In this document: positions 1 through 64,000 of the stretch, one piece after another
Position numbering within the stretch: position 1 is the first letter of the stretch
How the letters are laid out: every line of letters starts with the position of its first letter
Assembly (NCBI GenBank): GCA_902518955.1
Contig: CABYIR010000001.1
Span: 1 to 64,000, forward strand
DNA from: an uncultured Pelagibacteraceae bacterium
GTDB taxonomy: Bacteria > Pseudomonadota > Alphaproteobacteria > Pelagibacterales > AG-422-B15
Direction: 5' to 3'
Length of the DNA stretch: 64,000 nt
Notes under the pieces: generated by a model
Seen by the model: only the letters and a program-made list of their open reading frames with translations
Told to the model about the DNA's origin: nothing
Database searches by the model: none
Translations under genes and position numbers: made by a program

Positions 1-2
1 CA

Positions 3-1187
3 TTTATAGAAGCTATTAGACAATTTAGAAATGACAATGGCTATGAAAGCTCAATGTTTATACATGTAACATTAGTTCCATATATTTCTAGTTCTGGTGA
101 ATTAAAAACAAAGCCAACACAGCACTCTGTTAAAGAGCTAAGAAGCCTTGGCATTCAACCTAACATTCTTTTATGCAGATCAGATAGAGAGATACCAGAA
201 GATGAAAGAAAAAAAATTGGATTATTTTGTAATGTTGAGCCTAAAAATGTGATTCAAGCATTGAATGCAGACACTATTTATAAAGTTCCTTTAAACCTCA
301 AAAATGAGGGTCTTGATATACAAGTCTTAGATTATTTTAAGCTTGGATACAAAAACAACGTTGATTTATCTATGTGGTCTCAAGTTGCAGAATGTATACT
401 GGAGCCAAAAGGTGAAGTAACAATTGGCATAGTAGGCAAGTATACTGGTTTAGCTGATGCATATAAATCTTTAAATGAAGCATTAAGTCACGGCGGAATT
501 TTTAACAAGATAAAAGTTAATCTTAACTGGATTGAATCTGAAGAGATCAATGAGTCAAATGTTAATAATAAATTAAGTAGCTGTGATGGTATTTTAGTTC
601 CTGGAGGATTTGGAGAAAGAGGCTCTGAAGGAAAAATTTTAGCAATAAAGTTTGCTAGAGAAAATAAAGTGCCTTATTTTGGAATATGTTTTGGAATGCA
701 ATTAGCTGTTATCGAAATGGCTAGAAATCTTATTGGCATTAAAGATGCAAGTTCAAGTGAGTTTGGAAACTGCAATAATTCAGTTGTTGGATTGATGACT
801 GAATGGAAGAAGGGTGATGCTTTGGAGTCAAGATCTGCCAACGGTGATTTAGGAGGCTCTATGAGATTAGGAGCATATCAAGCAACCATTAATAAGAATT
901 CAATGGCATATGACGTTTACAAATCAGAAAGTATAAGTGAGCGCCATAGACATCGGTATGAAGTAAACAAAAATTATGAAGAAAAACTAAATGATAAGGG
1001 TGTAAATTTTTCTGGATTTTCTCCTGATGGACTTCTACCTGAAATTGTAGAGATTAAAGATCATCCATGGTTTATTGGTGTTCAATTTCATCCTGAGCTT
1101 AAATCTAAACCATTTGATCCACATCCATTATTTAAATCATTTATTAAGGCATCAGTAGATCAATCGAAAGTAAAAAATGCAGAGTAA
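3..1187 (+). CDS. pyrG: CTP synthase, C-terminal part (5' end outside window)
   Basis: Reading frame is open upstream of the listed ATG to the window edge ([28 protein letters not shown]); glutamine amidotransferase motif [15 protein letters not shown] and HPEL. Confidence 0.97.
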
Positions 1188-2004
1188 TGTTAAATTAGGA
1201 TCAGACACTTTTGGTAATAGTTTAAAACTATCTCTTATTGCAGGACCTTGTGTATTAGAGTCTCATTCTCATGCAAGAACAATGGTTGAAAAATTACTTA
1301 AAATAAATGAAAAGCTTAACGTAAATTTTATATATAAAACATCTTTTGATAAGGCAAACAGAACGAGTCTTAGTGGAGTAAGAGGACTAGGATTGGATGA
1401 ATCTCTAAAGATTTTCTCAGAACTAAAAAATGAATATAAAATAAAACTTTTAACTGATGTTCATACTGAAGATCAATGTAGTTTAGTGAGTGAATATGTA
1501 GACATTATTCAGATACCTGCGTTTTTATGTCGACAGACAGATTTATTAATTTCTGCTGCCAAAACCAATAAAGTTATTAATGTTAAGAAAGGACAATTCT
1601 TAGCCCCTTGGGATATGAAAAATGTTGTTAAAAAAATAGAAAGTTCAGATAATACAAATATTCTAATTACCGAACGAGGTACTAGTTTTGGCTATAATAC
1701 TCTGATTTCAGATATGAGATCACTTGATATAATGAAAGACGAATTAAGTTATCCAATTATTTTTGATGCTACACACTCTGTTCAATCTCCAGGTGGACAA
1801 GGAGATAAAAGTGGAGGTGATAGAAAATTTGTTCCGACATTAGCAAAAGCTGCTGTATCGGCTGGCATAGCTGGTGTTTTTATTGAAACTCATGACGATC
1901 CTGATAATGCTCCTTCAGACGGCCCAAATATGCTACATATCGATGATCTAGAAAAACTAGTTACTAAATTATTGGAAATTGACAATATAGTTAAAGAATA
2001 TTAA
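1177..2004 (+). CDS. kdsA: 3-deoxy-8-phosphooctulonate (KDO-8P) synthase
   Basis: [48 protein letters not shown] motifs; between pyrG and eno. Confidence 0.96.
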
Positions 2005-2032
2005 ATAAATTATTGAATTATAATTATAAAAA

Positions 2033-3301
2033 ATGAATACAATACAGAATATAATATCTAGACAGATTTTTGACAGCAGAGGAAACCCAACTATTGAAAC
2101 TGATGTAATTACTAATAATGGTGTTTTGGGCAGAGCAGCTGTGCCGTCAGGAGCATCAACTGGAGCTCACGAAGCTTATGAGTTAAGAGATAAAGGTAAA
2201 AAATATCACGGTAAATCTGTTCTAAAAGCTGTATCAAATGTCAATGGAGAAATATTTGACACTATAACAGGTTTTAATGTTTCTGATCAAATTATGATTG
2301 ACGAAACTCTAATTAAGCTTGATGGGAAAAAAAATAAATCTAGGATTGGCGCAAACTCGATATTAAGTGTTTCCTTATCATGCGCTGTTGCCGCTGCAAA
2401 GTCACAAAAGATTCCACTTTTTAGATACTTAGGAGGCACCAAAAAATTCAAAATGCCTACGCCAATGCTAAATGTTATCAATGGTGGGGCACACGCCAAT
2501 AATAACGTTTCATTTCAAGAATTTATGATTGTTCCGGTAAATAATTCTAATTTTAGTGAAGCAATTCAAAAATCATCTGAAGTTTTTCATAATCTTAAAT
2601 CTATTTTAAATGGAAAAAATATAAGTACATCTGTTGGTGATGAAGGCGGTTTTTCACCTGATTTAAAATCAGAAGAAGAGGCGCTTAAATTAATTTGTGA
2701 TGCTATTATAAAGTCAGGCTACAAGTTAAAAAAGGATTTTTGTATTGCTTTAGATGTTGCCGCTAGTGAATTTTATAAAAATGGTAAATACAAGCTTATA
2801 TCAGAGAATAAACCTTTTTCGACTGATCAATTTATTAAATACTTATGTAATCTAATTAATAAATATCCAATTGTTTCTATTGAAGATCCCTTTGGCGAAG
2901 ATGATTGGGACTCTTGGTCTAAACTTGTCGAATTAGTAGGTGATAAAGTGCAAATAGTCGGCGATGATTTGTTTACAACTAGTTTAGAAAGGTTGAAGAA
3001 AGGCGTTAAAAAAAACTCAGCTAACGCAATTTTAATAAAGTTAAACCAGATTGGAACGCTTACAGAAACAATTGAATGCATTAATTACGCCGTTGCTAGT
3101 AATTTTGAAGTTATTATTTCACATCGATCAGGTGAAACTGAAGATACATTTATTGCTGATTTAGCTGTTGGCACTAATGCTGGCCAGATTAAAACTGGCT
3201 CTATGTCTCGATCTGACCGTACCTCAAAGTACAATCAACTATTAAGAATTGAAGAATTAATTGGTTCTAAAAATACTATGAAAACAAACAAATTCTTCTA
3301 A
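2033..3301 (+). CDS. eno: Enolase
   Basis: SRQIFDSRGNPTIETDV, GDEGGFSP, SHRSGETEDTFIADLAV. Confidence 0.98.
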   Translation: MNTIQNIISRQIFDSRGNPTIETDVITNNGVLGRAAVPSGASTGAHEAYELRDKGKKYHGKSVLKAVSNVNGEIFDTITGFNVSDQIMIDETLIKLDGKKNKSRIGANSILSVSLSCAVAAAKSQKIPLFRYLGGTKKFKMPTPMLNVINGGAHANNNVSFQEFMIVPVNNSNFSEAIQKSSEVFHNLKSILNGKNISTSVGDEGGFSPDLKSEEEALKLICDAIIKSGYKLKKDFCIALDVAASEFYKNGKYKLISENKPFSTDQFIKYLCNLINKYPIVSIEDPFGEDDWDSWSKLVELVGDKVQIVGDDLFTTSLERLKKGVKKNSANAILIKLNQIGTLTETIECINYAVASNFEVIISHRSGETEDTFIADLAVGTNAGQIKTGSMSRSDRTSKYNQLLRIEELIGSKNTMKTNKFF

Positions 3302-3423
3302 TTTTTTTTTATTAATATCTTTTTTTAGAACAAAAAGAGTCCAAATCAGAATATTAGTAAATTTTTCTATCTTTTTAGCCTTTAGGAATTGTCTGCGAAT
3401 CACTTTTATGATTCTCTAGATGT

Positions 3424-3735
3424 ATGGCGAATTTAGGCTCATACAAGAATAAAATTGGAAAATACTATCCTTTTTTTATCATTCCAATAATTAGTTTATA
3501 TATTTTTATCAATATATTCGATGGAAACAATGGTCTCTTGGCACATAAATATCTTGATCATGAAATTAATTTGTTAGAACAACAAATTGCTAATCTTCAA
3601 TCTGATAATAATCTTTTAGAAATTAAGATTAATTTGCTAAAATCTAGCGATATGAACACTGATCTGATTGATGAGCATGTGCGATCAGTCTTGGGCTATG
3701 GAAAAGCTAATGAATTTACTCTGTATTTTCAATAA
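3424..3735 (+). CDS. ftsB: Septum formation initiator family protein (FtsB/DivIC-like)
   Basis: ~100 aa, one N-terminal TM helix then coiled coil, C-terminal VRSVLGYGKANEFTLYF; directly downstream of eno. Confidence 0.8.
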   Translation: MANLGSYKNKIGKYYPFFIIPIISLYIFINIFDGNNGLLAHKYLDHEINLLEQQIANLQSDNNLLEIKINLLKSSDMNTDLIDEHVRSVLGYGKANEFTLYFQ

Positions 3736-3777
3736 CTCTACCTTGAATAATTTATAAATAATTATATTTTTGATGAT

Positions 3778-4698
3778 GTGAATTCAAATCGTCAAATATC
3801 TAAATCTTTAATAAGAAAGAATTTTAGCAATCTTGAAAGCCCCAAAAAACCTGAGTGGATAAAGGTAACATCATTTTCTAAAAATCTTAATTTAACTGCC
3901 TCGATCGTTAATGATCAACGTCTTACAACGGTATGTGAAGAAGCGTTGTGTCCAAATATTTCGGAATGTTGGAATAAAAAACATGCTACTTTTATGATTT
4001 TAGGCGAAGTATGCACTCGATCATGTAGTTTTTGCAATATACAAACTGGGAAACCTACTGACGTGGATCCTTTTGAGCCGCTAAGAGTTGCTAAAGCAGT
4101 AAGATCTCTCAATTTAAAGCATGTTGTCATAACTTCCGTTGACAGAGACGACTTACATGATGGTGGGGCAAGCCATTTCGTACAAACAATATCAAAGATT
4201 AGAGATCTCAATAAAGAAGTTAGTATTGAAATACTTACTCCTGATTTCAAAAATAAGATTAATGCAATTGATAAAATTATAAAATGTAAAGTTGATGTTT
4301 TTAATCACAATTTAGAAACTGTTAAGAGGCTTTACGATGAAGTAAGGCCTGGCGCAAATTATAATAACTCACTCAATCTTCTTAATACTTTCAAACTAAA
4401 TTCATTAAATACATTTACAAAATCTGGAATAATGATCGGCTTAGGTGAGAATGAAGATGAAATTATTAGTTTAATGGATGATTTGATTGAGAATGGTGTC
4501 GATTTTTTAACCATAGGTCAATATTTAAGACCTTCAAAAAACCATTATCCAGTAATAGAATATCACCACCCATCTTACTTTGATCATCTTAAAGAAATAG
4601 CAATTAAAAAAGGATTCAAAATAGTATCATCAACTCCATTCACTAGGAGCTCTTATCATGCAGATGATGATTTCAAGGCTTTAAAAAATATTAACTAA
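3778..4698 (+). CDS. lipA: Lipoyl synthase (radical SAM)
   Basis: CEEALCPNISEC and CTRSCSFCNIQTG cysteine motifs; GTG start. Confidence 0.97.
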   Translation: MNSNRQISKSLIRKNFSNLESPKKPEWIKVTSFSKNLNLTASIVNDQRLTTVCEEALCPNISECWNKKHATFMILGEVCTRSCSFCNIQTGKPTDVDPFEPLRVAKAVRSLNLKHVVITSVDRDDLHDGGASHFVQTISKIRDLNKEVSIEILTPDFKNKINAIDKIIKCKVDVFNHNLETVKRLYDEVRPGANYNNSLNLLNTFKLNSLNTFTKSGIMIGLGENEDEIISLMDDLIENGVDFLTIGQYLRPSKNHYPVIEYHHPSYFDHLKEIAIKKGFKIVSSTPFTRSSYHADDDFKALKNIN

Positions 4699-5154
4699 AT
4701 GCCAATACAAACTGAAGAACAAATAATGAATTTTTCAAAAGATCAAATGTTTAATCTTGTTGCCGATATCGACTCTTACTCACAATTCTTGCCATGGTGT
4801 GATAACTCGAACATCATCAGTTCAGAGGTGGAAGAAAATGGTAATACAATGGTAATTGCTGATTTGGATATTGGTTATAAATCTTTATCATATACTTACA
4901 GGAGCGAGGTTAAATTATCAAAAAATAGAGATTATATTAAAGTAAATCATATTGAAGGTCCTTTTAAGCACTTAATTAATGAATGGAGATTTGAAGAATT
5001 GTCAAATAATAAGTGTAAGATATCTTTTTTTATTGATTTTGAATTATCCTCAAAAATCTTTAATTTGTTAATGAATGAATTTTTTGATATAGCATTTAAA
5101 AAAATGGTAAGCTCATTTCAAGATAGAGCGGAGAACATATATTCTAATCAATAA
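4699..5154 (+). CDS. Coq10/RatA-like SRPBCC (START-domain) protein
   Basis: FSKDQMFNLVADIDSYSQFLPWC motif; conserved position after lipA. Confidence 0.85.
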   Translation: MPIQTEEQIMNFSKDQMFNLVADIDSYSQFLPWCDNSNIISSEVEENGNTMVIADLDIGYKSLSYTYRSEVKLSKNRDYIKVNHIEGPFKHLINEWRFEELSNNKCKISFFIDFELSSKIFNLLMNEFFDIAFKKMVSSFQDRAENIYSNQ

Positions 5155-5632
5155 TAGCTATTAATTCTTGTAATAAAAAATCATTACTTTTTTTTTGGAT
5201 TGTAATCCGATTTTTAAAATTAAATATTTTTTTATAATTATTTATTTTTATTTTATTGCCAATTTTTTTATATATTGAGAAATATACAGTTCCAACAGGT
5301 TTCTGTTTAGTTCCTCCACCAGGACCTGCAATACCTGTGATTGAGGCACATATATGAGATCTTGTAAGTCGATGTAAATTTTTAGCCATCGATAAAGCGA
5401 CTTCTTCACTTACTGCTCCATATTTCAATATTAAATGCCTATCAATTCCAAGTAATTTAATTTTTGCATTATTTGAGTATGAAATAATAGCTGATTCAAA
5501 AAAATTAGATGATCCAGCTATTGAAGTAATTGATGAAGATATGAGACCCCCTGTACATGATTCAGCAAGAGATATTTTGATTTGCTTACCTTCACATAGT
5601 TTTTTTAATCTCTTTAGATCTTTCGAGGTCAT
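5144..5632 (-). CDS. CinA C-terminal family (PncC nicotinamide-nucleotide amidase-like)
   Basis: ISLAESCTGGLISSSITSIAGSSNFF, SITGIAGPGGGTKQKPVGTVY. Confidence 0.9.
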   Translation of the reverse strand: MTSKDLKRLKKLCEGKQIKISLAESCTGGLISSSITSIAGSSNFFESAIISYSNNAKIKLLGIDRHLILKYGAVSEEVALSMAKNLHRLTRSHICASITGIAGPGGGTKQKPVGTVYFSIYKKIGNKIKINNYKKIFNFKNRITIQKKSNDFLLQELIAIID

Positions 5633-6087
5633 AAGATATAATTATTAATAAATAACACTACTATAGTTGTATATATACCCGCCATTATATCATCAAACAT
5701 TACACCCTTTGAACCTTTAATTTTTTCTATTAGATTTATTGGATATATTTTAAAAATATCAAAAAACCGAAAAAAAATAAAAATTAAAATAATAATGGTA
5801 ATTTCATCTGAAGAGGGGACAATTAGTAAAGGAATTGATTGTCCCACGAATTCGTCTATCACAACTTCTTTAGGATCTTTGTTGGCGTTATCCGAAAGAT
5901 ATATATCTATGAAATGAAAAGAAATAATAAATAAAAATACAGATATAAGGGCAAAATAAATTAGTAAATCTAATTTAATAAATAATATCCAAATTATTAT
6001 AGTTGCAATAGATGCAAATGTACCTGAGGCAAAGGGGAATAATCCTATGTACGAAATAGTTATAACAAATTTAGATAGTGATTTCAT
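5629..6087 (-). CDS. pgpA: Phosphatidylglycerophosphatase A
   Basis: GLFPFASGTFAS, KDPKEVVIDEFVGQ, FDIFKIYPI..IEKIKGSKGVMFDDIMAGIY. Confidence 0.9.
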   Translation of the reverse strand: MKSLSKFVITISYIGLFPFASGTFASIATIIIWILFIKLDLLIYFALISVFLFIISFHFIDIYLSDNANKDPKEVVIDEFVGQSIPLLIVPSSDEITIIILIFIFFRFFDIFKIYPINLIEKIKGSKGVMFDDIMAGIYTTIVVLFINNYIL

Positions 6088-6091
6088 TTTA

Positions 6092-7225
6092 CTATTTGTA
6101 GATTAGAATACTTGCCATACACGCAATACCTTTTGATTTTCCAATTATACCAATTTGATCTGACGATTTTGCTTTTATATTAACCCTAGATAAAGGGCAA
6201 TTTAACAATTTACTTACATTTTTTCTGATTGAGCTTTTATACTTTTCTAATCTAATAGCCTCAGAAATTATAGTTACATCTAAATTTAATATAAGAACAT
6301 TTCTAAGATTAAATTTTTTATAGATTTCATTTAGTAAAATAACTGAATCTATATTTTTATATAATTTATTAGACGATGGAAAATAATTGCCAATATCTTT
6401 TTTTCCAAGTGCACCAAGAAGGACATCAATTATTGAGTGGATCACAACATCACCATCAGAGTGCCCAATTAGAGAATAGTTTGATTTAAATTTTATTCCC
6501 CCAAGAGATAAAAATTTTCCTTTTGATATTTTATGAATATCAAACGCATTTCCAATTTTAATTGAATGTCCTAATAATTTTTTTATCAAACTCAAATCGT
6601 CTTTATTTGTTACTTTAATATTTGTATTCGATCCTAATAAATATTTAATTTTTAAATTGGATTCATCAAAAATTTCAGACTCATCCATTACATTTGACTG
6701 TATTGATGAAATTACTTTTTTACTAGATTTGTCTAATTTTAATGCTTGCGGTGTTTGAGTATTAATAAACTGTGAACGCTTTACAGAATTATACTTATTT
6801 AATTTTTTATTTTTTAAAGTATCACTAATGAGTGTGTAGGGCACAACTGAGTACACATTTGAACTTTCAATTTCATTTTTAACTTTTTTAATAAGATCCT
6901 TCTTAATATTAGGTCGAGCAGCATCATGAATTAATAAGTTGACGTCTTTTTTAAAATATTGAATTGCGTTTTTTAGGCTTTTAAACCGAGTATTGCCTCC
7001 ATATATTAATTTGTTCTCTGTAAATTTTTTTAAAAAAGACTGATGTTTTTTAGATAAATTTTTATTAATTACGATGAATATCTCTTTTTTATTAAATACT
7101 TCAAGAATATTTGAGAGGGTAAAAAAAATTAAAGGAGTACCATAAATTTTTGAGAACAGCTTATCCTCAGTATAGCTAAATCTTTTGCTGTTTCCGGCGG
7201 CAAGAATTATACAGTATGTTTGCAT
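6092..7225 (-). CDS. ispDF: Bifunctional IspD/IspF
   Basis: N-terminal IspD (IILAAGNSKRF, LIHDAARPNI), C-terminal IspF (GNAFDIHKI, GHSDGDVVIHSIIDVLLGALGKKDIGNYFP). Confidence 0.95.
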   Translation of the reverse strand: MQTYCIILAAGNSKRFSYTEDKLFSKIYGTPLIFFTLSNILEVFNKKEIFIVINKNLSKKHQSFLKKFTENKLIYGGNTRFKSLKNAIQYFKKDVNLLIHDAARPNIKKDLIKKVKNEIESSNVYSVVPYTLISDTLKNKKLNKYNSVKRSQFINTQTPQALKLDKSSKKVISSIQSNVMDESEIFDESNLKIKYLLGSNTNIKVTNKDDLSLIKKLLGHSIKIGNAFDIHKISKGKFLSLGGIKFKSNYSLIGHSDGDVVIHSIIDVLLGALGKKDIGNYFPSSNKLYKNIDSVILLNEIYKKFNLRNVLILNLDVTIISEAIRLEKYKSSIRKNVSKLLNCPLSRVNIKAKSSDQIGIIGKSKGIACMASILIYK

Positions 7226-7276
7226 TTAATATTTTATAATAATGAGTATTATAATTAATTGTATTTTAGAGAATAA

Positions 7277-9073
7277 ATGATTAACAGACTTTTTAAACAA
7301 AATCTAATTAATAAAAACTATATAATTTTATTTTTTTTAACAATTATATTTGTTATTTTTTCATTTGTCTTACTCATTAACCAAAGAATTAATACATCCT
7401 CAAATAGCAGTTATGACAATTATTTTATTGGTGTAGCCGTAGTTTTTCTAATTTTCTTAATTTATTTTTTTCTTTCACAAATATTGCCTTTTATTATTAG
7501 GGTTAGAAAAAAGAATATAACTACATTCAATAATAGATTTAGCCTTTACTTTATTGGAATAGCTATTACTCCAGCAATTATAGTCGGCTCTTTAGCACTA
7601 TTATTAATTAATTTTGGGGTTAATGACTGGTTTAATGATCGAATTCAAAATATTATTAAAAATTCAGTTTATGTTGCTGAGGGTTACTTAGAAGAACATA
7701 AAAAAACTATTAAAGGTGACATCTACGCAATGTCTTCTGATCTTAATAATGCTTCTAATTTGTATATAAGAGATAAGTTTAATTTTGAAAAATTATTTTT
7801 TACTCAATCTTTAGTAAGAAATCTTCCAGACTCATTTTTAATAGACGGCAAAGGAAATGTAATTTTAAAGAGCAGAGGTAGCCTAAAAATTTATTATCAA
7901 CCAACAAGTGAGTCTTTAAATAAGGTAGCAAATGGTGAGCTTGCAATATTTACATCTACTGAATTTAATAAAGTATATGCAATAATAAAATTAGATAAGT
8001 ATCTTGATTTATATTTATATGTTGGAAGACCAATGGATAATCGTGTTCTCACTGCTTTGAATGATACAAGATCAGCGCAAAATGATTTTAATCGTCTCGA
8101 GGAGAATAGGTCAAAACTATCAGTTATTTTTATTTTGATTTATCTTATTATTACTATGGTATTAATATTTATATCAATAATTGTCGGAATTGGTTTTGCA
8201 AGAAAAATAGTTGATCCAATTACAAAAATTATTGTTGCTACTGATAATATTAGTAAGGGTAATTATAATTCAAAGCTTAATAAAACGAACGATTTTGTTG
8301 AATTAAATAGATTAACAGAGTCGTTTAATAAAATGTCTGAAGATATCATTACGCAGAGAAAGCAATTAGCTATTAGTCAAAAACATGAAGCCTGGTCTGA
8401 TGTTGCAAGAAAAATAGCTCATGAAATTAAAAATCCATTAACTCCAATAAAGCTTTCAATTGATCGTTTAAAAAATAAAACAGACAAGGGAATAAATATC
8501 AGTGAATCTGAAGTTATTGAGACTATGGACACTATAAATAGACAGGTTGATGATATAAAAAACCTTGTAGATGAGTTCTCAAACTTTGCACGAATGCCAG
8601 CTCCAAATATGAAGAAATGCAATATTAAAGATATTGTTGATAATGCCGTTTCATTATTTGACCTTAAATCAAATAACGTTGTGATTGATTTAGATAAAAA
8701 ATCACTTGATTACTATATAAAATGTGATGAATCTCAGATTAATAGAGTGTTTAATAATTTGATAATTAATTCAATACATTCGATCGAGTCGAAATATAAG
8801 AATGTTCCAGGTGGAAGTATTTATATTGATGGAAGTTTAAAAGATAAATTTCTAAAAATTAAGATATTTGATAATGGTCAAGGATTAGCTTATAAAGAGG
8901 AAGATTTACTTAAACCTTATTTTTCTACAAAAGAAAAAAATATAGGAACAGGATTAGGCCTTAGTATTGTAGAGAAAATTATTTCTGAGCATGGGGGTAA
9001 TTTCCATATTTATAATCTAGAAGATAAATCAGGTGCTTGTTCTGAATTCACACTTAGATTATCAAATGATTGA
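7277..9073 (+). CDS. ntrY: NtrY-type membrane sensor histidine kinase
   Basis: N-terminal TM segments, HAMP, ARKIAHEIKNPLTPIKLSI H-box, GTGLGLSIVEKII G-box; upstream of ntrX. Confidence 0.93.
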   Translation: MINRLFKQNLINKNYIILFFLTIIFVIFSFVLLINQRINTSSNSSYDNYFIGVAVVFLIFLIYFFLSQILPFIIRVRKKNITTFNNRFSLYFIGIAITPAIIVGSLALLLINFGVNDWFNDRIQNIIKNSVYVAEGYLEEHKKTIKGDIYAMSSDLNNASNLYIRDKFNFEKLFFTQSLVRNLPDSFLIDGKGNVILKSRGSLKIYYQPTSESLNKVANGELAIFTSTEFNKVYAIIKLDKYLDLYLYVGRPMDNRVLTALNDTRSAQNDFNRLEENRSKLSVIFILIYLIITMVLIFISIIVGIGFARKIVDPITKIIVATDNISKGNYNSKLNKTNDFVELNRLTESFNKMSEDIITQRKQLAISQKHEAWSDVARKIAHEIKNPLTPIKLSIDRLKNKTDKGINISESEVIETMDTINRQVDDIKNLVDEFSNFARMPAPNMKKCNIKDIVDNAVSLFDLKSNNVVIDLDKKSLDYYIKCDESQINRVFNNLIINSIHSIESKYKNVPGGSIYIDGSLKDKFLKIKIFDNGQGLAYKEEDLLKPYFSTKEKNIGTGLGLSIVEKIISEHGGNFHIYNLEDKSGACSEFTLRLSND

Positions 9074-10406
9074 TAAAAAAATATTAATTATAGATGATGA
9101 AAAGGATATTAGAGATTCTATTTCTGGAATTCTAAACGATGAAGGTTATATTTCATATACTGCTAAGAATTCTCAGGAAGCACTCAATAAAATTAATGAT
9201 AATAGTTTTGATGTAATCGTACTAGATGTATGGCTGAATGACTCAGAGTATGATGGAATCCAATTATTAAAAGAAATAAAAGAAATTCTCTTGGAGACTC
9301 CAGTTTTAATTATTTCAGGTCATGGCAATATTGAAATGGCTGTTGAGGCTATTAAAAATGGTGCATATGAATTTATAGAGAAGCCTTTTTCAAGTGAGAG
9401 ACTTTTATTAACAGTTAAAAGATCGATTGAAACATCATTATTTAAAATAGAAAATAAATCCTTAAAGCAAAAAAATTTAGATGATTATAAATTTATTGGA
9501 AGTTCAAACACTATAATCAAAGTTAAGCAGTTAATTGATAAGGTCGCACCAACATCAAGTAGAGTAATAATTTATGGTAATTCTGGAACAGGGAAAGATT
9601 TAGTAGCTAAAGAAATTCATAAAAAATCAAAATTTTCTAGTGGGAATTTTATAATAGTAAACTCTGCGTTAATGGAACCTAACGGCATTGAAGAAGAGTT
9701 ATTTGGCTTAGAAGAGAATTCAAGAGTAATTAAGACGGGTTTCTTTGAGCAAGCTAATAATGGCACCTTGTTTATAGATGAGATAGGTGATATGCCAATT
9801 CAAACCCAATCTAAAATTTTAAGAGTTCTTACAGATAGTTCTTTTTATAGAGTTGGCTCTAATATGCCCGTGAATATTAACGCTAGACTTTTGTGTTCTT
9901 CCACTGAAAATTTAGAGAAACTTGTAGAAGAGGGTAATTTTCGAATGGATTTATTTCATAGACTTAATGTTGTATCTATTACTTTACCCAATCTTTCTGA
10001 TCGAACCCAAGATATTGATGAATTAATTGAATACTTTTCAAAAATTTACCTAACTAATTCTAGCTCTAAAATTGTAGATTTACGCGATTATATTAAAACA
10101 AACTATATAAACTATGATTGGCCCGGAAATGTAAGAGAATTAAGGAATATCATTGAGAGATATTGCATTATTGGAGGAAGAATCGCTGAAAATCATGAAC
10201 AATTAGATAGTGGATTTAATTCTAAAAATGTAATATCAATGCCTCTCAAGAATGCGCGTATGATTTTTGAAAAAAATTATTTAGAATCACAAATCCAAAG
10301 GTTCAATGGAAATATATCAAAAACTGCATCTTTTATTGGAATGGAGCGTTCTGCTCTGCATAGAAAACTTAAACAATTAGGCATATCAATAGATAACAAA
10401 GAATGA
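9066..10406 (+). CDS. ntrX: NtrX-type response regulator (receiver - AAA+ - HTH)
   Basis: Receiver DDEKDIRD..VLDVWLNDSEYDG, Walker A GNSGTGKDLVAKEIH, C-terminal Fis-type HTH. Start moved from 9033 to ATG 9066 (MIDKKILIIDDEKDI). Confidence 0.93.
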   Translation: MIDKKILIIDDEKDIRDSISGILNDEGYISYTAKNSQEALNKINDNSFDVIVLDVWLNDSEYDGIQLLKEIKEILLETPVLIISGHGNIEMAVEAIKNGAYEFIEKPFSSERLLLTVKRSIETSLFKIENKSLKQKNLDDYKFIGSSNTIIKVKQLIDKVAPTSSRVIIYGNSGTGKDLVAKEIHKKSKFSSGNFIIVNSALMEPNGIEEELFGLEENSRVIKTGFFEQANNGTLFIDEIGDMPIQTQSKILRVLTDSSFYRVGSNMPVNINARLLCSSTENLEKLVEEGNFRMDLFHRLNVVSITLPNLSDRTQDIDELIEYFSKIYLTNSSSKIVDLRDYIKTNYINYDWPGNVRELRNIIERYCIIGGRIAENHEQLDSGFNSKNVISMPLKNARMIFEKNYLESQIQRFNGNISKTASFIGMERSALHRKLKQLGISIDNKE

Positions 10407-11794
10407 AAGTAATTATTTGTGGAGCTGGGAAAGTAGGAACCAGTATTGCTCGACATCTCGTTGATCAAAATAATGATATAACCGTTATAGATCAATCTCA
10501 AGATCTTATCGATAATATTCGAGATAAGTTTGATTTAAAAACTATTATTGGTTCAGCTTCAAACCCCTCAATGTTACAAGAAGCAGGAGCTGACTCTGCT
10601 GATATGCTTATTGCAGTTACTCTTCAAGATGAAATTAATATGGTTGCTTGTCAAATGGCTCATACTTTTTTCAAAATTCCTCGAAAAATAGCAAGGATAA
10701 GATCGGAAGATTTTCTAAATCCAATATGGAGAGATTTATATAACGCGGATAATATGCCTATTGATTTAATAATAAGTCCAGAACTAGAAGTTGCTAAATC
10801 AATTTCTAGGCAGATTCAATCACCAGGGGCATATGATGTAGCTCCTTTCATAGATGATAGAATTCAATTAATAAATATTACCATTAATGAAAATTGTCCC
10901 TTAATAGACACTGAATTAAAAAATATACATGAGTTGTTTCAAGAAGACACCAATGAAAGTAAAAATTTAAGAGCAACTATTGTAGGAATTAATAGAAATG
11001 AAAAATTATTTATACCAGATAAAAACGACAAACTATTAGATAAGGATACTGTCTATTTATTGACTGATAGATCGCATTTAGATAGAGCTGTATCTGCTTT
11101 TGGCATAGATGAAAATCCAATTGATAAGATAATTATTATAGGTGGTGGAAATATTGGTTTTAATCTAGCAAGAGAATTAGAGGAAATTAATTCTAATATA
11201 TCAGTAACGATAATAGAGTCATCAAAAGAAAGATCTAACTATATAGCAGATCATTTAAAAAAAGCTTTAGTCCTAAGAGGCGATGGATTAGATCAATCAA
11301 TACTTGAAGAGGCAAATGTAGCTGAAGCAGATATGATACTTGCCCTAACTAATGATGACGAAACAAATATTATAACTTCAGCTATTGCAAGAAGAAATAA
11401 GTGTAAGTCATTAATACTTATTAATAATTCTGAATATTCTAATTTAAAAGAAGTGCTTGGAATCGATCGAATTATAGATCCAAGAATGATAACTGCATCA
11501 CAAATTTTAAAACATGTTCATAAAGGTAAAATTGAATCAGTTTATTCTATTAGCAACAACCAAGGTGAAATTATACATGCTCAGGCATTAAAAAATTCAA
11601 AGTTAATCAATGTACCACTGAAAGATTTGTCTATCCCTGATGGAATTAGAATAGGAATAATTTGTAGAGAAGGAAAAATATCTATTCCAGATAAAGAAAC
11701 AATTATTTATGAAAATGATGATGTAGTTTTTATATCTTTATTAAAATCTATTCGTAAAGCTGAGGATTTATTCCAAGTGAGTGAGATATACTAA
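10403..11794 (+). CDS. trkA: Trk system potassium uptake protein TrkA
   Basis: Two RCK/TrkA_N repeats (MKVIICGAGKVGTSIARHL; IIIIGGGNIGFNLARELE). Confidence 0.94.
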   Translation: MKVIICGAGKVGTSIARHLVDQNNDITVIDQSQDLIDNIRDKFDLKTIIGSASNPSMLQEAGADSADMLIAVTLQDEINMVACQMAHTFFKIPRKIARIRSEDFLNPIWRDLYNADNMPIDLIISPELEVAKSISRQIQSPGAYDVAPFIDDRIQLINITINENCPLIDTELKNIHELFQEDTNESKNLRATIVGINRNEKLFIPDKNDKLLDKDTVYLLTDRSHLDRAVSAFGIDENPIDKIIIIGGGNIGFNLARELEEINSNISVTIIESSKERSNYIADHLKKALVLRGDGLDQSILEEANVAEADMILALTNDDETNIITSAIARRNKCKSLILINNSEYSNLKEVLGIDRIIDPRMITASQILKHVHKGKIESVYSISNNQGEIIHAQALKNSKLINVPLKDLSIPDGIRIGIICREGKISIPDKETIIYENDDVVFISLLKSIRKAEDLFQVSEIY

Positions 11795-11795
11795 A

Positions 11796-12653
11796 ATGAG
11801 CAGAGTTGTTTTCGTAAATGGTGATTACCTTCCTTATGAAAAATCAAAGGTTCATATTGAAGATCGTGGCTATCAATTTGCTGACGGAGTTTATGAAGTA
11901 TTTTCTGTAATTGAAGATAAACTAGCTGATTATGATGCTCATATGAGCAGACTCTTAAGATCTTTATCTGAACTTAAAATCAAATTACCTTACTCAAGAA
12001 AATCAATATTTTTTCATATTTCAAATATTGTAAAACAGAACCTTATTTCAAATGGACTTGTTTATCTACAAATTTCTAGAGGTGTTGCCGCAAGAGATTT
12101 TAAATTTCCAAATAACACAAAAAGCTCACTTGTAATTATTGGAAAAAATATACCTTTAGATGAATACACTAATGCTTTTGATAAGGGTATAAACGTATCA
12201 ACAACTAGAGATTTAAGATGGAAAAGGGTTGATATCAAATCTTTAAATCTACTAGCTCCTGTTTTAGCAAAACAAGATGCTTACGAAAAAAATTGTCAAG
12301 AATCTTGGTTACTCGATGATAATAATTTTATTACAGAGGGAAGTTCAAGTAATGCTTGGATTTATCGTGATGGAACTTTGATAACAAGACCGGTCTCAAA
12401 TTCTATTTTGAATGGAATTACAAGATCAACGTTAATTAGAGGACTTAAAAAAAGAAAAATTAAGTATAAAGAAGCTAAGTTTAATTTAGATGATGTTAAA
12501 AAATCAAGTGAAGCTTTTATAACTAGTGCTACTCAACATGTAATGCCCGTAGTTAGAGTTAATAATATTGAAATCGGGAAGGGCGTACCAGGCCCGAGAG
12601 CTCTTGATTTTAGGGCCGCATATATGGAGAGCTTAAAATTAACAGAACTTTAA
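11796..12653 (+). CDS. dat: D-amino-acid transaminase (class IV aminotransferase)
   Basis: VHIEDRGYQFADGVYEV, KSLNLLAPVLAKQDA, ITEGSSSNAWI; start chosen at ATG 11796. Confidence 0.9.
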   Translation: MSRVVFVNGDYLPYEKSKVHIEDRGYQFADGVYEVFSVIEDKLADYDAHMSRLLRSLSELKIKLPYSRKSIFFHISNIVKQNLISNGLVYLQISRGVAARDFKFPNNTKSSLVIIGKNIPLDEYTNAFDKGINVSTTRDLRWKRVDIKSLNLLAPVLAKQDAYEKNCQESWLLDDNNFITEGSSSNAWIYRDGTLITRPVSNSILNGITRSTLIRGLKKRKIKYKEAKFNLDDVKKSSEAFITSATQHVMPVVRVNNIEIGKGVPGPRALDFRAAYMESLKLTEL

Positions 12654-12706
12654 AAAAAAAAACCGAAGCATTCATTATAAACCCAATCTTACCCAATTCT
12701 GTTGGT

Positions 12707-13726
12707 ATGGATCCTGAGGAGATGATGAGTGAAATGGTTAATTTATGCTTTAATTTAAATATCAATATTCTTGGTAAAAAAACTATTAATATTAAAAAGA
12801 TAAATGCTTCTACATTGATTGGAAAAGGAACTCTGACTGATTTACTGGATGAAATTAATTTAAAAAAACTTACTTTATTAATTTGTAATTCTTCATTAAC
12901 GCCAAATCAACAAAGGAATTTAGAAAATTTCTTAAAAGTAAAAGTTGTTGATAGAAGTGGAATAATCATCGAAATTTTTGCTAAAAGAGCTTTATCAAGT
13001 GAGGGAAAACTACAAGTTCAGTTAGCAGAAATGGTTTACAGAAAATCTAGGTTGGTTCGGGCATGGACTCACCTAGAGAGACAAAGAGGTGGTACATCTT
13101 TTGTTGGTGGACCTGGAGAGCTTCAAATAGAACTAGATAGAAGATTAATTCAAGAAAAAATCGACAAAATTAAGAAAAGATTAAAAAATGTATCAAAAAG
13201 AAGAACTATCCAGAGAAAACTAAGAAGTAGAAATAATTTTAAAATCTTTGCTATTGTTGGTTATACAAATGCAGGTAAAACCCTTTTATTCAATCAACTT
13301 ACAAAGCAAAAGAAAGAAAGCGCAAACAAGCTATTTGCAACATTAGATACAAAGATAAGTCGTATTTTTCTTAGGAATAATTTGTCGGTTGGCTTGATTG
13401 ATACAGTAGGATTTATAAATAATATTCCAACCCAATTAATAGAGTCTTTTAAAGCAACACTAGAAGAAATAAATGAGTCAGATTATATAATTAATGTTGT
13501 TGATATTAATGATATGAATTTTCAGTCAAAAATAAATACTACAAAAAAAATTCTTAGAGATACGGGTGTATCTAATCATAAAATTAAAAATATGATCACT
13601 GTATTTAACAAGATTGATTTACAAAAAAAAACTTTCAACAATACAAAAATTAATATAAGCTATGTTAGTGCTTTAACTGGAGATGGATTAGACAAATTAA
13701 AAGCACAAATGACTAAAAGTATTTAA
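12707..13726 (+). CDS. hflX: GTPase HflX (conserved N-terminus extends upstream of the listed ATG)
   Basis: Walker A GYTNAGKTLLFNQL, HflX signature LERQRGGTSFVGGPGELQIELDRR; upstream in-frame codons encode KKKTEAFIINPILPNSVG. Confidence 0.92.
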   Translation: MDPEEMMSEMVNLCFNLNINILGKKTINIKKINASTLIGKGTLTDLLDEINLKKLTLLICNSSLTPNQQRNLENFLKVKVVDRSGIIIEIFAKRALSSEGKLQVQLAEMVYRKSRLVRAWTHLERQRGGTSFVGGPGELQIELDRRLIQEKIDKIKKRLKNVSKRRTIQRKLRSRNNFKIFAIVGYTNAGKTLLFNQLTKQKKESANKLFATLDTKISRIFLRNNLSVGLIDTVGFINNIPTQLIESFKATLEEINESDYIINVVDINDMNFQSKINTTKKILRDTGVSNHKIKNMITVFNKIDLQKKTFNNTKINISYVSALTGDGLDKLKAQMTKSI

Positions 13727-13727
13727 T

Positions 13728-14459
13728 TCAAATCCTTTCTAAGATGATATTGAGTACGCTATTTTTACCTTCAATAGAGGTCATTCTTAAATTACCATTG
13801 ATATATTCGAACTTAATGACCATTTCATAAGGTATCTCCAATGGGTTTGTCTTATTCTTTATTTTGTAGCCACCAATTTTATTTGAAGTTATTAGACATT
13901 TAATGCTATTTGTATCTTCGCTTATTTTTGTAATAAATAAATCTAACCTTCTTTTAGCATCATAAATCCTAAAATTCTTATTACAGTTTTCTAAATTTAT
14001 AAAATTTGCTAAATTATAAAATATTAAGGCAGGATCAATCACATCAATCAACATATTGCTGTTAATAGGAGTTAATTTAGATTTATCATAAGACGGTATG
14101 CGATTTCCTTTGATGTTATTTGGATCATTAAAATCTATAGAATATTTTTTTGACGAATTTTCTTTTTGCTCTATGTATTCATAGCTTTTTGCAAGAAATT
14201 CTTTTTTATCAATCTTGCCTCGTGAAAATCCTTCACCATTAGTCTCATCTGTAAGAAATCCTATTAAATTATTCTGCGAAGATAAATTAAACTGTAGATT
14301 ATAATCATTATCTTTAATATTCATTTCATAAGAGAATTTATAAATTATTTTTTTTATTGGGCCAAATTTAGCCGAAAGAGTAAATTCATCCGAATAAACA
14401 TATGCACTTTGAAATAAAACAAATAATATAAGTAGAGTATATGTGTTTATTTTTTTCAC
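13728..14459 (-). CDS. Secreted DUF3108-like protein
   Basis: Signal peptide, ~240 aa beta-rich, DPALIFYNLANF motif; family assignment by pattern. Confidence 0.55.
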   Translation of the reverse strand: MKKINTYTLLILFVLFQSAYVYSDEFTLSAKFGPIKKIIYKFSYEMNIKDNDYNLQFNLSSQNNLIGFLTDETNGEGFSRGKIDKKEFLAKSYEYIEQKENSSKKYSIDFNDPNNIKGNRIPSYDKSKLTPINSNMLIDVIDPALIFYNLANFINLENCNKNFRIYDAKRRLDLFITKISEDTNSIKCLITSNKIGGYKIKNKTNPLEIPYEMVIKFEYINGNLRMTSIEGKNSVLNIILERI

Positions 14460-14499
14460 TAATTTATTTATTATATCATAATTTATTATTTAAAAAATA

Positions 14500-15267
14500 A
14501 TGTATTGTATAGCTGGAAAAAATCAATGTTCTCTTGATGCTTTATCATATTTGATTTCTAGGAATGACATTGATAAAAGAAATTTGTCTGTTTGTATTAA
14601 CTCTGATGATGATGGTAATGATAATTGGCAACCTTCATTAATGAAATATGCGAATGATAACGATATATCAATATTATCTTTAAATGATCTTTATAAAATT
14701 AAAAATCTTTATTTTTTTTCATTAGAATTTGATAAGATAATTAAGACAAAAAAATTCTTAAGTAAAAATTTATTTAATTTTCATTTTAGTTTGCTTCCCA
14801 AGTATAGAGGTTGTCATACAAATTATCTTCAAATTAGAAATGGTGAAACTGAAACTGGCGTTACATGCCATGAAATAGATGATGGTATTGATACCGGCCG
14901 AATTATTGATCGTTTAATTTATCAAATTGATATTAATGACACCTCAAAAGACAACTATTTAAAATTAATGTCATCAGCATCTAAGCTTTTTATAAATATA
15001 TTTGATTTAATTTTATCGGGTAATTACTCATCAACTGAACAAAAACAATCAGATGCATCATATTTTTCAAGAAAATCAATTAATTATAAAGAAGAGAAAG
15101 TAAATAATGAAGGAGATCTAATTACAATTCATAATCAAATAAGATCTCTTATTTTCCCTCCTTATCAAATTCCCATAGTTAGAAATAAAGAAATAATAAA
15201 AAGCAAACTGTTTGACGATCACCTCATTTTAACGGATATTGATAATAAGGTGCATGTCTATGATTAA
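14500..15267 (+). CDS. Formyltransferase family protein (sugar N-formyltransferase-like)
   Basis: NFHFSLLPKYRGCHTNYLQIRNGETETGVTCHEIDDGIDTGRII matches the formyltransferase core (HxSLLPxYRG..TGVT.H..D.G.D.G.I). Confidence 0.85.
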   Translation: MYCIAGKNQCSLDALSYLISRNDIDKRNLSVCINSDDDGNDNWQPSLMKYANDNDISILSLNDLYKIKNLYFFSLEFDKIIKTKKFLSKNLFNFHFSLLPKYRGCHTNYLQIRNGETETGVTCHEIDDGIDTGRIIDRLIYQIDINDTSKDNYLKLMSSASKLFINIFDLILSGNYSSTEQKQSDASYFSRKSINYKEEKVNNEGDLITIHNQIRSLIFPPYQIPIVRNKEIIKSKLFDDHLILTDIDNKVHVYD

Positions 15268-16267
15268 AATAGGAATAATTGGTATGGGTTATTGGGGCCC
15301 AAATCTTTATCGAAATTTTGACTCAAGTAAATATTTCTTTGTAAAATATGTCTGTGATCGAGACTTAAAAGTGCTAAGAAAGATTTCTGTAAATAATGAA
15401 CTTACATCAAAAGTTAATAATTATAAAAAAATTATAAATGACATTGATATTCAGGCTGTGGTCATTGCTACACCAGTAAGTACACATTACTCTTTGGCTA
15501 AGGAATGCTTAGAAGCAGGGAAACACGTTTTTGTAGAAAAACCTTTAGCTGACTCATCAAAAAAATGTCAAAGTTTAATTAATATTGCTAAAAAAAATTC
15601 ATTAATCATATTTGTTGACCATACATTTTTATATACATCTGCAGTTAATAAAATGAAAGAAATTGCTAGTAAAAAAGATTTTGGAAATTTACTTTATTAT
15701 GACTCTACTAGGATAAATCTTGGGCTTATACAAAATGATATTAATGTAATGTGGGATTTAGCAGTTCATGATTTAGCGATTTTAAATTTTGTTGAAAATA
15801 GGAAACCTAAAATAGTATCTGCTGTTGGTCACAAGCATTTTAAGTCGAAACCTGTTACATCTGCATATTTAACAGTTAAGTATGATAATAATTTTGTTGC
15901 GCATATCAATGTAAATTGGCTATCTCCTGTTAAAATTAGACAAACTATATTAGGTGGGTCAAAAAAAATGATTCTATACAATGATCTTGAACCAAGTGAC
16001 AAGATAAAAGTATTTAACAAGGGAGTGGATGTTATTAAAAACGAAAACTCGCCTTCAAATTTAGTAGAATACAAAGTTGGCGATTCATTTCTTCCAAGTC
16101 TAAAAAATACTGAAGCTTTAAAAACTGCTGTTTTAGAATTTAAAAAAATGATAAATAACAAGCAATATAAATCTAGATCTACAGGAAAAAATGGAATGGA
16201 TGTGGTCAAGATTCTCGAAGCTGCTGATAAATCTATGGCAAATAATGGAAGACCAATAAAAGTTTAG
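15254..16267 (+). CDS. Gfo/Idh/MocA family oxidoreductase
   Basis: IGIIGMGYWGPNLYRNF, VVIATPVSTHYSLAKECLEAGKHVFVEKPLA; internal start preferred over 15239. Confidence 0.92.
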   Translation: MSMIKIGIIGMGYWGPNLYRNFDSSKYFFVKYVCDRDLKVLRKISVNNELTSKVNNYKKIINDIDIQAVVIATPVSTHYSLAKECLEAGKHVFVEKPLADSSKKCQSLINIAKKNSLIIFVDHTFLYTSAVNKMKEIASKKDFGNLLYYDSTRINLGLIQNDINVMWDLAVHDLAILNFVENRKPKIVSAVGHKHFKSKPVTSAYLTVKYDNNFVAHINVNWLSPVKIRQTILGGSKKMILYNDLEPSDKIKVFNKGVDVIKNENSPSNLVEYKVGDSFLPSLKNTEALKTAVLEFKKMINNKQYKSRSTGKNGMDVVKILEAADKSMANNGRPIKV

Positions 16268-16269
16268 AT

Positions 16270-17364
16270 ATGAATGTTCCTTACTTTGATCTTCAACGAC
16301 AATACAAAGTTTTAAAAAACGATTTAGAGAAAAGCGTATTGAATTCCTTAAGATCAACTCAATATAGTCTTGGACCTGAAGTTGAATTATTTGAAAATAA
16401 CTTCTCTAATTTTATAGGAACAAATTATTGTACGGCAGTTAATACAGGTACAAGTGCCTTACATTTAGCTCTTCTTGCCTGTGGAATAGGGGCGGGCGAT
16501 GAAGTAATTACTGTTTCAATGACATTTATTGCAACAGTAATGTCAATTTCTTATACAGGTGCAAAACCAGTTTTTGTTGATGTTTTTGAAGATACACAAT
16601 TAATGGATTATAGAAATATTGAAAACAAAATAAACAATAGGACAAAAGCTATAGTAGTTGTTCATCTTTATGGTCAATGTGCAGAAATGAGTTCAATCAA
16701 AAAAATATCAAAAAAGTATAATCTTAAAATAATAGAAGATTCATCCCAAGCTCATGGTGCCAAATTTAATAATTTTAATGCAGGCTCTATAGGCGATATT
16801 GGGACTTTTAGTTTTTATCCAGGAAAAAATTTAGGTGCAAGTGGAGAAGGTGGGGCAATTACAACCAATAATAAAAATTTTGACAAAAAAATAAAAAACT
16901 TGAGAAACTGGTCTCAGCCCAAAAGATATTACCATAATGAAATTTCATATAACTATAGAATGGACGCAATTCAAGCCGCTACATTAAATGTAAAGCTTAA
17001 ATATATTAAAAAATGGACAAATGATAGAAGAAGAATTGCAAAAACTTACCAATCATTAATTAAGAATAGTAAATTTTCTATTACAATGGAAAATCAAAAT
17101 AATTATCATGTTTATCATATATTTAGTTTGTTTTACAAAAGGAGAAATATTCTTCATAAATACTTAAATGCAAATGGTGTAGGGACAAATTTTCATTATC
17201 CTGTACCTGCCCACTTGCAAAAGCCATATCTAGAGTTAGGATATAAAAAAAATGACCTACCCATAACAGAAAAGATTTCTAATAGTCAATTATCTATTCC
17301 CATTTTTCCTGAAATGAAAAAAAAAGAAGTGGAATATGTAATCAAATTGTTAAATAATTTTTAG
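16270..17364 (+). CDS. DegT/DnrJ/EryC1/StrS family sugar aminotransferase
   Basis: YFDLQRQY, NTGTSALHLALLACGIGAGDEVI, IIEDSSQAHGA, PGKNLGASGEGGAI (PLP Lys). Confidence 0.94.
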   Translation: MNVPYFDLQRQYKVLKNDLEKSVLNSLRSTQYSLGPEVELFENNFSNFIGTNYCTAVNTGTSALHLALLACGIGAGDEVITVSMTFIATVMSISYTGAKPVFVDVFEDTQLMDYRNIENKINNRTKAIVVVHLYGQCAEMSSIKKISKKYNLKIIEDSSQAHGAKFNNFNAGSIGDIGTFSFYPGKNLGASGEGGAITTNNKNFDKKIKNLRNWSQPKRYYHNEISYNYRMDAIQAATLNVKLKYIKKWTNDRRRIAKTYQSLIKNSKFSITMENQNNYHVYHIFSLFYKRRNILHKYLNANGVGTNFHYPVPAHLQKPYLELGYKKNDLPITEKISNSQLSIPIFPEMKKKEVEYVIKLLNNF

Positions 17365-18432
17365 ATGAAAATTTTGCATATATCTAATTTTGGAGATAAA
17401 CATAATGGCAGACTGTATTGGAATCAGTGTTATAAAATTTCGAATGGTCTCATCAGAAATGGTCATAATGTATACAATTTTAGTGATAGAGATAAATCTA
17501 GATCTGACTTATTAAACAAGTTTAATAATAACAAAAAACTTCAGTCTTCAATTATTGAAACTGTTAAAATTTATCACCCAGATGTAGTCCTCATAGGACA
17601 TGCTGACAGAATACACATAGAAACACTTGAACAAATAAGAAGTATCAGTCCGAGCATCAAAATCGCTGAATGGAATGTTGATAATTATTTGCTTGATAAT
17701 ACCGAACATAAATTAAAAACAAGATCAAGATATCTCGATGGTATCTTTTCAACAACAGCAGATAATAAATTGTCTGAATGCTTATCAGATAACTTCATTA
17801 CCTTTTTTCCTAATATTGTAGACCCAACGATTGAAACACTAAAAATTTTTAACAATCCTGAGCATAATAAAGATATTTTTTTTGCAATGTCTCATGGAGT
17901 AGGTACAGGTAAATTAAGAAAAAAAAATACAAAAAAAGAACTTAATGATCCAAGAGTTATTTTTGCAAAAGAAATTATTGCTGCAGACATAGATGTAAAA
18001 TGTAATTTTTTTGGATTTAACAACATAAGTCCTGTTTGGGCAGAAGAATTTAACAATGAAATTAATTCGTGTTATATGGGCCTTTGTTTACAAAGAAAAC
18101 CACAATTGAAATTTTGTTTATCAGATAGGATTGCGCAATATGGAGGTAACGGACTAATGTTATTTATTGAGAGAGATACGCAATTTAATGAATTTTTGAA
18201 TGATAATGAAGAGGCGGTATTCTTTGAAGGCATTGACGATCTTCTAAAAAAAATAAATTATTTTAAAAAAAATAAAGTTGAGTCATTAAAGATAGCTGAA
18301 GCTGGTTACAAGAAATTGCATGCATTTTGTAATGAAAAAGTAGTAGCAAATTATTTTCTTGATTGCCTCTTTAGTAAAAGTTTAAGTAATTTCAAAGCTA
18401 AATACAGCTGGCCAATCCACTTATATGAATAA
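17365..18432 (+). CDS. CgeB-like glycosyltransferase
   Basis: IKIAEWNVDNYLL, RIAQYGGNGLMLFIERDTQF...EAVFFEGIDDLLKKI pattern. Confidence 0.65.
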   Translation: MKILHISNFGDKHNGRLYWNQCYKISNGLIRNGHNVYNFSDRDKSRSDLLNKFNNNKKLQSSIIETVKIYHPDVVLIGHADRIHIETLEQIRSISPSIKIAEWNVDNYLLDNTEHKLKTRSRYLDGIFSTTADNKLSECLSDNFITFFPNIVDPTIETLKIFNNPEHNKDIFFAMSHGVGTGKLRKKNTKKELNDPRVIFAKEIIAADIDVKCNFFGFNNISPVWAEEFNNEINSCYMGLCLQRKPQLKFCLSDRIAQYGGNGLMLFIERDTQFNEFLNDNEEAVFFEGIDDLLKKINYFKKNKVESLKIAEAGYKKLHAFCNEKVVANYFLDCLFSKSLSNFKAKYSWPIHLYE

Positions 18433-18626
18433 ATTATATTTTATTGTTAGTGTAGGGTATGTATAAAAGGATTTTTTATGTAATATTTGATATTTCTTTG
18501 TTTTTTGATATTCGTATAATATATATTATGTCAAATAAATAAAACGCAATCTAATCAATGTAATAATACGATTATTAAATTTGTTAGCTTAATTAAACAA
18601 TAATATTAAATATATATAATAAGATA

Positions 18627-19730
18627 TTGATAAATATGAATTATTTAATTTACAGGGATGATGGTATAGGTGACTTAATTGTATCCACACCATTAATTAA
18701 GTTTATAAGAGAAAACGATAAAAATTCTTATATCACTCTAATTTGTTCTAAAAGAAATATTGAGCTTGCCCATTTATTTAAATCGAACTGCTTTATAGAT
18801 AATCTTATTAATATTGATGAATATGATACACATATTAAAAAATTTTCTTTTTATAGAATTGTTAATTATTTAAAAATCGATCATATAATTATCTTAAAAT
18901 CGAGCAATTTTAGCATATTTTTGTCAAAATTAGTTAAAATCGCAAGTTCAAAAAATATATATATATCCGGTGTAGTTCCACTAAATTCATCAAAAAATGG
19001 AAAAAATAGATATAAACCTAGCAAATTCCTAGTAAATCAAATCTTTGATAATCATGAAATTATTGATTGTAGAAATGACTATGTATATAGCAAGGATATC
19101 CAAATGCTTGAACATTATTCAAATCTTGGAAATCAAATTTTTAAATCTACCTTAAAAAGTAATATTAATGATATTCCATATTTTGAACCTAAGGAATTAC
19201 AAGTTAACGCAGATTTTATAACATTAACAAAAAAAATCTTATATCAAAAAAAAATGATGCTTTTTCACTTTGACGAGAAGTGGGACGCTACAGATTATTC
19301 ATTAGACGAAATAATTTACTTATTAAATGTTTTCATAAATTCATTTGGTGGTTTTATTTTTATGACACATGGGTTAATAAAGAATAAATACTACGATCAT
19401 ATTATAAATAATTATGAATTAAAAAAATATTTGACCCCTACTCATAATTATAAAATATACATGTCTAAAATTAATAAAAATTTTTTCTCATTTCCTAATC
19501 TTAAGATTAATGAATTAATGTATATAATTTCAAATTCAGATTTTGTTATTGAGCCTCACGGCGCTCTTACACACATAGCCAGTATCTATAATAAACCAGT
19601 AATAGATTTGGTGCCAAAAAATAAGATTAATTTTTTATCAAAATGGAAACCTAAAAGTAAAAAAATGAAACAAATAGTAATTGATAATAAAGATGAAATA
19701 ATAGAAAACATGAATGAGTTTATCGCCTAA
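18627..19730 (+). CDS. Glycosyltransferase family 9 (heptosyltransferase-like)
   Basis: YRDDGIGDLIVSTPLIKFIRE N-terminus; C-terminal SDFVIEPHGALTHIASIYNKPVIDL. Confidence 0.85.
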   Translation: MINMNYLIYRDDGIGDLIVSTPLIKFIRENDKNSYITLICSKRNIELAHLFKSNCFIDNLINIDEYDTHIKKFSFYRIVNYLKIDHIIILKSSNFSIFLSKLVKIASSKNIYISGVVPLNSSKNGKNRYKPSKFLVNQIFDNHEIIDCRNDYVYSKDIQMLEHYSNLGNQIFKSTLKSNINDIPYFEPKELQVNADFITLTKKILYQKKMMLFHFDEKWDATDYSLDEIIYLLNVFINSFGGFIFMTHGLIKNKYYDHIINNYELKKYLTPTHNYKIYMSKINKNFFSFPNLKINELMYIISNSDFVIEPHGALTHIASIYNKPVIDLVPKNKINFLSKWKPKSKKMKQIVIDNKDEIIENMNEFIA

Positions 19731-20728
19731 TTCTTTCTTTCGAAAGAGATCATTTCGTCGATTAGATTAGTAAAAGATTTATTACATTTCCATTTAAGAT
19801 ATTTTTTTGCTTTCGACGAATTTCCTGAGCTGTTCTTTATATCTAGAGGCCTAAATAATTTTTTATTGATTTTAATAATGATCTTATCATTATCAGAATC
19901 AACAAGAATCTCATTAAGCCCGCGACCTTTCCATGTAGTTATTAAAGAAAGTCTATTACAAACTATATCAATAAATTTTTTTATTGAATAATTAACGCCT
20001 GATGTAATCAAAAAATCGTTAGCAGATTTATATTGCATCATAAGGTACATTGCCCTTACATAATCTTCAGCGTGCCCCCAATCTCTTTTTGAATATATAT
20101 TTCCTAATTCAAATGAGTGATTTTTATTATTAGTATATTTAAGTAAATTCTTAATAATTTTTTTTGAAACATAGTTTTCATCTCTAAGCGGAGACTCATG
20201 ATTGAATAAAATTCCATTACAGGCAAAAAGACCATAATTACTTCTATAATTTAATGTAAGTTGGTGTGCGGACAATTTTGATATTGCGTATGGACTAAGA
20301 GGGTTAAATTTTGTCCTATCGTTACATTTATTGTTTACATTTCCGAACATTTCAGAAGATGAAGCTTGATAATATTTAATTTTTCTATTGGATAAATAGA
20401 TTGAGTTAAGTATCTGAAGACTATCTAAAGTATTAGATTTAAATGTTTTAATAGGATATTTAAATGATTTGGATACTGAACTAGAAGCCGATAAATTATA
20501 GATTTCATCAAGCTTTTCAGTAATAAAAAATTTTGAGGAACCTAAAATACTATTATTAAATATCTTTATTTTTTTTTTTATACCAAGAGATTTTAGACGC
20601 CAAAGATTGACGGTATTGGGTCTCCTTGATGTGCCAATTACATTATAATTTTTTGAAATTAACAACTTCGTCAAATATGCACCATCTTGACCAGAGATAC
20701 CGGTAATTAATGCTTTCTTTTTTTTCAT
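19727..20728 (-). CDS. GDP-mannose 4,6-dehydratase-like NAD-dependent epimerase/dehydratase
   Basis: KALITGISGQDGAYLTKLLISKNYNVIGTSRR, SSSEMFG, PYAISKLSAHQLTLNYRSNYG; diverged from canonical Gmd. Confidence 0.82.
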   Translation of the reverse strand: MKKKKALITGISGQDGAYLTKLLISKNYNVIGTSRRPNTVNLWRLKSLGIKKKIKIFNNSILGSSKFFITEKLDEIYNLSASSSVSKSFKYPIKTFKSNTLDSLQILNSIYLSNRKIKYYQASSSEMFGNVNNKCNDRTKFNPLSPYAISKLSAHQLTLNYRSNYGLFACNGILFNHESPLRDENYVSKKIIKNLLKYTNNKNHSFELGNIYSKRDWGHAEDYVRAMYLMMQYKSANDFLITSGVNYSIKKFIDIVCNRLSLITTWKGRGLNEILVDSDNDKIIIKINKKLFRPLDIKNSSGNSSKAKKYLKWKCNKSFTNLIDEMISFERKN

Positions 20729-21126
20729 TAATATTTTCTATAAGACTTCACTTCATTAATATCTGAGCCTGTTAATTTATTTATATTCTTTTTAATCAAT
20801 GCTCTTTTATCATTTAAAATATAAACATTTCTAGCTAAATTTATAAATTGATTATCAAATATTTTATCCCTCTCGTGTTTTCTTTTTTTATCTTCAATGG
20901 ACCAGAGACGTAGATTTATTTTTTTTAATTTCTCAAACTCAATCTTAACTTCTGATGATAATAATTTTTTTTTCTTCCATATTTGTTTAAGTAATTTTAA
21001 TTCTTTAATAATATCTTTCAGATCTAATTTGTTATTTATTTTATTTTTTTTAATTTCTAAAATTGTTATTTTGTCAGCAAGTTCACCAACTGATACAGGA
21101 ATATTGATTTTATTTTTGTTAATCAT
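20728..21126 (-). CDS. DUF6165-like small protein of glycan clusters
   Basis: IPVSVGELADKITILEIKKNKI, LRLWSIEDKKRKHERDKIFDNQFI. Confidence 0.7.
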   Translation of the reverse strand: MINKNKINIPVSVGELADKITILEIKKNKINNKLDLKDIIKELKLLKQIWKKKKLLSSEVKIEFEKLKKINLRLWSIEDKKRKHERDKIFDNQFINLARNVYILNDKRALIKKNINKLTGSDINEVKSYRKY

Positions 21127-21898
21127 TTATTCTCTTGAAAAGATTTTTAAAGTTCATTGAAGTTAACTCACACATCTTATCATACTTTATATTATGAATT
21201 TCGCATAATTTTTGAATAGTGTGAGTTATAAATGATGGCTCATTTGTTTTACCTCTATTTGGTACTGGCGCTAAGTAAGGCGAGTCAGTTTCTACTAATA
21301 GTCTGTTAATGGGTATCTGTTTGAAAGTGTTTCTCAAATTTTCTGAGTTCTTAAATGTAATTATTCCACTTGCGGATATGTAAAAACCCATTTCCAGTAT
21401 ATGTTTTGCAAACTTAAGTGATCCAGTAAAACAATGAATTACGCCAGTAAATTCCTTTTTTTTCATCTTGTCAGTAAAGATTCTAACTAAATCATCTTCG
21501 GCATCCCTCATATGTATAACTAGAGGTAATTTAGACTCCTGTGCTAAATCTATATGATATTCAAGAGACTTAATTTGTGTTTTTTTATCTGTATGATTGT
21601 AATAAAAATCTAATCCAGTCTCCCCTATTCCTAGTAATTTCTTATTGTCTAAATTATTTTTTATTATTTTTAATATGTCATTATTAGTTTCTTTAGACTC
21701 GTGAGGGTGTATTCCAAGTGTAAAGAATATATCATCATAAGTACTAGAGATATCAATTAATGTTTCAAAATCATTTGATTTAGTAGAAATATTTAAATAT
21801 TTTCTTACACCTGAAGAACGAGCTCTATTTAATATATTTTCAATATCCATAATATTGTTGTCGAGCGATAAATGGCAATGGCTATCAATTATCATCAA
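21119..21898 (-). CDS. TatD family metal-dependent hydrolase
   Basis: IDSHCHLSLD, GIGETGLDFYYNHTDKKTQ, VIHCFTGSLKFAKH, VETDSPYLAPVPNRGKTNEPSFI. Confidence 0.95.
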   Translation of the reverse strand: MMIIDSHCHLSLDNNIMDIENILNRARSSGVRKYLNISTKSNDFETLIDISSTYDDIFFTLGIHPHESKETNNDILKIIKNNLDNKKLLGIGETGLDFYYNHTDKKTQIKSLEYHIDLAQESKLPLVIHMRDAEDDLVRIFTDKMKKKEFTGVIHCFTGSLKFAKHILEMGFYISASGIITFKNSENLRNTFKQIPINRLLVETDSPYLAPVPNRGKTNEPSFITHTIQKLCEIHNIKYDKMCELTSMNFKNLFKRIND

Positions 21899-23421
21899 TC
21901 AATCCTCGGAAACAAAGGCGAAATAGCATTTAATTTAACTCCTGATAAGTTCACGCTATTGATTGTTTGAAAATTATATTCTTCTTTTATATTCAGTATT
22001 TTTAATATTTTTTGTGAAGTATCAGGCATAACAGGAAAAATTAATATACCAATCTGTTTTATAAGATTAACTGTTACGAATAGTACATTTTTATATTCGT
22101 TTTCATCATTTTTCTTAAGTTCCCATGGTTTTTTATCATTAAAAAATTTATTGGAGTCTGAAATAAGCTCCCAAACATTTTTAATATAGCCTGTGATATC
22201 TTGCATGCTTATCATTCTATCAAGTAAAATTAACCTCTCACAAAAATTATTAATTAGATAATTATATTCATTAGGTAAATTGACTGGTTCTGGTACGATT
22301 GAATCATAGCTCTTTTCTATCATTGTAAGAGATCTTTGACATAGATTGCCTAAATCATTTGCTAAATCAGCGTTAATTCTATTCTTAAGTGATCTTATTG
22401 AAAAATCTCCGTCATTTCCAAATGGAACTTCTCTTAATAAAAAATATCTAAACTGATCTAGTCCATATTCATTTATTATTTCTACAGGATCTATCACATT
22501 ACCTAGAGACTTAGAAATTTTATTTCCTTCATTAGTCCACCATCCATGTGCATAAATTCTTTTTGGTAATTCAAGATTTGCAGCAATTAAAAAAGCGGGC
22601 CAATAAACCGCATGATGTCGAAGTATATCTTTCCCAACAATATGAATCGTATTTGACCAGAATGATGATAGCTCACCCTGCTCATTATTTAAGTAGTTAA
22701 CTGAATTAGGGTAGCATGTAAGAGCATCAAGCCAGACATACATTATATGATCTGAATTATTTGGCGCTTGAATACCCCAATTAAAAGAAGTTCTTGAAAC
22801 AGATAGATCTTTTAAGCCACTTTTAACAAAGTTAATGACTTCGTTTTTTTTAGACTCGGGTAATATAAAATCCTCATTATCATTATAATACTTTAGTAAT
22901 TTTTCTTGATATTTAGATAATTTAAAAAAATATGACTCTTCTTTTATCCATTCGACTGGACCTCCAGTAATTGTCTTAAATGTTCCATCATTTTGTTTAA
23001 TTAAATCTTTTTCATTATAAAAAGTCTCATCATTCACAGAATACCAACCAGTATATTCATCTAAATAGATATCTCCTTTTTCAAACAATAAATTCCATAA
23101 ATACGTTGCCCCATCTTTATGTCGATCTTCAGTGGTTCTTATGAAATCATCATTAGAAAGATTTAGAGTTTTAGTTAAGTCTCTAAATAATTCAGAGTTT
23201 TTATTGCATAATTCTAAGGGCGAAATAGATAATTTTTCTGCAGCTTTTTGAACTTTTAAACCATGCTCATCAGTTCCAGTCAAAAACCTTGTTTCATCAC
23301 CACTTAAACGACTAAATCTAGCAAGAAAATCTACTGCAATAGATGTATATGCGTGTCCAATATGTGGAACATCATTTACATAGTAAATTGGAGTAGTAAA
23401 GTATCTTCTAATTTGACTCAT
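21895..23421 (-). CDS. metG: Methionyl-tRNA synthetase
   Basis: TTPIYYVNDVPHIGHAYTSIAVD, GTDEHGLKVQKAA, KISKSLGN (KMSKS-like). Confidence 0.96.
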   Translation of the reverse strand: MSQIRRYFTTPIYYVNDVPHIGHAYTSIAVDFLARFSRLSGDETRFLTGTDEHGLKVQKAAEKLSISPLELCNKNSELFRDLTKTLNLSNDDFIRTTEDRHKDGATYLWNLLFEKGDIYLDEYTGWYSVNDETFYNEKDLIKQNDGTFKTITGGPVEWIKEESYFFKLSKYQEKLLKYYNDNEDFILPESKKNEVINFVKSGLKDLSVSRTSFNWGIQAPNNSDHIMYVWLDALTCYPNSVNYLNNEQGELSSFWSNTIHIVGKDILRHHAVYWPAFLIAANLELPKRIYAHGWWTNEGNKISKSLGNVIDPVEIINEYGLDQFRYFLLREVPFGNDGDFSIRSLKNRINADLANDLGNLCQRSLTMIEKSYDSIVPEPVNLPNEYNYLINNFCERLILLDRMISMQDITGYIKNVWELISDSNKFFNDKKPWELKKNDENEYKNVLFVTVNLIKQIGILIFPVMPDTSQKILKILNIKEEYNFQTINSVNLSGVKLNAISPLFPRID

Positions 23422-24350
23422 TGTTGCTTAAGACGATTAAAGTAATGTATCAATATATGTTCAAATGATAAATTAAAAGTAATATATCTCTCCTTTAATT
23501 TTTTTAGTTCATTGGCCATTGAAATAAATCTATCTATCTTGCTGTAATGTAAACTATTAATACTATTTTTGATGTATAGTATTTTTTTTAAAATCAGATA
23601 ATCAAAAAAAGATATTATCAAAGCTTTATCGCCTCCTTTATTATTAAGAAAATTAATATAATGATATGCAGTATTTGATTTAATATTATTCTTGTTCTCA
23701 TATATTTTTTGTAAATGATCATCGATATCTCTAAAATCGTTATTAATGTAACTTCTGGAAACATCTAGAGATCCATGTGTCAGCTCGTATAAGTAAGAGT
23801 GATCTGTTGTTTTAAGGTCGTCTAATTCATAAAGAATTGATAAAAAATCACTTTTTTTAAAGTTATTAAATTTTATTTGAAATGATCTAGATTTTATTGT
23901 CGGTAACAGCCTTTTATTATCATGTGATATCAAAATGAAATGGCTATTTATATTAGGCTCCTCAATGATCTTCAAAAGTGAATTAATTGCATCCAATGAC
24001 AAGTCATCAATAGCATCAATAATGCAGACTCTTTTACTATGGGATTCATTTTTAGTTTTAAAAAAACTGCTAATATGGGATATGTCATCCCTAGACATTA
24101 ATTGCTTCAATCGCTTTTTCTCATCTAATTTACCTTTACAGATGAATAAAATATTGTGGCTTGTTTGTTCATTTATATAATTTAATTCATCTAATCTAAT
24201 ACAGCCAACTAAACAATAGGCAACATTTCTTGCAATTAATGATTTACCAACTCCCTTCTGACCACTCAATATTAATGAATTTGGAAATTGTTTCTTTTCA
24301 ATAAGGTTTTTTATTAAATCTATTTGAATATGATTTCCTAAAATCTTCAT
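23418..24350 (-). CDS. holB: DNA polymerase III delta' subunit
   Basis: GQKGVGKSLIARNVAYCL Walker A, LLKIIEEPNINSHFILISH; between metG and tmk. Confidence 0.85.
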   Translation of the reverse strand: MKILGNHIQIDLIKNLIEKKQFPNSLILSGQKGVGKSLIARNVAYCLVGCIRLDELNYINEQTSHNILFICKGKLDEKKRLKQLMSRDDISHISSFFKTKNESHSKRVCIIDAIDDLSLDAINSLLKIIEEPNINSHFILISHDNKRLLPTIKSRSFQIKFNNFKKSDFLSILYELDDLKTTDHSYLYELTHGSLDVSRSYINNDFRDIDDHLQKIYENKNNIKSNTAYHYINFLNNKGGDKALIISFFDYLILKKILYIKNSINSLHYSKIDRFISMANELKKLKERYITFNLSFEHILIHYFNRLKQQ

Positions 24351-24354
24351 TAAG

Positions 24355-24984
24355 TTAGTCCGATAGCAATTTATTTTTAATGTTTTTCCATATTATATGT
24401 CCAATTTCTTCCTTATCTTTTGAAGCATCAATGACTACAAATCTTTTAGAATCTTCTTTTGCTATTTTTAAAAAAGAAGCATTAATTTTTTTATGATATT
24501 TTATTGGCATACTTTCATAGCGAAGCTCTATATTTTTTCTACCCCGAGATCGTTTAAGACCAATATCAGGATTTATATTTAATAGAAAAGTAATTCTTGG
24601 TTTTAGTTTTTTAGTTACAATAAGATCTAACTTATTTATTAGTTTTATGTCTAAGCCTTTTCCATAACCTTGATACACAACTGTTGAATCAGTAAAACGA
24701 TCACATAGAACAAATTTTTCATTTTCTAAAGCATCTAGTATTATATTTTCTAAATGATCTTTACGAGCAGCATTTATTAATAAAAGTTCAGAAATCTCTG
24801 ACCATCTATTTTTTTCGCCTTTTACTAATAAATTTCTAATTATTTCAGCATTAGGGGAGCCACCAGGTTCTCTCGTTGTTACTACTTCGCCGTACTTAAG
24901 TAATTTTTTTTTAAGAATTTTTATTTGTGTAGTTTTTCCTGAACCTTCTCCACCTTCAAAAGTAATAAATCTTTTATTAATCAC
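24355..24984 (-). CDS. tmk: Thymidylate kinase
   Basis: FITFEGGEGSGKTTQI, TTREPGGSP, CDRFTDSTVVYQGYGKGL. Confidence 0.96.
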   Translation of the reverse strand: MINKRFITFEGGEGSGKTTQIKILKKKLLKYGEVVTTREPGGSPNAEIIRNLLVKGEKNRWSEISELLLINAARKDHLENIILDALENEKFVLCDRFTDSTVVYQGYGKGLDIKLINKLDLIVTKKLKPRITFLLNINPDIGLKRSRGRKNIELRYESMPIKYHKKINASFLKIAKEDSKRFVVIDASKDKEEIGHIIWKNIKNKLLSD

Positions 24985-24991
24985 ACCAGAA

Positions 24992-26137
24992 TTATGAAAA
25001 AATTATTGAAAATAAGCTAGTAATTAAATTATTAAAAAATAAAAAAAATCTTCCAATAATGCCAACTTTTTGAACTTCATTCACTGTTTCAAGATAAAAA
25101 TTTACTTTTTCTGCATCATTTAAAACAACTTCTAAAGTTGCAACAACTGATCCTGCTGGAAGAGGAGCAGATATATTTGGTGAAACTCTAATGTTTTGAA
25201 TTATTTTATCTTTATAAGCTTTTGATACTGTCACCTTAACATTTTGTGAAGGTGTGACTTGAGTAATTTTTTTTGCTAACGGGATCTCAATCTCAGAGAA
25301 TACTTCACCTGCTTGAGCAATATTAATGTTTGTAAATTCTCTAAAACCCCATGTTAAAAGTCTTGCTGATCCTTGAGATCTTTTTTTAGAAGATGAAAAG
25401 CCATTAGTTACCGAAATTAATCTTCTTCCATCTTGAACAGCTGAAGCAGCCAAACCGTAACCAGAGGCTGACAAATGTCCAGTTTTTAATCCATCTGCAC
25501 CCATTTCTTTGTATAATAATGGATTCCTATTATTTTGTTTAATTCCTGACCATTCAAATTCAGTTTCTGCAAATAGATGATAATAATTTGGGTAATTATT
25601 AATTAAATATTTTGAAAGCAATGCTATATCATAAACAGTTGAATAATTATTCTCATGGAACATTCCTGTAGAATTCGTAAAGTTTGTATTCATTAGACCA
25701 ATATCTTTAGCTAGATCATTCATAATTATTGCAAATGCCTCTTCAGAACCCGCAATTTCTTCTGCAACAACGATACATGCATCATTACCAGACTGTATTA
25801 TTATACCTCTTAACAAATCCTCAACTCTTATTTCTTTACCTACTTCAACAAACATTGATGATCCTTCTCGCTCTTTCCAAGCTCTTTCACTTACAGTAAA
25901 TTTATCATCTAGTTGAAGTGTTCCATTCTTTAGTTTTTCAAAAATAATAAGAATAGTCATAATTTTTGTCATTGACGCTGGATAAGTTTTAATATCTTTA
26001 TTTTTTTCAAAAAGAATTTGTCCAGTATCTCCATCAATAATGATTGCGGTCTCAGCTTCTGTATCAATGAATGAAGAATAAGAAATATTGATGCTAGTAT
26101 ATAAAAATAAGAAAATTATTGGTAAAAGTTTTTTCAT
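24992..26137 (-). CDS. D-alanyl-D-alanine carboxypeptidase (PBP5/6 family)
   Basis: PASMTKIMT (SxxK), SGNDA (SxN), KTGHLSASGYG (KTG); signal peptide. Confidence 0.94.
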   Translation of the reverse strand: MKKLLPIIFLFLYTSINISYSSFIDTEAETAIIIDGDTGQILFEKNKDIKTYPASMTKIMTILIIFEKLKNGTLQLDDKFTVSERAWKEREGSSMFVEVGKEIRVEDLLRGIIIQSGNDACIVVAEEIAGSEEAFAIIMNDLAKDIGLMNTNFTNSTGMFHENNYSTVYDIALLSKYLINNYPNYYHLFAETEFEWSGIKQNNRNPLLYKEMGADGLKTGHLSASGYGLAASAVQDGRRLISVTNGFSSSKKRSQGSARLLTWGFREFTNINIAQAGEVFSEIEIPLAKKITQVTPSQNVKVTVSKAYKDKIIQNIRVSPNISAPLPAGSVVATLEVVLNDAEKVNFYLETVNEVQKVGIIGRFFLFFNNLITSLFSIIFS

Positions 26138-26143
26138 ATATAT

Positions 26144-27019
26144 TTAGAGTATTAATAAGCTTAAATCTTCATACTGTTTGAATGTGTCATTTTTTTGAAC
26201 ATTATATAAGTCTTCAATATCATTAAATGGACCCAAAACAACATTATAATAAATTTTGTCTCCTTTTTTGGACTCAATTATATTTATATTTAAATCACTA
26301 TTAAATCCATTTTTAAAAGATATTGCGCTCTTTTTGAATGAAAATTTTGTAATATTTAAATATATTTTCCCTGCTTGAACTTTTTTTATCACCAGGTCAT
26401 TATTTCCATTTTTAAATAAATTTGAGTCTTTATCATCTGGCTGTTTTTTAATAGTAGTAATTGTTTCTAGAGAAACAGATGAAACAGGGGCTTTATTTAC
26501 CTTCTTTTCTTCATTGTATGTCTTTGCTTCTTTCAGGACAAATGTCTCATTTTGATTTATCAAATTAATTTCAACAATACCGACATCTGAGTTTATCTCT
26601 AATATATTGAACACCGACGGAGATAATTCGATTGTATTGATATTTGAATATCCACCACGATGGTTAATCCTGACATTAGTAGTGTACCCATTTGATAGAT
26701 TCGTAACCGAAACAATTGAAGGAAGAGCTAAAGATGCATGGGCACCAGATAGTACATCTGGATGATATCTTTCACCATTAGATGTTCTAAATCCAACTTC
26801 CAAATTTCTTATTTTTGATGCAACTCCTATTTGATTAAATGATTTATAGTTTTTTGGATAAAACCATTTCCCTTCTATTTCATATGGCGGCTCAATAATT
26901 AATGATGAAATATTGTCAGGACTTGAATTACTTAACTCATCTTTTGCAATATTTGCAACATCCATCACAGTGCAATTATAAAATAAAATAAATAAACTTA
27001 GTAAAAAAAAATTCTTCAC
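26144..27019 (-). CDS. rlpA: RlpA-like septal ring lytic transglycosylase
   Basis: GVASKIRNLEVGFRTSNGERYHPDVLSGAHASLALPS..V.VTNLSNG...RINHRGGY; lipoprotein signal, C-terminal SPOR-like segment. Confidence 0.85.
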   Translation of the reverse strand: MKNFFLLSLFILFYNCTVMDVANIAKDELSNSSPDNISSLIIEPPYEIEGKWFYPKNYKSFNQIGVASKIRNLEVGFRTSNGERYHPDVLSGAHASLALPSIVSVTNLSNGYTTNVRINHRGGYSNINTIELSPSVFNILEINSDVGIVEINLINQNETFVLKEAKTYNEEKKVNKAPVSSVSLETITTIKKQPDDKDSNLFKNGNNDLVIKKVQAGKIYLNITKFSFKKSAISFKNGFNSDLNINIIESKKGDKIYYNVVLGPFNDIEDLYNVQKNDTFKQYEDLSLLIL

Positions 27020-28038
27020 TAGAAATACTCAATCATATCTGAGAGTGTTCCAACAGCTATGCCAAAAAATAACGAACGATTCCATTTCATAATTGTTTTA
27101 AAATTTTCATATACTATATATTTTCTTCCATTTTTACCTTCAGGATAAACTAAATAAGCATCAATATTAACTTCAGGTAATTTTGATCCATCTAAATTTA
27201 TAACTCCTAACTTAGACCACTCATTAAGTTTTTTTTTCACATTAATGTTTCTCGCTGATGTTGTAATCAAATTCTCGTCTATTACACTCATAGTTTTGAC
27301 TTCCCTACCCCATGTTTGATTAGGATTCCATCCAGATTTATTTAAATAATTTGAAGATGAAGCAAATACGTCTGGTAATGTGTTCCATATATCTTTTTTG
27401 CCATCTTTATTAAAATCAGTGGCATAGTTTAGAAAACTTGATGGCATAAATTGATTTTGACCCATTGCTCCTGCCCATGATCCCATCATATCATTTGGCT
27501 CAATATGTCCTTGATCAATAATTGTCAGCGCGTTTATTATTTCATCAGTAAAGAAATCCCTTCTTCTCAAATCATGACTTAGAGTTGCAAGAGATCTAAT
27601 TACATTAAAAGACCCTGTGTACATTCCAAAATTTGTTTCAATTCCCCACAGAGCAATTATGAATCTTGATTGAACCTTGTAAGCATTATAAATTTCATCA
27701 AATAACAATTTGTGTGTTTGAAACAATTTTTTACCTTTTTTAACACGAGATTTTGGTGTGGCATTGTTCAAATATGTATCTAATGTAAGCGTAAATTCTG
27801 GCTGCATCCTATCTAACTCAAGAACTCGTTTATTTTGCTCTACTCCATCAAGGGACTTTTGAATGGTTTCACTTGCAATACCCTTATTTATTGCCAACTC
27901 TTCAATATTTTTTATCCAAGCATCAAAAGTGATATTTTCATTTGCTTGTGTAATTATTGGATTAAATGTAATAAATGTCAGAGAAACTAGAAAAACATAC
28001 ACTTTTATAAAACTGTATTTTTTGAATAAATTGGTCAT
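27019..28038 (-). CDS. Lytic murein transglycosylase (MltB-like)
   Basis: ALWGIETNFGMYTGSFNVIRSLATLSHD, GSWAGAMGQNQFMPSSFLNYATDFNKDGKKDIW; signal peptide. Confidence 0.93.
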   Translation of the reverse strand: MTNLFKKYSFIKVYVFLVSLTFITFNPIITQANENITFDAWIKNIEELAINKGIASETIQKSLDGVEQNKRVLELDRMQPEFTLTLDTYLNNATPKSRVKKGKKLFQTHKLLFDEIYNAYKVQSRFIIALWGIETNFGMYTGSFNVIRSLATLSHDLRRRDFFTDEIINALTIIDQGHIEPNDMMGSWAGAMGQNQFMPSSFLNYATDFNKDGKKDIWNTLPDVFASSSNYLNKSGWNPNQTWGREVKTMSVIDENLITTSARNINVKKKLNEWSKLGVINLDGSKLPEVNIDAYLVYPEGKNGRKYIVYENFKTIMKWNRSLFFGIAVGTLSDMIEYF

Positions 28039-29008
28039 GAATCAAGCAAAAGAGTTAATAGATTTAATCGGCAATACGCCAATAATTCAAGTTAAAAGAC
28101 TTGATACTGGTAAATGTAATTTATTTTTAAAACTAGAAAATACCAATCCAGGATACTCAATTAAAGATCGTGTTGCGCTTAATATTATTAATAATGCTGA
28201 AAAAGAAGGTCAATTAAGTAAAGACTCAACAATCATAGAGGCTTCGGCAGGAAATACGGCGTTAGGACTTGCGTTAATAGCTCGAATTAAAGGATATAAA
28301 GCAACAGTCGTTATTTTAGACAAGATGAATGAAAACAAAATATTTCACTTAAAAGCAATAGGTGCAAATGTTATTACTACCAGGTCAGATGTTGGACCAG
28401 ATCATCCAGATCATTATGTGAATGTTGCAAAAAAAATTGCAAAAGAAACCCCAAATTCTTTTTATGCTAGTCAATTTACAAATATGAATAACCCAAAAGC
28501 ACATGAGTTTACTACTGCTCCTGAGATATTTAATCAAATGCATGGCAATGTAGACGCAATTGTATGTGGAGTTGGAACGGGTGGAACAATTAGTGGAATA
28601 GGAAAATATTTTTCAGAACATTCTCCGAAAACAGAAATGGTATTAGCTGATCCTGAGGGATCAATTGTGAAAGATGTAGTTGAAAAAAATGAAGTAAAAG
28701 AAGCCGATTATTCTTGGCTAGTTGAAGGAATTGGAGAAGATTTTATACCTGATACTTTAGAACTTAAATATATTAAAAAAGCTTATTCAGTTTCTAATAA
28801 AGAAGCGTTCGATACAATCAGAAACTTAGCTTTCACAGAAGGAATTTTAGGAGGATCTTCCTCCGGAACGTTAATTGCGGCAGCAATTAAGTATTGTAAG
28901 GACCAAACAATCGAAAAAAATGTATTAACGTTTGTTTGTGATAATGGTGAAAAATATTTAAATACAGCATATAATGAATCATGGCTAAGAGAAAAAAACT
29001 TAATTTAA
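28037..29008 (+). CDS. PLP-dependent cysteine synthase / cystathionine beta-synthase
   Basis: LIDLIGNTPIIQVKRL, LKLENTNPGYSIKDRVAL, CGVGTGGTISGIGKYF; true start at 28037 rather than 27863. Confidence 0.92.
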   Translation: MNQAKELIDLIGNTPIIQVKRLDTGKCNLFLKLENTNPGYSIKDRVALNIINNAEKEGQLSKDSTIIEASAGNTALGLALIARIKGYKATVVILDKMNENKIFHLKAIGANVITTRSDVGPDHPDHYVNVAKKIAKETPNSFYASQFTNMNNPKAHEFTTAPEIFNQMHGNVDAIVCGVGTGGTISGIGKYFSEHSPKTEMVLADPEGSIVKDVVEKNEVKEADYSWLVEGIGEDFIPDTLELKYIKKAYSVSNKEAFDTIRNLAFTEGILGGSSSGTLIAAAIKYCKDQTIEKNVLTFVCDNGEKYLNTAYNESWLREKNLI

Positions 29009-30153
29009 AGAAAAAACAAAATATTGATACTATTGCAGTTCACGGTGGTATTAAACCAGACAAGTTGACTGGTGCCGTCATGACACCTATTTACGCTACG
29101 TCGACTTTTGCTAATTCATCACCCGGGGTCAACCTTGGTTATGAATATGGTAGATCTCAGAATCCTACTCGAGAAGTTTTAGAAGATGCGCTAAGTAAAT
29201 TAGAAAATGGCACAAAGGCATATGCTTTTGCTTCTGGTCTATCTGCTCAATCAGCTGTTCTTGATCTACTAAAGCCTGGTGACCACATTATTGCATTTAA
29301 TGACTTGTATGGAGGAACATTCAGACTTCTAAATGAAGTTAAAGTAAAGTCTTCAGGTCTTGTTGTTAGCTACATAGATTTTAATTCCGAGAGTATTTCA
29401 AAGCACATCACAAAAAAAACAAAACTTATTTGGATCGAAACACCCACAAATCCTCTATTAAAAGTAACTGACCTTAAAAAAATAGCAAATGTAGCAAAAA
29501 AAAATAAAATTTTAACAGTTTGCGACAATACATTTGCAACACCACATAATCAAAGACCTCTTGAATTTGGTATTGATATCGTTAATCACTCTACAACCAA
29601 ATATATTAATGGCCATTCAGATGTAATTGGAGGAGCTTTAATAGTTGGGAATAATAAGTCATTACAAAAAAAAATATCTTTTATTCAAAATTCTGTTGGC
29701 GCTGTTCCAAGTCCCTTTGATTGTTTCTTAGTACTAAGAGGAATAAAGACTCTTGGTATAAGAATGAAACGGCATAATGAAAACGGTTTGAAAATTGCAC
29801 GGTTTTTAAGATCGCATGCTAAAATTAAATCAGTAATATATCCTGGCCTTCCAAGTCATGCACAGCACAAAATTGCCACTAAACAGATGAATGGTTATGG
29901 AGGGATGATCTCATTTATTCACAAAGGATCATTAGCTGAAATTAAATCATTCATGAAAAAACTAAAAATATTTACCACTGCAGAAAGTCTTGGTGGAGTA
30001 GAAAGCTTAATCGAATCGCCTGCGCTAATGACTCATGCTTATGTAAATTCATCAAAAGTTAATATACCTGTCCCTGAAAATTTAGTACGAATTTCGGTTG
30101 GAATTGAAAATATTGACGACTTAATTGAAGATTTACAAACAGCTCTAAATTAA
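28981..30153 (+). CDS. Cys/Met metabolism PLP enzyme (cystathionine gamma-synthase/lyase)
   Basis: TIAVHGGIKPDKLTGAVMTPIYATSTFA, YEYGRSQNPTREVLE, HSTTKYINGHSDVIGGAL. Confidence 0.94.
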   Translation: MAKRKKLNLKKKQNIDTIAVHGGIKPDKLTGAVMTPIYATSTFANSSPGVNLGYEYGRSQNPTREVLEDALSKLENGTKAYAFASGLSAQSAVLDLLKPGDHIIAFNDLYGGTFRLLNEVKVKSSGLVVSYIDFNSESISKHITKKTKLIWIETPTNPLLKVTDLKKIANVAKKNKILTVCDNTFATPHNQRPLEFGIDIVNHSTTKYINGHSDVIGGALIVGNNKSLQKKISFIQNSVGAVPSPFDCFLVLRGIKTLGIRMKRHNENGLKIARFLRSHAKIKSVIYPGLPSHAQHKIATKQMNGYGGMISFIHKGSLAEIKSFMKKLKIFTTAESLGGVESLIESPALMTHAYVNSSKVNIPVPENLVRISVGIENIDDLIEDLQTALN

Positions 30154-31050
30154 TTATTGAATACTTAAAACTGCATTACTGATTGATGACAGTCTGGAGT
30201 CTAAGCTATCTGACCTACTTGTAATTACCACAGGAATATTAGAGCCAGTTACAAAACCTCCTGCGGTTGCATCCAAAAAATTCACAAGCATCTTTACTAG
30301 AGAGTTGCCGGTCTCAATATTAGGAACTAATAAAATATTTGCATTACCAGCCACTTGATTATCAATACCTTTCATCTTTGCTGCGTGACTAGAAATAGAA
30401 TTATCAAATGCTAATGGTCCCATTATTTTAAGACTAGGATCAATTTCCTTCAGAGCCCATTCCATTAAATCTTTTGCATCTACAGAACTCTCCATCTGAG
30501 GAAGTACTTCTTCTGTCGCTGACAATAGTGATATGTATGGTTCAAAATTTTTTATCCTGTTAGTAAAGTTAATAACATTTTTAAGTATCATTTTTTTAGT
30601 TTGTAGGCTTGGTTTTATGTTTAATGCTCCATCTGTGATGATTAAAGGCTCTCTTCTACTTGGAATGGTCATGAACCATATATGACTTAATTTTTCCCCT
30701 TTTTTTCTTAATGAGTAAGATAATTTTATATATTCACTCATTAAAATATCCGTATGCATATGCCCTTTTATTAATAGACCAACCTTGCTATCGGAGGCCA
30801 TTTGGCACGCTATTTTGCTCGACTCTTTCTCTTCTAGTGCATTTACTATTTTTATTTCATTTAAGTCCCATTTAATCTGGGTACAAATCTTTCTTATTTC
30901 TTGCTCATTACCAATTAAAATTGGCTCAATAAGGTTAAGCTGAGAGGAAATTTTTGCTGAAAGTAGTGTCACCTCATTATTGGCATTGACTATAGCAGAC
31001 TTAATTCTATTTTTTTCAATTAAATCAATATTTTGTATGTTATAGTTCAT
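30154..31050 (-). CDS. Phosphate acetyl/butyryltransferase family protein
   Basis: LLIKGHMHTDILM, ITDGALNIKPSL, GPLAFDNSISSHAAKMKGIDNQVAGNANILLVPNIETGN. Confidence 0.88.
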   Translation of the reverse strand: MNYNIQNIDLIEKNRIKSAIVNANNEVTLLSAKISSQLNLIEPILIGNEQEIRKICTQIKWDLNEIKIVNALEEKESSKIACQMASDSKVGLLIKGHMHTDILMSEYIKLSYSLRKKGEKLSHIWFMTIPSRREPLIITDGALNIKPSLQTKKMILKNVINFTNRIKNFEPYISLLSATEEVLPQMESSVDAKDLMEWALKEIDPSLKIMGPLAFDNSISSHAAKMKGIDNQVAGNANILLVPNIETGNSLVKMLVNFLDATAGGFVTGSNIPVVITSRSDSLDSRLSSISNAVLSIQ

Positions 31051-31106
31051 TTTTTAACTTAATTTAATCTTATTTATTAATAAAAATTTATATATATATG
31101 ATTTTA

Positions 31107-31223
31107 TTACTTTTTTTTGAATATATCTATTAAAATTGATACACCAATAATTCCAAGAATCAGGAATGAGAATATGAACAGATAAACAGATAAATCCTGA
31201 AAAAGTGTGAATATGGCAGTCAT
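31107..31223 (-). CDS. Small single-TM protein (38 aa), not in supplied ORF list
   Basis: MTAIFTLFQDLSVYLFIFSFLILGIIGVSILIDIFKKK*; its ATG overlaps the TGA of the preceding small ORF (ATGA). Confidence 0.55.
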   Translation of the reverse strand: MTAIFTLFQDLSVYLFIFSFLILGIIGVSILIDIFKKK

Positions 31224-31309
31224 AAAGTATTAATAACCATCAAAATTAGGTAGTACGCACCAATCAAAAAAGTTATAGTCACCACGCTACCAATTAACCA
31301 ATCAAGCAT
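31220..31309 (-). CDS. Small single-TM protein (29 aa), not in supplied ORF list
   Basis: MLDWLIGSVVTITFLIGAYYLILMVINTL*; ATGA overlap with downstream 38-aa ORF. Confidence 0.5.
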   Translation of the reverse strand: MLDWLIGSVVTITFLIGAYYLILMVINTL

Positions 31310-31326
31310 ATTTAGATAAATATCAT

Positions 31327-32538
31327 ATGAACCAAACAATGAAAGATAAAACTAGGAATTTTCAACTCATTATCTTTGGTGCAACTGGTTTTACAGGCCA
31401 AATAGCCACAAAATATATCGATCATCACTACCCTGGCCTAAAATGGGCTATCGCAGGTAGAAATAAAGATAAGTTAGAAGATTTGGCTAACTTATGTAAA
31501 AATAATAAACCAGATATAGTAATTGGTGACTCATGCAATAGAGCTGAACTTTGTCATATTGCGTCAATTACAAAGGTTGTTCTTTCATTTGCTGGTCCAT
31601 TTAATAAATATAGTAACCTATTGGTAGAATGCTGTTTAAACGAAGGTGCTCACTATTTAGATATAACCGGTGAAAATATATGGGTAAAAGATCTAATTGA
31701 TAGACACCACGAAGCGGCAGAAAAGAATGGTGTAAAAATAGTACCCTCTTGTGGCTATGACTCAATTCCATCTGATATAGGAAGTTTCTTTTCTCAACGA
31801 TCATTAGATAAAAAAATATTAACTATTGACTGTTATCAATCTGCTGGTGGAGGTGTGAGTGGTGGTACTATTGAAAGTGCATTTTCAATGATGGAATATA
31901 AAACAAAAAATAAGCTTGGTCATACTTTTTTATTAAACCCTAAAAATTCATACTCCAATATTCAAAGAGAAAAGAGCAAAGATAAGTTCTCGATTAAAAA
32001 AATTAAATATTTTAATACATGGTCAGCTCCTTTCGTTATGGCTCCTGCAAATACAAGGGTTGTCAGACGTAGTGCCGCATTATTCGATATGAGGCAGAAT
32101 GGTTATGGAGAACAATTTGTATATAATGAATTTATGGAACTTAAGAAATATACTTCAGCTTTTATTGTCTCTGCCTCATTAGTTATATTGGGTGCAATCA
32201 TATCAGTGCCATTTAGAAGGTTGTTTAGACCGTTATTTACGAAACCAGGCAATGGGCCTTCAAAAAAAACTCAGGATAATGGATGGTTTAAAAGTAAATT
32301 CATAATTAAAACAGAAGATAATATGACATATCTATCAAAAATGTATGGTAAAGGTGACCCTGGATATAAAAGTACGGCCCGTTTTGCGTGTGAATCTGCA
32401 ATGACTATTATCGAAAATGAAGATGAGCTTGACTATAAAGGTGGAGGAGTTTTAACAACAGCAACTGCTCTTGGCGACTGTTTAGTAAAAAGACTTTCTG
32501 ATAAGGGGGTTACTTTTGAAAGTCCTGTTGAAATTTAA
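31327..32538 (+). CDS. Saccharopine dehydrogenase-like / trans-acting enoyl reductase family protein
   Basis: IIFGATGFTGQIATKYI, AGRNKDKLEDLA, CGYDSIPSDIGS. Confidence 0.9.
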   Translation: MNQTMKDKTRNFQLIIFGATGFTGQIATKYIDHHYPGLKWAIAGRNKDKLEDLANLCKNNKPDIVIGDSCNRAELCHIASITKVVLSFAGPFNKYSNLLVECCLNEGAHYLDITGENIWVKDLIDRHHEAAEKNGVKIVPSCGYDSIPSDIGSFFSQRSLDKKILTIDCYQSAGGGVSGGTIESAFSMMEYKTKNKLGHTFLLNPKNSYSNIQREKSKDKFSIKKIKYFNTWSAPFVMAPANTRVVRRSAALFDMRQNGYGEQFVYNEFMELKKYTSAFIVSASLVILGAIISVPFRRLFRPLFTKPGNGPSKKTQDNGWFKSKFIIKTEDNMTYLSKMYGKGDPGYKSTARFACESAMTIIENEDELDYKGGGVLTTATALGDCLVKRLSDKGVTFESPVEI

Positions 32539-32611
32539 AATTATCAACAGAATTATTACAAGTCGTAATAATTACATTTTACATTTTATTTAAACTATTG
32601 ATTATTAAGAT

Positions 32612-32845
32612 ATGGATATTTCAAAGAGTAATTCTGACTTAATTTCGAGAATCGAAAAAATCTCTGAACTCCGTAAATCTATTTCATTAGAGTTAAAAAC
32701 TATTGCCCAAAAGACAAAAATATCTACAAGAACCCTCAAAAATATTGAAGGCTTAAAATTTGATAAGTTGCCGCCACATCCCATGAAAGAGTCATTTATT
32801 GTTCAGTATTTTAATGAAGTAGAGTCAAGGAAGGAAAAAAAATAG
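32612..32845 (+). CDS. Small helix-turn-helix (RodZ/XRE-like) protein
   Basis: LRKSISLELKTIAQKTKISTRTLKNIEGLKFDKLPPHPMKESFIVQYF. Confidence 0.6.
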   Translation: MDISKSNSDLISRIEKISELRKSISLELKTIAQKTKISTRTLKNIEGLKFDKLPPHPMKESFIVQYFNEVESRKEKK

Positions 32846-32846
32846 T

Positions 32847-33317
32847 CTATTTTTTGGGGTAATTTCTTTTTAAAATTTTATTATAAATCATTGCAAACAC
32901 GATAATTATTAGCGCTCCTATAGCTACAGGCAATAAAATAAAACTAATTCCTTTTCCTCCTAAAATCGCAATTATTGGATTTGCACCAGCTGGTGGGTGA
33001 ATAGTCTTTGTAATCATCATTGCCCAAACTGAAATAGCAACAGCTAATCCTATTGACAAAAAGCTCATACCTAAAAAAAAATAAATTAAGACTCCTGACA
33101 AAGCTGATAAAATATGACCAAAGAAAATATTTTTTGGTTGTGCCAAAGGACTTTCATGAACAGCCATAACAAGAACCATCGTGGCACCAAATGGAGGAAT
33201 TAACCAAATATTAAAGTCATCATACGAGTTAATAAATGCAATCAATGAAATACACAAGAAAGCTCCTAGCGCTGAAATTATTGGCTCTTTGGCTAATATG
33301 ACTTTAATAAATTTCAT
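32847..33317 (-). CDS. HPP family membrane protein
   Basis: WLIPPFGATMVLVMAVHESPLAQPKNIFFGHILSALSGV, KTIHPPAGANPIIAI. Confidence 0.92.
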   Translation of the reverse strand: MKFIKVILAKEPIISALGAFLCISLIAFINSYDDFNIWLIPPFGATMVLVMAVHESPLAQPKNIFFGHILSALSGVLIYFFLGMSFLSIGLAVAISVWAMMITKTIHPPAGANPIIAILGGKGISFILLPVAIGALIIIVFAMIYNKILKRNYPKK

Positions 33318-33338
33318 GAGTAATATATAATAAATATA

Positions 33339-33731
33339 ATGATTAAAGCTTTCTTAATTGCAACATTATATTTCCTTGTTATCGATTTAACAGCTATCAA
33401 TTTATTTATTGTTAAAATTTACAAATCTAATCTTCCTAGCTTTATCGAAATTGGCTCATTCAAACCAGTGTCAGCGATTCTTTTTTACCTTATTTTTTTA
33501 GGCGGATTGCTATATTTCGCTATATTGCCAAATAAATCATATAATATCAGTGATGCACTGCTAAATGGAGCCATATATGGGTTATGTACCTACGCTACTT
33601 ATGCTTTAACAGTTCATACAGCAATGAATATTTTTAATTGGAATATTGTAATTAGTGATGTTCTTTGGGGAGTTGTTTTGTCTGCTTCTGTTAGTGCGCT
33701 GACAGTATTTACGCTATCAAAATTAAGCTAA
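33339..33731 (+). CDS. DUF2177-like membrane protein
   Basis: Four TM; ALLNGAIYGLCTYATYALTVHTAMNIFNWNIVISDVLWGVVLSA. Confidence 0.75.
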   Translation: MIKAFLIATLYFLVIDLTAINLFIVKIYKSNLPSFIEIGSFKPVSAILFYLIFLGGLLYFAILPNKSYNISDALLNGAIYGLCTYATYALTVHTAMNIFNWNIVISDVLWGVVLSASVSALTVFTLSKLS

Positions 33732-33790
33732 CATATTTATTGTTTTTAAATTTTTTTTAAATACATTACGTAAAATATTCTTTGAGTTAA

Positions 33791-33880
33791 GGAGAGGTGG
33801 CTGAGTGGTCGAAAGCACTGGTCTTGAAAACCAGCAACGGGGTGACTCGTTCGTGGGTTCGAATCCCACCCTCTCCGCCA
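33791..33880 (+). tRNA. tRNA-Ser (anticodon UGA)
   Basis: GGAGAGG...CCTCTCC acceptor pairing, CTGGTcttgaaaACCAG anticodon arm with TGA at 33825-33827, long variable arm, GTTCGAATC T-loop, encoded CCA. Confidence 0.97.
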
Positions 33881-33916
33881 TATTCAACCTCTAATTATAA
33901 AGTTGTTTATTTTAAT

Positions 33917-35629
33917 CTAACGTTGAGAAGTCTGATAATTTGGACTCTGCCAAGTATTCAAATCTAATCTTGATAAAGGTTTAGCATCTAAAATTTTATC
34001 ACTTATTTTTTCAGCAATCATTATTGTGGGTGCGTTAGTATTGCCGTTTGTAGCAAACGGCATAATCGAGGCATCAACAATTCGTAAACTGGAGAAACCG
34101 TGCACCTTACCTGAATTATCAACGACTGCATGCTTATCTGTTTTTAGACCCATACGTGCTGTGCAGCATAAATGCCATTGACTAGAGATGTGAGAATTCA
34201 ATTTTGCATCAAGATCAGAGTCTGATGTGTAACTGCTACCAGGAAAAATTTCTTCACCCTTTAAATCAGAAAAAGAAGACTGATCAAGTAGTTCGCGTAC
34301 CAAATGGATGCCTTTACGGAGTAACTCTCTATCTCGTTTGTCTTTAAGATAATTAACTAAAATACGAGGAGAGTCTGCAGGATTGCTGGAGCGTAATTCA
34401 ATTTTACCACGACTATAAGTACGCATTAAACCTACATGAACCTGAAATGCATGCTCTTTCATTGGTTGCCATCTATTATCATCCATAGCAATTGGCGAGA
34501 TACATAATTGAAGATCTGGATATTCAACACCTGGCCCTGATCTAATGCATGCAACTGCATCAAAATGATTGGATGCACATATGCCCTTTTTTGTTAAAAT
34601 CCATTGAATGCCAGCGCCTATACTATTAAGGGTTTTTGTCTTTGGCCCAAGTGTAACTGGTTTTAAACATTTATATTTGAGCATAAAATCAGGATGGTCC
34701 TGAAGATTTTGACCAACACCAGGTAAGTCAGCCTTAAGTTTAATTCCAAATGATTCTATATGATCTTTTGGTCCAATTCCTGAAAGCATGAGTATATGAG
34801 GTGACCCAACGGCGCCAGCGGAAAGGATAACTTCTTTCTTGGCTCTTACATTAATTATTTTATTTTTTTTATTTTTATAACAAACACCCTTTACCGTATT
34901 ATCATCAAAGATTAATTTGCAAACAAGAGCATTAGTTATAATAGTTAAATTTTTTCTATCACGTACTGGGTCAAGATATCCTCGTGATGCGCTCCAACGC
35001 TCTCCCTTAAATACAGTTCTGTCAAAAATACCAAAACCCTCTTGACGAAATCCACTTATATCATTTGTTTCTTGATATCCCGCTTCTTTTCCTGCTTCAA
35101 TAAAAGCCTGAGATAGAGGATCTTCAGGAGTACTTCTGTGTACCTTTAATGGGCCGGACCCACCTCTAAAACCATCTCCTCCATCACTATAGGTTTCCAT
35201 TTTCTTAAAATAAGGCAAGACATCAGCGTATCCCCAACCTTCGCAGCCCATTTGTCTCCAGCCTTCATAATCTAATGAATTTCCCCTAATAAATACCATT
35301 CCATTTATTGTAGATGAGCCGCCAATAACTTTACCTCGATCATGTCGAAGTTGCCGACAATTAAGCTCAGGTTCTGGTTCACCTTTAAACGCCCAATTAT
35401 ATTTATTACTTTTAAGGTTAGATAAAACAGCTGCCGGCATTTTTAAAGTTATAGATTTATCTTCTCTACCCGCTTCAAGTAAAAGAACTTGGTTTTTTGG
35501 ATTTTTTGATAATCTATTTGCTAATACACATCCAGCCGATCCAGCGCCAACAATAATAAAGTCATATTCAATATCATTTTTTTTCATAATACTTTTTTGA
35601 TACTCATTAATATTATTTGACACTTTCAA
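33917..35629 (-). CDS. GMC family oxidoreductase (choline dehydrogenase-like)
   Basis: YDFIIVGAGSAGCVLANRLS, RGKVIGGSSTINGMVFIRGN, GAVGSPHILMLSGIGP, FATNGNTNAPTIMIAEK. Confidence 0.94.
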   Translation of the reverse strand: MKVSNNINEYQKSIMKKNDIEYDFIIVGAGSAGCVLANRLSKNPKNQVLLLEAGREDKSITLKMPAAVLSNLKSNKYNWAFKGEPEPELNCRQLRHDRGKVIGGSSTINGMVFIRGNSLDYEGWRQMGCEGWGYADVLPYFKKMETYSDGGDGFRGGSGPLKVHRSTPEDPLSQAFIEAGKEAGYQETNDISGFRQEGFGIFDRTVFKGERWSASRGYLDPVRDRKNLTIITNALVCKLIFDDNTVKGVCYKNKKNKIINVRAKKEVILSAGAVGSPHILMLSGIGPKDHIESFGIKLKADLPGVGQNLQDHPDFMLKYKCLKPVTLGPKTKTLNSIGAGIQWILTKKGICASNHFDAVACIRSGPGVEYPDLQLCISPIAMDDNRWQPMKEHAFQVHVGLMRTYSRGKIELRSSNPADSPRILVNYLKDKRDRELLRKGIHLVRELLDQSSFSDLKGEEIFPGSSYTSDSDLDAKLNSHISSQWHLCCTARMGLKTDKHAVVDNSGKVHGFSSLRIVDASIMPFATNGNTNAPTIMIAEKISDKILDAKPLSRLDLNTWQSPNYQTSQR

Positions 35630-35696
35630 AGTAAACTAATATTCAAATTAAGAAAAAATAAGTTATAATTAAAATATAAATTTTCAAGGCATTAAT

Positions 35697-36548
35697 ATGA
35701 AATCAATCGTTATTACAGGAACATCCACTGGAATAGGGTACGCTTCTTCCAAATTATTTATAGAAAATGGATATCGAGTATTTGGCTCTGTTCGAAATGA
35801 AGCTGATGCAGATAAAGTTTCTAGTGAACTTGGTAGTAATTTTGTTCCTCTGATATTTGATGTTACAGATGAGGCTGCTGTTAAAAATTCTGTAAAAATT
35901 GTAGAAGATCAAATTGGTGAACAAAAATTATCTGGCCTTATTAACAATGCAGGACTTGGAGTGATTGGAACAATTCAGAGTCTCTCTGCTGAGCAGTTTA
36001 AGTATCAATTTGATGTTAATGTATTAGGAGTGTTTCATTGCTGTCAGGCTTATTTAGATTTATTGGGAGCAGATAAAAACCGTAAAGGAGATCCTGGTAA
36101 AATAATTAATATAAGTTCTATTTCAGGTGAGATAGGAATGCCTTTTATGTCGGCGTATAATATGAGTAAGTTTGGCTTAGAGGGATTTTCAGAAGGTATC
36201 AGACGTGAATTATTGATGTATGGAATTGATGTGGTTGTTATTGCGCCAGGACCAGTTAAAACACCGATCTGGAAAAAAATTAACCAAAAAGATGAAGTTC
36301 AACGATATGACAATTCAGACTTTAGAGAGTCCGTATCAAGAGCAATGAAAATGACAGAAAAAATGGAGCAAGCAGGTTGTGAGCCAAGTGTTATTGCTGA
36401 ACGTGCCTTATCAATTATTGAAAATATAAAAAACAAGACACGCTACCGAATTGATCCAACAAGGATGCAAAATATATTACTTCAATTATTTCCAAAGCGA
36501 GTAGCAGATAGAATGATTGCTAAACGAATGAAGATTATAAATAAATAG
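35697..36548 (+). CDS. SDR family oxidoreductase
   Basis: VITGTSTGIGYASSKLF, INNAGLGVIG, SAYNMSKFGLEG. Confidence 0.93.
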   Translation: MKSIVITGTSTGIGYASSKLFIENGYRVFGSVRNEADADKVSSELGSNFVPLIFDVTDEAAVKNSVKIVEDQIGEQKLSGLINNAGLGVIGTIQSLSAEQFKYQFDVNVLGVFHCCQAYLDLLGADKNRKGDPGKIINISSISGEIGMPFMSAYNMSKFGLEGFSEGIRRELLMYGIDVVVIAPGPVKTPIWKKINQKDEVQRYDNSDFRESVSRAMKMTEKMEQAGCEPSVIAERALSIIENIKNKTRYRIDPTRMQNILLQLFPKRVADRMIAKRMKIINK

Positions 36549-36559
36549 TATTCTAAATT

Positions 36560-36868
36560 TTAAGACGCTTTATCAGATCTTTTCTGACCCAAACTTGCAT
36601 CTACCCAAGTTTCATCCATTATGCAAGAAGCCACATCACCCAAATCAAAAAATGACTTCATTGTAGGTCCATCTGGTTCAGCTGCAATTCCCCAAGAACC
36701 TGTCTCAGCTTCAATAATGATTGCAATTAAATTTGGATTAGGCCAAAAGAACTTAGCGCTATGAACGCCATCTTTAGATTTTGCATTTTTACAAAGATTC
36801 AAGGCCGCAGTTCCCAACGCATCTCGTGATGCATTACTATGCCTCTCCCATTTACTAATGTGTAACAT
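36560..36868 (-). CDS. Hypothetical protein (102 aa)
   Basis: Intact ORF in an intergenic slot; no family recognised. Confidence 0.6.
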   Translation of the reverse strand: MLHISKWERHSNASRDALGTAALNLCKNAKSKDGVHSAKFFWPNPNLIAIIIEAETGSWGIAAEPDGPTMKSFFDLGDVASCIMDETWVDASLGQKRSDKAS

Positions 36869-36958
36869 TTTATACTCCCTTTTAAATTAATAGAAAAATT
36901 CTATAAAATATTAGGAATAAAAATAGAGATAATTTATATTGATAAAAAATTATAATAT

Positions 36959-37597
36959 TTAAAAATTAACGAATTCTTTTTCAAAATCCATTGAATAAAA
37001 TGGATTTCCACCAATAAAAGCTCCACCAACATTATCCAAAAACTGAAAACCATACTCCCTTAATACGTCTTCATCGGTTGATTTAAATCTATTAAGGTCA
37101 AATACGTAACTATAATCAACACAAATATCATCACACTCAGCATAATAAACTTGAAACTGATTAAAATCTGAAAATTTCCATACACATTCTTCGCTAAAGC
37201 CATACGAGGAACTTTCATAATCTTTATGCAATAAGAACTCTTGATTAATTTCATTATTACAAACACTAAAATTTTTCCTATAATCTAATTCATCTCCTGA
37301 TACTAAAACTGTAGTTGAAATAGTTTGAAGTCCACCAGATCCAGCAGATATTTGAACTGTATAACTGCCTTCGTAATTCATTGACTCGGAATATTCTAAT
37401 TCTTCAAATGACCCATCATCATTAATTTTCTCAAATACTTTTAATTCATAAGATCGATCAGAATTTGGAATTGGTAATTCAGCAATCATATAAAGATTTT
37501 TTATTGCGCCCGTAATTACTTGACCATATGAATTAATACTTGAAAACAAAAATACAGAACTAAGAAAAACTATAGATAATACAAATCGTTTTAACAT
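36959..37597 (-). CDS. Hypothetical secreted protein
   Basis: N-terminal signal peptide (FVLSIVFLSSVFLFSSINSYG), Cys-containing acidic mature region. Confidence 0.6.
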   Translation of the reverse strand: MLKRFVLSIVFLSSVFLFSSINSYGQVITGAIKNLYMIAELPIPNSDRSYELKVFEKINDDGSFEELEYSESMNYEGSYTVQISAGSGGLQTISTTVLVSGDELDYRKNFSVCNNEINQEFLLHKDYESSSYGFSEECVWKFSDFNQFQVYYAECDDICVDYSYVFDLNRFKSTDEDVLREYGFQFLDNVGGAFIGGNPFYSMDFEKEFVNF

Positions 37598-37635
37598 TAA
37601 TATATCTTACAATTAGTCACTTTTTTTTACAACTT

Positions 37636-37749
37636 TTAAATAAATATGACTATAAAAATCATCCCAAGTACAATAATTATTGCTAATACTGGAAAGGTAA
37701 AGATACGATATAATATTGCTAATAATTGCTTAAAACTAATAGGATTCAT
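37636..37749 (-). CDS. Small TM protein (37 aa) coupled to the YajQ gene, not in supplied ORF list
   Basis: MNPISFKQLLAILYRIFTFPVLAIIIVLGMIFIVIFI*; TAATG stop-start overlap with the YajQ ORF. Confidence 0.5.
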   Translation of the reverse strand: MNPISFKQLLAILYRIFTFPVLAIIIVLGMIFIVIFI

Positions 37750-38234
37750 TAATCTCTAAAATTAACATACTGAAGGGGTACAGAAAGATCGAGGTCTTTA
37801 ATAATTTGAATTGCCTCTTGTAAATTATCTCTTTTTGCACCAGAAACTCTTAACTCATTACCCTGAATTTTAACTTGTACCTTCATTTTTGATGACTTTA
37901 TCGTTGATATAATTTTTTTAGATATATCTTGATCAACGCCTTCAATTAAATCGAATGTTTGTCTGATGGTATTACCGGATGCAGACTCGGAACTTTTAAG
38001 TTTTATAAAGCGAGGATCAACTTTTCGCTTTATGATGTGTCCATTGAGAATATCAAGTACTTGTTTTGCTTTTAATTCATCTTCGGTAGTTAAAGTTATA
38101 ATTTTATCACTTCTTTCAATTTTTGAATTTGAGCCTTTAAAGTCATATCGTTGAGTGATCTCTTTCATTGAGTTTGAAATAGAATTATCTATTTCTTGTA
38201 AATCTAATTTACTGACAACATCAAAACTTGGCAT
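37749..38234 (-). CDS. yajQ: YajQ family protein
   Basis: MPSFDVVSKLDLQEIDNSISNSMKEITQRYDFKGS..I, VKIQGNELRVSGAKRDNLQ. Confidence 0.95.
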   Translation of the reverse strand: MPSFDVVSKLDLQEIDNSISNSMKEITQRYDFKGSNSKIERSDKIITLTTEDELKAKQVLDILNGHIIKRKVDPRFIKLKSSESASGNTIRQTFDLIEGVDQDISKKIISTIKSSKMKVQVKIQGNELRVSGAKRDNLQEAIQIIKDLDLSVPLQYVNFRD

Positions 38235-38235
38235 A

Positions 38236-39366
38236 TTAATTTATTATATTATCTTTTTTTAATTTAGAAATTTCATCATCTTTATATCCTAAATTTAATA
38301 AAATCTCATTATTATCTTCTCCAATTTTAGGAGCTTGTTTTGGTTCAGATGATTTTGTTTTTGAAAATCTAGGAGCAGGCGCTGGTTGAATGACATCATT
38401 TATAGTTAAGAAATTATTTCTTTTCTTCATATGATCATTCTCATGTGTTTCATCAATCGACAATACAGGAGAATAACAAACATCTGAATTGAGAAATATT
38501 TCATCCCATTCATCTCTCGTTTTTAAAGCGATCTTTTTTTGAATTTCATCTTTAAAGTTGTTCCAATTATTCATATCCATTTGATTATTAAATCTTTCAT
38601 CCAAATCTAATTTATCAACTAGTATTGAATAAAATTGAGGCTCAAGTGATCCAAATGAAACAAATTTATCGTCTTTAGTTTTATAGGTTTGATAGAAATG
38701 TGCTCCACCGTCAAATATATTTGAACCTCTTGCAGCCACATTCCAAATGTTGCTTTGGCTCAGAGAATAAAACATAGACATTAAAGACGAAACACCATCA
38801 ATCATTGCAGCATCAACGACCTGTCCTTTTCCTGTTTTATTTACAGAGAGCATTGCAGAACAGACGCCAAATGCCAAAAACATCGAGCCACCAGCATAAT
38901 CACCTATTAGATTTAGGGGAATTGAGGGTTTGTCACCACTCATTGAATACAGGGCGCCAGCTAAAGCAATGTAATTAATATCATGGCCAGCATTTTTTGC
39001 TAAAGGTCCATCTTGTCCCCAACCTGTAATTCTACCATATACAAGTTTCTCATTTACTCTTAAGCACTCATCTGGTCCTAAACCTAATTTTTCCATAACA
39101 CCAGGTCTATACCCTTCAATCAATGCATCAGTATTCTTAATTAATTTAAAAAAGATTTCTTTTGACTGGTCTTCTTTCAGATTAAGACAAATTGATTTTT
39201 TATTTCGACCTGTAATATCAAATTTTTGAGGGGTCGGTGGCAAAGTAGTTTTCATCCTATCAATGCGAATAACTTCAGCACCTAGGTCAGCTAACAGCAT
39301 TCCACATAAAGGCCCAGGACCTATACCGGAAAGTTCAATAATTTTATACCCACTAAGCGCACCCAT
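38236..39366 (-). CDS. CaiB/BaiF CoA-transferase family (alpha-methylacyl-CoA racemase-like)
   Basis: IIELSGIGPGPLCGMLLADLGAEVIRIDR, GRNKKSICLNLK, LIEGYRPGVMEKLGLGPD, GHDINYIALAGAL. Confidence 0.94.
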   Translation of the reverse strand: MGALSGYKIIELSGIGPGPLCGMLLADLGAEVIRIDRMKTTLPPTPQKFDITGRNKKSICLNLKEDQSKEIFFKLIKNTDALIEGYRPGVMEKLGLGPDECLRVNEKLVYGRITGWGQDGPLAKNAGHDINYIALAGALYSMSGDKPSIPLNLIGDYAGGSMFLAFGVCSAMLSVNKTGKGQVVDAAMIDGVSSLMSMFYSLSQSNIWNVAARGSNIFDGGAHFYQTYKTKDDKFVSFGSLEPQFYSILVDKLDLDERFNNQMDMNNWNNFKDEIQKKIALKTRDEWDEIFLNSDVCYSPVLSIDETHENDHMKKRNNFLTINDVIQPAPAPRFSKTKSSEPKQAPKIGEDNNEILLNLGYKDDEISKLKKDNIIN

Positions 39367-39380
39367 AGAATAATATTAAT

Positions 39381-41765
39381 CTATAATTCCTCTAATTCAC
39401 CAATAAAATCTGTAATTTCTCTAATGTTATTTGCCTTATCGATAGAGAAAAACTTATAAACAACAGATTCATCCTGTCTCATTTTGATTTTGTCTCCTTT
39501 GCGTGCAATCAATGAGATTAGTTCAGGTATTTTATCAAACCTGTTTTTTCTAAATTTAATAACAGCACCCTTTTGACCCATTTCGATTTTTTCAATATTG
39601 AGACACTTGCATGATATACGAAGATTTGTGATCTCTAATAAATGTTCTATTGATTGAGGTAATTTACCATATTGATTTTTTATATCATCAGATATGAAAC
39701 TTAATTCGCTCTTATCCAATGCATATGCAAGTTTTTTATAATAATGCAATCTACTATTTAAATTTGGCATATACTTTTCAGGTATTAAAACAGTTAAACC
39801 CAAATTTATTTGAGGTGACCATTCAGAGTCATTTGATAAGGAATCTTCATTTTTAAGATCACTAATTTTTTCTCTTAAAAGTCGATGATATAATTCCAAA
39901 CCAATTTCTCTTATATGACCTGATTGCTCATCACCGATTATATTTCCTGATCCTCGTAAATCTAAATCATGACTTGCAAGTTGAAATCCTGATCCAAGAC
40001 TATTCAATCTTTTTAACAGATCCAGTCTCTTTGAGGCATTATCAGTGATTAATTCAAGATCGGGAACTGTATAATAACAAAAAGCTTCCGTATTTGATCG
40101 CCCTACTCTACCTCTTAATTGATGTAATTGAGATGTTCCAAATTTATCTGCTTTAATAATTATGATTGTGTTTGCCGTTGAAATATCAAGACCAGACTCG
40201 ATTATTGAAGTAGATAATAAAACTGAAAATTCATTATTATAGAATTCCATCATTACATCTTCCAAGTCTTCAGCTTTCATCTGCCCATTAGCAATTTTAT
40301 ATTTTACACCTGAACAATATGATTTAAGAAAATCCTCAACCTCGGCAATATCTGATATTCTTGGGCAAACAATGAATATTTGACCTTCTCTCTCTATTTC
40401 TTTTTTAATCGCATCACTTATAACCGACGAGTCAAAATTCATAACATCTGTAATGATGTCTTTACGATTTACAGGAGAAGTTGAAATGATTGATAATTCT
40501 CGTAATCCAACAAGGGACATTTCAAGAGTTCGCGGTATAGGCGTTGCTGTCAATGAAAGAACATGAATATCTGATTTAATCTTTTTGATTTTTTCTTTCT
40601 GAGTTACACCAAAATGTTGCTCTTCATCAAGAATAAGCATGCCCAAGTTGTTAAATTTTATTTTTTCACTCAATAAAGCATGGGTTCCAATAATAATATC
40701 TACTTCTCCATTATTAACATCTTCAATAATATTTTTTGCATCTTTTGATTTAACGAGGCGAGATATTTGACGAATTTTTATTGGAGTATTTTCAAATCTT
40801 TTTGTAAACGTTTCAAAATGCTGTCTGCATAATAAAGTTGTTGGCACCAATATAGCGACTTGATAGCCGCTCAATGCAACATTAAAAGCAGCTCTCACAG
40901 CGACCTCTGTCTTTCCGTATCCCACATCACCACAAATAAGGCGATCCATAGGTACTCCTCTATTTAAGTCATGAAGAATATCTGAAATGGATCTATTTTG
41001 ATCTTCTGTCTCATCGTGTTCAAATTCATTTACAAAATTTGAATAATAAGGTTCCTGTGTCTTGAATTTTTTTGCTGAACGCAGTTCACGTTCTGCTGCA
41101 GTTTGAATTAAAGTGCCGGCAATATCTTTAATTTTGTTTTTAGCGTTTGCTTTTCTTAATTGCCAACTTGAAGCACCCAAACGATCCAATTCGACGATTA
41201 AACTACCTCCATATTTACTAAGCAGTTCAATATTTTCTACAGGAATAAATAACTTATCACTATTTTGATATCTAATCTCAATACAATCATGGTCTGAATC
41301 AAGAATATTGAGAGTTTTCAAACCTTGAAATTGACCAATACCATGATCGACGTGAACAATAAGATCATCAATATCAAATGAACTGATATCTGTTAAAAAA
41401 GTATTTGCTGAAATTTCTCTTTTTCGTTTATTAAAATTTTTTTCATCATGTGGCTTAACAATCACTCTATTTAATGAGTCCTTATTATGCTTAGTTTTAA
41501 GGTCAAACGTGCTTATAGACTCAATGGTATCACCAAATATACTTAACCTAATGGGCTCTTTAAACTCAGATGGAAATATATCAATAATATCTCCCTTTAC
41601 AGAGAATTCTCCAAGATGATTAACTGTACTAACGCGGGCATATCCGATTTCTGATAAGAAATTGATGTAACTTTCATATTTAAAATGACCATCACTTTCT
41701 AAGATAAGATTATTTTCTACTACGATATTTTTTTTTGCGATACTATTCATTAATAGTATTTGCAA
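39381..41765 (-). CDS. mfd: Transcription-repair coupling factor Mfd, shortened form (794 aa)
   Basis: VDHGIGQFQGLKTL (RID), DRLICGDVGYGKTEVAVRAAF, LDEEQHFGV, TATPIPRTL, GLDISTANTIII, QLRGRVGRS; N-terminal region reduced. Confidence 0.93.
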   Translation of the reverse strand: MQILLMNSIAKKNIVVENNLILESDGHFKYESYINFLSEIGYARVSTVNHLGEFSVKGDIIDIFPSEFKEPIRLSIFGDTIESISTFDLKTKHNKDSLNRVIVKPHDEKNFNKRKREISANTFLTDISSFDIDDLIVHVDHGIGQFQGLKTLNILDSDHDCIEIRYQNSDKLFIPVENIELLSKYGGSLIVELDRLGASSWQLRKANAKNKIKDIAGTLIQTAAERELRSAKKFKTQEPYYSNFVNEFEHDETEDQNRSISDILHDLNRGVPMDRLICGDVGYGKTEVAVRAAFNVALSGYQVAILVPTTLLCRQHFETFTKRFENTPIKIRQISRLVKSKDAKNIIEDVNNGEVDIIIGTHALLSEKIKFNNLGMLILDEEQHFGVTQKEKIKKIKSDIHVLSLTATPIPRTLEMSLVGLRELSIISTSPVNRKDIITDVMNFDSSVISDAIKKEIEREGQIFIVCPRISDIAEVEDFLKSYCSGVKYKIANGQMKAEDLEDVMMEFYNNEFSVLLSTSIIESGLDISTANTIIIIKADKFGTSQLHQLRGRVGRSNTEAFCYYTVPDLELITDNASKRLDLLKRLNSLGSGFQLASHDLDLRGSGNIIGDEQSGHIREIGLELYHRLLREKISDLKNEDSLSNDSEWSPQINLGLTVLIPEKYMPNLNSRLHYYKKLAYALDKSELSFISDDIKNQYGKLPQSIEHLLEITNLRISCKCLNIEKIEMGQKGAVIKFRKNRFDKIPELISLIARKGDKIKMRQDESVVYKFFSIDKANNIREITDFIGELEEL

Positions 41766-42009
41766 AATCGATAAGAAGTTTAGTGACTCTATTATCTATA
41801 TTCTCTGGTATAGGAGTTTTTTTTAATATGATTTTATAAATATGATCATCATCTTGATCTAATAAAATATCTAACAATGATAGTTCATGGTCATCGAATA
41901 ATTGAATAAATTTATCAGCAAAGCTGCCCATTAAGATATCCATTTCCTTAGTGCCTCTATGTGAAGCTTTATAAAGAAGTTTTTTTCTAAATATTTCTAT
42001 ATTTTCCAT
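41743..42009 (-). CDS. sdhE: FAD assembly factor SdhE
   Basis: RKKLLYKASHRGTKEMDILMGSFADKFI (RGTKEMD signature); between recG and mfd. Confidence 0.9.
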   Translation of the reverse strand: MENIEIFRKKLLYKASHRGTKEMDILMGSFADKFIQLFDDHELSLLDILLDQDDDHIYKIILKKTPIPENIDNRVTKLLIDFANTINE

Positions 42010-42038
42010 GATATTCTATTAATTTATTAACTACTTAT

Positions 42039-44096
42039 ATGAGACCCAAAATTCTATACAACCTATTTTCTAATATTATTACGATAAAAGGAATAGGTCC
42101 AAAATACGCAAAACTAATAGAAAGATTGTGCGGTAGATATTTAATAGATCTACTATTCCATCGTCCAGTAGCTATCATTGATAGAAGAAATAGCCCTAAA
42201 ATTGCTAATCTCAAGAGTGGAGAAATCGCAACAATAATAGTGACAATTGAAAAACACATACCAGCATTTAATAAAAGAATGCCTTACCGAGTCATATGTT
42301 CTGATGAAACTGGAATTATGTCCTTAGTATATTTCAATATACGAGGTCCCTATTTAAGGCAGATGCTGTCTATTGGAAGTCAAAAAGTAATAAGTGGAAA
42401 AATTGAGGAATATAAAGATAGTTTTCAAATTACCCATCCACATCATATAGCGAGCTTAGAGGACATAGACTCTGTCAAAACAATTGAAACTATTTACCCA
42501 TTAACATCTGGATTAACATCAAAATCACTCAGGAAAGCAATTAATACGACCTTATCTCAAACAAGCAGTCTACCTGAATGGCTTGATGATAAATTAATGA
42601 CAGATAGGAATTGGCATCCCTGGAAAAAAAGTCTTGATGAACTTCATAACCCTAGTGAAGCCCTTGAGATAAATCAGAGTCCATATCTAGAACGATTAGC
42701 TTTTGATGAACTTTTATCACACCAACTTACAATCAGATTGATTAAACAAAAAATTAACAAAATTAAAGGAAATGTTCTTAAGCCATCTAATAAATTAATA
42801 AATGAATTAAAATCTATTCTTGAGTTTGAATTGACTAAAGATCAAGTAAAAACGATTAAAGAAATTTCAGACGACCTCTCGTCTCCTACTAAAATGCTTC
42901 GACTTATTCAGGGTGATGTGGGTAGTGGTAAAACAATTGTTTCACTATTTTCAATTTTACAAGTTTCTGAAAATGGTAAGAAATCAATTTTTATGGCTCC
43001 TACTGAATTACTTGCTGAGCAACACTTCAATACAATAAATCAGTACGCATCGAAGATGGATCTTAATTGTTCATTGATTACATCATCAACAAGAAAAGAG
43101 CATAATTTTGATGCTGATATATTGATTGGAACTCATGCTCTTTTTCAGGAAAAAGTAGAAATAGATAATGTTGGCCTCATTGTAATTGACGAACAACATA
43201 AATTTGGAGTTCATCAAAGAATTATGTTGAGTGAAAAAGTAGGAAATGAGTGTGACATTTTATTAATGACTGCAACCCCCATTCCAAGAACGTTAGAACT
43301 AGCATCCTATGGAGATATGGATATATCAAAAATTAAGAGCAAGCCAACTCATAGAAAAGATATCGTGACAAAATCAGTTAATATTAACAAAATAGATCAA
43401 TTAAAGTCAGCATTGTTAAAGAAAATCAAAGGTGGTGAAAAAATTTACTGGGTTTGCCCTTTAGTAGACGACTCAGACAAATTGGAATTGCAATCAGTAA
43501 AAAATAGATTGAAGGATTTATCAAATTACTATTCAAGTCAAGACGTGGGTATGGTGCATGGTAAAATGAAACAAGAAGAAAAAAATGATATCATGTCCAA
43601 GTTTAAAGATGGAGATATTAAAATATTAATTGCTACATCGGTCATTGAAGTTGGAATAGATGATCCTGATGCAACATTAATGGTTATTGAAAATGCAGAA
43701 CGATTTGGATTATCTCAGTTACATCAATTAAGAGGACGTGTTGGAAGAGGTAAAAAACAATCAAGTTGCATATTACTGTTCAGCAGTCCATTAAGTGAAA
43801 CAGCAAAAAAAAGACTTAAAATCATGAAAGAAACAAATGATGGATTTAAAATTGCAGAAGAAGATCTTGATATAAGAGGCGCAGGTGAAATCTTAGGTGC
43901 AAGACAAAGTGGATTGCCTGAATTTAAATTATCAAATTTAGATGCACATAAAGATTTACTAAAATTAGCAAGATCAGAAGCCGTATCAATTATTGAAAAC
44001 GATCCTAATTTAAGGTCTGACAAAGGAAAATCTCTTCGAATATTATTACATTTATTTAAAAATGAAGTGGCAATTGATTATTTAAAATCTGGATGA
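42039..44096 (+). CDS. recG: ATP-dependent DNA helicase RecG
   Basis: IKGIGPKYAKLIERL, LRLIQGDVGSGKTIVS, IDEQHKFGVHQR, MTATPIPRTLELASYGDMD, QLRGRVGRGKKQS. Confidence 0.96.
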   Translation: MRPKILYNLFSNIITIKGIGPKYAKLIERLCGRYLIDLLFHRPVAIIDRRNSPKIANLKSGEIATIIVTIEKHIPAFNKRMPYRVICSDETGIMSLVYFNIRGPYLRQMLSIGSQKVISGKIEEYKDSFQITHPHHIASLEDIDSVKTIETIYPLTSGLTSKSLRKAINTTLSQTSSLPEWLDDKLMTDRNWHPWKKSLDELHNPSEALEINQSPYLERLAFDELLSHQLTIRLIKQKINKIKGNVLKPSNKLINELKSILEFELTKDQVKTIKEISDDLSSPTKMLRLIQGDVGSGKTIVSLFSILQVSENGKKSIFMAPTELLAEQHFNTINQYASKMDLNCSLITSSTRKEHNFDADILIGTHALFQEKVEIDNVGLIVIDEQHKFGVHQRIMLSEKVGNECDILLMTATPIPRTLELASYGDMDISKIKSKPTHRKDIVTKSVNINKIDQLKSALLKKIKGGEKIYWVCPLVDDSDKLELQSVKNRLKDLSNYYSSQDVGMVHGKMKQEEKNDIMSKFKDGDIKILIATSVIEVGIDDPDATLMVIENAERFGLSQLHQLRGRVGRGKKQSSCILLFSSPLSETAKKRLKIMKETNDGFKIAEEDLDIRGAGEILGARQSGLPEFKLSNLDAHKDLLKLARSEAVSIIENDPNLRSDKGKSLRILLHLFKNEVAIDYLKSG

Positions 44097-44696
44097 TTAT
44101 TCATTAGGGATGACTAGACCGGCAGATACAACAAGTTTAATCGCATCTTCTACAGACATATCAAGTTCAATCACATCTTCTATGGGAAATAGTAATAGAA
44201 ACCCCGAAGTCGGATTTGGAGTTGTTGGCACGAAAACATTAACCATCTCTTTATTGGTCTTTGTTTTTATTTCACCCTTCGTGCTTCCCGTCATAAAGCC
44301 AATGGCATGAACTCCTTTTCTTGGATATTCTATTAAAACTACCTTCTGATAAGCGGCATCTGCATTTGAAAAAGTTTCAGTTATTTGTTTGATTGCCTTA
44401 TATACATTCCCAGCAAAAGGGATTCTTGTGATTAGATTATCAAAATAATTTAATAACGATCTTCCAAATAATGTTGAAAAAATTGCACCTAAAAAGATAA
44501 AGGTCAAAAATGCAATTAATAATTCTAATCCTGGAATTTTATATCCAATAAATTCAGGTAATAAATTATTAGGGTTAAACCGATCAGGAACAAGACCAGA
44601 AATAAACTCAACAATAAAAATAGTGATATAGATTGTTGCCCCGATTGGAGCCGAAACAAGTAAACCAGTAAAAAAATATCGTTTAATAAATGACAT
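44097..44696 (-). CDS. DUF502 family membrane protein
   Basis: KRYFFTGLLVSAPIGATIYI, RIPFAGNVYKAIKQI, VFVPTTPNPTSGFLLLFP. Confidence 0.9.
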   Translation of the reverse strand: MSFIKRYFFTGLLVSAPIGATIYITIFIVEFISGLVPDRFNPNNLLPEFIGYKIPGLELLIAFLTFIFLGAIFSTLFGRSLLNYFDNLITRIPFAGNVYKAIKQITETFSNADAAYQKVVLIEYPRKGVHAIGFMTGSTKGEIKTKTNKEMVNVFVPTTPNPTSGFLLLFPIEDVIELDMSVEDAIKLVVSAGLVIPNE

Positions 44697-44765
44697 TAAA
44701 TGTAATTATTACTTTTCAAAATTAATTTAAAGAATACCATAAAAAAATCTTATTTATAATTATTT

Positions 44766-46271
44766 ATGCCTATTTTCAAAGAATATATCGATTTTGATGC
44801 TGTAGGAATTGCTGAGTTGATAAAATCTAAAAAGATTCAAGCTATAGATGCCTTGGATACAGCCATTGATTTAATTGAACAGTTAGACCCAAAATTAAAC
44901 TTCATGCACCAAAAGACCTATCATTATGCTATGGAGTCTCTGAATCGAAATAAGGATTTAAATGGTCCTTTTGCCGGTGTACCTATGCTGATGAAGGATA
45001 TGGATAGTGCTTTATATAGCGTTCCAATGATGCAAGGGAGTAATTATCTAAAAAATATTCCAATGAAATTTAATAATAGCTTATCGAAGAAATTCACTAA
45101 TTCAGGAACACTCATTTGTGGAAAATCTGCGACTCCTGAATTTGGCTTAATGATTACAACAGAACCTAAAGCTTTTAAACCGACTCGCAACCCATGGGAT
45201 ACAGAACGATCCACAGGTGGTTCAAGTGGTGGCGCTGGATCAGCAGTGGCATCTAGAGCAGTACCTATTGCGCATGCGAGTGATGGAGGTGGCTCTATTA
45301 GAATACCGGCAGCTACGTGTGGTACAGTAGGTTTAAAACCTACTCGAGGAAGAATATCATTTTCTCCATCTCATGGAGATAAATGGGGAGGACTTACACA
45401 TTCTGGAATTCTATCTCGAACTGTACGAGATACTGCATATATGTATAATGAATTATTTAGCTCAGAAATTGGCGATCCCTATTCTGTGCATTATGAAAAA
45501 GGTAGCTTAATAAATTCATTGAATGCTAATAAAAAATATAAAATTGGCTTCAATACTGAGTCAAGACTTCCAATAACAATAACATCTGATGCAAAAAATG
45601 CTGTTATGCATAATGCAAAACTATGTGAAAGCATTGGTCATAATGTTGAGGAGTGTAATATTGATTATGATGGTTTGTTATTATCAAGAGCATTTGCAAT
45701 TATAATTTCATCTCATGTATCTCAGATGTTTAATGAACTTAAGGATCTTGTTGGAAGATCTTTTAAAAAAAGTGAAGTTGAAACTGCTTCAAGAGCACTT
45801 AATTATCTTGGAAAAAGCTTTAGAGGTAAAGATTATGCATGGGCTCGTTATACTATTCAAAAAATATCAAGAGATGTAATGCAACAAACAAATGATTATG
45901 ATGCTGTAATTTTACCAATTATATCACAATCAGCACCATTGCTTGGTGAACTGAGGCCAAAAAAAATTAATAATATTCAAAATGAGATTCTAATGGCTTT
46001 AAGATTAGGATTTTTGTTTAGAATACCATTTATACGTGATCCTTTTTTAAATAAAAATATAATCGAAAATTATTGGTACTCTCCTGATGCAGTACTTCAA
46101 AATGTTACAGGTCAACCTTCTATATCATTGCCTACATTTTATACTAATAATAATCTTCCTTTGGGCGTGCAGTTTGCAGGTCGATACGCAGAAGAATCAG
46201 TTTTAATTGATTTAGCTTCCCAATTGGAACAAGCAAATCCTTGGATCGATAAGAAACCTTCTATTTCTTAA
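44766..46271 (+). CDS. Amidase signature family protein
   Basis: FAGVPMLMKDMD, RSTGGSSGGAGSAVASRAVPIAHASDGGGSIRIPAATCG. Confidence 0.94.
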   Translation: MPIFKEYIDFDAVGIAELIKSKKIQAIDALDTAIDLIEQLDPKLNFMHQKTYHYAMESLNRNKDLNGPFAGVPMLMKDMDSALYSVPMMQGSNYLKNIPMKFNNSLSKKFTNSGTLICGKSATPEFGLMITTEPKAFKPTRNPWDTERSTGGSSGGAGSAVASRAVPIAHASDGGGSIRIPAATCGTVGLKPTRGRISFSPSHGDKWGGLTHSGILSRTVRDTAYMYNELFSSEIGDPYSVHYEKGSLINSLNANKKYKIGFNTESRLPITITSDAKNAVMHNAKLCESIGHNVEECNIDYDGLLLSRAFAIIISSHVSQMFNELKDLVGRSFKKSEVETASRALNYLGKSFRGKDYAWARYTIQKISRDVMQQTNDYDAVILPIISQSAPLLGELRPKKINNIQNEILMALRLGFLFRIPFIRDPFLNKNIIENYWYSPDAVLQNVTGQPSISLPTFYTNNNLPLGVQFAGRYAEESVLIDLASQLEQANPWIDKKPSIS

Positions 46272-46971
46272 GTAAAGATAATTGATAAAACCCATAAGTG
46301 AAAACAAAGAAACTTACAAAAGAAATCAGAGTAATAACCTTTTGAGCGATTACGGATATGACCATTCTATTGTAAGAAACTGATTCTTTAAATAATTCAA
46401 GATTCTCTCTTGGGCTCACATCAGGAGGATCTGAAGTTTCAAAAAAAGCATATATCGTAATTGATAAGAGAAACAATACTGAAGCTACTGTGTATTTATT
46501 GCTTACTGGACTAAAGAAAAAAGCAAGGGTGAGAAAAACCATCGCAGGCACCATCGATCTAAAACCGACGATTACAAAAAATACATGTTCATGGAAATAT
46601 AAATCTGCAGGAGTTAGTCCAACACCAAGAAATGATAAACCAGATAACATTGCTATGTAAGATCCAATGGTTGCACAGACATATGAAATCTTATTATCCT
46701 TAAAAAGTCTTGGAACTAAAATAAACGATAGACACGCAAAACCCATCATTACAAGAGTTGAGTTAAATAAAAAACACGAAAGAAAGTTTTGTTCGCCGCT
46801 TACAGTTTCATAAACACCTAGATCACTAAAGAAATTTTCACTAAATGAATAAGATGTTAGAGTTGGGTCATATAATGAGCCACCTGGAAATAAATATATA
46901 GCTATAGTATTTACAATTACAAAGTAAATCACCATGATCCGAATTGGATATACTGTTAAATTATTGATCAT
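46261..46971 (-). CDS. Multi-TM membrane protein, DUF998-like (copy 2)
   Basis: FPGGSLYDPTLTSYSFSENFFSDLGVY; paralogous to the adjacent ORF. Confidence 0.65.
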   Translation of the reverse strand: MINNLTVYPIRIMVIYFVIVNTIAIYLFPGGSLYDPTLTSYSFSENFFSDLGVYETVSGEQNFLSCFLFNSTLVMMGFACLSFILVPRLFKDNKISYVCATIGSYIAMLSGLSFLGVGLTPADLYFHEHVFFVIVGFRSMVPAMVFLTLAFFFSPVSNKYTVASVLFLLSITIYAFFETSDPPDVSPRENLELFKESVSYNRMVISVIAQKVITLISFVSFFVFTYGFYQLSLLKK

Positions 46972-47668
46972 TAGTTTCTAGTAAATTATTAATTCCAATA
47001 GTAAAAGTATATATATTAATCATTATCATGATTGCCATAAGTTTTTGCATTATTACCTTAAATACTTGGGTTTCCATTGTATAAGTTTGTGCGTAAAGTA
47101 TAGTATCAGCTGGGTCAATCTCAGGAATATGAGATAAATTAATTGCATATATAACAAGTAATGCAATTAGAGCTAAAGATAAGGATGCATATAAGTTATT
47201 TATTCGACTAAATAATATCGCAATCGAAAAAAAAATAATTCCTAAAGAAGTAGTGTTAAAAAAATATTCAGCTACAAAAATATGCTTTTGAAAATATAAA
47301 TCTTCTGGTGTAAATCCAACAGCAATATAGAAAAGGCAACCAATAAAAATAAAGGTGCCTCCAATTAGAGCAAACCCATAAGATATTTTATTTTGTTTAA
47401 ATAATTTAGGTATTTTTAAAAAGGAAATTCCTAAAAAAATATTCAAACAACAGATGGAAATAAATATAAAAGAAGAAAAAAAATTTGTATCACCAGACAT
47501 TGATTTATATCGCCCTAGTTCGCTTATAAAATTTTTAGTAAATGAATATCCAATCTGGTTGGTATCAAGGTGATTGCCCCCAGGAAATAACATCATTGAG
47601 ATAGCAAAAGCCACTATACTGATGATTATTATGAACCTTGGAACATATATGTACCAAAATTTATTCAT
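46961..47668 (-). CDS. Multi-TM membrane protein, DUF998-like (copy 1)
   Basis: FPGGNHLDTNQIGYSFTKNFISELGRYKSMSGDTNFFSS; paralogous to 46261..46971. Confidence 0.65.
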   Translation of the reverse strand: MNKFWYIYVPRFIIIISIVAFAISMMLFPGGNHLDTNQIGYSFTKNFISELGRYKSMSGDTNFFSSFIFISICCLNIFLGISFLKIPKLFKQNKISYGFALIGGTFIFIGCLFYIAVGFTPEDLYFQKHIFVAEYFFNTTSLGIIFFSIAILFSRINNLYASLSLALIALLVIYAINLSHIPEIDPADTILYAQTYTMETQVFKVIMQKLMAIMIMINIYTFTIGINNLLETNDQ

Positions 47669-47675
47669 TGTTGAT

Positions 47676-47756
47676 TTAGGCTGAAAAACTTGAATAAGCT
47701 ATGTAGGTAACAAAGATAGCCACAACTACGTACATAACTCTATTGTCTAGATTCAT
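47676..47756 (-). CDS. Possible 26-aa TM peptide (conservative start of ORF 47676..47858)
   Basis: MNLDNRVMYVVVAIFVTYIAYSSFSA*; longer starts overlap the opposite-strand gene. Confidence 0.3.
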   Translation of the reverse strand: MNLDNRVMYVVVAIFVTYIAYSSFSA

Positions 47757-47779
47757 AATTAATAATATAATCATTAACA

Positions 47780-48121
47780 ATGGAAAATCCATCACGATAT
47801 ACAAATTATAAAGACTTTTTTCCTTACTATCTTCGCGAACACAGTAAGAAAAACACAAGAATACTTCATTATGTCGGTACTGGATTGGCTCAAATAATTC
47901 TTTGGAGCTCCATTATCACTCAAAGCTGGTTATTTATCCCGCTCGCATTTGTTTGTGGGTATGCTTTCGCATGGATTGGCCACTTCTTTATAGAACACAA
48001 TAAACCAGCAACATTTAAATATCCATGGTGGTCGCAAATTGGAGATCATCATATGACATGGCTGATGTTAACTGGCCGATTAAAAACGGCACTTAATGAT
48101 GCCGGTGTTGAAACTAAATAA
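47780..48121 (+). CDS. DUF962/Mpo1-like membrane protein
   Basis: FFPYYLREHSKKNTRILHYVGTGLAQ, AWIGHFFIEHNKPATFKYPWWSQIGDHHM. Confidence 0.85.
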   Translation: MENPSRYTNYKDFFPYYLREHSKKNTRILHYVGTGLAQIILWSSIITQSWLFIPLAFVCGYAFAWIGHFFIEHNKPATFKYPWWSQIGDHHMTWLMLTGRLKTALNDAGVETK

Positions 48122-48524
48122 TAATTATAAATCTTATTAAGATCGCAAGCAGTATAAACTGACTGATTAACCAAAAGCCACCCCTCAAATGGGTGTTATC
48201 CATAAAGATATGATAAAATGAGTGGACGATGCGCAATAAGACATAAATCCAAGAAAGATAGATGAACGGTATATCCGATTTATCAAGTGTATAAATTAAT
48301 ATCAATAAAGCATAAAAAATTATCGGATATTCAAATAAGTTTTTTATATTGTTCTTAACCATTTGAAGGTCTTTTGGAGCATTTGGATAAGGATCGTAAG
48401 GTATTCCTTTTTCCCAATCATTTCCTGGCTTCATTAATCGCATTGATCCATACGTATGGTAAAAGCTTACAACCATCGTAAGGGCCATAAGAACAAGACC
48501 AGGAAATAAAAGATTTCCAAACAT
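48114..48524 (-). CDS. MAPEG-like membrane protein
   Basis: Four TM; KNNIKNLFEYPIIFYALLILIY, LRIVHSFYHIFMDNTHLRGG. Confidence 0.75.
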   Translation of the reverse strand: MFGNLLFPGLVLMALTMVVSFYHTYGSMRLMKPGNDWEKGIPYDPYPNAPKDLQMVKNNIKNLFEYPIIFYALLILIYTLDKSDIPFIYLSWIYVLLRIVHSFYHIFMDNTHLRGGFWLISQFILLAILIRFIIII

Positions 48525-48567
48525 TAGTTACTAGGGAACAGCATCAATATTAATACTGTTTTAAGAT

Positions 48568-48999
48568 TTATAGCATTCCTATTAATCGAATCCACATCCA
48601 AATTAATGTTAGTAAAGCAGGGACAAAAATTAATGCTCTAACTGGAAAGCCACCCGCTACTACCAGATGATTAAAGAAAATATGATATACAGAATGAGCC
48701 AGGCGTAGATAAAAAAACCAATATGCAAGGCTAACGAAATAGGCATCAACATTTCCTGTAATGAATATAATTATACATACTGCATAAAAGAAAATCGGAT
48801 ATTCAAATAAATTGATATGATTTTTTTGAGCATTTCTAAGAATCATTGAACCCTCAGGAAAGAGTGCATGTCTATAATCCTCCCCTTGACTAGACTTATC
48901 TATATAAATCTCTTTTACTCTTAGTAAGGTTGTAAATAGGAATACAGCAACTGTAAGCAAAAGCATACAGTACATTGGGTAAAATATTTCAGTGCTCAT
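48568..48999 (-). CDS. MAPEG-like membrane protein (paralog of adjacent ORF)
   Basis: QKNHINLFEYPIFFYAVCIIIF, LRLAHSVYHIFFNHLVVAGGFPVRA. Confidence 0.78.
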   Translation of the reverse strand: MSTEIFYPMYCMLLLTVAVFLFTTLLRVKEIYIDKSSQGEDYRHALFPEGSMILRNAQKNHINLFEYPIFFYAVCIIIFITGNVDAYFVSLAYWFFYLRLAHSVYHIFFNHLVVAGGFPVRALIFVPALLTLIWMWIRLIGML

Positions 49000-49014
49000 G
49001 ATGAATCTCCTTGC

Positions 49015-49042
49015 TTGAAATTAGAATCAGTAACATTATATA
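49015..49042 (+). promoter_or_regulatory. Putative sigma70-type promoter of the 32-aa ORF
   Basis: TTGAAA (49015-49020), 16-bp spacer, TATATA (49037-49042). Confidence 0.4.
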
Positions 49043-49085
49043 CCTCTAAGATATTTTTTAACATATTTATGAAAGGAGGTGGTCT

Positions 49086-49184
49086 ATGTCTATTAGTAGT
49101 ATAATGGAGCCCACAACATTTGCGGGTCTTCCTAATCACTTAGATATTGGAAACCTTCACTTTGTAAGTGGAGCTCCGAATTAA
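49086..49184 (+). CDS. 32-aa small protein of unknown function, not in supplied ORF list
   Basis: MSISSIMEPTTFAGLPNHLDIGNLHFVSGAPN*; AAAGGAGGT Shine-Dalgarno at 49072-49080, 5 nt before the ATG; followed by a terminator. Confidence 0.65.
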   Translation: MSISSIMEPTTFAGLPNHLDIGNLHFVSGAPN

Positions 49185-49194
49185 AACTACAATT

Positions 49195-49222
49195 AGCCCC
49201 CATTAATTTGGGGGCTTTTTTT
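49195..49222 (+). terminator. Rho-independent terminator
   Basis: AGCCCCC-ATTAATTT-GGGGGCT followed by a T tract. Confidence 0.9.
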
Positions 49223-49583
49223 ATTTTAAATTGGCTTTAAATTTTCTTGGTTTTCCAGTTTTACCGACAGCAACATAAGATAAGTTTCCTGCAGCGACTA
49301 AAACTTCTTTTTTATTAAGCTCTACTCTTCTGGCTTCAAGTGAAAAAGTCATTTTTGAACCTTTAACTGATTTAACATCACCATAAATACAAATGAACTT
49401 TCCCAAATGCATTGGACTTTTAAATTTAACATTAACATCAGTTAAGACGGCCGCTCCACCAGAAACAATCTGTGAATAATAAATGCCTCCGTGTGCAATT
49501 TGTGTGGTAATCCAACCACCATGCCCAGTTCCATAGGGATTGGTGTTTTCAGGCTGACATATATTTCGAATAAGTAATTTCAT
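49221..49583 (-). CDS. Hotdog-fold acyl-CoA thioesterase-like protein
   Basis: NPYGTGHGGWITTQIAHGGIYYSQ..., VNVKFKSPMHLGKFICIYGDV, GKPRKF. Confidence 0.8.
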   Translation of the reverse strand: MKLLIRNICQPENTNPYGTGHGGWITTQIAHGGIYYSQIVSGGAAVLTDVNVKFKSPMHLGKFICIYGDVKSVKGSKMTFSLEARRVELNKKEVLVAAGNLSYVAVGKTGKPRKFKANLK

Positions 49584-49930
49584 TGAGTATTTTTCCTATA
49601 CAAATAAACAATAAAAATTGCTGATACACAACCAAGAATATTAAAAACACCATCAAATATTTCAAAATCTCTATGAGGTAGAAAGAAATGAAGTGTTTCA
49701 ATGAATAGACTTACAATTAGTGCTAGAGAAACACCAAATGAAAAGTTGTTATCTTTTCCATTAATAAGCTGAGCAATTGAACCCAGTATAAAAAATACAA
49801 TAAAATGCATGTGTTTATCAGTTAATGATTCAGGCGTATTGAGATCAGGAACTTCTTTGACATAAAGGTATAGTATTAGCCCAAGGTATCCGTAAAACAA
49901 AAGTTTCATTATGTTTATTGAATTATTCAT
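49580..49930 (-). CDS. VanZ-like membrane protein
   Basis: TDKHMHFIVFFILGSIAQLI, LSLFIETLHFFLPHRDFEIFDGVFNILGCVSA (reads LIVSLFIETLHFFLP in the ORF). Confidence 0.75.
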   Translation of the reverse strand: MNNSINIMKLLFYGYLGLILYLYVKEVPDLNTPESLTDKHMHFIVFFILGSIAQLINGKDNNFSFGVSLALIVSLFIETLHFFLPHRDFEIFDGVFNILGCVSAIFIVYLYRKNTQ

Positions 49931-49968
49931 TGCGTATTGAGCTACCTTATATCAAAATCAGATAATAT

Positions 49969-50640
49969 ATGAAAAATATTATAGTTACGGGAGCCAATAA
50001 AGGTCTAGGTCTAGAGTTTACAAGACAATTATCGAAAGATAATCATGTTATCGCTACTGCACGAAATATATCAAGTGAACACGAATTACATTCATTACCC
50101 AACGTTAAAATTAAAAAGCTAGATCTATTATCTGATGCAACAATTGATCAATTTGTTGAAGATATTGCTGATACTCCAATTGATATATTAATTAACAATG
50201 CGGGCATATTTCACGAAGAACAATTTGAAGGACTTGATCCAAATATTTGGCTAGATGAAATGAAGATTAATGCCTTATCCCCTATTAGTTTAACTCATAA
50301 ACTCATAAAAAATCTTCAAGTAGGATCGTCTAAAAAAGTCATTTTTCTCTCAAGTCAGATGGGTAGCATTGATGACAATTACTCTGGTGGTTATTACTTC
50401 TATAGATCCTCCAAAGCTGCCTTAAATGCATCTGCTATGAGCCTTTCTATTGATTGGAAAGATGAAAATATAGCTGTGTTAATGATGCATCCAGGATGGG
50501 TCAGAACAGATATGGGCACATCTAAAGCTAAATTAAGCATTGAAGAAAGTGTCACTGGAATGCTTAACGTAATTGAAAATTTCACAATTGAGCAAACAGG
50601 CGCTTTTTTAAATTATGCAGGTCAGAAGCTTGAATGGTAA
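49969..50640 (+). CDS. SDR family oxidoreductase
   Basis: IIVTGANKGLGLEFTRQL, INNAGIF, YYFYRSSKAALNASAMSL. Confidence 0.92.
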   Translation: MKNIIVTGANKGLGLEFTRQLSKDNHVIATARNISSEHELHSLPNVKIKKLDLLSDATIDQFVEDIADTPIDILINNAGIFHEEQFEGLDPNIWLDEMKINALSPISLTHKLIKNLQVGSSKKVIFLSSQMGSIDDNYSGGYYFYRSSKAALNASAMSLSIDWKDENIAVLMMHPGWVRTDMGTSKAKLSIEESVTGMLNVIENFTIEQTGAFLNYAGQKLEW

Positions 50641-50837
50641 AAGAGTTTCTTAAAAAATATCGAATTTTTATTTATATTATCATTATAGTCATATTTGCTT
50701 ATGTGAACTTAACAACATTTGATTTATATATGATTTCAAGAAATCCACTTATATTTCTTCAAACAAATTGGTTTGAAATCGTTGTACTATGGCTCTTGCT
50801 TTCGATTTATTACAAGATAAATAAGAACGATGAATGA
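50634..50837 (+). CDS. Small membrane protein, unknown (67 aa)
   Basis: Two TM segments; overlaps both neighbours by 7-8 bp in an operon-like run. Confidence 0.6.
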   Translation: MVKEFLKKYRIFIYIIIIVIFAYVNLTTFDLYMISRNPLIFLQTNWFEIVVLWLLLSIYYKINKNDE

Positions 50838-51450
50838 ATTAGACCTGCCCAATCACTATGATGACTTAGATCTTATTTATAATGAGATTTGGACAAGTCT
50901 TGTAAGAGGAAAAAAAGATTCAAAATCAGAATTTCATCAATGTTATGTTTCAACTCATTCCGATGATTATCCATCACTTCGTACCGTTGTTCTCCGACAT
51001 GCCAACAAAGATAATCTCACAATCAGTTTCCATACAGATATAAGATCCAATAAAATCAATAATATAAATGACAATCCTAATGTAACAGTTTTACTCTATA
51101 GTCATGACAAAAAAATACAGATTCAGATCAAGGGGACGGCTGAAATCAACAATCAGAACGATAGAACGAGTGAGGTTTGGAAGAACATAAGATCATTTAG
51201 TAAAAAATGCTATATTGTTGAGCGGGCTCCAGGCTCAAAATCAGATGTTCCACTATCAGGATACTTGCCAGAACATGAAAAAACTGTGCCTGATGATGAA
51301 ATTCTACAACAAGGATATAAAAATTTTTCCTTAGTTGATATAAAAATCAATAAAATTGAATGGTTATATTTACACAGGTATGGTCATAGAAGAGCTTTAT
51401 TTGAGGTAAGCAACTGTGAAATTATAAATAAGCAATGGCTAACGCCTTAG
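50830..51450 (+). CDS. Pyridoxamine 5'-phosphate oxidase-like FMN-binding protein
   Basis: YPSLRTVVLRHANKDNLTISFHTDIRSNKINNINDNPNVTVLLYS, IEWLYLHRYGHRRALFE. Confidence 0.85.
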   Translation: MNELDLPNHYDDLDLIYNEIWTSLVRGKKDSKSEFHQCYVSTHSDDYPSLRTVVLRHANKDNLTISFHTDIRSNKINNINDNPNVTVLLYSHDKKIQIQIKGTAEINNQNDRTSEVWKNIRSFSKKCYIVERAPGSKSDVPLSGYLPEHEKTVPDDEILQQGYKNFSLVDIKINKIEWLYLHRYGHRRALFEVSNCEIINKQWLTP

Positions 51451-51491
51451 GGTAAGAAAAATTAAATATTTATTAAATGAAAATAGAGTAC

Positions 51492-51707
51492 TCATATTAA
51501 TAAATAAATATTTCCGACAATGAACAATGGTATTTGTAAACCAAAGTTTGTCAAAATTGCTCGATCTGCCATCATATATCCAACAATTGTCCATCCTATG
51601 GCACCTGTTCCGTGAATAAAAATATTTAATGGATAAATATTTAAATTAGTGAGTAATATTCCAATTAGAATAAAGAAAGTGCTTACCCATTTAAGTTGAT
51701 TGACCAT
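51492..51707 (-). CDS. Small membrane protein (71 aa), unknown
   Basis: 2-3 TM; NIFIHGTGAIGWTIVGYMMADRAILTNFGLQIPLF. Confidence 0.6.
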   Translation of the reverse strand: MVNQLKWVSTFFILIGILLTNLNIYPLNIFIHGTGAIGWTIVGYMMADRAILTNFGLQIPLFIVGNIYLLI

Positions 51708-51885
51708 AATAATCCTTTCACATTACTTTAATAAAAATTATTTTAATTTAGGAAAAATACAAAACTAATACAAATAAAATAAGTATTTAATTAAAAAATT
51801 GAAATTTGTAAAAAATAAATAGAGAATATCAATAAGATTTATTTAACTTTAAACGTAAACAATTATTTAGAGTAAAGAAGTTAAT

Positions 51886-52719
51886 ATGAGTGTCTTAACT
51901 ATTATATTAATAGCTGCTGTACTTCATGCATCATGGAATGCCTTTATTAAAAATAAAGGTAATGGTTTTGCTAAAATGACAATACTAGCAACCATCATCA
52001 GTATAATTGTTGCTCCTTTTACATTTTTTGTTGGAGTTCCGCCTCTTGAAACATGTATGTATCTAGGTGTTAGCATTATTGCTCATACAATGTATATGCA
52101 TTCATTAACAAGAGCGTATCAGAATGAAGATTTCTCTGTTGCCTATCCATTTGCAAGAGGCTTGGCCCCTCTTCTTACCGTTATTATACTTTTATTTTTT
52201 TTCAATAGATCAATTTCAATAAACGAGCTGATTGGAATTGGCATTATAATTTTAGGGATATTAATTCTATTTAATGCTCAAAAATTGAAACTAAATTTCA
52301 AAATACTAATCTCACTGCTATATTTTCCTATTTCAATAGTTTTTTATACATTAGTTGACGCCATGGGGGTTAAAACCGCTGAGTCAACCCAGCAATTTAT
52401 AGTTTGGTTATTTCTATTAATTCCAATTCCGATGTTAGTGTATTCACTTGATAATCAAAAAGAGTTGATTGTTTCAACGTTTGTTGAAAATAAGTATTCA
52501 CTCATTGTTGCATCAATAGGCTCGTTAACATCCTATTCACTAGTCTTATGGGCTTATACTCAAGCTCCTATTTATTATGTTGCTTCAATACGAGAGAGCA
52601 GCATTATATTTGCATCATTAATTGGATTAATATTTTTCAAAGAAAAAGGATTGGTAAGAAGATTGATAGCAGCATTTGTCCTTTTTATAGGAGTGATAAT
52701 GTTAGAGCTGGCTTCTTAA
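51886..52719 (+). CDS. EamA/DMT superfamily transporter
   Basis: ~10 TM; HASWNAFIKNK, DFSVAYPFARGLAPLLTVI, YYVASIRESSIIFASLIGLIFFKE. Confidence 0.9.
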   Translation: MSVLTIILIAAVLHASWNAFIKNKGNGFAKMTILATIISIIVAPFTFFVGVPPLETCMYLGVSIIAHTMYMHSLTRAYQNEDFSVAYPFARGLAPLLTVIILLFFFNRSISINELIGIGIIILGILILFNAQKLKLNFKILISLLYFPISIVFYTLVDAMGVKTAESTQQFIVWLFLLIPIPMLVYSLDNQKELIVSTFVENKYSLIVASIGSLTSYSLVLWAYTQAPIYYVASIRESSIIFASLIGLIFFKEKGLVRRLIAAFVLFIGVIMLELAS

Positions 52720-52746
52720 ACGCAATAAAAAAACTTCATCATTAAG

Positions 52747-53742
52747 TTAAACCCCAAATGACTTTTTTAGAAATGCAAAATTAATATCTTCATATCCACC
52801 AGGTATAATTACATAGTGAATTGATAAAACAATTGCTACAGACACTAAGAGACCCATAATCATTTTTAAGAAATCTTTTCCAATAATAGGAAATACATAA
52901 CCAAGTTTATAGTCTGCTGCAGTTGAAGCGATTGCTAATTCTCTGCCACATAAAATACCTACAAATACCCAGGTAGTAGACATTGGTATGTCATTATACT
53001 GCTTAAAATATAATAGAATAAATGCATAAACGCCGTCAATGATAGTCGCAGACCTTACAAACCTAGTTCCTGTTTTATCCAAAACTATTTTTTGTATTCG
53101 TCCACCCTTCTCATAAAAAATATAAAATAATAATGCAGTACACAGCAGCATAATTCCGATTAGCATTGTTAGGGGTAATTCTCTTGGTAAGAATACAGCT
53201 ATATTTGCCATATCATGAGATAACCAGGTATACCAAAGAAAACCAGTTGTTAACCACTGAAAGACTCTCCATTGCTTAATGTTTTCAACCTTATCAAATT
53301 TTTCATTTATAATTCTGGAAAGAACAATCCATATTACATATGCAATAATAGCAGCTAGAGCATATCCCATTATAGATTTAACTAAAACTTTTTCTAAAAT
53401 AACTGTAGAGGCAAATGCTGATAAAACTAAAAATGTTGTAGAAACAGGCACTCCAAATCTAGTGAGCAAAAGCAAGAAGCCGGGTGCAGCAGCGTGATAC
53501 CATTTTATTTCTTGATAAGGAATTTTGTTCAATCTTCCATATGAAATATCTTCATGAATATACCACCCATAAAATAAAGTAAGGCATAATATTGAAGCTG
53601 CTGATCCTGCTAGAATATACCATCTAAATTTTTCTGAATTTGAAGCTATAAAGGTTCCTAAAGTTTGAACACTATCATTTGCTATAACTGAATAAGCGGC
53701 TAGGGTAAAACCTATAATCATGTAAATGGTAGAAATATCCAT
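52747..53742 (-). CDS. PiT-like inorganic phosphate transporter family protein
   Basis: ANDSVQTLGTFIASN, FGVPVSTTFLVLSAFA, PMSTTWVFVGILCGRELA. Start moved from 53808 to 53742 (MDISTIYMIIGF), preceded by GAGGA. Confidence 0.75.
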   Translation of the reverse strand: MDISTIYMIIGFTLAAYSVIANDSVQTLGTFIASNSEKFRWYILAGSAASILCLTLFYGWYIHEDISYGRLNKIPYQEIKWYHAAAPGFLLLLTRFGVPVSTTFLVLSAFASTVILEKVLVKSIMGYALAAIIAYVIWIVLSRIINEKFDKVENIKQWRVFQWLTTGFLWYTWLSHDMANIAVFLPRELPLTMLIGIMLLCTALLFYIFYEKGGRIQKIVLDKTGTRFVRSATIIDGVYAFILLYFKQYNDIPMSTTWVFVGILCGRELAIASTAADYKLGYVFPIIGKDFLKMIMGLLVSVAIVLSIHYVIIPGGYEDINFAFLKKSFGV

Positions 53743-54041
53743 TATCGTTTCCTCACTTGAATAAAAATTAAATAAAATAAAGGCGGATGAAAGAATGTAG
53801 AAAAACATTCAGATAATTCTTGAAAAAAAGCAGCAATCTTCATTGTTTAATAGTTTAATTTAAGAATTGTTTGATCTTTGAATGATTCGAATAATTTTCT
53901 CAATTATTTATGAATAAAAATTAAAAAAATTATCTTAATAACTTTAATTAATATTTCTGAATGAATAATTTTTGTTTTTAAGAAGATTTAAGATTATGTA
54001 AAATATATTTTAAATTAATAAAAACAATGGTATACTAAAGC

Positions 54042-54191
54042 ATGTTAAAAAAATTTCTCAATGAAAAATCTGAACTAGAAAAAAAACTTGATAATATAAA
54101 TCATATTATGGAACTGGTCAGAACGATAGTCCCGCTTTTACTTCTTGTTTTGAATACAATCATTTTATTGAAACTATTTGAGATTATTTAA
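54042..54191 (+). CDS. Small coiled-coil plus TM protein (49 aa), not in supplied ORF list
   Basis: MLKKFLNEKSELEKKLDNINHIMELVRTIVPLLLLVLNTIILLKLFEII*; extended -10-like TGGTATACT just upstream. Confidence 0.5.
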   Translation: MLKKFLNEKSELEKKLDNINHIMELVRTIVPLLLLVLNTIILLKLFEII

Positions 54192-54194
54192 TAT

Positions 54195-54929
54195 TTAAAA
54201 ATTATAGCTACTTTGAAACTTTCTTTTACTGCTCTTTTTAATTAGGTAGTAAGGCAAGAATGTTAAGGCAAATAATAAAGCGCTAGCAACTATTAAATAT
54301 GGAATATGCATTGGTGGATCAGGAAAGAATGACAAAATAGTGCCCACATCTGGCGATTTCATTAGATACCAATAGTTTACACCTTCATCATAATGAATAA
54401 GCAATATGTTTATGATATAAATAAATGGCATCGCAATTAGAGTAACGATAAATATTTTAAGAACGGTTATCCATTTCAGATTTGTAGATAGATTAATACA
54501 TGCAAACATTACTGCTGTTAGCAGTAGCGCATGAGAGAAATAATAAGTGATAAACCTTGCATCAGGAAACCCTAAAGCTAGATCAGGGGTAAGCATTGCT
54601 GCAAGATTACCTGTGAACCCCCAAAAGAAAGCAATTTCAAAGAAAAACTGTATTCTATAAATAAAAAATAATCCCATTGATATTGCAGCTATGTGACAAA
54701 TGTGTATCGGCATAATTTGCAAAAGTGGATCACCATAAAAGTAGAACCGATAAAATGGCTTCACTAATTCATGAGTGATTAAGAGAAATGCAAATACATA
54801 AGAGATATTTCTTATTACCATCTTATTATTTACTGCATAAATAATGAGTGGAATTAAAATAGATGCAGAAAGTATGATACTTAACGTTATTAAGTGTTCA
54901 GCCCCAAATAAGACAAAGCTACTTTGCAT
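54195..54929 (-). CDS. YwaF/TIGR02206-like membrane protein
   Basis: FGAEHLITLSIIL, LLQIMPIHICHIAAISMGLFFI, NYWYLMKSPDVGTILSFFPDPPMHIPYLI. Confidence 0.8.
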   Translation of the reverse strand: MQSSFVLFGAEHLITLSIILSASILIPLIIYAVNNKMVIRNISYVFAFLLITHELVKPFYRFYFYGDPLLQIMPIHICHIAAISMGLFFIYRIQFFFEIAFFWGFTGNLAAMLTPDLALGFPDARFITYYFSHALLLTAVMFACINLSTNLKWITVLKIFIVTLIAMPFIYIINILLIHYDEGVNYWYLMKSPDVGTILSFFPDPPMHIPYLIVASALLFALTFLPYYLIKKSSKRKFQSSYNF

Positions 54930-55041
54930 AATTTAAGGCTAATTCAAAAAAGAAATCATTTAAATCAGTAAATTTGTATTACTTAAGCTACTGATTATAA
55001 ACAGGATTTGAACTGTAGATATGCAACCCTTCCCACCCTCA

Positions 55042-55935
55042 TCAATTAAATAAATTAATAATACCTTTTGCTAATTCTTCAGGTTGATCTTCTTGCGAAA
55101 AGTGACCTGCATTGATTAGTTTGTGATCCATGTTCTGAGCGCCGGGAATAAGTTTTTGAAGAATTTTCTCACCACCAAGAAAGATCTTATCTTCTGAACC
55201 AAATAATGTCAGAGTTGGTTTATCAAATTTTTTAAGCTTCTCCCATGCATCAATATTATCTTGCACAGCTTCATTATCTGGACTTAGAGGTACTAAGCTT
55301 GGAAAATGTCTTGCACATGCAAGATAAGTATCATCTGGAAATGGTGCATTATAAGCAGCAGTTTCATCTTCATCGATCTTGCTGACACAACCACCAAATA
55401 CAACTCTACCACTATTAAACTTTTCAACTGTTTCACAAAAATTTTTCCATGAGTCAAATCCTTCAGATGCACCTTTTCCAATCGGAAGCCCTGTATTTGA
55501 TAGAACCATTCCATTGAATGCATCAGGCATATCAGCAACTAATCTCAAACCAATTAAGCCACCCCAATCTTGACCAAAGAAAGTAATATTAGTTAAATTT
55601 AATTGTTCAATAATGTTTCTGGTCCAGGCTACGTGACGTTCATATGTATAATCAGTCCGCTCAGATAATTTATCAGACTTACCAAAACCAATTAGATCTG
55701 GAGCTATCACTCTTTTACCAGCTTTAGCTAATATAGGTATCATATGGCGGTATAAGTAAGACCAGGTTGGCTCTCCATGAAGCAATAAGACAACATCTGA
55801 GCTCTCAGAGTTTTCATCAACATAATGCATTCGTGCAGTTACGCCTTCACCAACTTCAATGTTGATAAAGTTTTCTTGAAAAGAATAATCTTTTAAGTTG
55901 TCGAAGTATTCACTGGGCGTTCTAAGTACTTTCAT
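55042..55935 (-). CDS. Haloalkane dehalogenase-like alpha/beta hydrolase
   Basis: LLLHGEPTWSYLYRHMIPIL, RVIAPDLIGFGKSDK, FFGQDWGGLIGLRL (Asp nucleophile), GHFSQEDQPEE; start MKVLRTPSEYF preferred over 55962. Confidence 0.85.
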   Translation of the reverse strand: MKVLRTPSEYFDNLKDYSFQENFINIEVGEGVTARMHYVDENSESSDVVLLLHGEPTWSYLYRHMIPILAKAGKRVIAPDLIGFGKSDKLSERTDYTYERHVAWTRNIIEQLNLTNITFFGQDWGGLIGLRLVADMPDAFNGMVLSNTGLPIGKGASEGFDSWKNFCETVEKFNSGRVVFGGCVSKIDEDETAAYNAPFPDDTYLACARHFPSLVPLSPDNEAVQDNIDAWEKLKKFDKPTLTLFGSEDKIFLGGEKILQKLIPGAQNMDHKLINAGHFSQEDQPEELAKGIINLFN

Positions 55936-55985
55936 AAGAAAATGATAGCTGACTGAGATCAATAAAAAAAGGTAAAAAATTAAAT

Positions 55986-56022
55986 AAAAAACCCCCTGCT
56001 ATGAATTAAGCAGAGGGTTTTA
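55986..56022 (-). terminator. Rho-independent terminator of the 57277-56033 operon
   Basis: On minus strand AAACCCTCTGC-ttaattcata-GCAGGGGGTTTTTT. Confidence 0.85.
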
Positions 56023-56032
56023 AATTAAAGGT

Positions 56033-56455
56033 TTAGAGCCAGCCGAAGTGTGCGCCTGCCCTAGATTTTGTTCTTGATAGAACAACTGAGAAAGCAATTG
56101 CTACTATGAACGATGCAATTAATGGTGGAAGAAACACATCTCCCTCAGCAACAATTGTATTGCCCAACGCTCTTAACAAAGAAACAAAAGCAAGGAAAGT
56201 CATTGCTCGGAAATAAACTCTACTTTCACTTGCTGGTACTAATAAAGCCATTATGTTTCCAACCGCTAGTGATAAATAAATATATCCCCATGTTCCCATC
56301 CAAAATAACGTAGCTTCATTTGGAGGAGCGCCGCCAGTTCTTTCCATAAATGCTGCAGCGAAATTGTCGCCTAAAAACATAAATGAATAAAAAATAGCCA
56401 TAAACGTTACAAAACATATTATGACAACTGATACATTATCTTCTAATTTTATCAT
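56033..56455 (-). CDS. 4-TM membrane protein of unknown function (single module)
   Basis: AGGGGAGGT Shine-Dalgarno upstream; N-terminal EDNVSVV... and TM layout resemble the modules of the adjacent protein. Confidence 0.75.
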   Translation of the reverse strand: MIKLEDNVSVVIICFVTFMAIFYSFMFLGDNFAAAFMERTGGAPPNEATLFWMGTWGYIYLSLAVGNIMALLVPASESRVYFRAMTFLAFVSLLRALGNTIVAEGDVFLPPLIASFIVAIAFSVVLSRTKSRAGAHFGWL

Positions 56456-56470
56456 ATATACCTCCCCTAA

Positions 56471-57277
56471 TTAATGTTGACTTTGAAGTCTGAAGAATAA
56501 GATTAGACTTCCGACAAAGTTACCAATTACAACTGCTGTTAGTTGAGCGTTGCCGCCATCTTCTACAGCACCACTGACCTGGAAATTAAGCATCATAGCA
56601 AAGAACATCACTGATATAACAAGTCCAGTTACAATCATAGTCATGCTATAACCACATCTGAATTGATAAAGCAGTGTAATAGTCCATGCGACTGCAAAAT
56701 ACATTAGTCCATCTGCAAATCTCTGAGCAGTTTCTGACATTTCAAGGCCAGGCGTTTGCTCGATGAAACCAGCTGGATTGACAAAATACTGAATGATGAA
56801 CACTACTTGCCCAATGATAGCCAGATACAGAATAACCTGAACAATTTTATCATCAGTTCCCCAAGCAGAGTCAGCTTTATCAATATTAAATGCACCCATT
56901 CCTTTTACCCTAGCAATAACTAGCGCAAGAAAGTTAACAGCAAACAATATTGTTGCAGCCCATCTTTGCTCATCTGCCTCTAAAGACGCTTGTCCAGAAT
57001 ATCCCCACCAAACAAATAATAGTGACAATGGAATTGCGTAAGCAAAGTATGCGCGGTCTAATCCTTTATATCCCATATAGATAATACCAGCTACAGCACC
57101 AAAGTTCATCATTCCATACCAGATTAAGAAAAATATAGTCGTATCATTCGACTCTAGTGATGGATATTGATCAATGATATATGCTGGGTTGAAAAAGTTT
57201 ATAAATGCGTACATTGCAAGGATCGTGTAAGAAATCGCTAAGCAAATCTGTACGACTCTATCGTCAGTTTTAAACAT
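56471..57277 (-). CDS. 8-TM membrane protein of unknown function built of two repeated modules
   Basis: Internal repeat TDDRVVQ...FFNPAYIIDQYPSLES versus TDDKIVQ...FVNPAGFIEQTPGLEM; AAGGGGAGA Shine-Dalgarno. Confidence 0.8.
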   Translation of the reverse strand: MFKTDDRVVQICLAISYTILAMYAFINFFNPAYIIDQYPSLESNDTTIFFLIWYGMMNFGAVAGIIYMGYKGLDRAYFAYAIPLSLLFVWWGYSGQASLEADEQRWAATILFAVNFLALVIARVKGMGAFNIDKADSAWGTDDKIVQVILYLAIIGQVVFIIQYFVNPAGFIEQTPGLEMSETAQRFADGLMYFAVAWTITLLYQFRCGYSMTMIVTGLVISVMFFAMMLNFQVSGAVEDGGNAQLTAVVIGNFVGSLILFFRLQSQH

Positions 57278-57425
57278 ATAGTTCTCCCCTTAATTTATGC
57301 GATATTTTGGAATGATTCATGCTTGAATAAAAGCTAAATTTTTATACCAGAAAACTGGATTTCACTATAAAGTCGCGATTGAATAACTATTCTAATATTC
57401 ACAAAAAGGATTAACTTATAATTAT

Positions 57426-58307
57426 ATGTCGTTGATTCAGTTATTAATTGATGGAATAGCCTCTGGCTGTATTTATGGATTAGTGGCTCTTGGTTTTGTC
57501 TTAATCTACAAAGCAACTGAGACCATTAATTTTGCCCAAGGTGACATCTTAATGTTGGGTGCTTTTGTTGCGTTTTCACTCATTGGCGTTTTTGAATTGC
57601 CATACATACTAGGATTCCTATTAACAGTGCTTATTATTGGCTCCTTTGGTTTTGCACTCGATACAGTTGTTATCAGGCAGGTCATCGGCCAACCCCCATT
57701 TGCAACTGTCATGTTGACCATTGGTTTAGGATTTGTATTTAGAGGCTTTGCTTCAATTTTCTGGGGGACTGATATTTATTCTTTTGCAACTCCATTCTCA
57801 GGAAAAATAACTGAGTTCAATGGATTAATCATTTCATATGTAAACTTATCAATCATAATTGGAACCATGGTTTTGATGACGGGACTTTATTTATTTTTCA
57901 CGTTATCAAAAATTGGTGTGGCGATGAGAGCATCATCAGAAAATCAACTTGCTGCTTACTATATGGGAATTCCAGTTAAATTAATTTTTTCTCTTATCTG
58001 GGCTATTTCAGCGGGAGTTGCGGCAGTAGCTGGCGTCTTACTCGCTCCGATTACACTTGTTGACACGTCAATTTCACTTATTGGATTAAAAGCATTTGCG
58101 GCAGCTGTACTTGGTGGCTTTGGATCAATTCCAGGAGCAATTGTAGGTGGAATAATTATTGGAGTTGTTGAACAATTATGTGGAACATATGAGAATTATT
58201 TATTCGAAGGTATACGAGAAATTTCTGCCTACCTTGTCTTGCTGCTTGTATTAATCATTTATCCTCGAGGATTATTTTCAGATAAGGCAGAGGTTAAAAA
58301 AGTATAA
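57426..58307 (+). CDS. livH: Branched-chain amino acid-type ABC transporter permease (LivH)
   Basis: LIDGIASGCIYGLVALGFVLIYKATETINFAQGDILMLGAF, VLGGFGSIPGAIVGGIIIGVVEQL. Confidence 0.93.
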   Translation: MSLIQLLIDGIASGCIYGLVALGFVLIYKATETINFAQGDILMLGAFVAFSLIGVFELPYILGFLLTVLIIGSFGFALDTVVIRQVIGQPPFATVMLTIGLGFVFRGFASIFWGTDIYSFATPFSGKITEFNGLIISYVNLSIIIGTMVLMTGLYLFFTLSKIGVAMRASSENQLAAYYMGIPVKLIFSLIWAISAGVAAVAGVLLAPITLVDTSISLIGLKAFAAAVLGGFGSIPGAIVGGIIIGVVEQLCGTYENYLFEGIREISAYLVLLLVLIIYPRGLFSDKAEVKKV

Positions 58308-58309
58308 TC

Positions 58310-59383
58310 ATGAGATTTATTTTTAAAACAAATTACGACCAAGACATAAATATCGTTCGTCACAATGGTGATCGTATCTCCTACGGATTACTAGTTGCAG
58401 CAATGATCATCATACCGTTTTTTATTGATGATTTTTACTTAGGTGAGCTTTCATACGTATTTATTTTAGCTATTGCTGGAATAGGATTAATGATCCTTTC
58501 AGGTTACACAGGATTAGCATCGCTTGGGCACGCAGCATTCCTCGGGGTTGGTGCTTATACTCATGCCTTTTTGCTTACCAATGGAATCCCTTTTTACTAT
58601 TCAATAATTATAGCAGTGGTCGTTTCTTTTTTTGTTGGAGCTGCAATTGGGTTTCCCATTCTACGATTAACTGGAATGTATTTAGCTATTGCAACACTTG
58701 CATTTGGATTTATTGCTGAACATATCTTCATAAGATGGGAACACTTTACAGGTGGAAACAGAGGCATGGTCGTTCCAACTCCTGAATTTGGAGGTATTAG
58801 CTTCTATGATAGTGCAACATTCTATTATGTCTGTCTCATTTCACTTATTGCATCAATGTTTGCAGCCATAAACATTCTAAGATCACCTACTGGAAGAGCT
58901 TTTGTTGCAATAAGAGATAGTGAAATAGCCGCACAATCTCTTGGAGTAAATATAGCTAGATATAAAGCACTTTCATTTGCTATTTCCGCTGGATTTACTG
59001 GTTTGGCTGGTGCACTGCTTGCTCATTATATTGGTTATTTAGCGCCTGATATTTTTAATATTTTCTTCTCTTTGACCTTATTACTTCTTATTGTTGTCGG
59101 TGGCATGGGTAGTCTTCATGGGACCATTTATGGAGCAATATTTGTGGGTTCTCTTCCACAAATGATTGCTATCGGACGAGACTATCTACCTTCATCAATA
59201 GGATCCCAACCTGGGCTTGAGCCTTTATTATTTGGATTGATTTTAGTTCTTTTTATTCTCTATGAACCACTTGGAATTTATGGAAGATGGCTAAAAATAA
59301 AATTATTTTTTGAAATGTTCCCAACTTATAAAAAACAAACATTTAAAAAACAAAAAACATTTACAAAAAGTGATCGTGTCTAA
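58310..59383 (+). CDS. livM: Branched-chain amino acid-type ABC transporter permease (LivM)
   Basis: ILSGYTGLASLGHAAFLGVGAYTHA, VGGMGSLHGTIYGAIFVGSLPQ. Confidence 0.93.
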   Translation: MRFIFKTNYDQDINIVRHNGDRISYGLLVAAMIIIPFFIDDFYLGELSYVFILAIAGIGLMILSGYTGLASLGHAAFLGVGAYTHAFLLTNGIPFYYSIIIAVVVSFFVGAAIGFPILRLTGMYLAIATLAFGFIAEHIFIRWEHFTGGNRGMVVPTPEFGGISFYDSATFYYVCLISLIASMFAAINILRSPTGRAFVAIRDSEIAAQSLGVNIARYKALSFAISAGFTGLAGALLAHYIGYLAPDIFNIFFSLTLLLLIVVGGMGSLHGTIYGAIFVGSLPQMIAIGRDYLPSSIGSQPGLEPLLFGLILVLFILYEPLGIYGRWLKIKLFFEMFPTYKKQTFKKQKTFTKSDRV

Positions 59384-60141
59384 TGGGTTATTTTGATGTC
59401 AATAATATTACAGTTGCCTTTGGAGGAGTAAGGGCTTTGAATGATGTTTCGTTTTCTGTAAATCAAAATGAAATATTTACAATTATCGGCCCAAATGGTG
59501 CAGGCAAGTCAACTCTATTCAATGTCATCAGTCGGATTTATCAACCCAATAATGGCAACGTTGTATTTGATGGCAAGAACGTACTTAATTTAAAAGCTCA
59601 TCAAATATCTCAGGTTGGTATCGCTCGAACATTTCAGAACCTAGAATTATTTGAAAATGCAACAGTGCTTCAAAATTTATTACTTGGAAGGCACATTTAT
59701 AAAAAATCGAGTTTTCTATCTGATATGTTTTTTCTTAATCATGTAAAAAAATCAGAGAGAGAGCAACGATTAAAAGTTGAAGAAATAATTGATTTTTTAG
59801 ATTTGCAGCATTACAGGGATACCCCTATTCACGGCCTACCTTACGGCGTGAGAAAAAATGTTGAATTGGCAAGAGCTCTATCAACTGATCCAAAATTATT
59901 ACTTCTAGATGAACCATCTTCTGGTTTAACAAATGAAGAGACAATTGATTTAGGTTTTTGGATCAAAGATATTAAAAATCTTTTAAATATAACGGTAGTC
60001 ATGATTGAACATGATATGAGCTTTGTGAATAAGGTTTCTGATCGAATTCTTGCTTTGAATTATGGACAAGTATTAGCAGAAGGACTGCCTGAAGAAATTC
60101 AGTCCAATGCTGAAGTTAAAAAAGCTTATATGGGGGAGTAA
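59383..60141 (+). CDS. livG: Branched-chain amino acid-type ABC transporter ATPase (LivG)
   Basis: IIGPNGAGKSTLFNVIS, RTFQNLELFENATVLQN, LLLDEPSSGL, AYMGE terminus. Confidence 0.94.
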   Translation: MGYFDVNNITVAFGGVRALNDVSFSVNQNEIFTIIGPNGAGKSTLFNVISRIYQPNNGNVVFDGKNVLNLKAHQISQVGIARTFQNLELFENATVLQNLLLGRHIYKKSSFLSDMFFLNHVKKSEREQRLKVEEIIDFLDLQHYRDTPIHGLPYGVRKNVELARALSTDPKLLLLDEPSSGLTNEETIDLGFWIKDIKNLLNITVVMIEHDMSFVNKVSDRILALNYGQVLAEGLPEEIQSNAEVKKAYMGE

Positions 60142-60154
60142 TATTACGTAAGTT
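60127..60154 (+). repeat. Repeat A copy 1 (28 bp, overlaps livG 3' end)
   Basis: tatatgggggagtaatattacgtaagtt; 27/28 identical to 61925-61952. Confidence 0.95.
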
Positions 60155-60222
60155 GTTGTTTTGACTCTGCTTTTAAACCCTACTTTTTAGCCATTAAAAT
60201 TTCTCTGAGTCTTTTCAACAAC
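60152..60222. repeat. Long imperfect inverted repeat downstream of livG
   Basis: GTTGTTG-TTTT-GACTC ... GAGTC-TTTT-CAACAAC; inner TTTTAA/TTAAAA can also pair. Confidence 0.75.
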
Positions 60223-60239
60223 TTATGGAGAAATTGGCG

Positions 60240-60254
60240 CCTAATTGTCGCCTA
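60240..60254 (+). repeat. Repeat B copy 1
   Basis: cctaattgtcgccta, identical to 61804-61818; context ttggNNcctaattgtcgccta also shared. Confidence 0.85.
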
Positions 60255-60276
60255 GGTGTTATGCCATAACTCATTG

Positions 60277-61755
60277 CTATTCGTAATATAAATTTCTTAC
60301 TAAAGTTGAAGTTGAGTAAGTATCTCTAATATAATTATCATTAGTATTAATAGGACGATTTCCTATAGTCCATGTTTGTGAGATAGGAGTTGTACCATGT
60401 TCTTCAGGACTTCTAATTAATAATGCAATTTCAATATTATTATAACTTAATGAACCTCCATAGACTTCACCTACTATATTCATGTCTGGAATAGTTATAT
60501 TAGCGTCTCCTTTCCATTGAATATTGGTAACATTGCACTTTCCAGGAGTATCCGTTCTAGCTGACCATTGAGAATCTGATGGTCCATAAGAGCATAAGTA
60601 ACCTCTATTAATAATATTAATAGTTAAATATTTTGATGAAGATGCAAAAATAATTCTATCGCCACTCGTATTTTGTGTTTGTCTTAGGTCATAAGTGCTT
60701 GGCGAAGAAGGGTTAACAGTGAATGATTGAACGTTTCCAGCCTGAAGCCAACTATTTGTATAGAAAGGAGACATAATAGTTGAACTGTAGTCCTTTCCAT
60801 TTGTACAATGCTTATCATCACTCCATACACACCGCCAAGGCTTACCGCCATAATATGGGTCGCTTTGTCCACTTCTTTCAAATCTAAAAATCATACCAAC
60901 TGAAGTTGTTGTTCCCCACGGATGAGTTCCTCCTTCAATATAATAGGCACCTTTTCCATTCGCTATTCTATTCTCTCCAGCTGAAATATTATAACTTCCT
61001 CCACTTAAATGACCTAGGCTACCTCCAAGATTCAATGTTATAGGTCGAAACTCTTCTGCAAATTCTAATTTTATATAATGCCATCCACGATTAGCTAGTC
61101 CATCACTCTTCTGACTACATGTCCAATAAGTTGAGGGGTTTGAATCAAATATTTCAAGTGGATCGTCTTTGCACTTTGTGGAACCACCTTGATTACCATG
61201 AGTTGCTTTAATTGGAGTAACTACTTTAATTGTTCCACATCCATACGATATATCTCCTGTCTTACAATTACCTTTAGATCCAATCAATTGAAAATCTTCT
61301 ACATAATCGGCTATTGGAGATTCAGCAATGATTGTCTGAAGAGAACTTTGCGCACAATTCATTGCGTTACATTTTTGTACTTTTTTGTACAGCCGCAATC
61401 TATTATTATATGGCTTTGTATAATAGGAAATCTTTAATCTTTGTGTGTATGATTTATCATATATTATTTCTATAGAGTCTGGGTCTGTAGTTCCGCCATC
61501 AGTAATATTAAGAGCATTAGTAATTACTGGCTTTTGCTTTGTTGGTCCATCGTCATAATTGTATCCAGCCATACGAACATCACGCATAATCATTGTTGCA
61601 ACAGCTCTTGAAGTTTGAGAAATATTTTTCATATCCTTTTGAAAATCGTAATTATTTTTAATTACAATGTAAGAGGCAAAAGATGCAGCGATAATAATAG
61701 AACTGATTGCAAGACCAATTAAGATTTCAGGAAGGGTAAATCCTTTGTCATTCAT
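60277..61755 (-). CDS. PilW-like prepilin with large inserted Cys-rich domain
   Basis: Prepilin motif GFTLPEILIGLAISSIIIAASF, VATMIMRDVRMAGYNY, C-terminal NNIEIALLIRSPE...VRNLYYE; ~250-aa Gly/Cys/Trp-rich insert. Confidence 0.8.
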   Translation of the reverse strand: MNDKGFTLPEILIGLAISSIIIAASFASYIVIKNNYDFQKDMKNISQTSRAVATMIMRDVRMAGYNYDDGPTKQKPVITNALNITDGGTTDPDSIEIIYDKSYTQRLKISYYTKPYNNRLRLYKKVQKCNAMNCAQSSLQTIIAESPIADYVEDFQLIGSKGNCKTGDISYGCGTIKVVTPIKATHGNQGGSTKCKDDPLEIFDSNPSTYWTCSQKSDGLANRGWHYIKLEFAEEFRPITLNLGGSLGHLSGGSYNISAGENRIANGKGAYYIEGGTHPWGTTTSVGMIFRFERSGQSDPYYGGKPWRCVWSDDKHCTNGKDYSSTIMSPFYTNSWLQAGNVQSFTVNPSSPSTYDLRQTQNTSGDRIIFASSSKYLTINIINRGYLCSYGPSDSQWSARTDTPGKCNVTNIQWKGDANITIPDMNIVGEVYGGSLSYNNIEIALLIRSPEEHGTTPISQTWTIGNRPINTNDNYIRDTYSTSTLVRNLYYE

Positions 61756-61803
61756 TTAAAAATGTTAGCTTAAACACAGTATGATTAAAATATTTATTTG
61801 GTA

Positions 61804-61818
61804 CCTAATTGTCGCCTA
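61804..61818 (+). repeat. Repeat B copy 2
   Basis: cctaattgtcgccta, identical to 60240-60254. Confidence 0.85.
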
Positions 61819-61924
61819 ACGGTAATGCTCAACTATTAATTTAGATTAACAACTATGTATGAATGTGTTTAAAAAGTTAAGTATACCTTTGTATTTAAAG
61901 ATGTGTGTAGGTTAAAAATATCCC

Positions 61925-61952
61925 TATATGGGGGAGTAACATTACGTAAGTT
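61925..61952 (+). repeat. Repeat A copy 2 (copy of livG 3' end)
   Basis: tatatgggggagtaacattacgtaagtt; one mismatch to copy 1; abuts the stop codon of the minus-strand ORF at 61951. Confidence 0.95.
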
Positions 61953-62376
61953 AATATTGGTTGGGACCTGGATAACGATAATTTCTTACATCACATTCTC
62001 CATAAAATCTAATTCCTTTATTTGTATCAAAACTCATAATTTCCTCATAAGAACCAGAATACCGATCAATAGTTATCTTAGACACTATATTATTTACGTA
62101 TGCCATTTTTCGAGAAATTGAACAAATAATATTTAATTGAATGTCTGTGTATGTGGCATCTTTACAGTACAAATGCTCACTGGTTACAGCGCCAATAATT
62201 ATACCATCTTTTAAATTACCTGTAACTGTAAGGTCATAATGAATTAGAGTCGTCTCTTTTGTATTTACATCAATGACTTTTTGTTTTGTGCACCTAAAAC
62301 CTATTTTTTCACCCCCTTCTGTGCTAGCAACTGACATAAAACTAAATAAAATTAATACAGAGAGTAAATGTTTCAT
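61951..62376 (-). CDS. Hypothetical secreted protein
   Basis: Signal peptide MKHLLSVLILFSFMSVAS; four Cys in mature part. Confidence 0.6.
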   Translation of the reverse strand: MKHLLSVLILFSFMSVASTEGGEKIGFRCTKQKVIDVNTKETTLIHYDLTVTGNLKDGIIIGAVTSEHLYCKDATYTDIQLNIICSISRKMAYVNNIVSKITIDRYSGSYEEIMSFDTNKGIRFYGECDVRNYRYPGPNQY

Positions 62377-62389
62377 AAATATTCAAAAC

Positions 62390-62548
62390 CTAATTTGATA
62401 TTAAAAAAGATAATACAATCATAAAGGCAACTAAATAGAAGATAATATTAATAATTTTTAATGGTTTTGGGAAATTAACATTTTTTTTCTTATTAGGATC
62501 TTTTTTAAATTCTCTTTTATCTTGTATTGGTGGGAGTAAACCAAACAT
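62390..62548 (-). CDS. Small C-terminal-TM protein (52 aa), not in supplied ORF list
   Basis: MFGLLPPIQDKREFKKDPNKKKNVNFPKPLKIINIIFYLVAFMIVLSFLISN*. Confidence 0.5.
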   Translation of the reverse strand: MFGLLPPIQDKREFKKDPNKKKNVNFPKPLKIINIIFYLVAFMIVLSFLISN

Positions 62549-62553
62549 AAATA

Positions 62554-62661
62554 TTAACCGCACAAAACATGAATTAAATTTTGAGTTTCGTAATTTAGCA
62601 TAACCATAATAGTAAATGTAATAGCACTCAGATTAATAGCGATAAAGAAATGTTTTAACAT
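62554..62661 (-). CDS. Small TM protein (35 aa), not in supplied ORF list
   Basis: MLKHFFIAINLSAITFTIMVMLNYETQNLIHVLCG*. Confidence 0.4.
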   Translation of the reverse strand: MLKHFFIAINLSAITFTIMVMLNYETQNLIHVLCG

Positions 62662-62673
62662 CGTTTTATTTTA

Positions 62674-62916
62674 TTATGGGCTACTTTTCTTTTCAAGGCA
62701 TCTAAAATCAATATCTAGTTTTTTTCCTTCAAAATCTATGTGACAAATATTTACTTGATGTCTTTGACACCATAATTGAAGACCACGTTCTGTAAAACCT
62801 GCATCAATTTTTGAATAATCTTGAAGTGATTTAGCATCTGTTGATCCTGTCATAAACTCATCAGAGCACTTAACGCAAACTATAGTTTCTTTAATCTGAT
62901 TTAGTAAGTGTTTCAC
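62674..62916 (-). CDS. Small Cys/His-rich protein (80 aa)
   Basis: VCVKCSDEF...LQLWCQRHQVNICHIDFEG...FRC; GTG start overlapping the preceding stop codon. Confidence 0.55.
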   Translation of the reverse strand: MKHLLNQIKETIVCVKCSDEFMTGSTDAKSLQDYSKIDAGFTERGLQLWCQRHQVNICHIDFEGKKLDIDFRCLEKKSSP

Positions 62917-63068
62917 CTAATAAGTAAATAGATTATGACAACTGTTGCCACCAATGAGTACCAAGTCAACACCCAATTTCTTGCTTTATTTGGATTCTTA
63001 GTTTCAGATGAATTGTTCTTATTGTCATCACCTGAAGGTCCCATATTCTGAAAAATATTTTTATTCAT
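62913..63068 (-). CDS. Small TM protein (51 aa), not in supplied ORF list
   Basis: MNKNIFQNMGPSGDDNKNNSSETKNPNKARNWVLTWYSLVATVVIIYLLIR*; GTGA overlap with 62674..62916. Confidence 0.5.
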   Translation of the reverse strand: MNKNIFQNMGPSGDDNKNNSSETKNPNKARNWVLTWYSLVATVVIIYLLIR

Positions 63069-63074
63069 TCAGAT

Positions 63075-63239
63075 CTATTTATCTCGATTTTTCCATGCGT
63101 CAAATGCAATAAATACCATTCCTATCATCATTGATACAAAAATAAGATAAGTAATACCAAAGCCATAGGTGGATAAATATGCCCAACTGAACAAAGATCC
63201 TACAATTAAGGATGCAATTATCGGATAGATATACTTCAT
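63075..63239 (-). CDS. Small 2-TM protein (54 aa), not in supplied ORF list
   Basis: MKYIYPIIASLIVGSLFSWAYLSTYGFGITYLIFVSMMIGMVFIAFDAWKNRDK*. Confidence 0.5.
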   Translation of the reverse strand: MKYIYPIIASLIVGSLFSWAYLSTYGFGITYLIFVSMMIGMVFIAFDAWKNRDK

Positions 63240-63252
63240 TATTATTAACTCT

Positions 63253-64000
63253 TTATAAGGACTCTATAAATTTAATCAAATTTTCAACCTGTTCCACTGA
63301 TAGTTTTAATATTTTTTGTTTTGAACTTTCAGCCTCTCCACCATGCCACAAGATTGCTTCTAAAAGGTTGTTCGCACGTCCATCGTGTAGAAATTTTGTA
63401 TGGTCATTTACTGCTTCAGTAAGACCAATTCCCCATAATGGCTGAGTTCTCCACTCTCTTCCACTCGCTTTAAAAGCTCTACTTTCATCTGCTAAGCCAT
63501 CCCCCATATCATGAAGTAAGAAATCTGAATAAGGCCATATGAGCTGTTCTGATAGAGCACTGCTATAATTTGATTTGGCAGTTATAAACTTCGGCGTATG
63601 ACAAGAAGTACAGCCTGACTCATAAAATATCTTCTTTCCCGCCAGCACTTTCTCATTATCATGATCTCTTCTTGCAGGAACTGCAAGATGACTGGAATAA
63701 AACTCAATTAAATCGATTTGACCACTTGATAATTCAAAATCTTTGTTCAAATCATTGCCATTCTCAAATTGATTGCATTCTATTTGTTTCTCTGTGCAAT
63801 TTGATCCATTTGGATAATGCACTGACGAAAGACCCATATCATTATGAAACGCATCGACGGACTGCTGTCTTATTGATGGTTGAGCGGCTTTCCAACCGAA
63901 TAATCCTATGTTTGTATTATTTGAGCTGTAATCCCAAACAATATTTGCAACTCCACTTACAGTATCATTGTTTTCATCATCTGGATCTTGATTGGCAAGA
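63253..64000 (-). CDS. Di-haem oxidoreductase family (DUF1111-like) protein, N-terminus outside window
   Basis: KIFYESGCTSCHTPKF haem motif, SDFLLHDMGDGLAD, REWRTQPLWGIGL, FLHDGRANNLLEAILWHGGEAE; frame stays open to the window edge. Confidence 0.88.
   Translation of the reverse strand, partial: LANQDPDDENNDTVSGVANIVWDYSSNNTNIGLFGWKAAQPSIRQQSVDAFHNDMGLSSVHYPNGSNCTEKQIECNQFENGNDLNKDFELSSGQIDLIEFYSSHLAVPARRDHDNEKVLAGKKIFYESGCTSCHTPKFITAKSNYSSALSEQLIWPYSDFLLHDMGDGLADESRAFKASGREWRTQPLWGIGLTEAVNDHTKFLHDGRANNLLEAILWHGGEAESSKQKILKLSVEQVENLIKFIESL

Follow-up and report, generated by a model that had tools for sequence, protein, structure and literature searches.

A probable CC2171-like structured RNA gene with a full 16S-tail complement and a weakly constrained short ORF in a SAR11-clade family

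We describe a small element of a SAR11-clade (Pelagibacterales) family that is best read as a stand-alone, single-copy gene for a structured RNA of the CC2171-like kind. Its ribosome-binding site is complementary to 16 consecutive nucleotides at the 3' end of the cell's own 16S rRNA, and a short open reading frame (ORF) runs through a rod-shaped body that ends in an intrinsic terminator. Computation supports its conservation, its single copy, the full 16S complementarity, the rod, the existence of the ORF, the class-wide conservation of ORF length and the weak or absent constraint on the peptide. From these sequence properties we consider it probable that the SAR11 element is a translated regulatory RNA whose peptide is dispensable.

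Results

The locus and its parts

In the window, that is, the whole 64,000-nucleotide stretch of DNA that was analysed, the element is flanked by two genes on the minus strand, a divergent MAPEG gene (48568-48999) and a convergent 4HBT thioesterase gene (49221-49583), and therefore forms a transcription unit of its own. The wider neighbourhood also holds VanZ-like, SDR, Mpo1-like and DUF998-like genes. The first-pass annotation had proposed a stand-alone transcription unit for a 32-residue peptide between a MAPEG and a thioesterase gene; both neighbours were borne out, the promoter boxes, the Shine-Dalgarno (SD) sequence, the ORF with its translation and the hairpin with its T tract all lie where it had placed them (Table 1), and the unit proved to be a genuine conserved gene.

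Table 1. Coordinates of the element and its parts in the window.
Feature	Position	Strand	Basis
Promoter-like site TTGAAA-N16-TATATA (TTGAAA, 49015-49020; TATATA, 49037-49042)	49015..49042	+	Putative function
Predicted transcript, ~170-175 nt (5' leader, ribosome-binding site, rod-shaped body, intrinsic terminator)	49049..49223	+	Promoter-like site and terminator
GAAAGGAGGTGGTCTA, complement of 16 consecutive bases of the own 16S rRNA 3' end	49071..49086	+	Sequence match
Short ORF, 32 codons plus TAA	49086..49184	+	ATG, stop and frame preserved across the family; peptide weakly constrained
Closing helix, 5' strand GTAGT, shortly after the start codon	49096..49100	+	Folding, alignment
Rod 3' arm GGAAACCTYCACTTTNTRAGTGGAGCTCCG, almost invariant; includes ACCTYC, complementary to the SD core	49149..49178	+	Alignment
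Closing helix, 3' strand ACTAC, directly before the terminator	49186..49190	+	Folding, alignment
Intrinsic terminator hairpin AGCCCCCATTAATTTGGGGGCT plus T tract	49195..49223	+	Stem with covarying pairs in the family

Among family members the promoter block TTGNTTGAAATNAGAATC...TTATATA is almost invariant. A promoter scanner left this site off its list because TATATA lacks the required final T, and sigma-70-like matches in this AT-rich stretch were fewer than expected by chance (7 observed against 13.8 expected); the putative promoter is better supported by conservation among relatives than by scanner evidence. The same segment looks bidirectional, since its AT block read on the minus strand gives a TATAAT-like box for MAPEG; the leader of that gene, GATTCTNATTTCAATCAAGGAG, is almost invariant in the family, and box and leader plausibly serve the divergent gene. 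Elsewhere on the minus strand (46261-47668) two similar membrane proteins are encoded in tandem, the tested one being DUF998-like at 26.4 bits, below the cut-off. At the other end of the unit, the terminator hairpin proper (49195-49216) has 8 pairs, 6 of them G-C, followed by the T tract. Compared with sister sequences, the loci L020 and L023 have their terminator loop turned round (TTAACTT to AAGTTAA), which amounts to a hairpin flip.

Distribution in Pelagibacterales

Of 54 genomes searched in the window's Pelagibacterales family, 42 matched the peptide in a six-frame search, which also gave one weak match (E 0.3) in the sister family, which holds nearly all remaining genomes of the order. 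When 398 genomes of the order were searched with a covariance model of the family, the same 42 were recovered at E < 1e-30, with no instance of the element in the sister family, home of most Pelagibacterales genomes; the matches at E 5e-5 to 4e-3 in this sister family, the Pelagibacteraceae, consisted of shared GC-rich terminators only and were rejected as homologues. All genomes sharing the element's core sequence are Pelagibacterales single-cell genomes and metagenome-assembled genomes, and those surveyed are partly incomplete. Every surveyed genome with the thioesterase carries the element and the family genomes that lack one of the two lack both, a joint absence that indicates incomplete assemblies. 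In the window's genome the element is single-copy.

The ribosome-binding site matches the 16S tail

The 16S gene of the window's genome terminates in GGTTGGATCACCTCCTTTCTAAG, and GAAAGGAGGUGGUCUA pairs with the 3' tail of this rRNA, UGGAUCACCUCCUUUC, over 16 consecutive nucleotides with two G-U wobbles. The SD sequence AAAGGAGGT occupies 49072-49080, leaving a gap of 5 nt to the ATG at 49086. What had been called a near-ideal SD is real, but its strength was understated, as the complementarity reaches the A of the start codon. The predicted SD:16S duplex has an energy of -25.7 kcal/mol, compared with a mean of -4.2 (sd 2.8) and a best value of -12.7 for 64 other ORFs of the window. The variants found in relatives (GATC for GGTC, TCCG for TCTA) preserve the pairing. 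Within the window's genome the sole other match to GAAAGGAGGUGGUCUA is the antisense of the 16S gene, and each family genome has a single copy of the 14-mer GAAAGGAGGTGRTC in addition to the antisense of its 16S 3' end. In predicted ensembles the SD core is only about one third unpaired, and most of its pairing is weak and involves partners other than the ORF. Intramolecular sequestration of the SD by ACCTYC, as suggested by the consensus fold of the class-wide loci described below, was rejected, the probability of SD-ORF pairing being ~1% in the SAR11 sequences.

Nucleotides are held more firmly than the peptide

The family alignment has invariant ends and a variable middle, the 5' end reading GAAAGGAGGTGRTC.ATGTCTA and the 3' end of the ORF TGGAAACCTYCACTTTNTRAGTGGAGCTCCG. 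Within genera, synonymous divergence of the ORF was zero in g1 and 0.14-0.15 in g2 and g4, 3- to 5-fold lower than in the flanking genes of the same genomes (0.46-0.68 for the thioesterase and 0.59-0.67 for MAPEG). Its pN/pS was 0.24-0.44 within genera and 0.68 between them, against 0.07 and 0.33 for the thioesterase. Frozen synonymous sites together with a high pN/pS indicate that the nucleotides are held, and that the amino acids are held less than in ordinary genes. At the amino-acid level, pN/pS tests gave weak purifying selection within the SAR11 family and none class-wide. The first-pass annotation had proposed weighing amino-acid against RNA conservation, and the constraint turned out to lie chiefly at the RNA level, in favour of a small RNA (sRNA), while the ORF itself is still preserved.

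In its SAR11 form the ORF measures 32-33 codons and is never lost: ATG, TAA stop and frame are preserved in all family members, net length changes are multiples of three inside the ORF but not just outside, and one variable codon stays V/M/L. These features suggest that the SAR11 ORF is probably translated. The C-terminal motif GLPNHLDIGNLHF, put forward earlier as a candidate for conservation, is not conserved as a whole; its GNLHFxSGAP part is invariant in the family peptides, with DNA that is almost frozen, synonymous positions included, and the middle third of the peptide is unrelated between genera. Some amino-acid constraint in the SAR11 form is conceivable, given GNLHFxSGAP and the pN/pS of 0.24 in one genus. 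The peptide matched no Pfam family, and among the neighbours examined there was no RiPP modifying enzyme or transporter. Three roles had been suggested beforehand, and the one that fits is a dual-function or regulatory sRNA; neither a signalling peptide nor a RiPP-like precursor is supported, with no clear amino-acid constraint and no modifying genes adjacent. A type I toxin was also dismissed, since the peptide, by inspection only, is not hydrophobic.

A predicted rod closed around the ORF

The ORF is predicted to fold as one rod whose closing helix, GTAGT:ACTAC, joins the end of the start region to the edge of the terminator. The rod closes in 11 of 11 SAR11 variants but in only 27% of dinucleotide shuffles (mean z -6.6). 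Covariation in the family alignment is limited to the terminator because the ends are invariant and the closing helix varies too little within the family. The stop codon lies at 0.93 of the rod length in SAR11 and at ~0.63 elsewhere.

Relatives across the Alphaproteobacteria

The pattern AAGGAGGTGRTC-N1-4-ATG occurred in 50 of 289 alphaproteobacterial genomes, and GAAAGGAGGTGATCCNATGTC with at most 2 mismatches in 104 of 388, about once in each, where the block starts short ORFs; a reversed-pattern control was near zero. A sample drawn from the whole phylum gave matches in 53 alphaproteobacterial genomes and in only 4 others, all at two mismatches, and a search of plasmids gave a Methylobacterium record as the sole match. 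Because the class-wide set favours strict matches, a genome missing from it is not proof of absence; the set also includes related, non-independent loci. One class-wide locus passed the Rfam cut-off for RF01867 (CC2171) in one test. When twenty class loci were compared with RF01867, at least 17 matched in register, four above the cut-off and the rest below, which argues that the block marks a family whose core Rfam already holds.

The search pattern sets no ORF length, but in 67 of the 69 class-wide loci left after removal of near-duplicates the ORF has 14-36 codons (median 25), a range reached by 35% of shuffles and 25% of the other two frames; the corresponding p of 2e-28 is optimistic, the loci being partly related. 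The encoded peptides are unrelated between lineages and share no motif, with a pooled pN/pS of 0.94 over 30 pairs of related ORFs. A free whole-sequence search for closing helices had no power, whereas anchoring on the terminator gave power: a helix between start region and terminator was present in 46 of the 49 loci with a detectable terminator, the simple finder having found none in 20 class loci, compared with 33% of shuffles (mean z -3.2). In the AGTGAT-type subset this helix is 91% paired and has a covariation score of 0.40; shuffles give 0.21 (0 of 500), and slid versions stay at or below 0.17.

Several loci deserve separate mention. L217, L218, L221 and L302 carry the same extended SD before ORFs that are 56-58 codons long and whose N-termini resemble signal peptides (for example MSKSMKTLAVASVLMFGSAISGAALAEC...); they are perhaps a separate protein-coding branch. 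In L183-L185, L258 and L259, from AT-rich small-genome alphaproteobacteria, the ORFs end in ...LSEQP...; L184 and L185 have LHFLSEQP, near the SAR11 ...LHFLSGAP, a likeness that could stem from the block GGAGCAACCTYC / GGAAACCTYC that they have in common, or be due to chance. The CC2171 locus L233 lies ~1.2 kb from a permuted tmRNA gene.

Relation of the SAR11 element to RF01867

RF01867 matched the window element with 15.8 bits (E 0.57), below the gathering cut-off of 75 bits, at which the element was not found; the weak match is full length and in register (49063-49216). Of the traits that we derived from RF01867-matching loci, the element has the full 16S-tail block GAAAGGAGGTGRTCY followed by RTGTC; it also has the closing helix, and its 32-33 codons fall within the ORF range of 14-36 derived here. 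A model built from other alphaproteobacteria with no SAR11 sequences (R2) gave the window element 4.8 bits, which is not significant, the best family member in a model of other alphaproteobacteria being L032 (16 bits, E 0.043), and a model from 16 class loci did not recover the window element. In the opposite direction the SAR11 model (R1) matched 22 of 33 class loci, mostly in register and with a best E of 1e-4, a comparison that is partly circular, as the loci were chosen by the block. With such weak profile scores, it is the 5' block and the architecture that carry the case for homology to the class-wide set, and we call the SAR11 element CC2171-like, not a formal member of RF01867.

Discussion

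Interpretation and alternatives

Two facts are the hardest to explain otherwise: an ORF of fixed length with a free sequence, and a match to the full 16S tail across the class. We propose that pairing with the whole free 16S tail would lead to very strong ribosome loading, and that the loaded ribosomes would translate the short ORF through the rod and open it, in which case ribosome capture and RNA remodelling would be the key effects and the peptide would be irrelevant. Weighing against this reading are the low profile scores of the SAR11 form, its stop codon near the end of the rod, the mostly paired SD core in predicted ensembles, the scant variation of the closing helix within the family and the conceivable amino-acid constraint. 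Because the next downstream position has no same-strand gene, the output would probably act in trans. Once opened, the RNA might expose stretches able to pair with other RNAs; alternatively, it might hold, or report on, free 30S subunits. That the output is ribosome capture or sensing, as against mRNA targeting, is a tentative suggestion to which we give clearly less than even weight. We are equally guarded about the wider proposal of an alphaproteobacteria-wide RNA family whose conserved function would be to capture ribosomes, through complementarity to the whole 16S tail and translation of a short ORF that is fixed in length but free in sequence. Such an RNA would sense or titrate ribosomes; the ribosome would act on it as a mechanical switch, and the peptide would be waste.

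Alternatively, the element could be a conventional base-pairing sRNA that uses its invariant 3' arm AAACCUYCACUUU as an anti-SD-like seed to block SDs in other mRNAs, with the ORF being secondary. The near invariance of this arm while its pairing partner drifts agrees with such a role, as does the motif [AG]CCTYY, present in 49% of class-wide ORFs and 13% of shuffles; however, a search for trans targets by exact complement of the seed found no conserved second site in relatives, and a seed leaves both the 16-nt 16S match and the fixed ORF length unexplained, so that we regard this explanation as rather unlikely. We judge in much the same way, as improbable but deserving attention, a trap or decoy that binds free small subunits via the 16S tail and limits initiation, for instance in starvation. 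In its favour, the duplex with the 16S tail, at about -26 to -31 kcal/mol, is far beyond that of normal SDs, and the complementarity includes, throughout the class, bases that an SD does not need; against it, a conserved ORF length implies elongation and termination, beyond mere binding.

It is less likely still that the element is the mRNA of a functional small protein of 32-33 residues whose RNA structure just tunes expression. The preserved start, stop and frame, the multiples of three, the V/M/L exchange and the invariant GNLHFxSGAP are what such a protein would leave, but the synonymous sites are frozen like the rest, pN/pS is high compared with the neighbours, the middle third of the peptide is unrelated between genera, and the class-wide peptides, with their near-neutral pN/pS, have neither a common motif nor a Pfam family. 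A cis-acting leader peptide or attenuator, which the short ORF, hairpin and terminator resemble, is very improbable, as it is contradicted by gene orientation: the genes after the terminator lie on the opposite strand, the thioesterase is convergent in the family members examined, and no regulated same-strand gene follows directly downstream.

The reading of the element as a translated regulatory RNA gives CC2171, an Rfam sRNA that lacked an explanation, a testable hypothesis: a class-wide RNA that matches the 16S tail over its full length and whose ORF is conserved in length but neutral in its peptide. If true, the purpose of translation would here be to remodel an RNA, or to report on it, instead of making a product, and slow-growing ocean bacteria could read ribosome availability through an RNA. 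It also cautions against taking a conserved small ORF with a perfect SD as evidence of a functional small protein.

Comparison with known systems

The survey of structured RNAs in Ca. Pelagibacter ubique (PMC2704228) offers a likeness in that it, too, concerns structured RNA from intergenic regions of a SAR11 genome rich in AT; none of the further candidate motifs in its section 10 fits the element. Extended SD-aSD sites in S. aureus also pair beyond the core toward the start codon, by two extra base pairs in many mRNAs (PMC13009471). The direction of pairing is alike, and the SAR11 element differs in having a match of 15-16 nt in one dedicated RNA gene.

In S. meliloti one third of the translated sORFs that were newly identified map to annotated sRNAs (PMC10117765), and the tested gene regulation by Pos19 of Rhodobacter, not found outside R. 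sphaeroides, is independent of its peptide (PMC5036791). The general idea of a translated sRNA with a dispensable peptide has precedents in these cases. Translated or dual-function sRNAs such as RNAIII, SgrS, Pos19 and rnTrpL are likewise small RNAs with a translated short ORF. To our knowledge, none of these combines a class-conserved full 16S-tail complement with a neutral peptide.

The closest known system is the Caulobacter sRNA CC2171. We found no description of its function; outside the 2008 discovery paper, which may already comment on its ORF, the literature that we located names RF01867 in lists only. The SAR11 form shares with CC2171 the register from leader to terminator, the 16S-tail complement, the RTGTC start, the short ORF, the closed rod and the terminator, and it is single-copy, just as CC2171-matching loci occur about once per genome. 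It differs in scoring far below the Rfam cut-off, in having rod sequences of its own and in an ORF that spans the whole rod.
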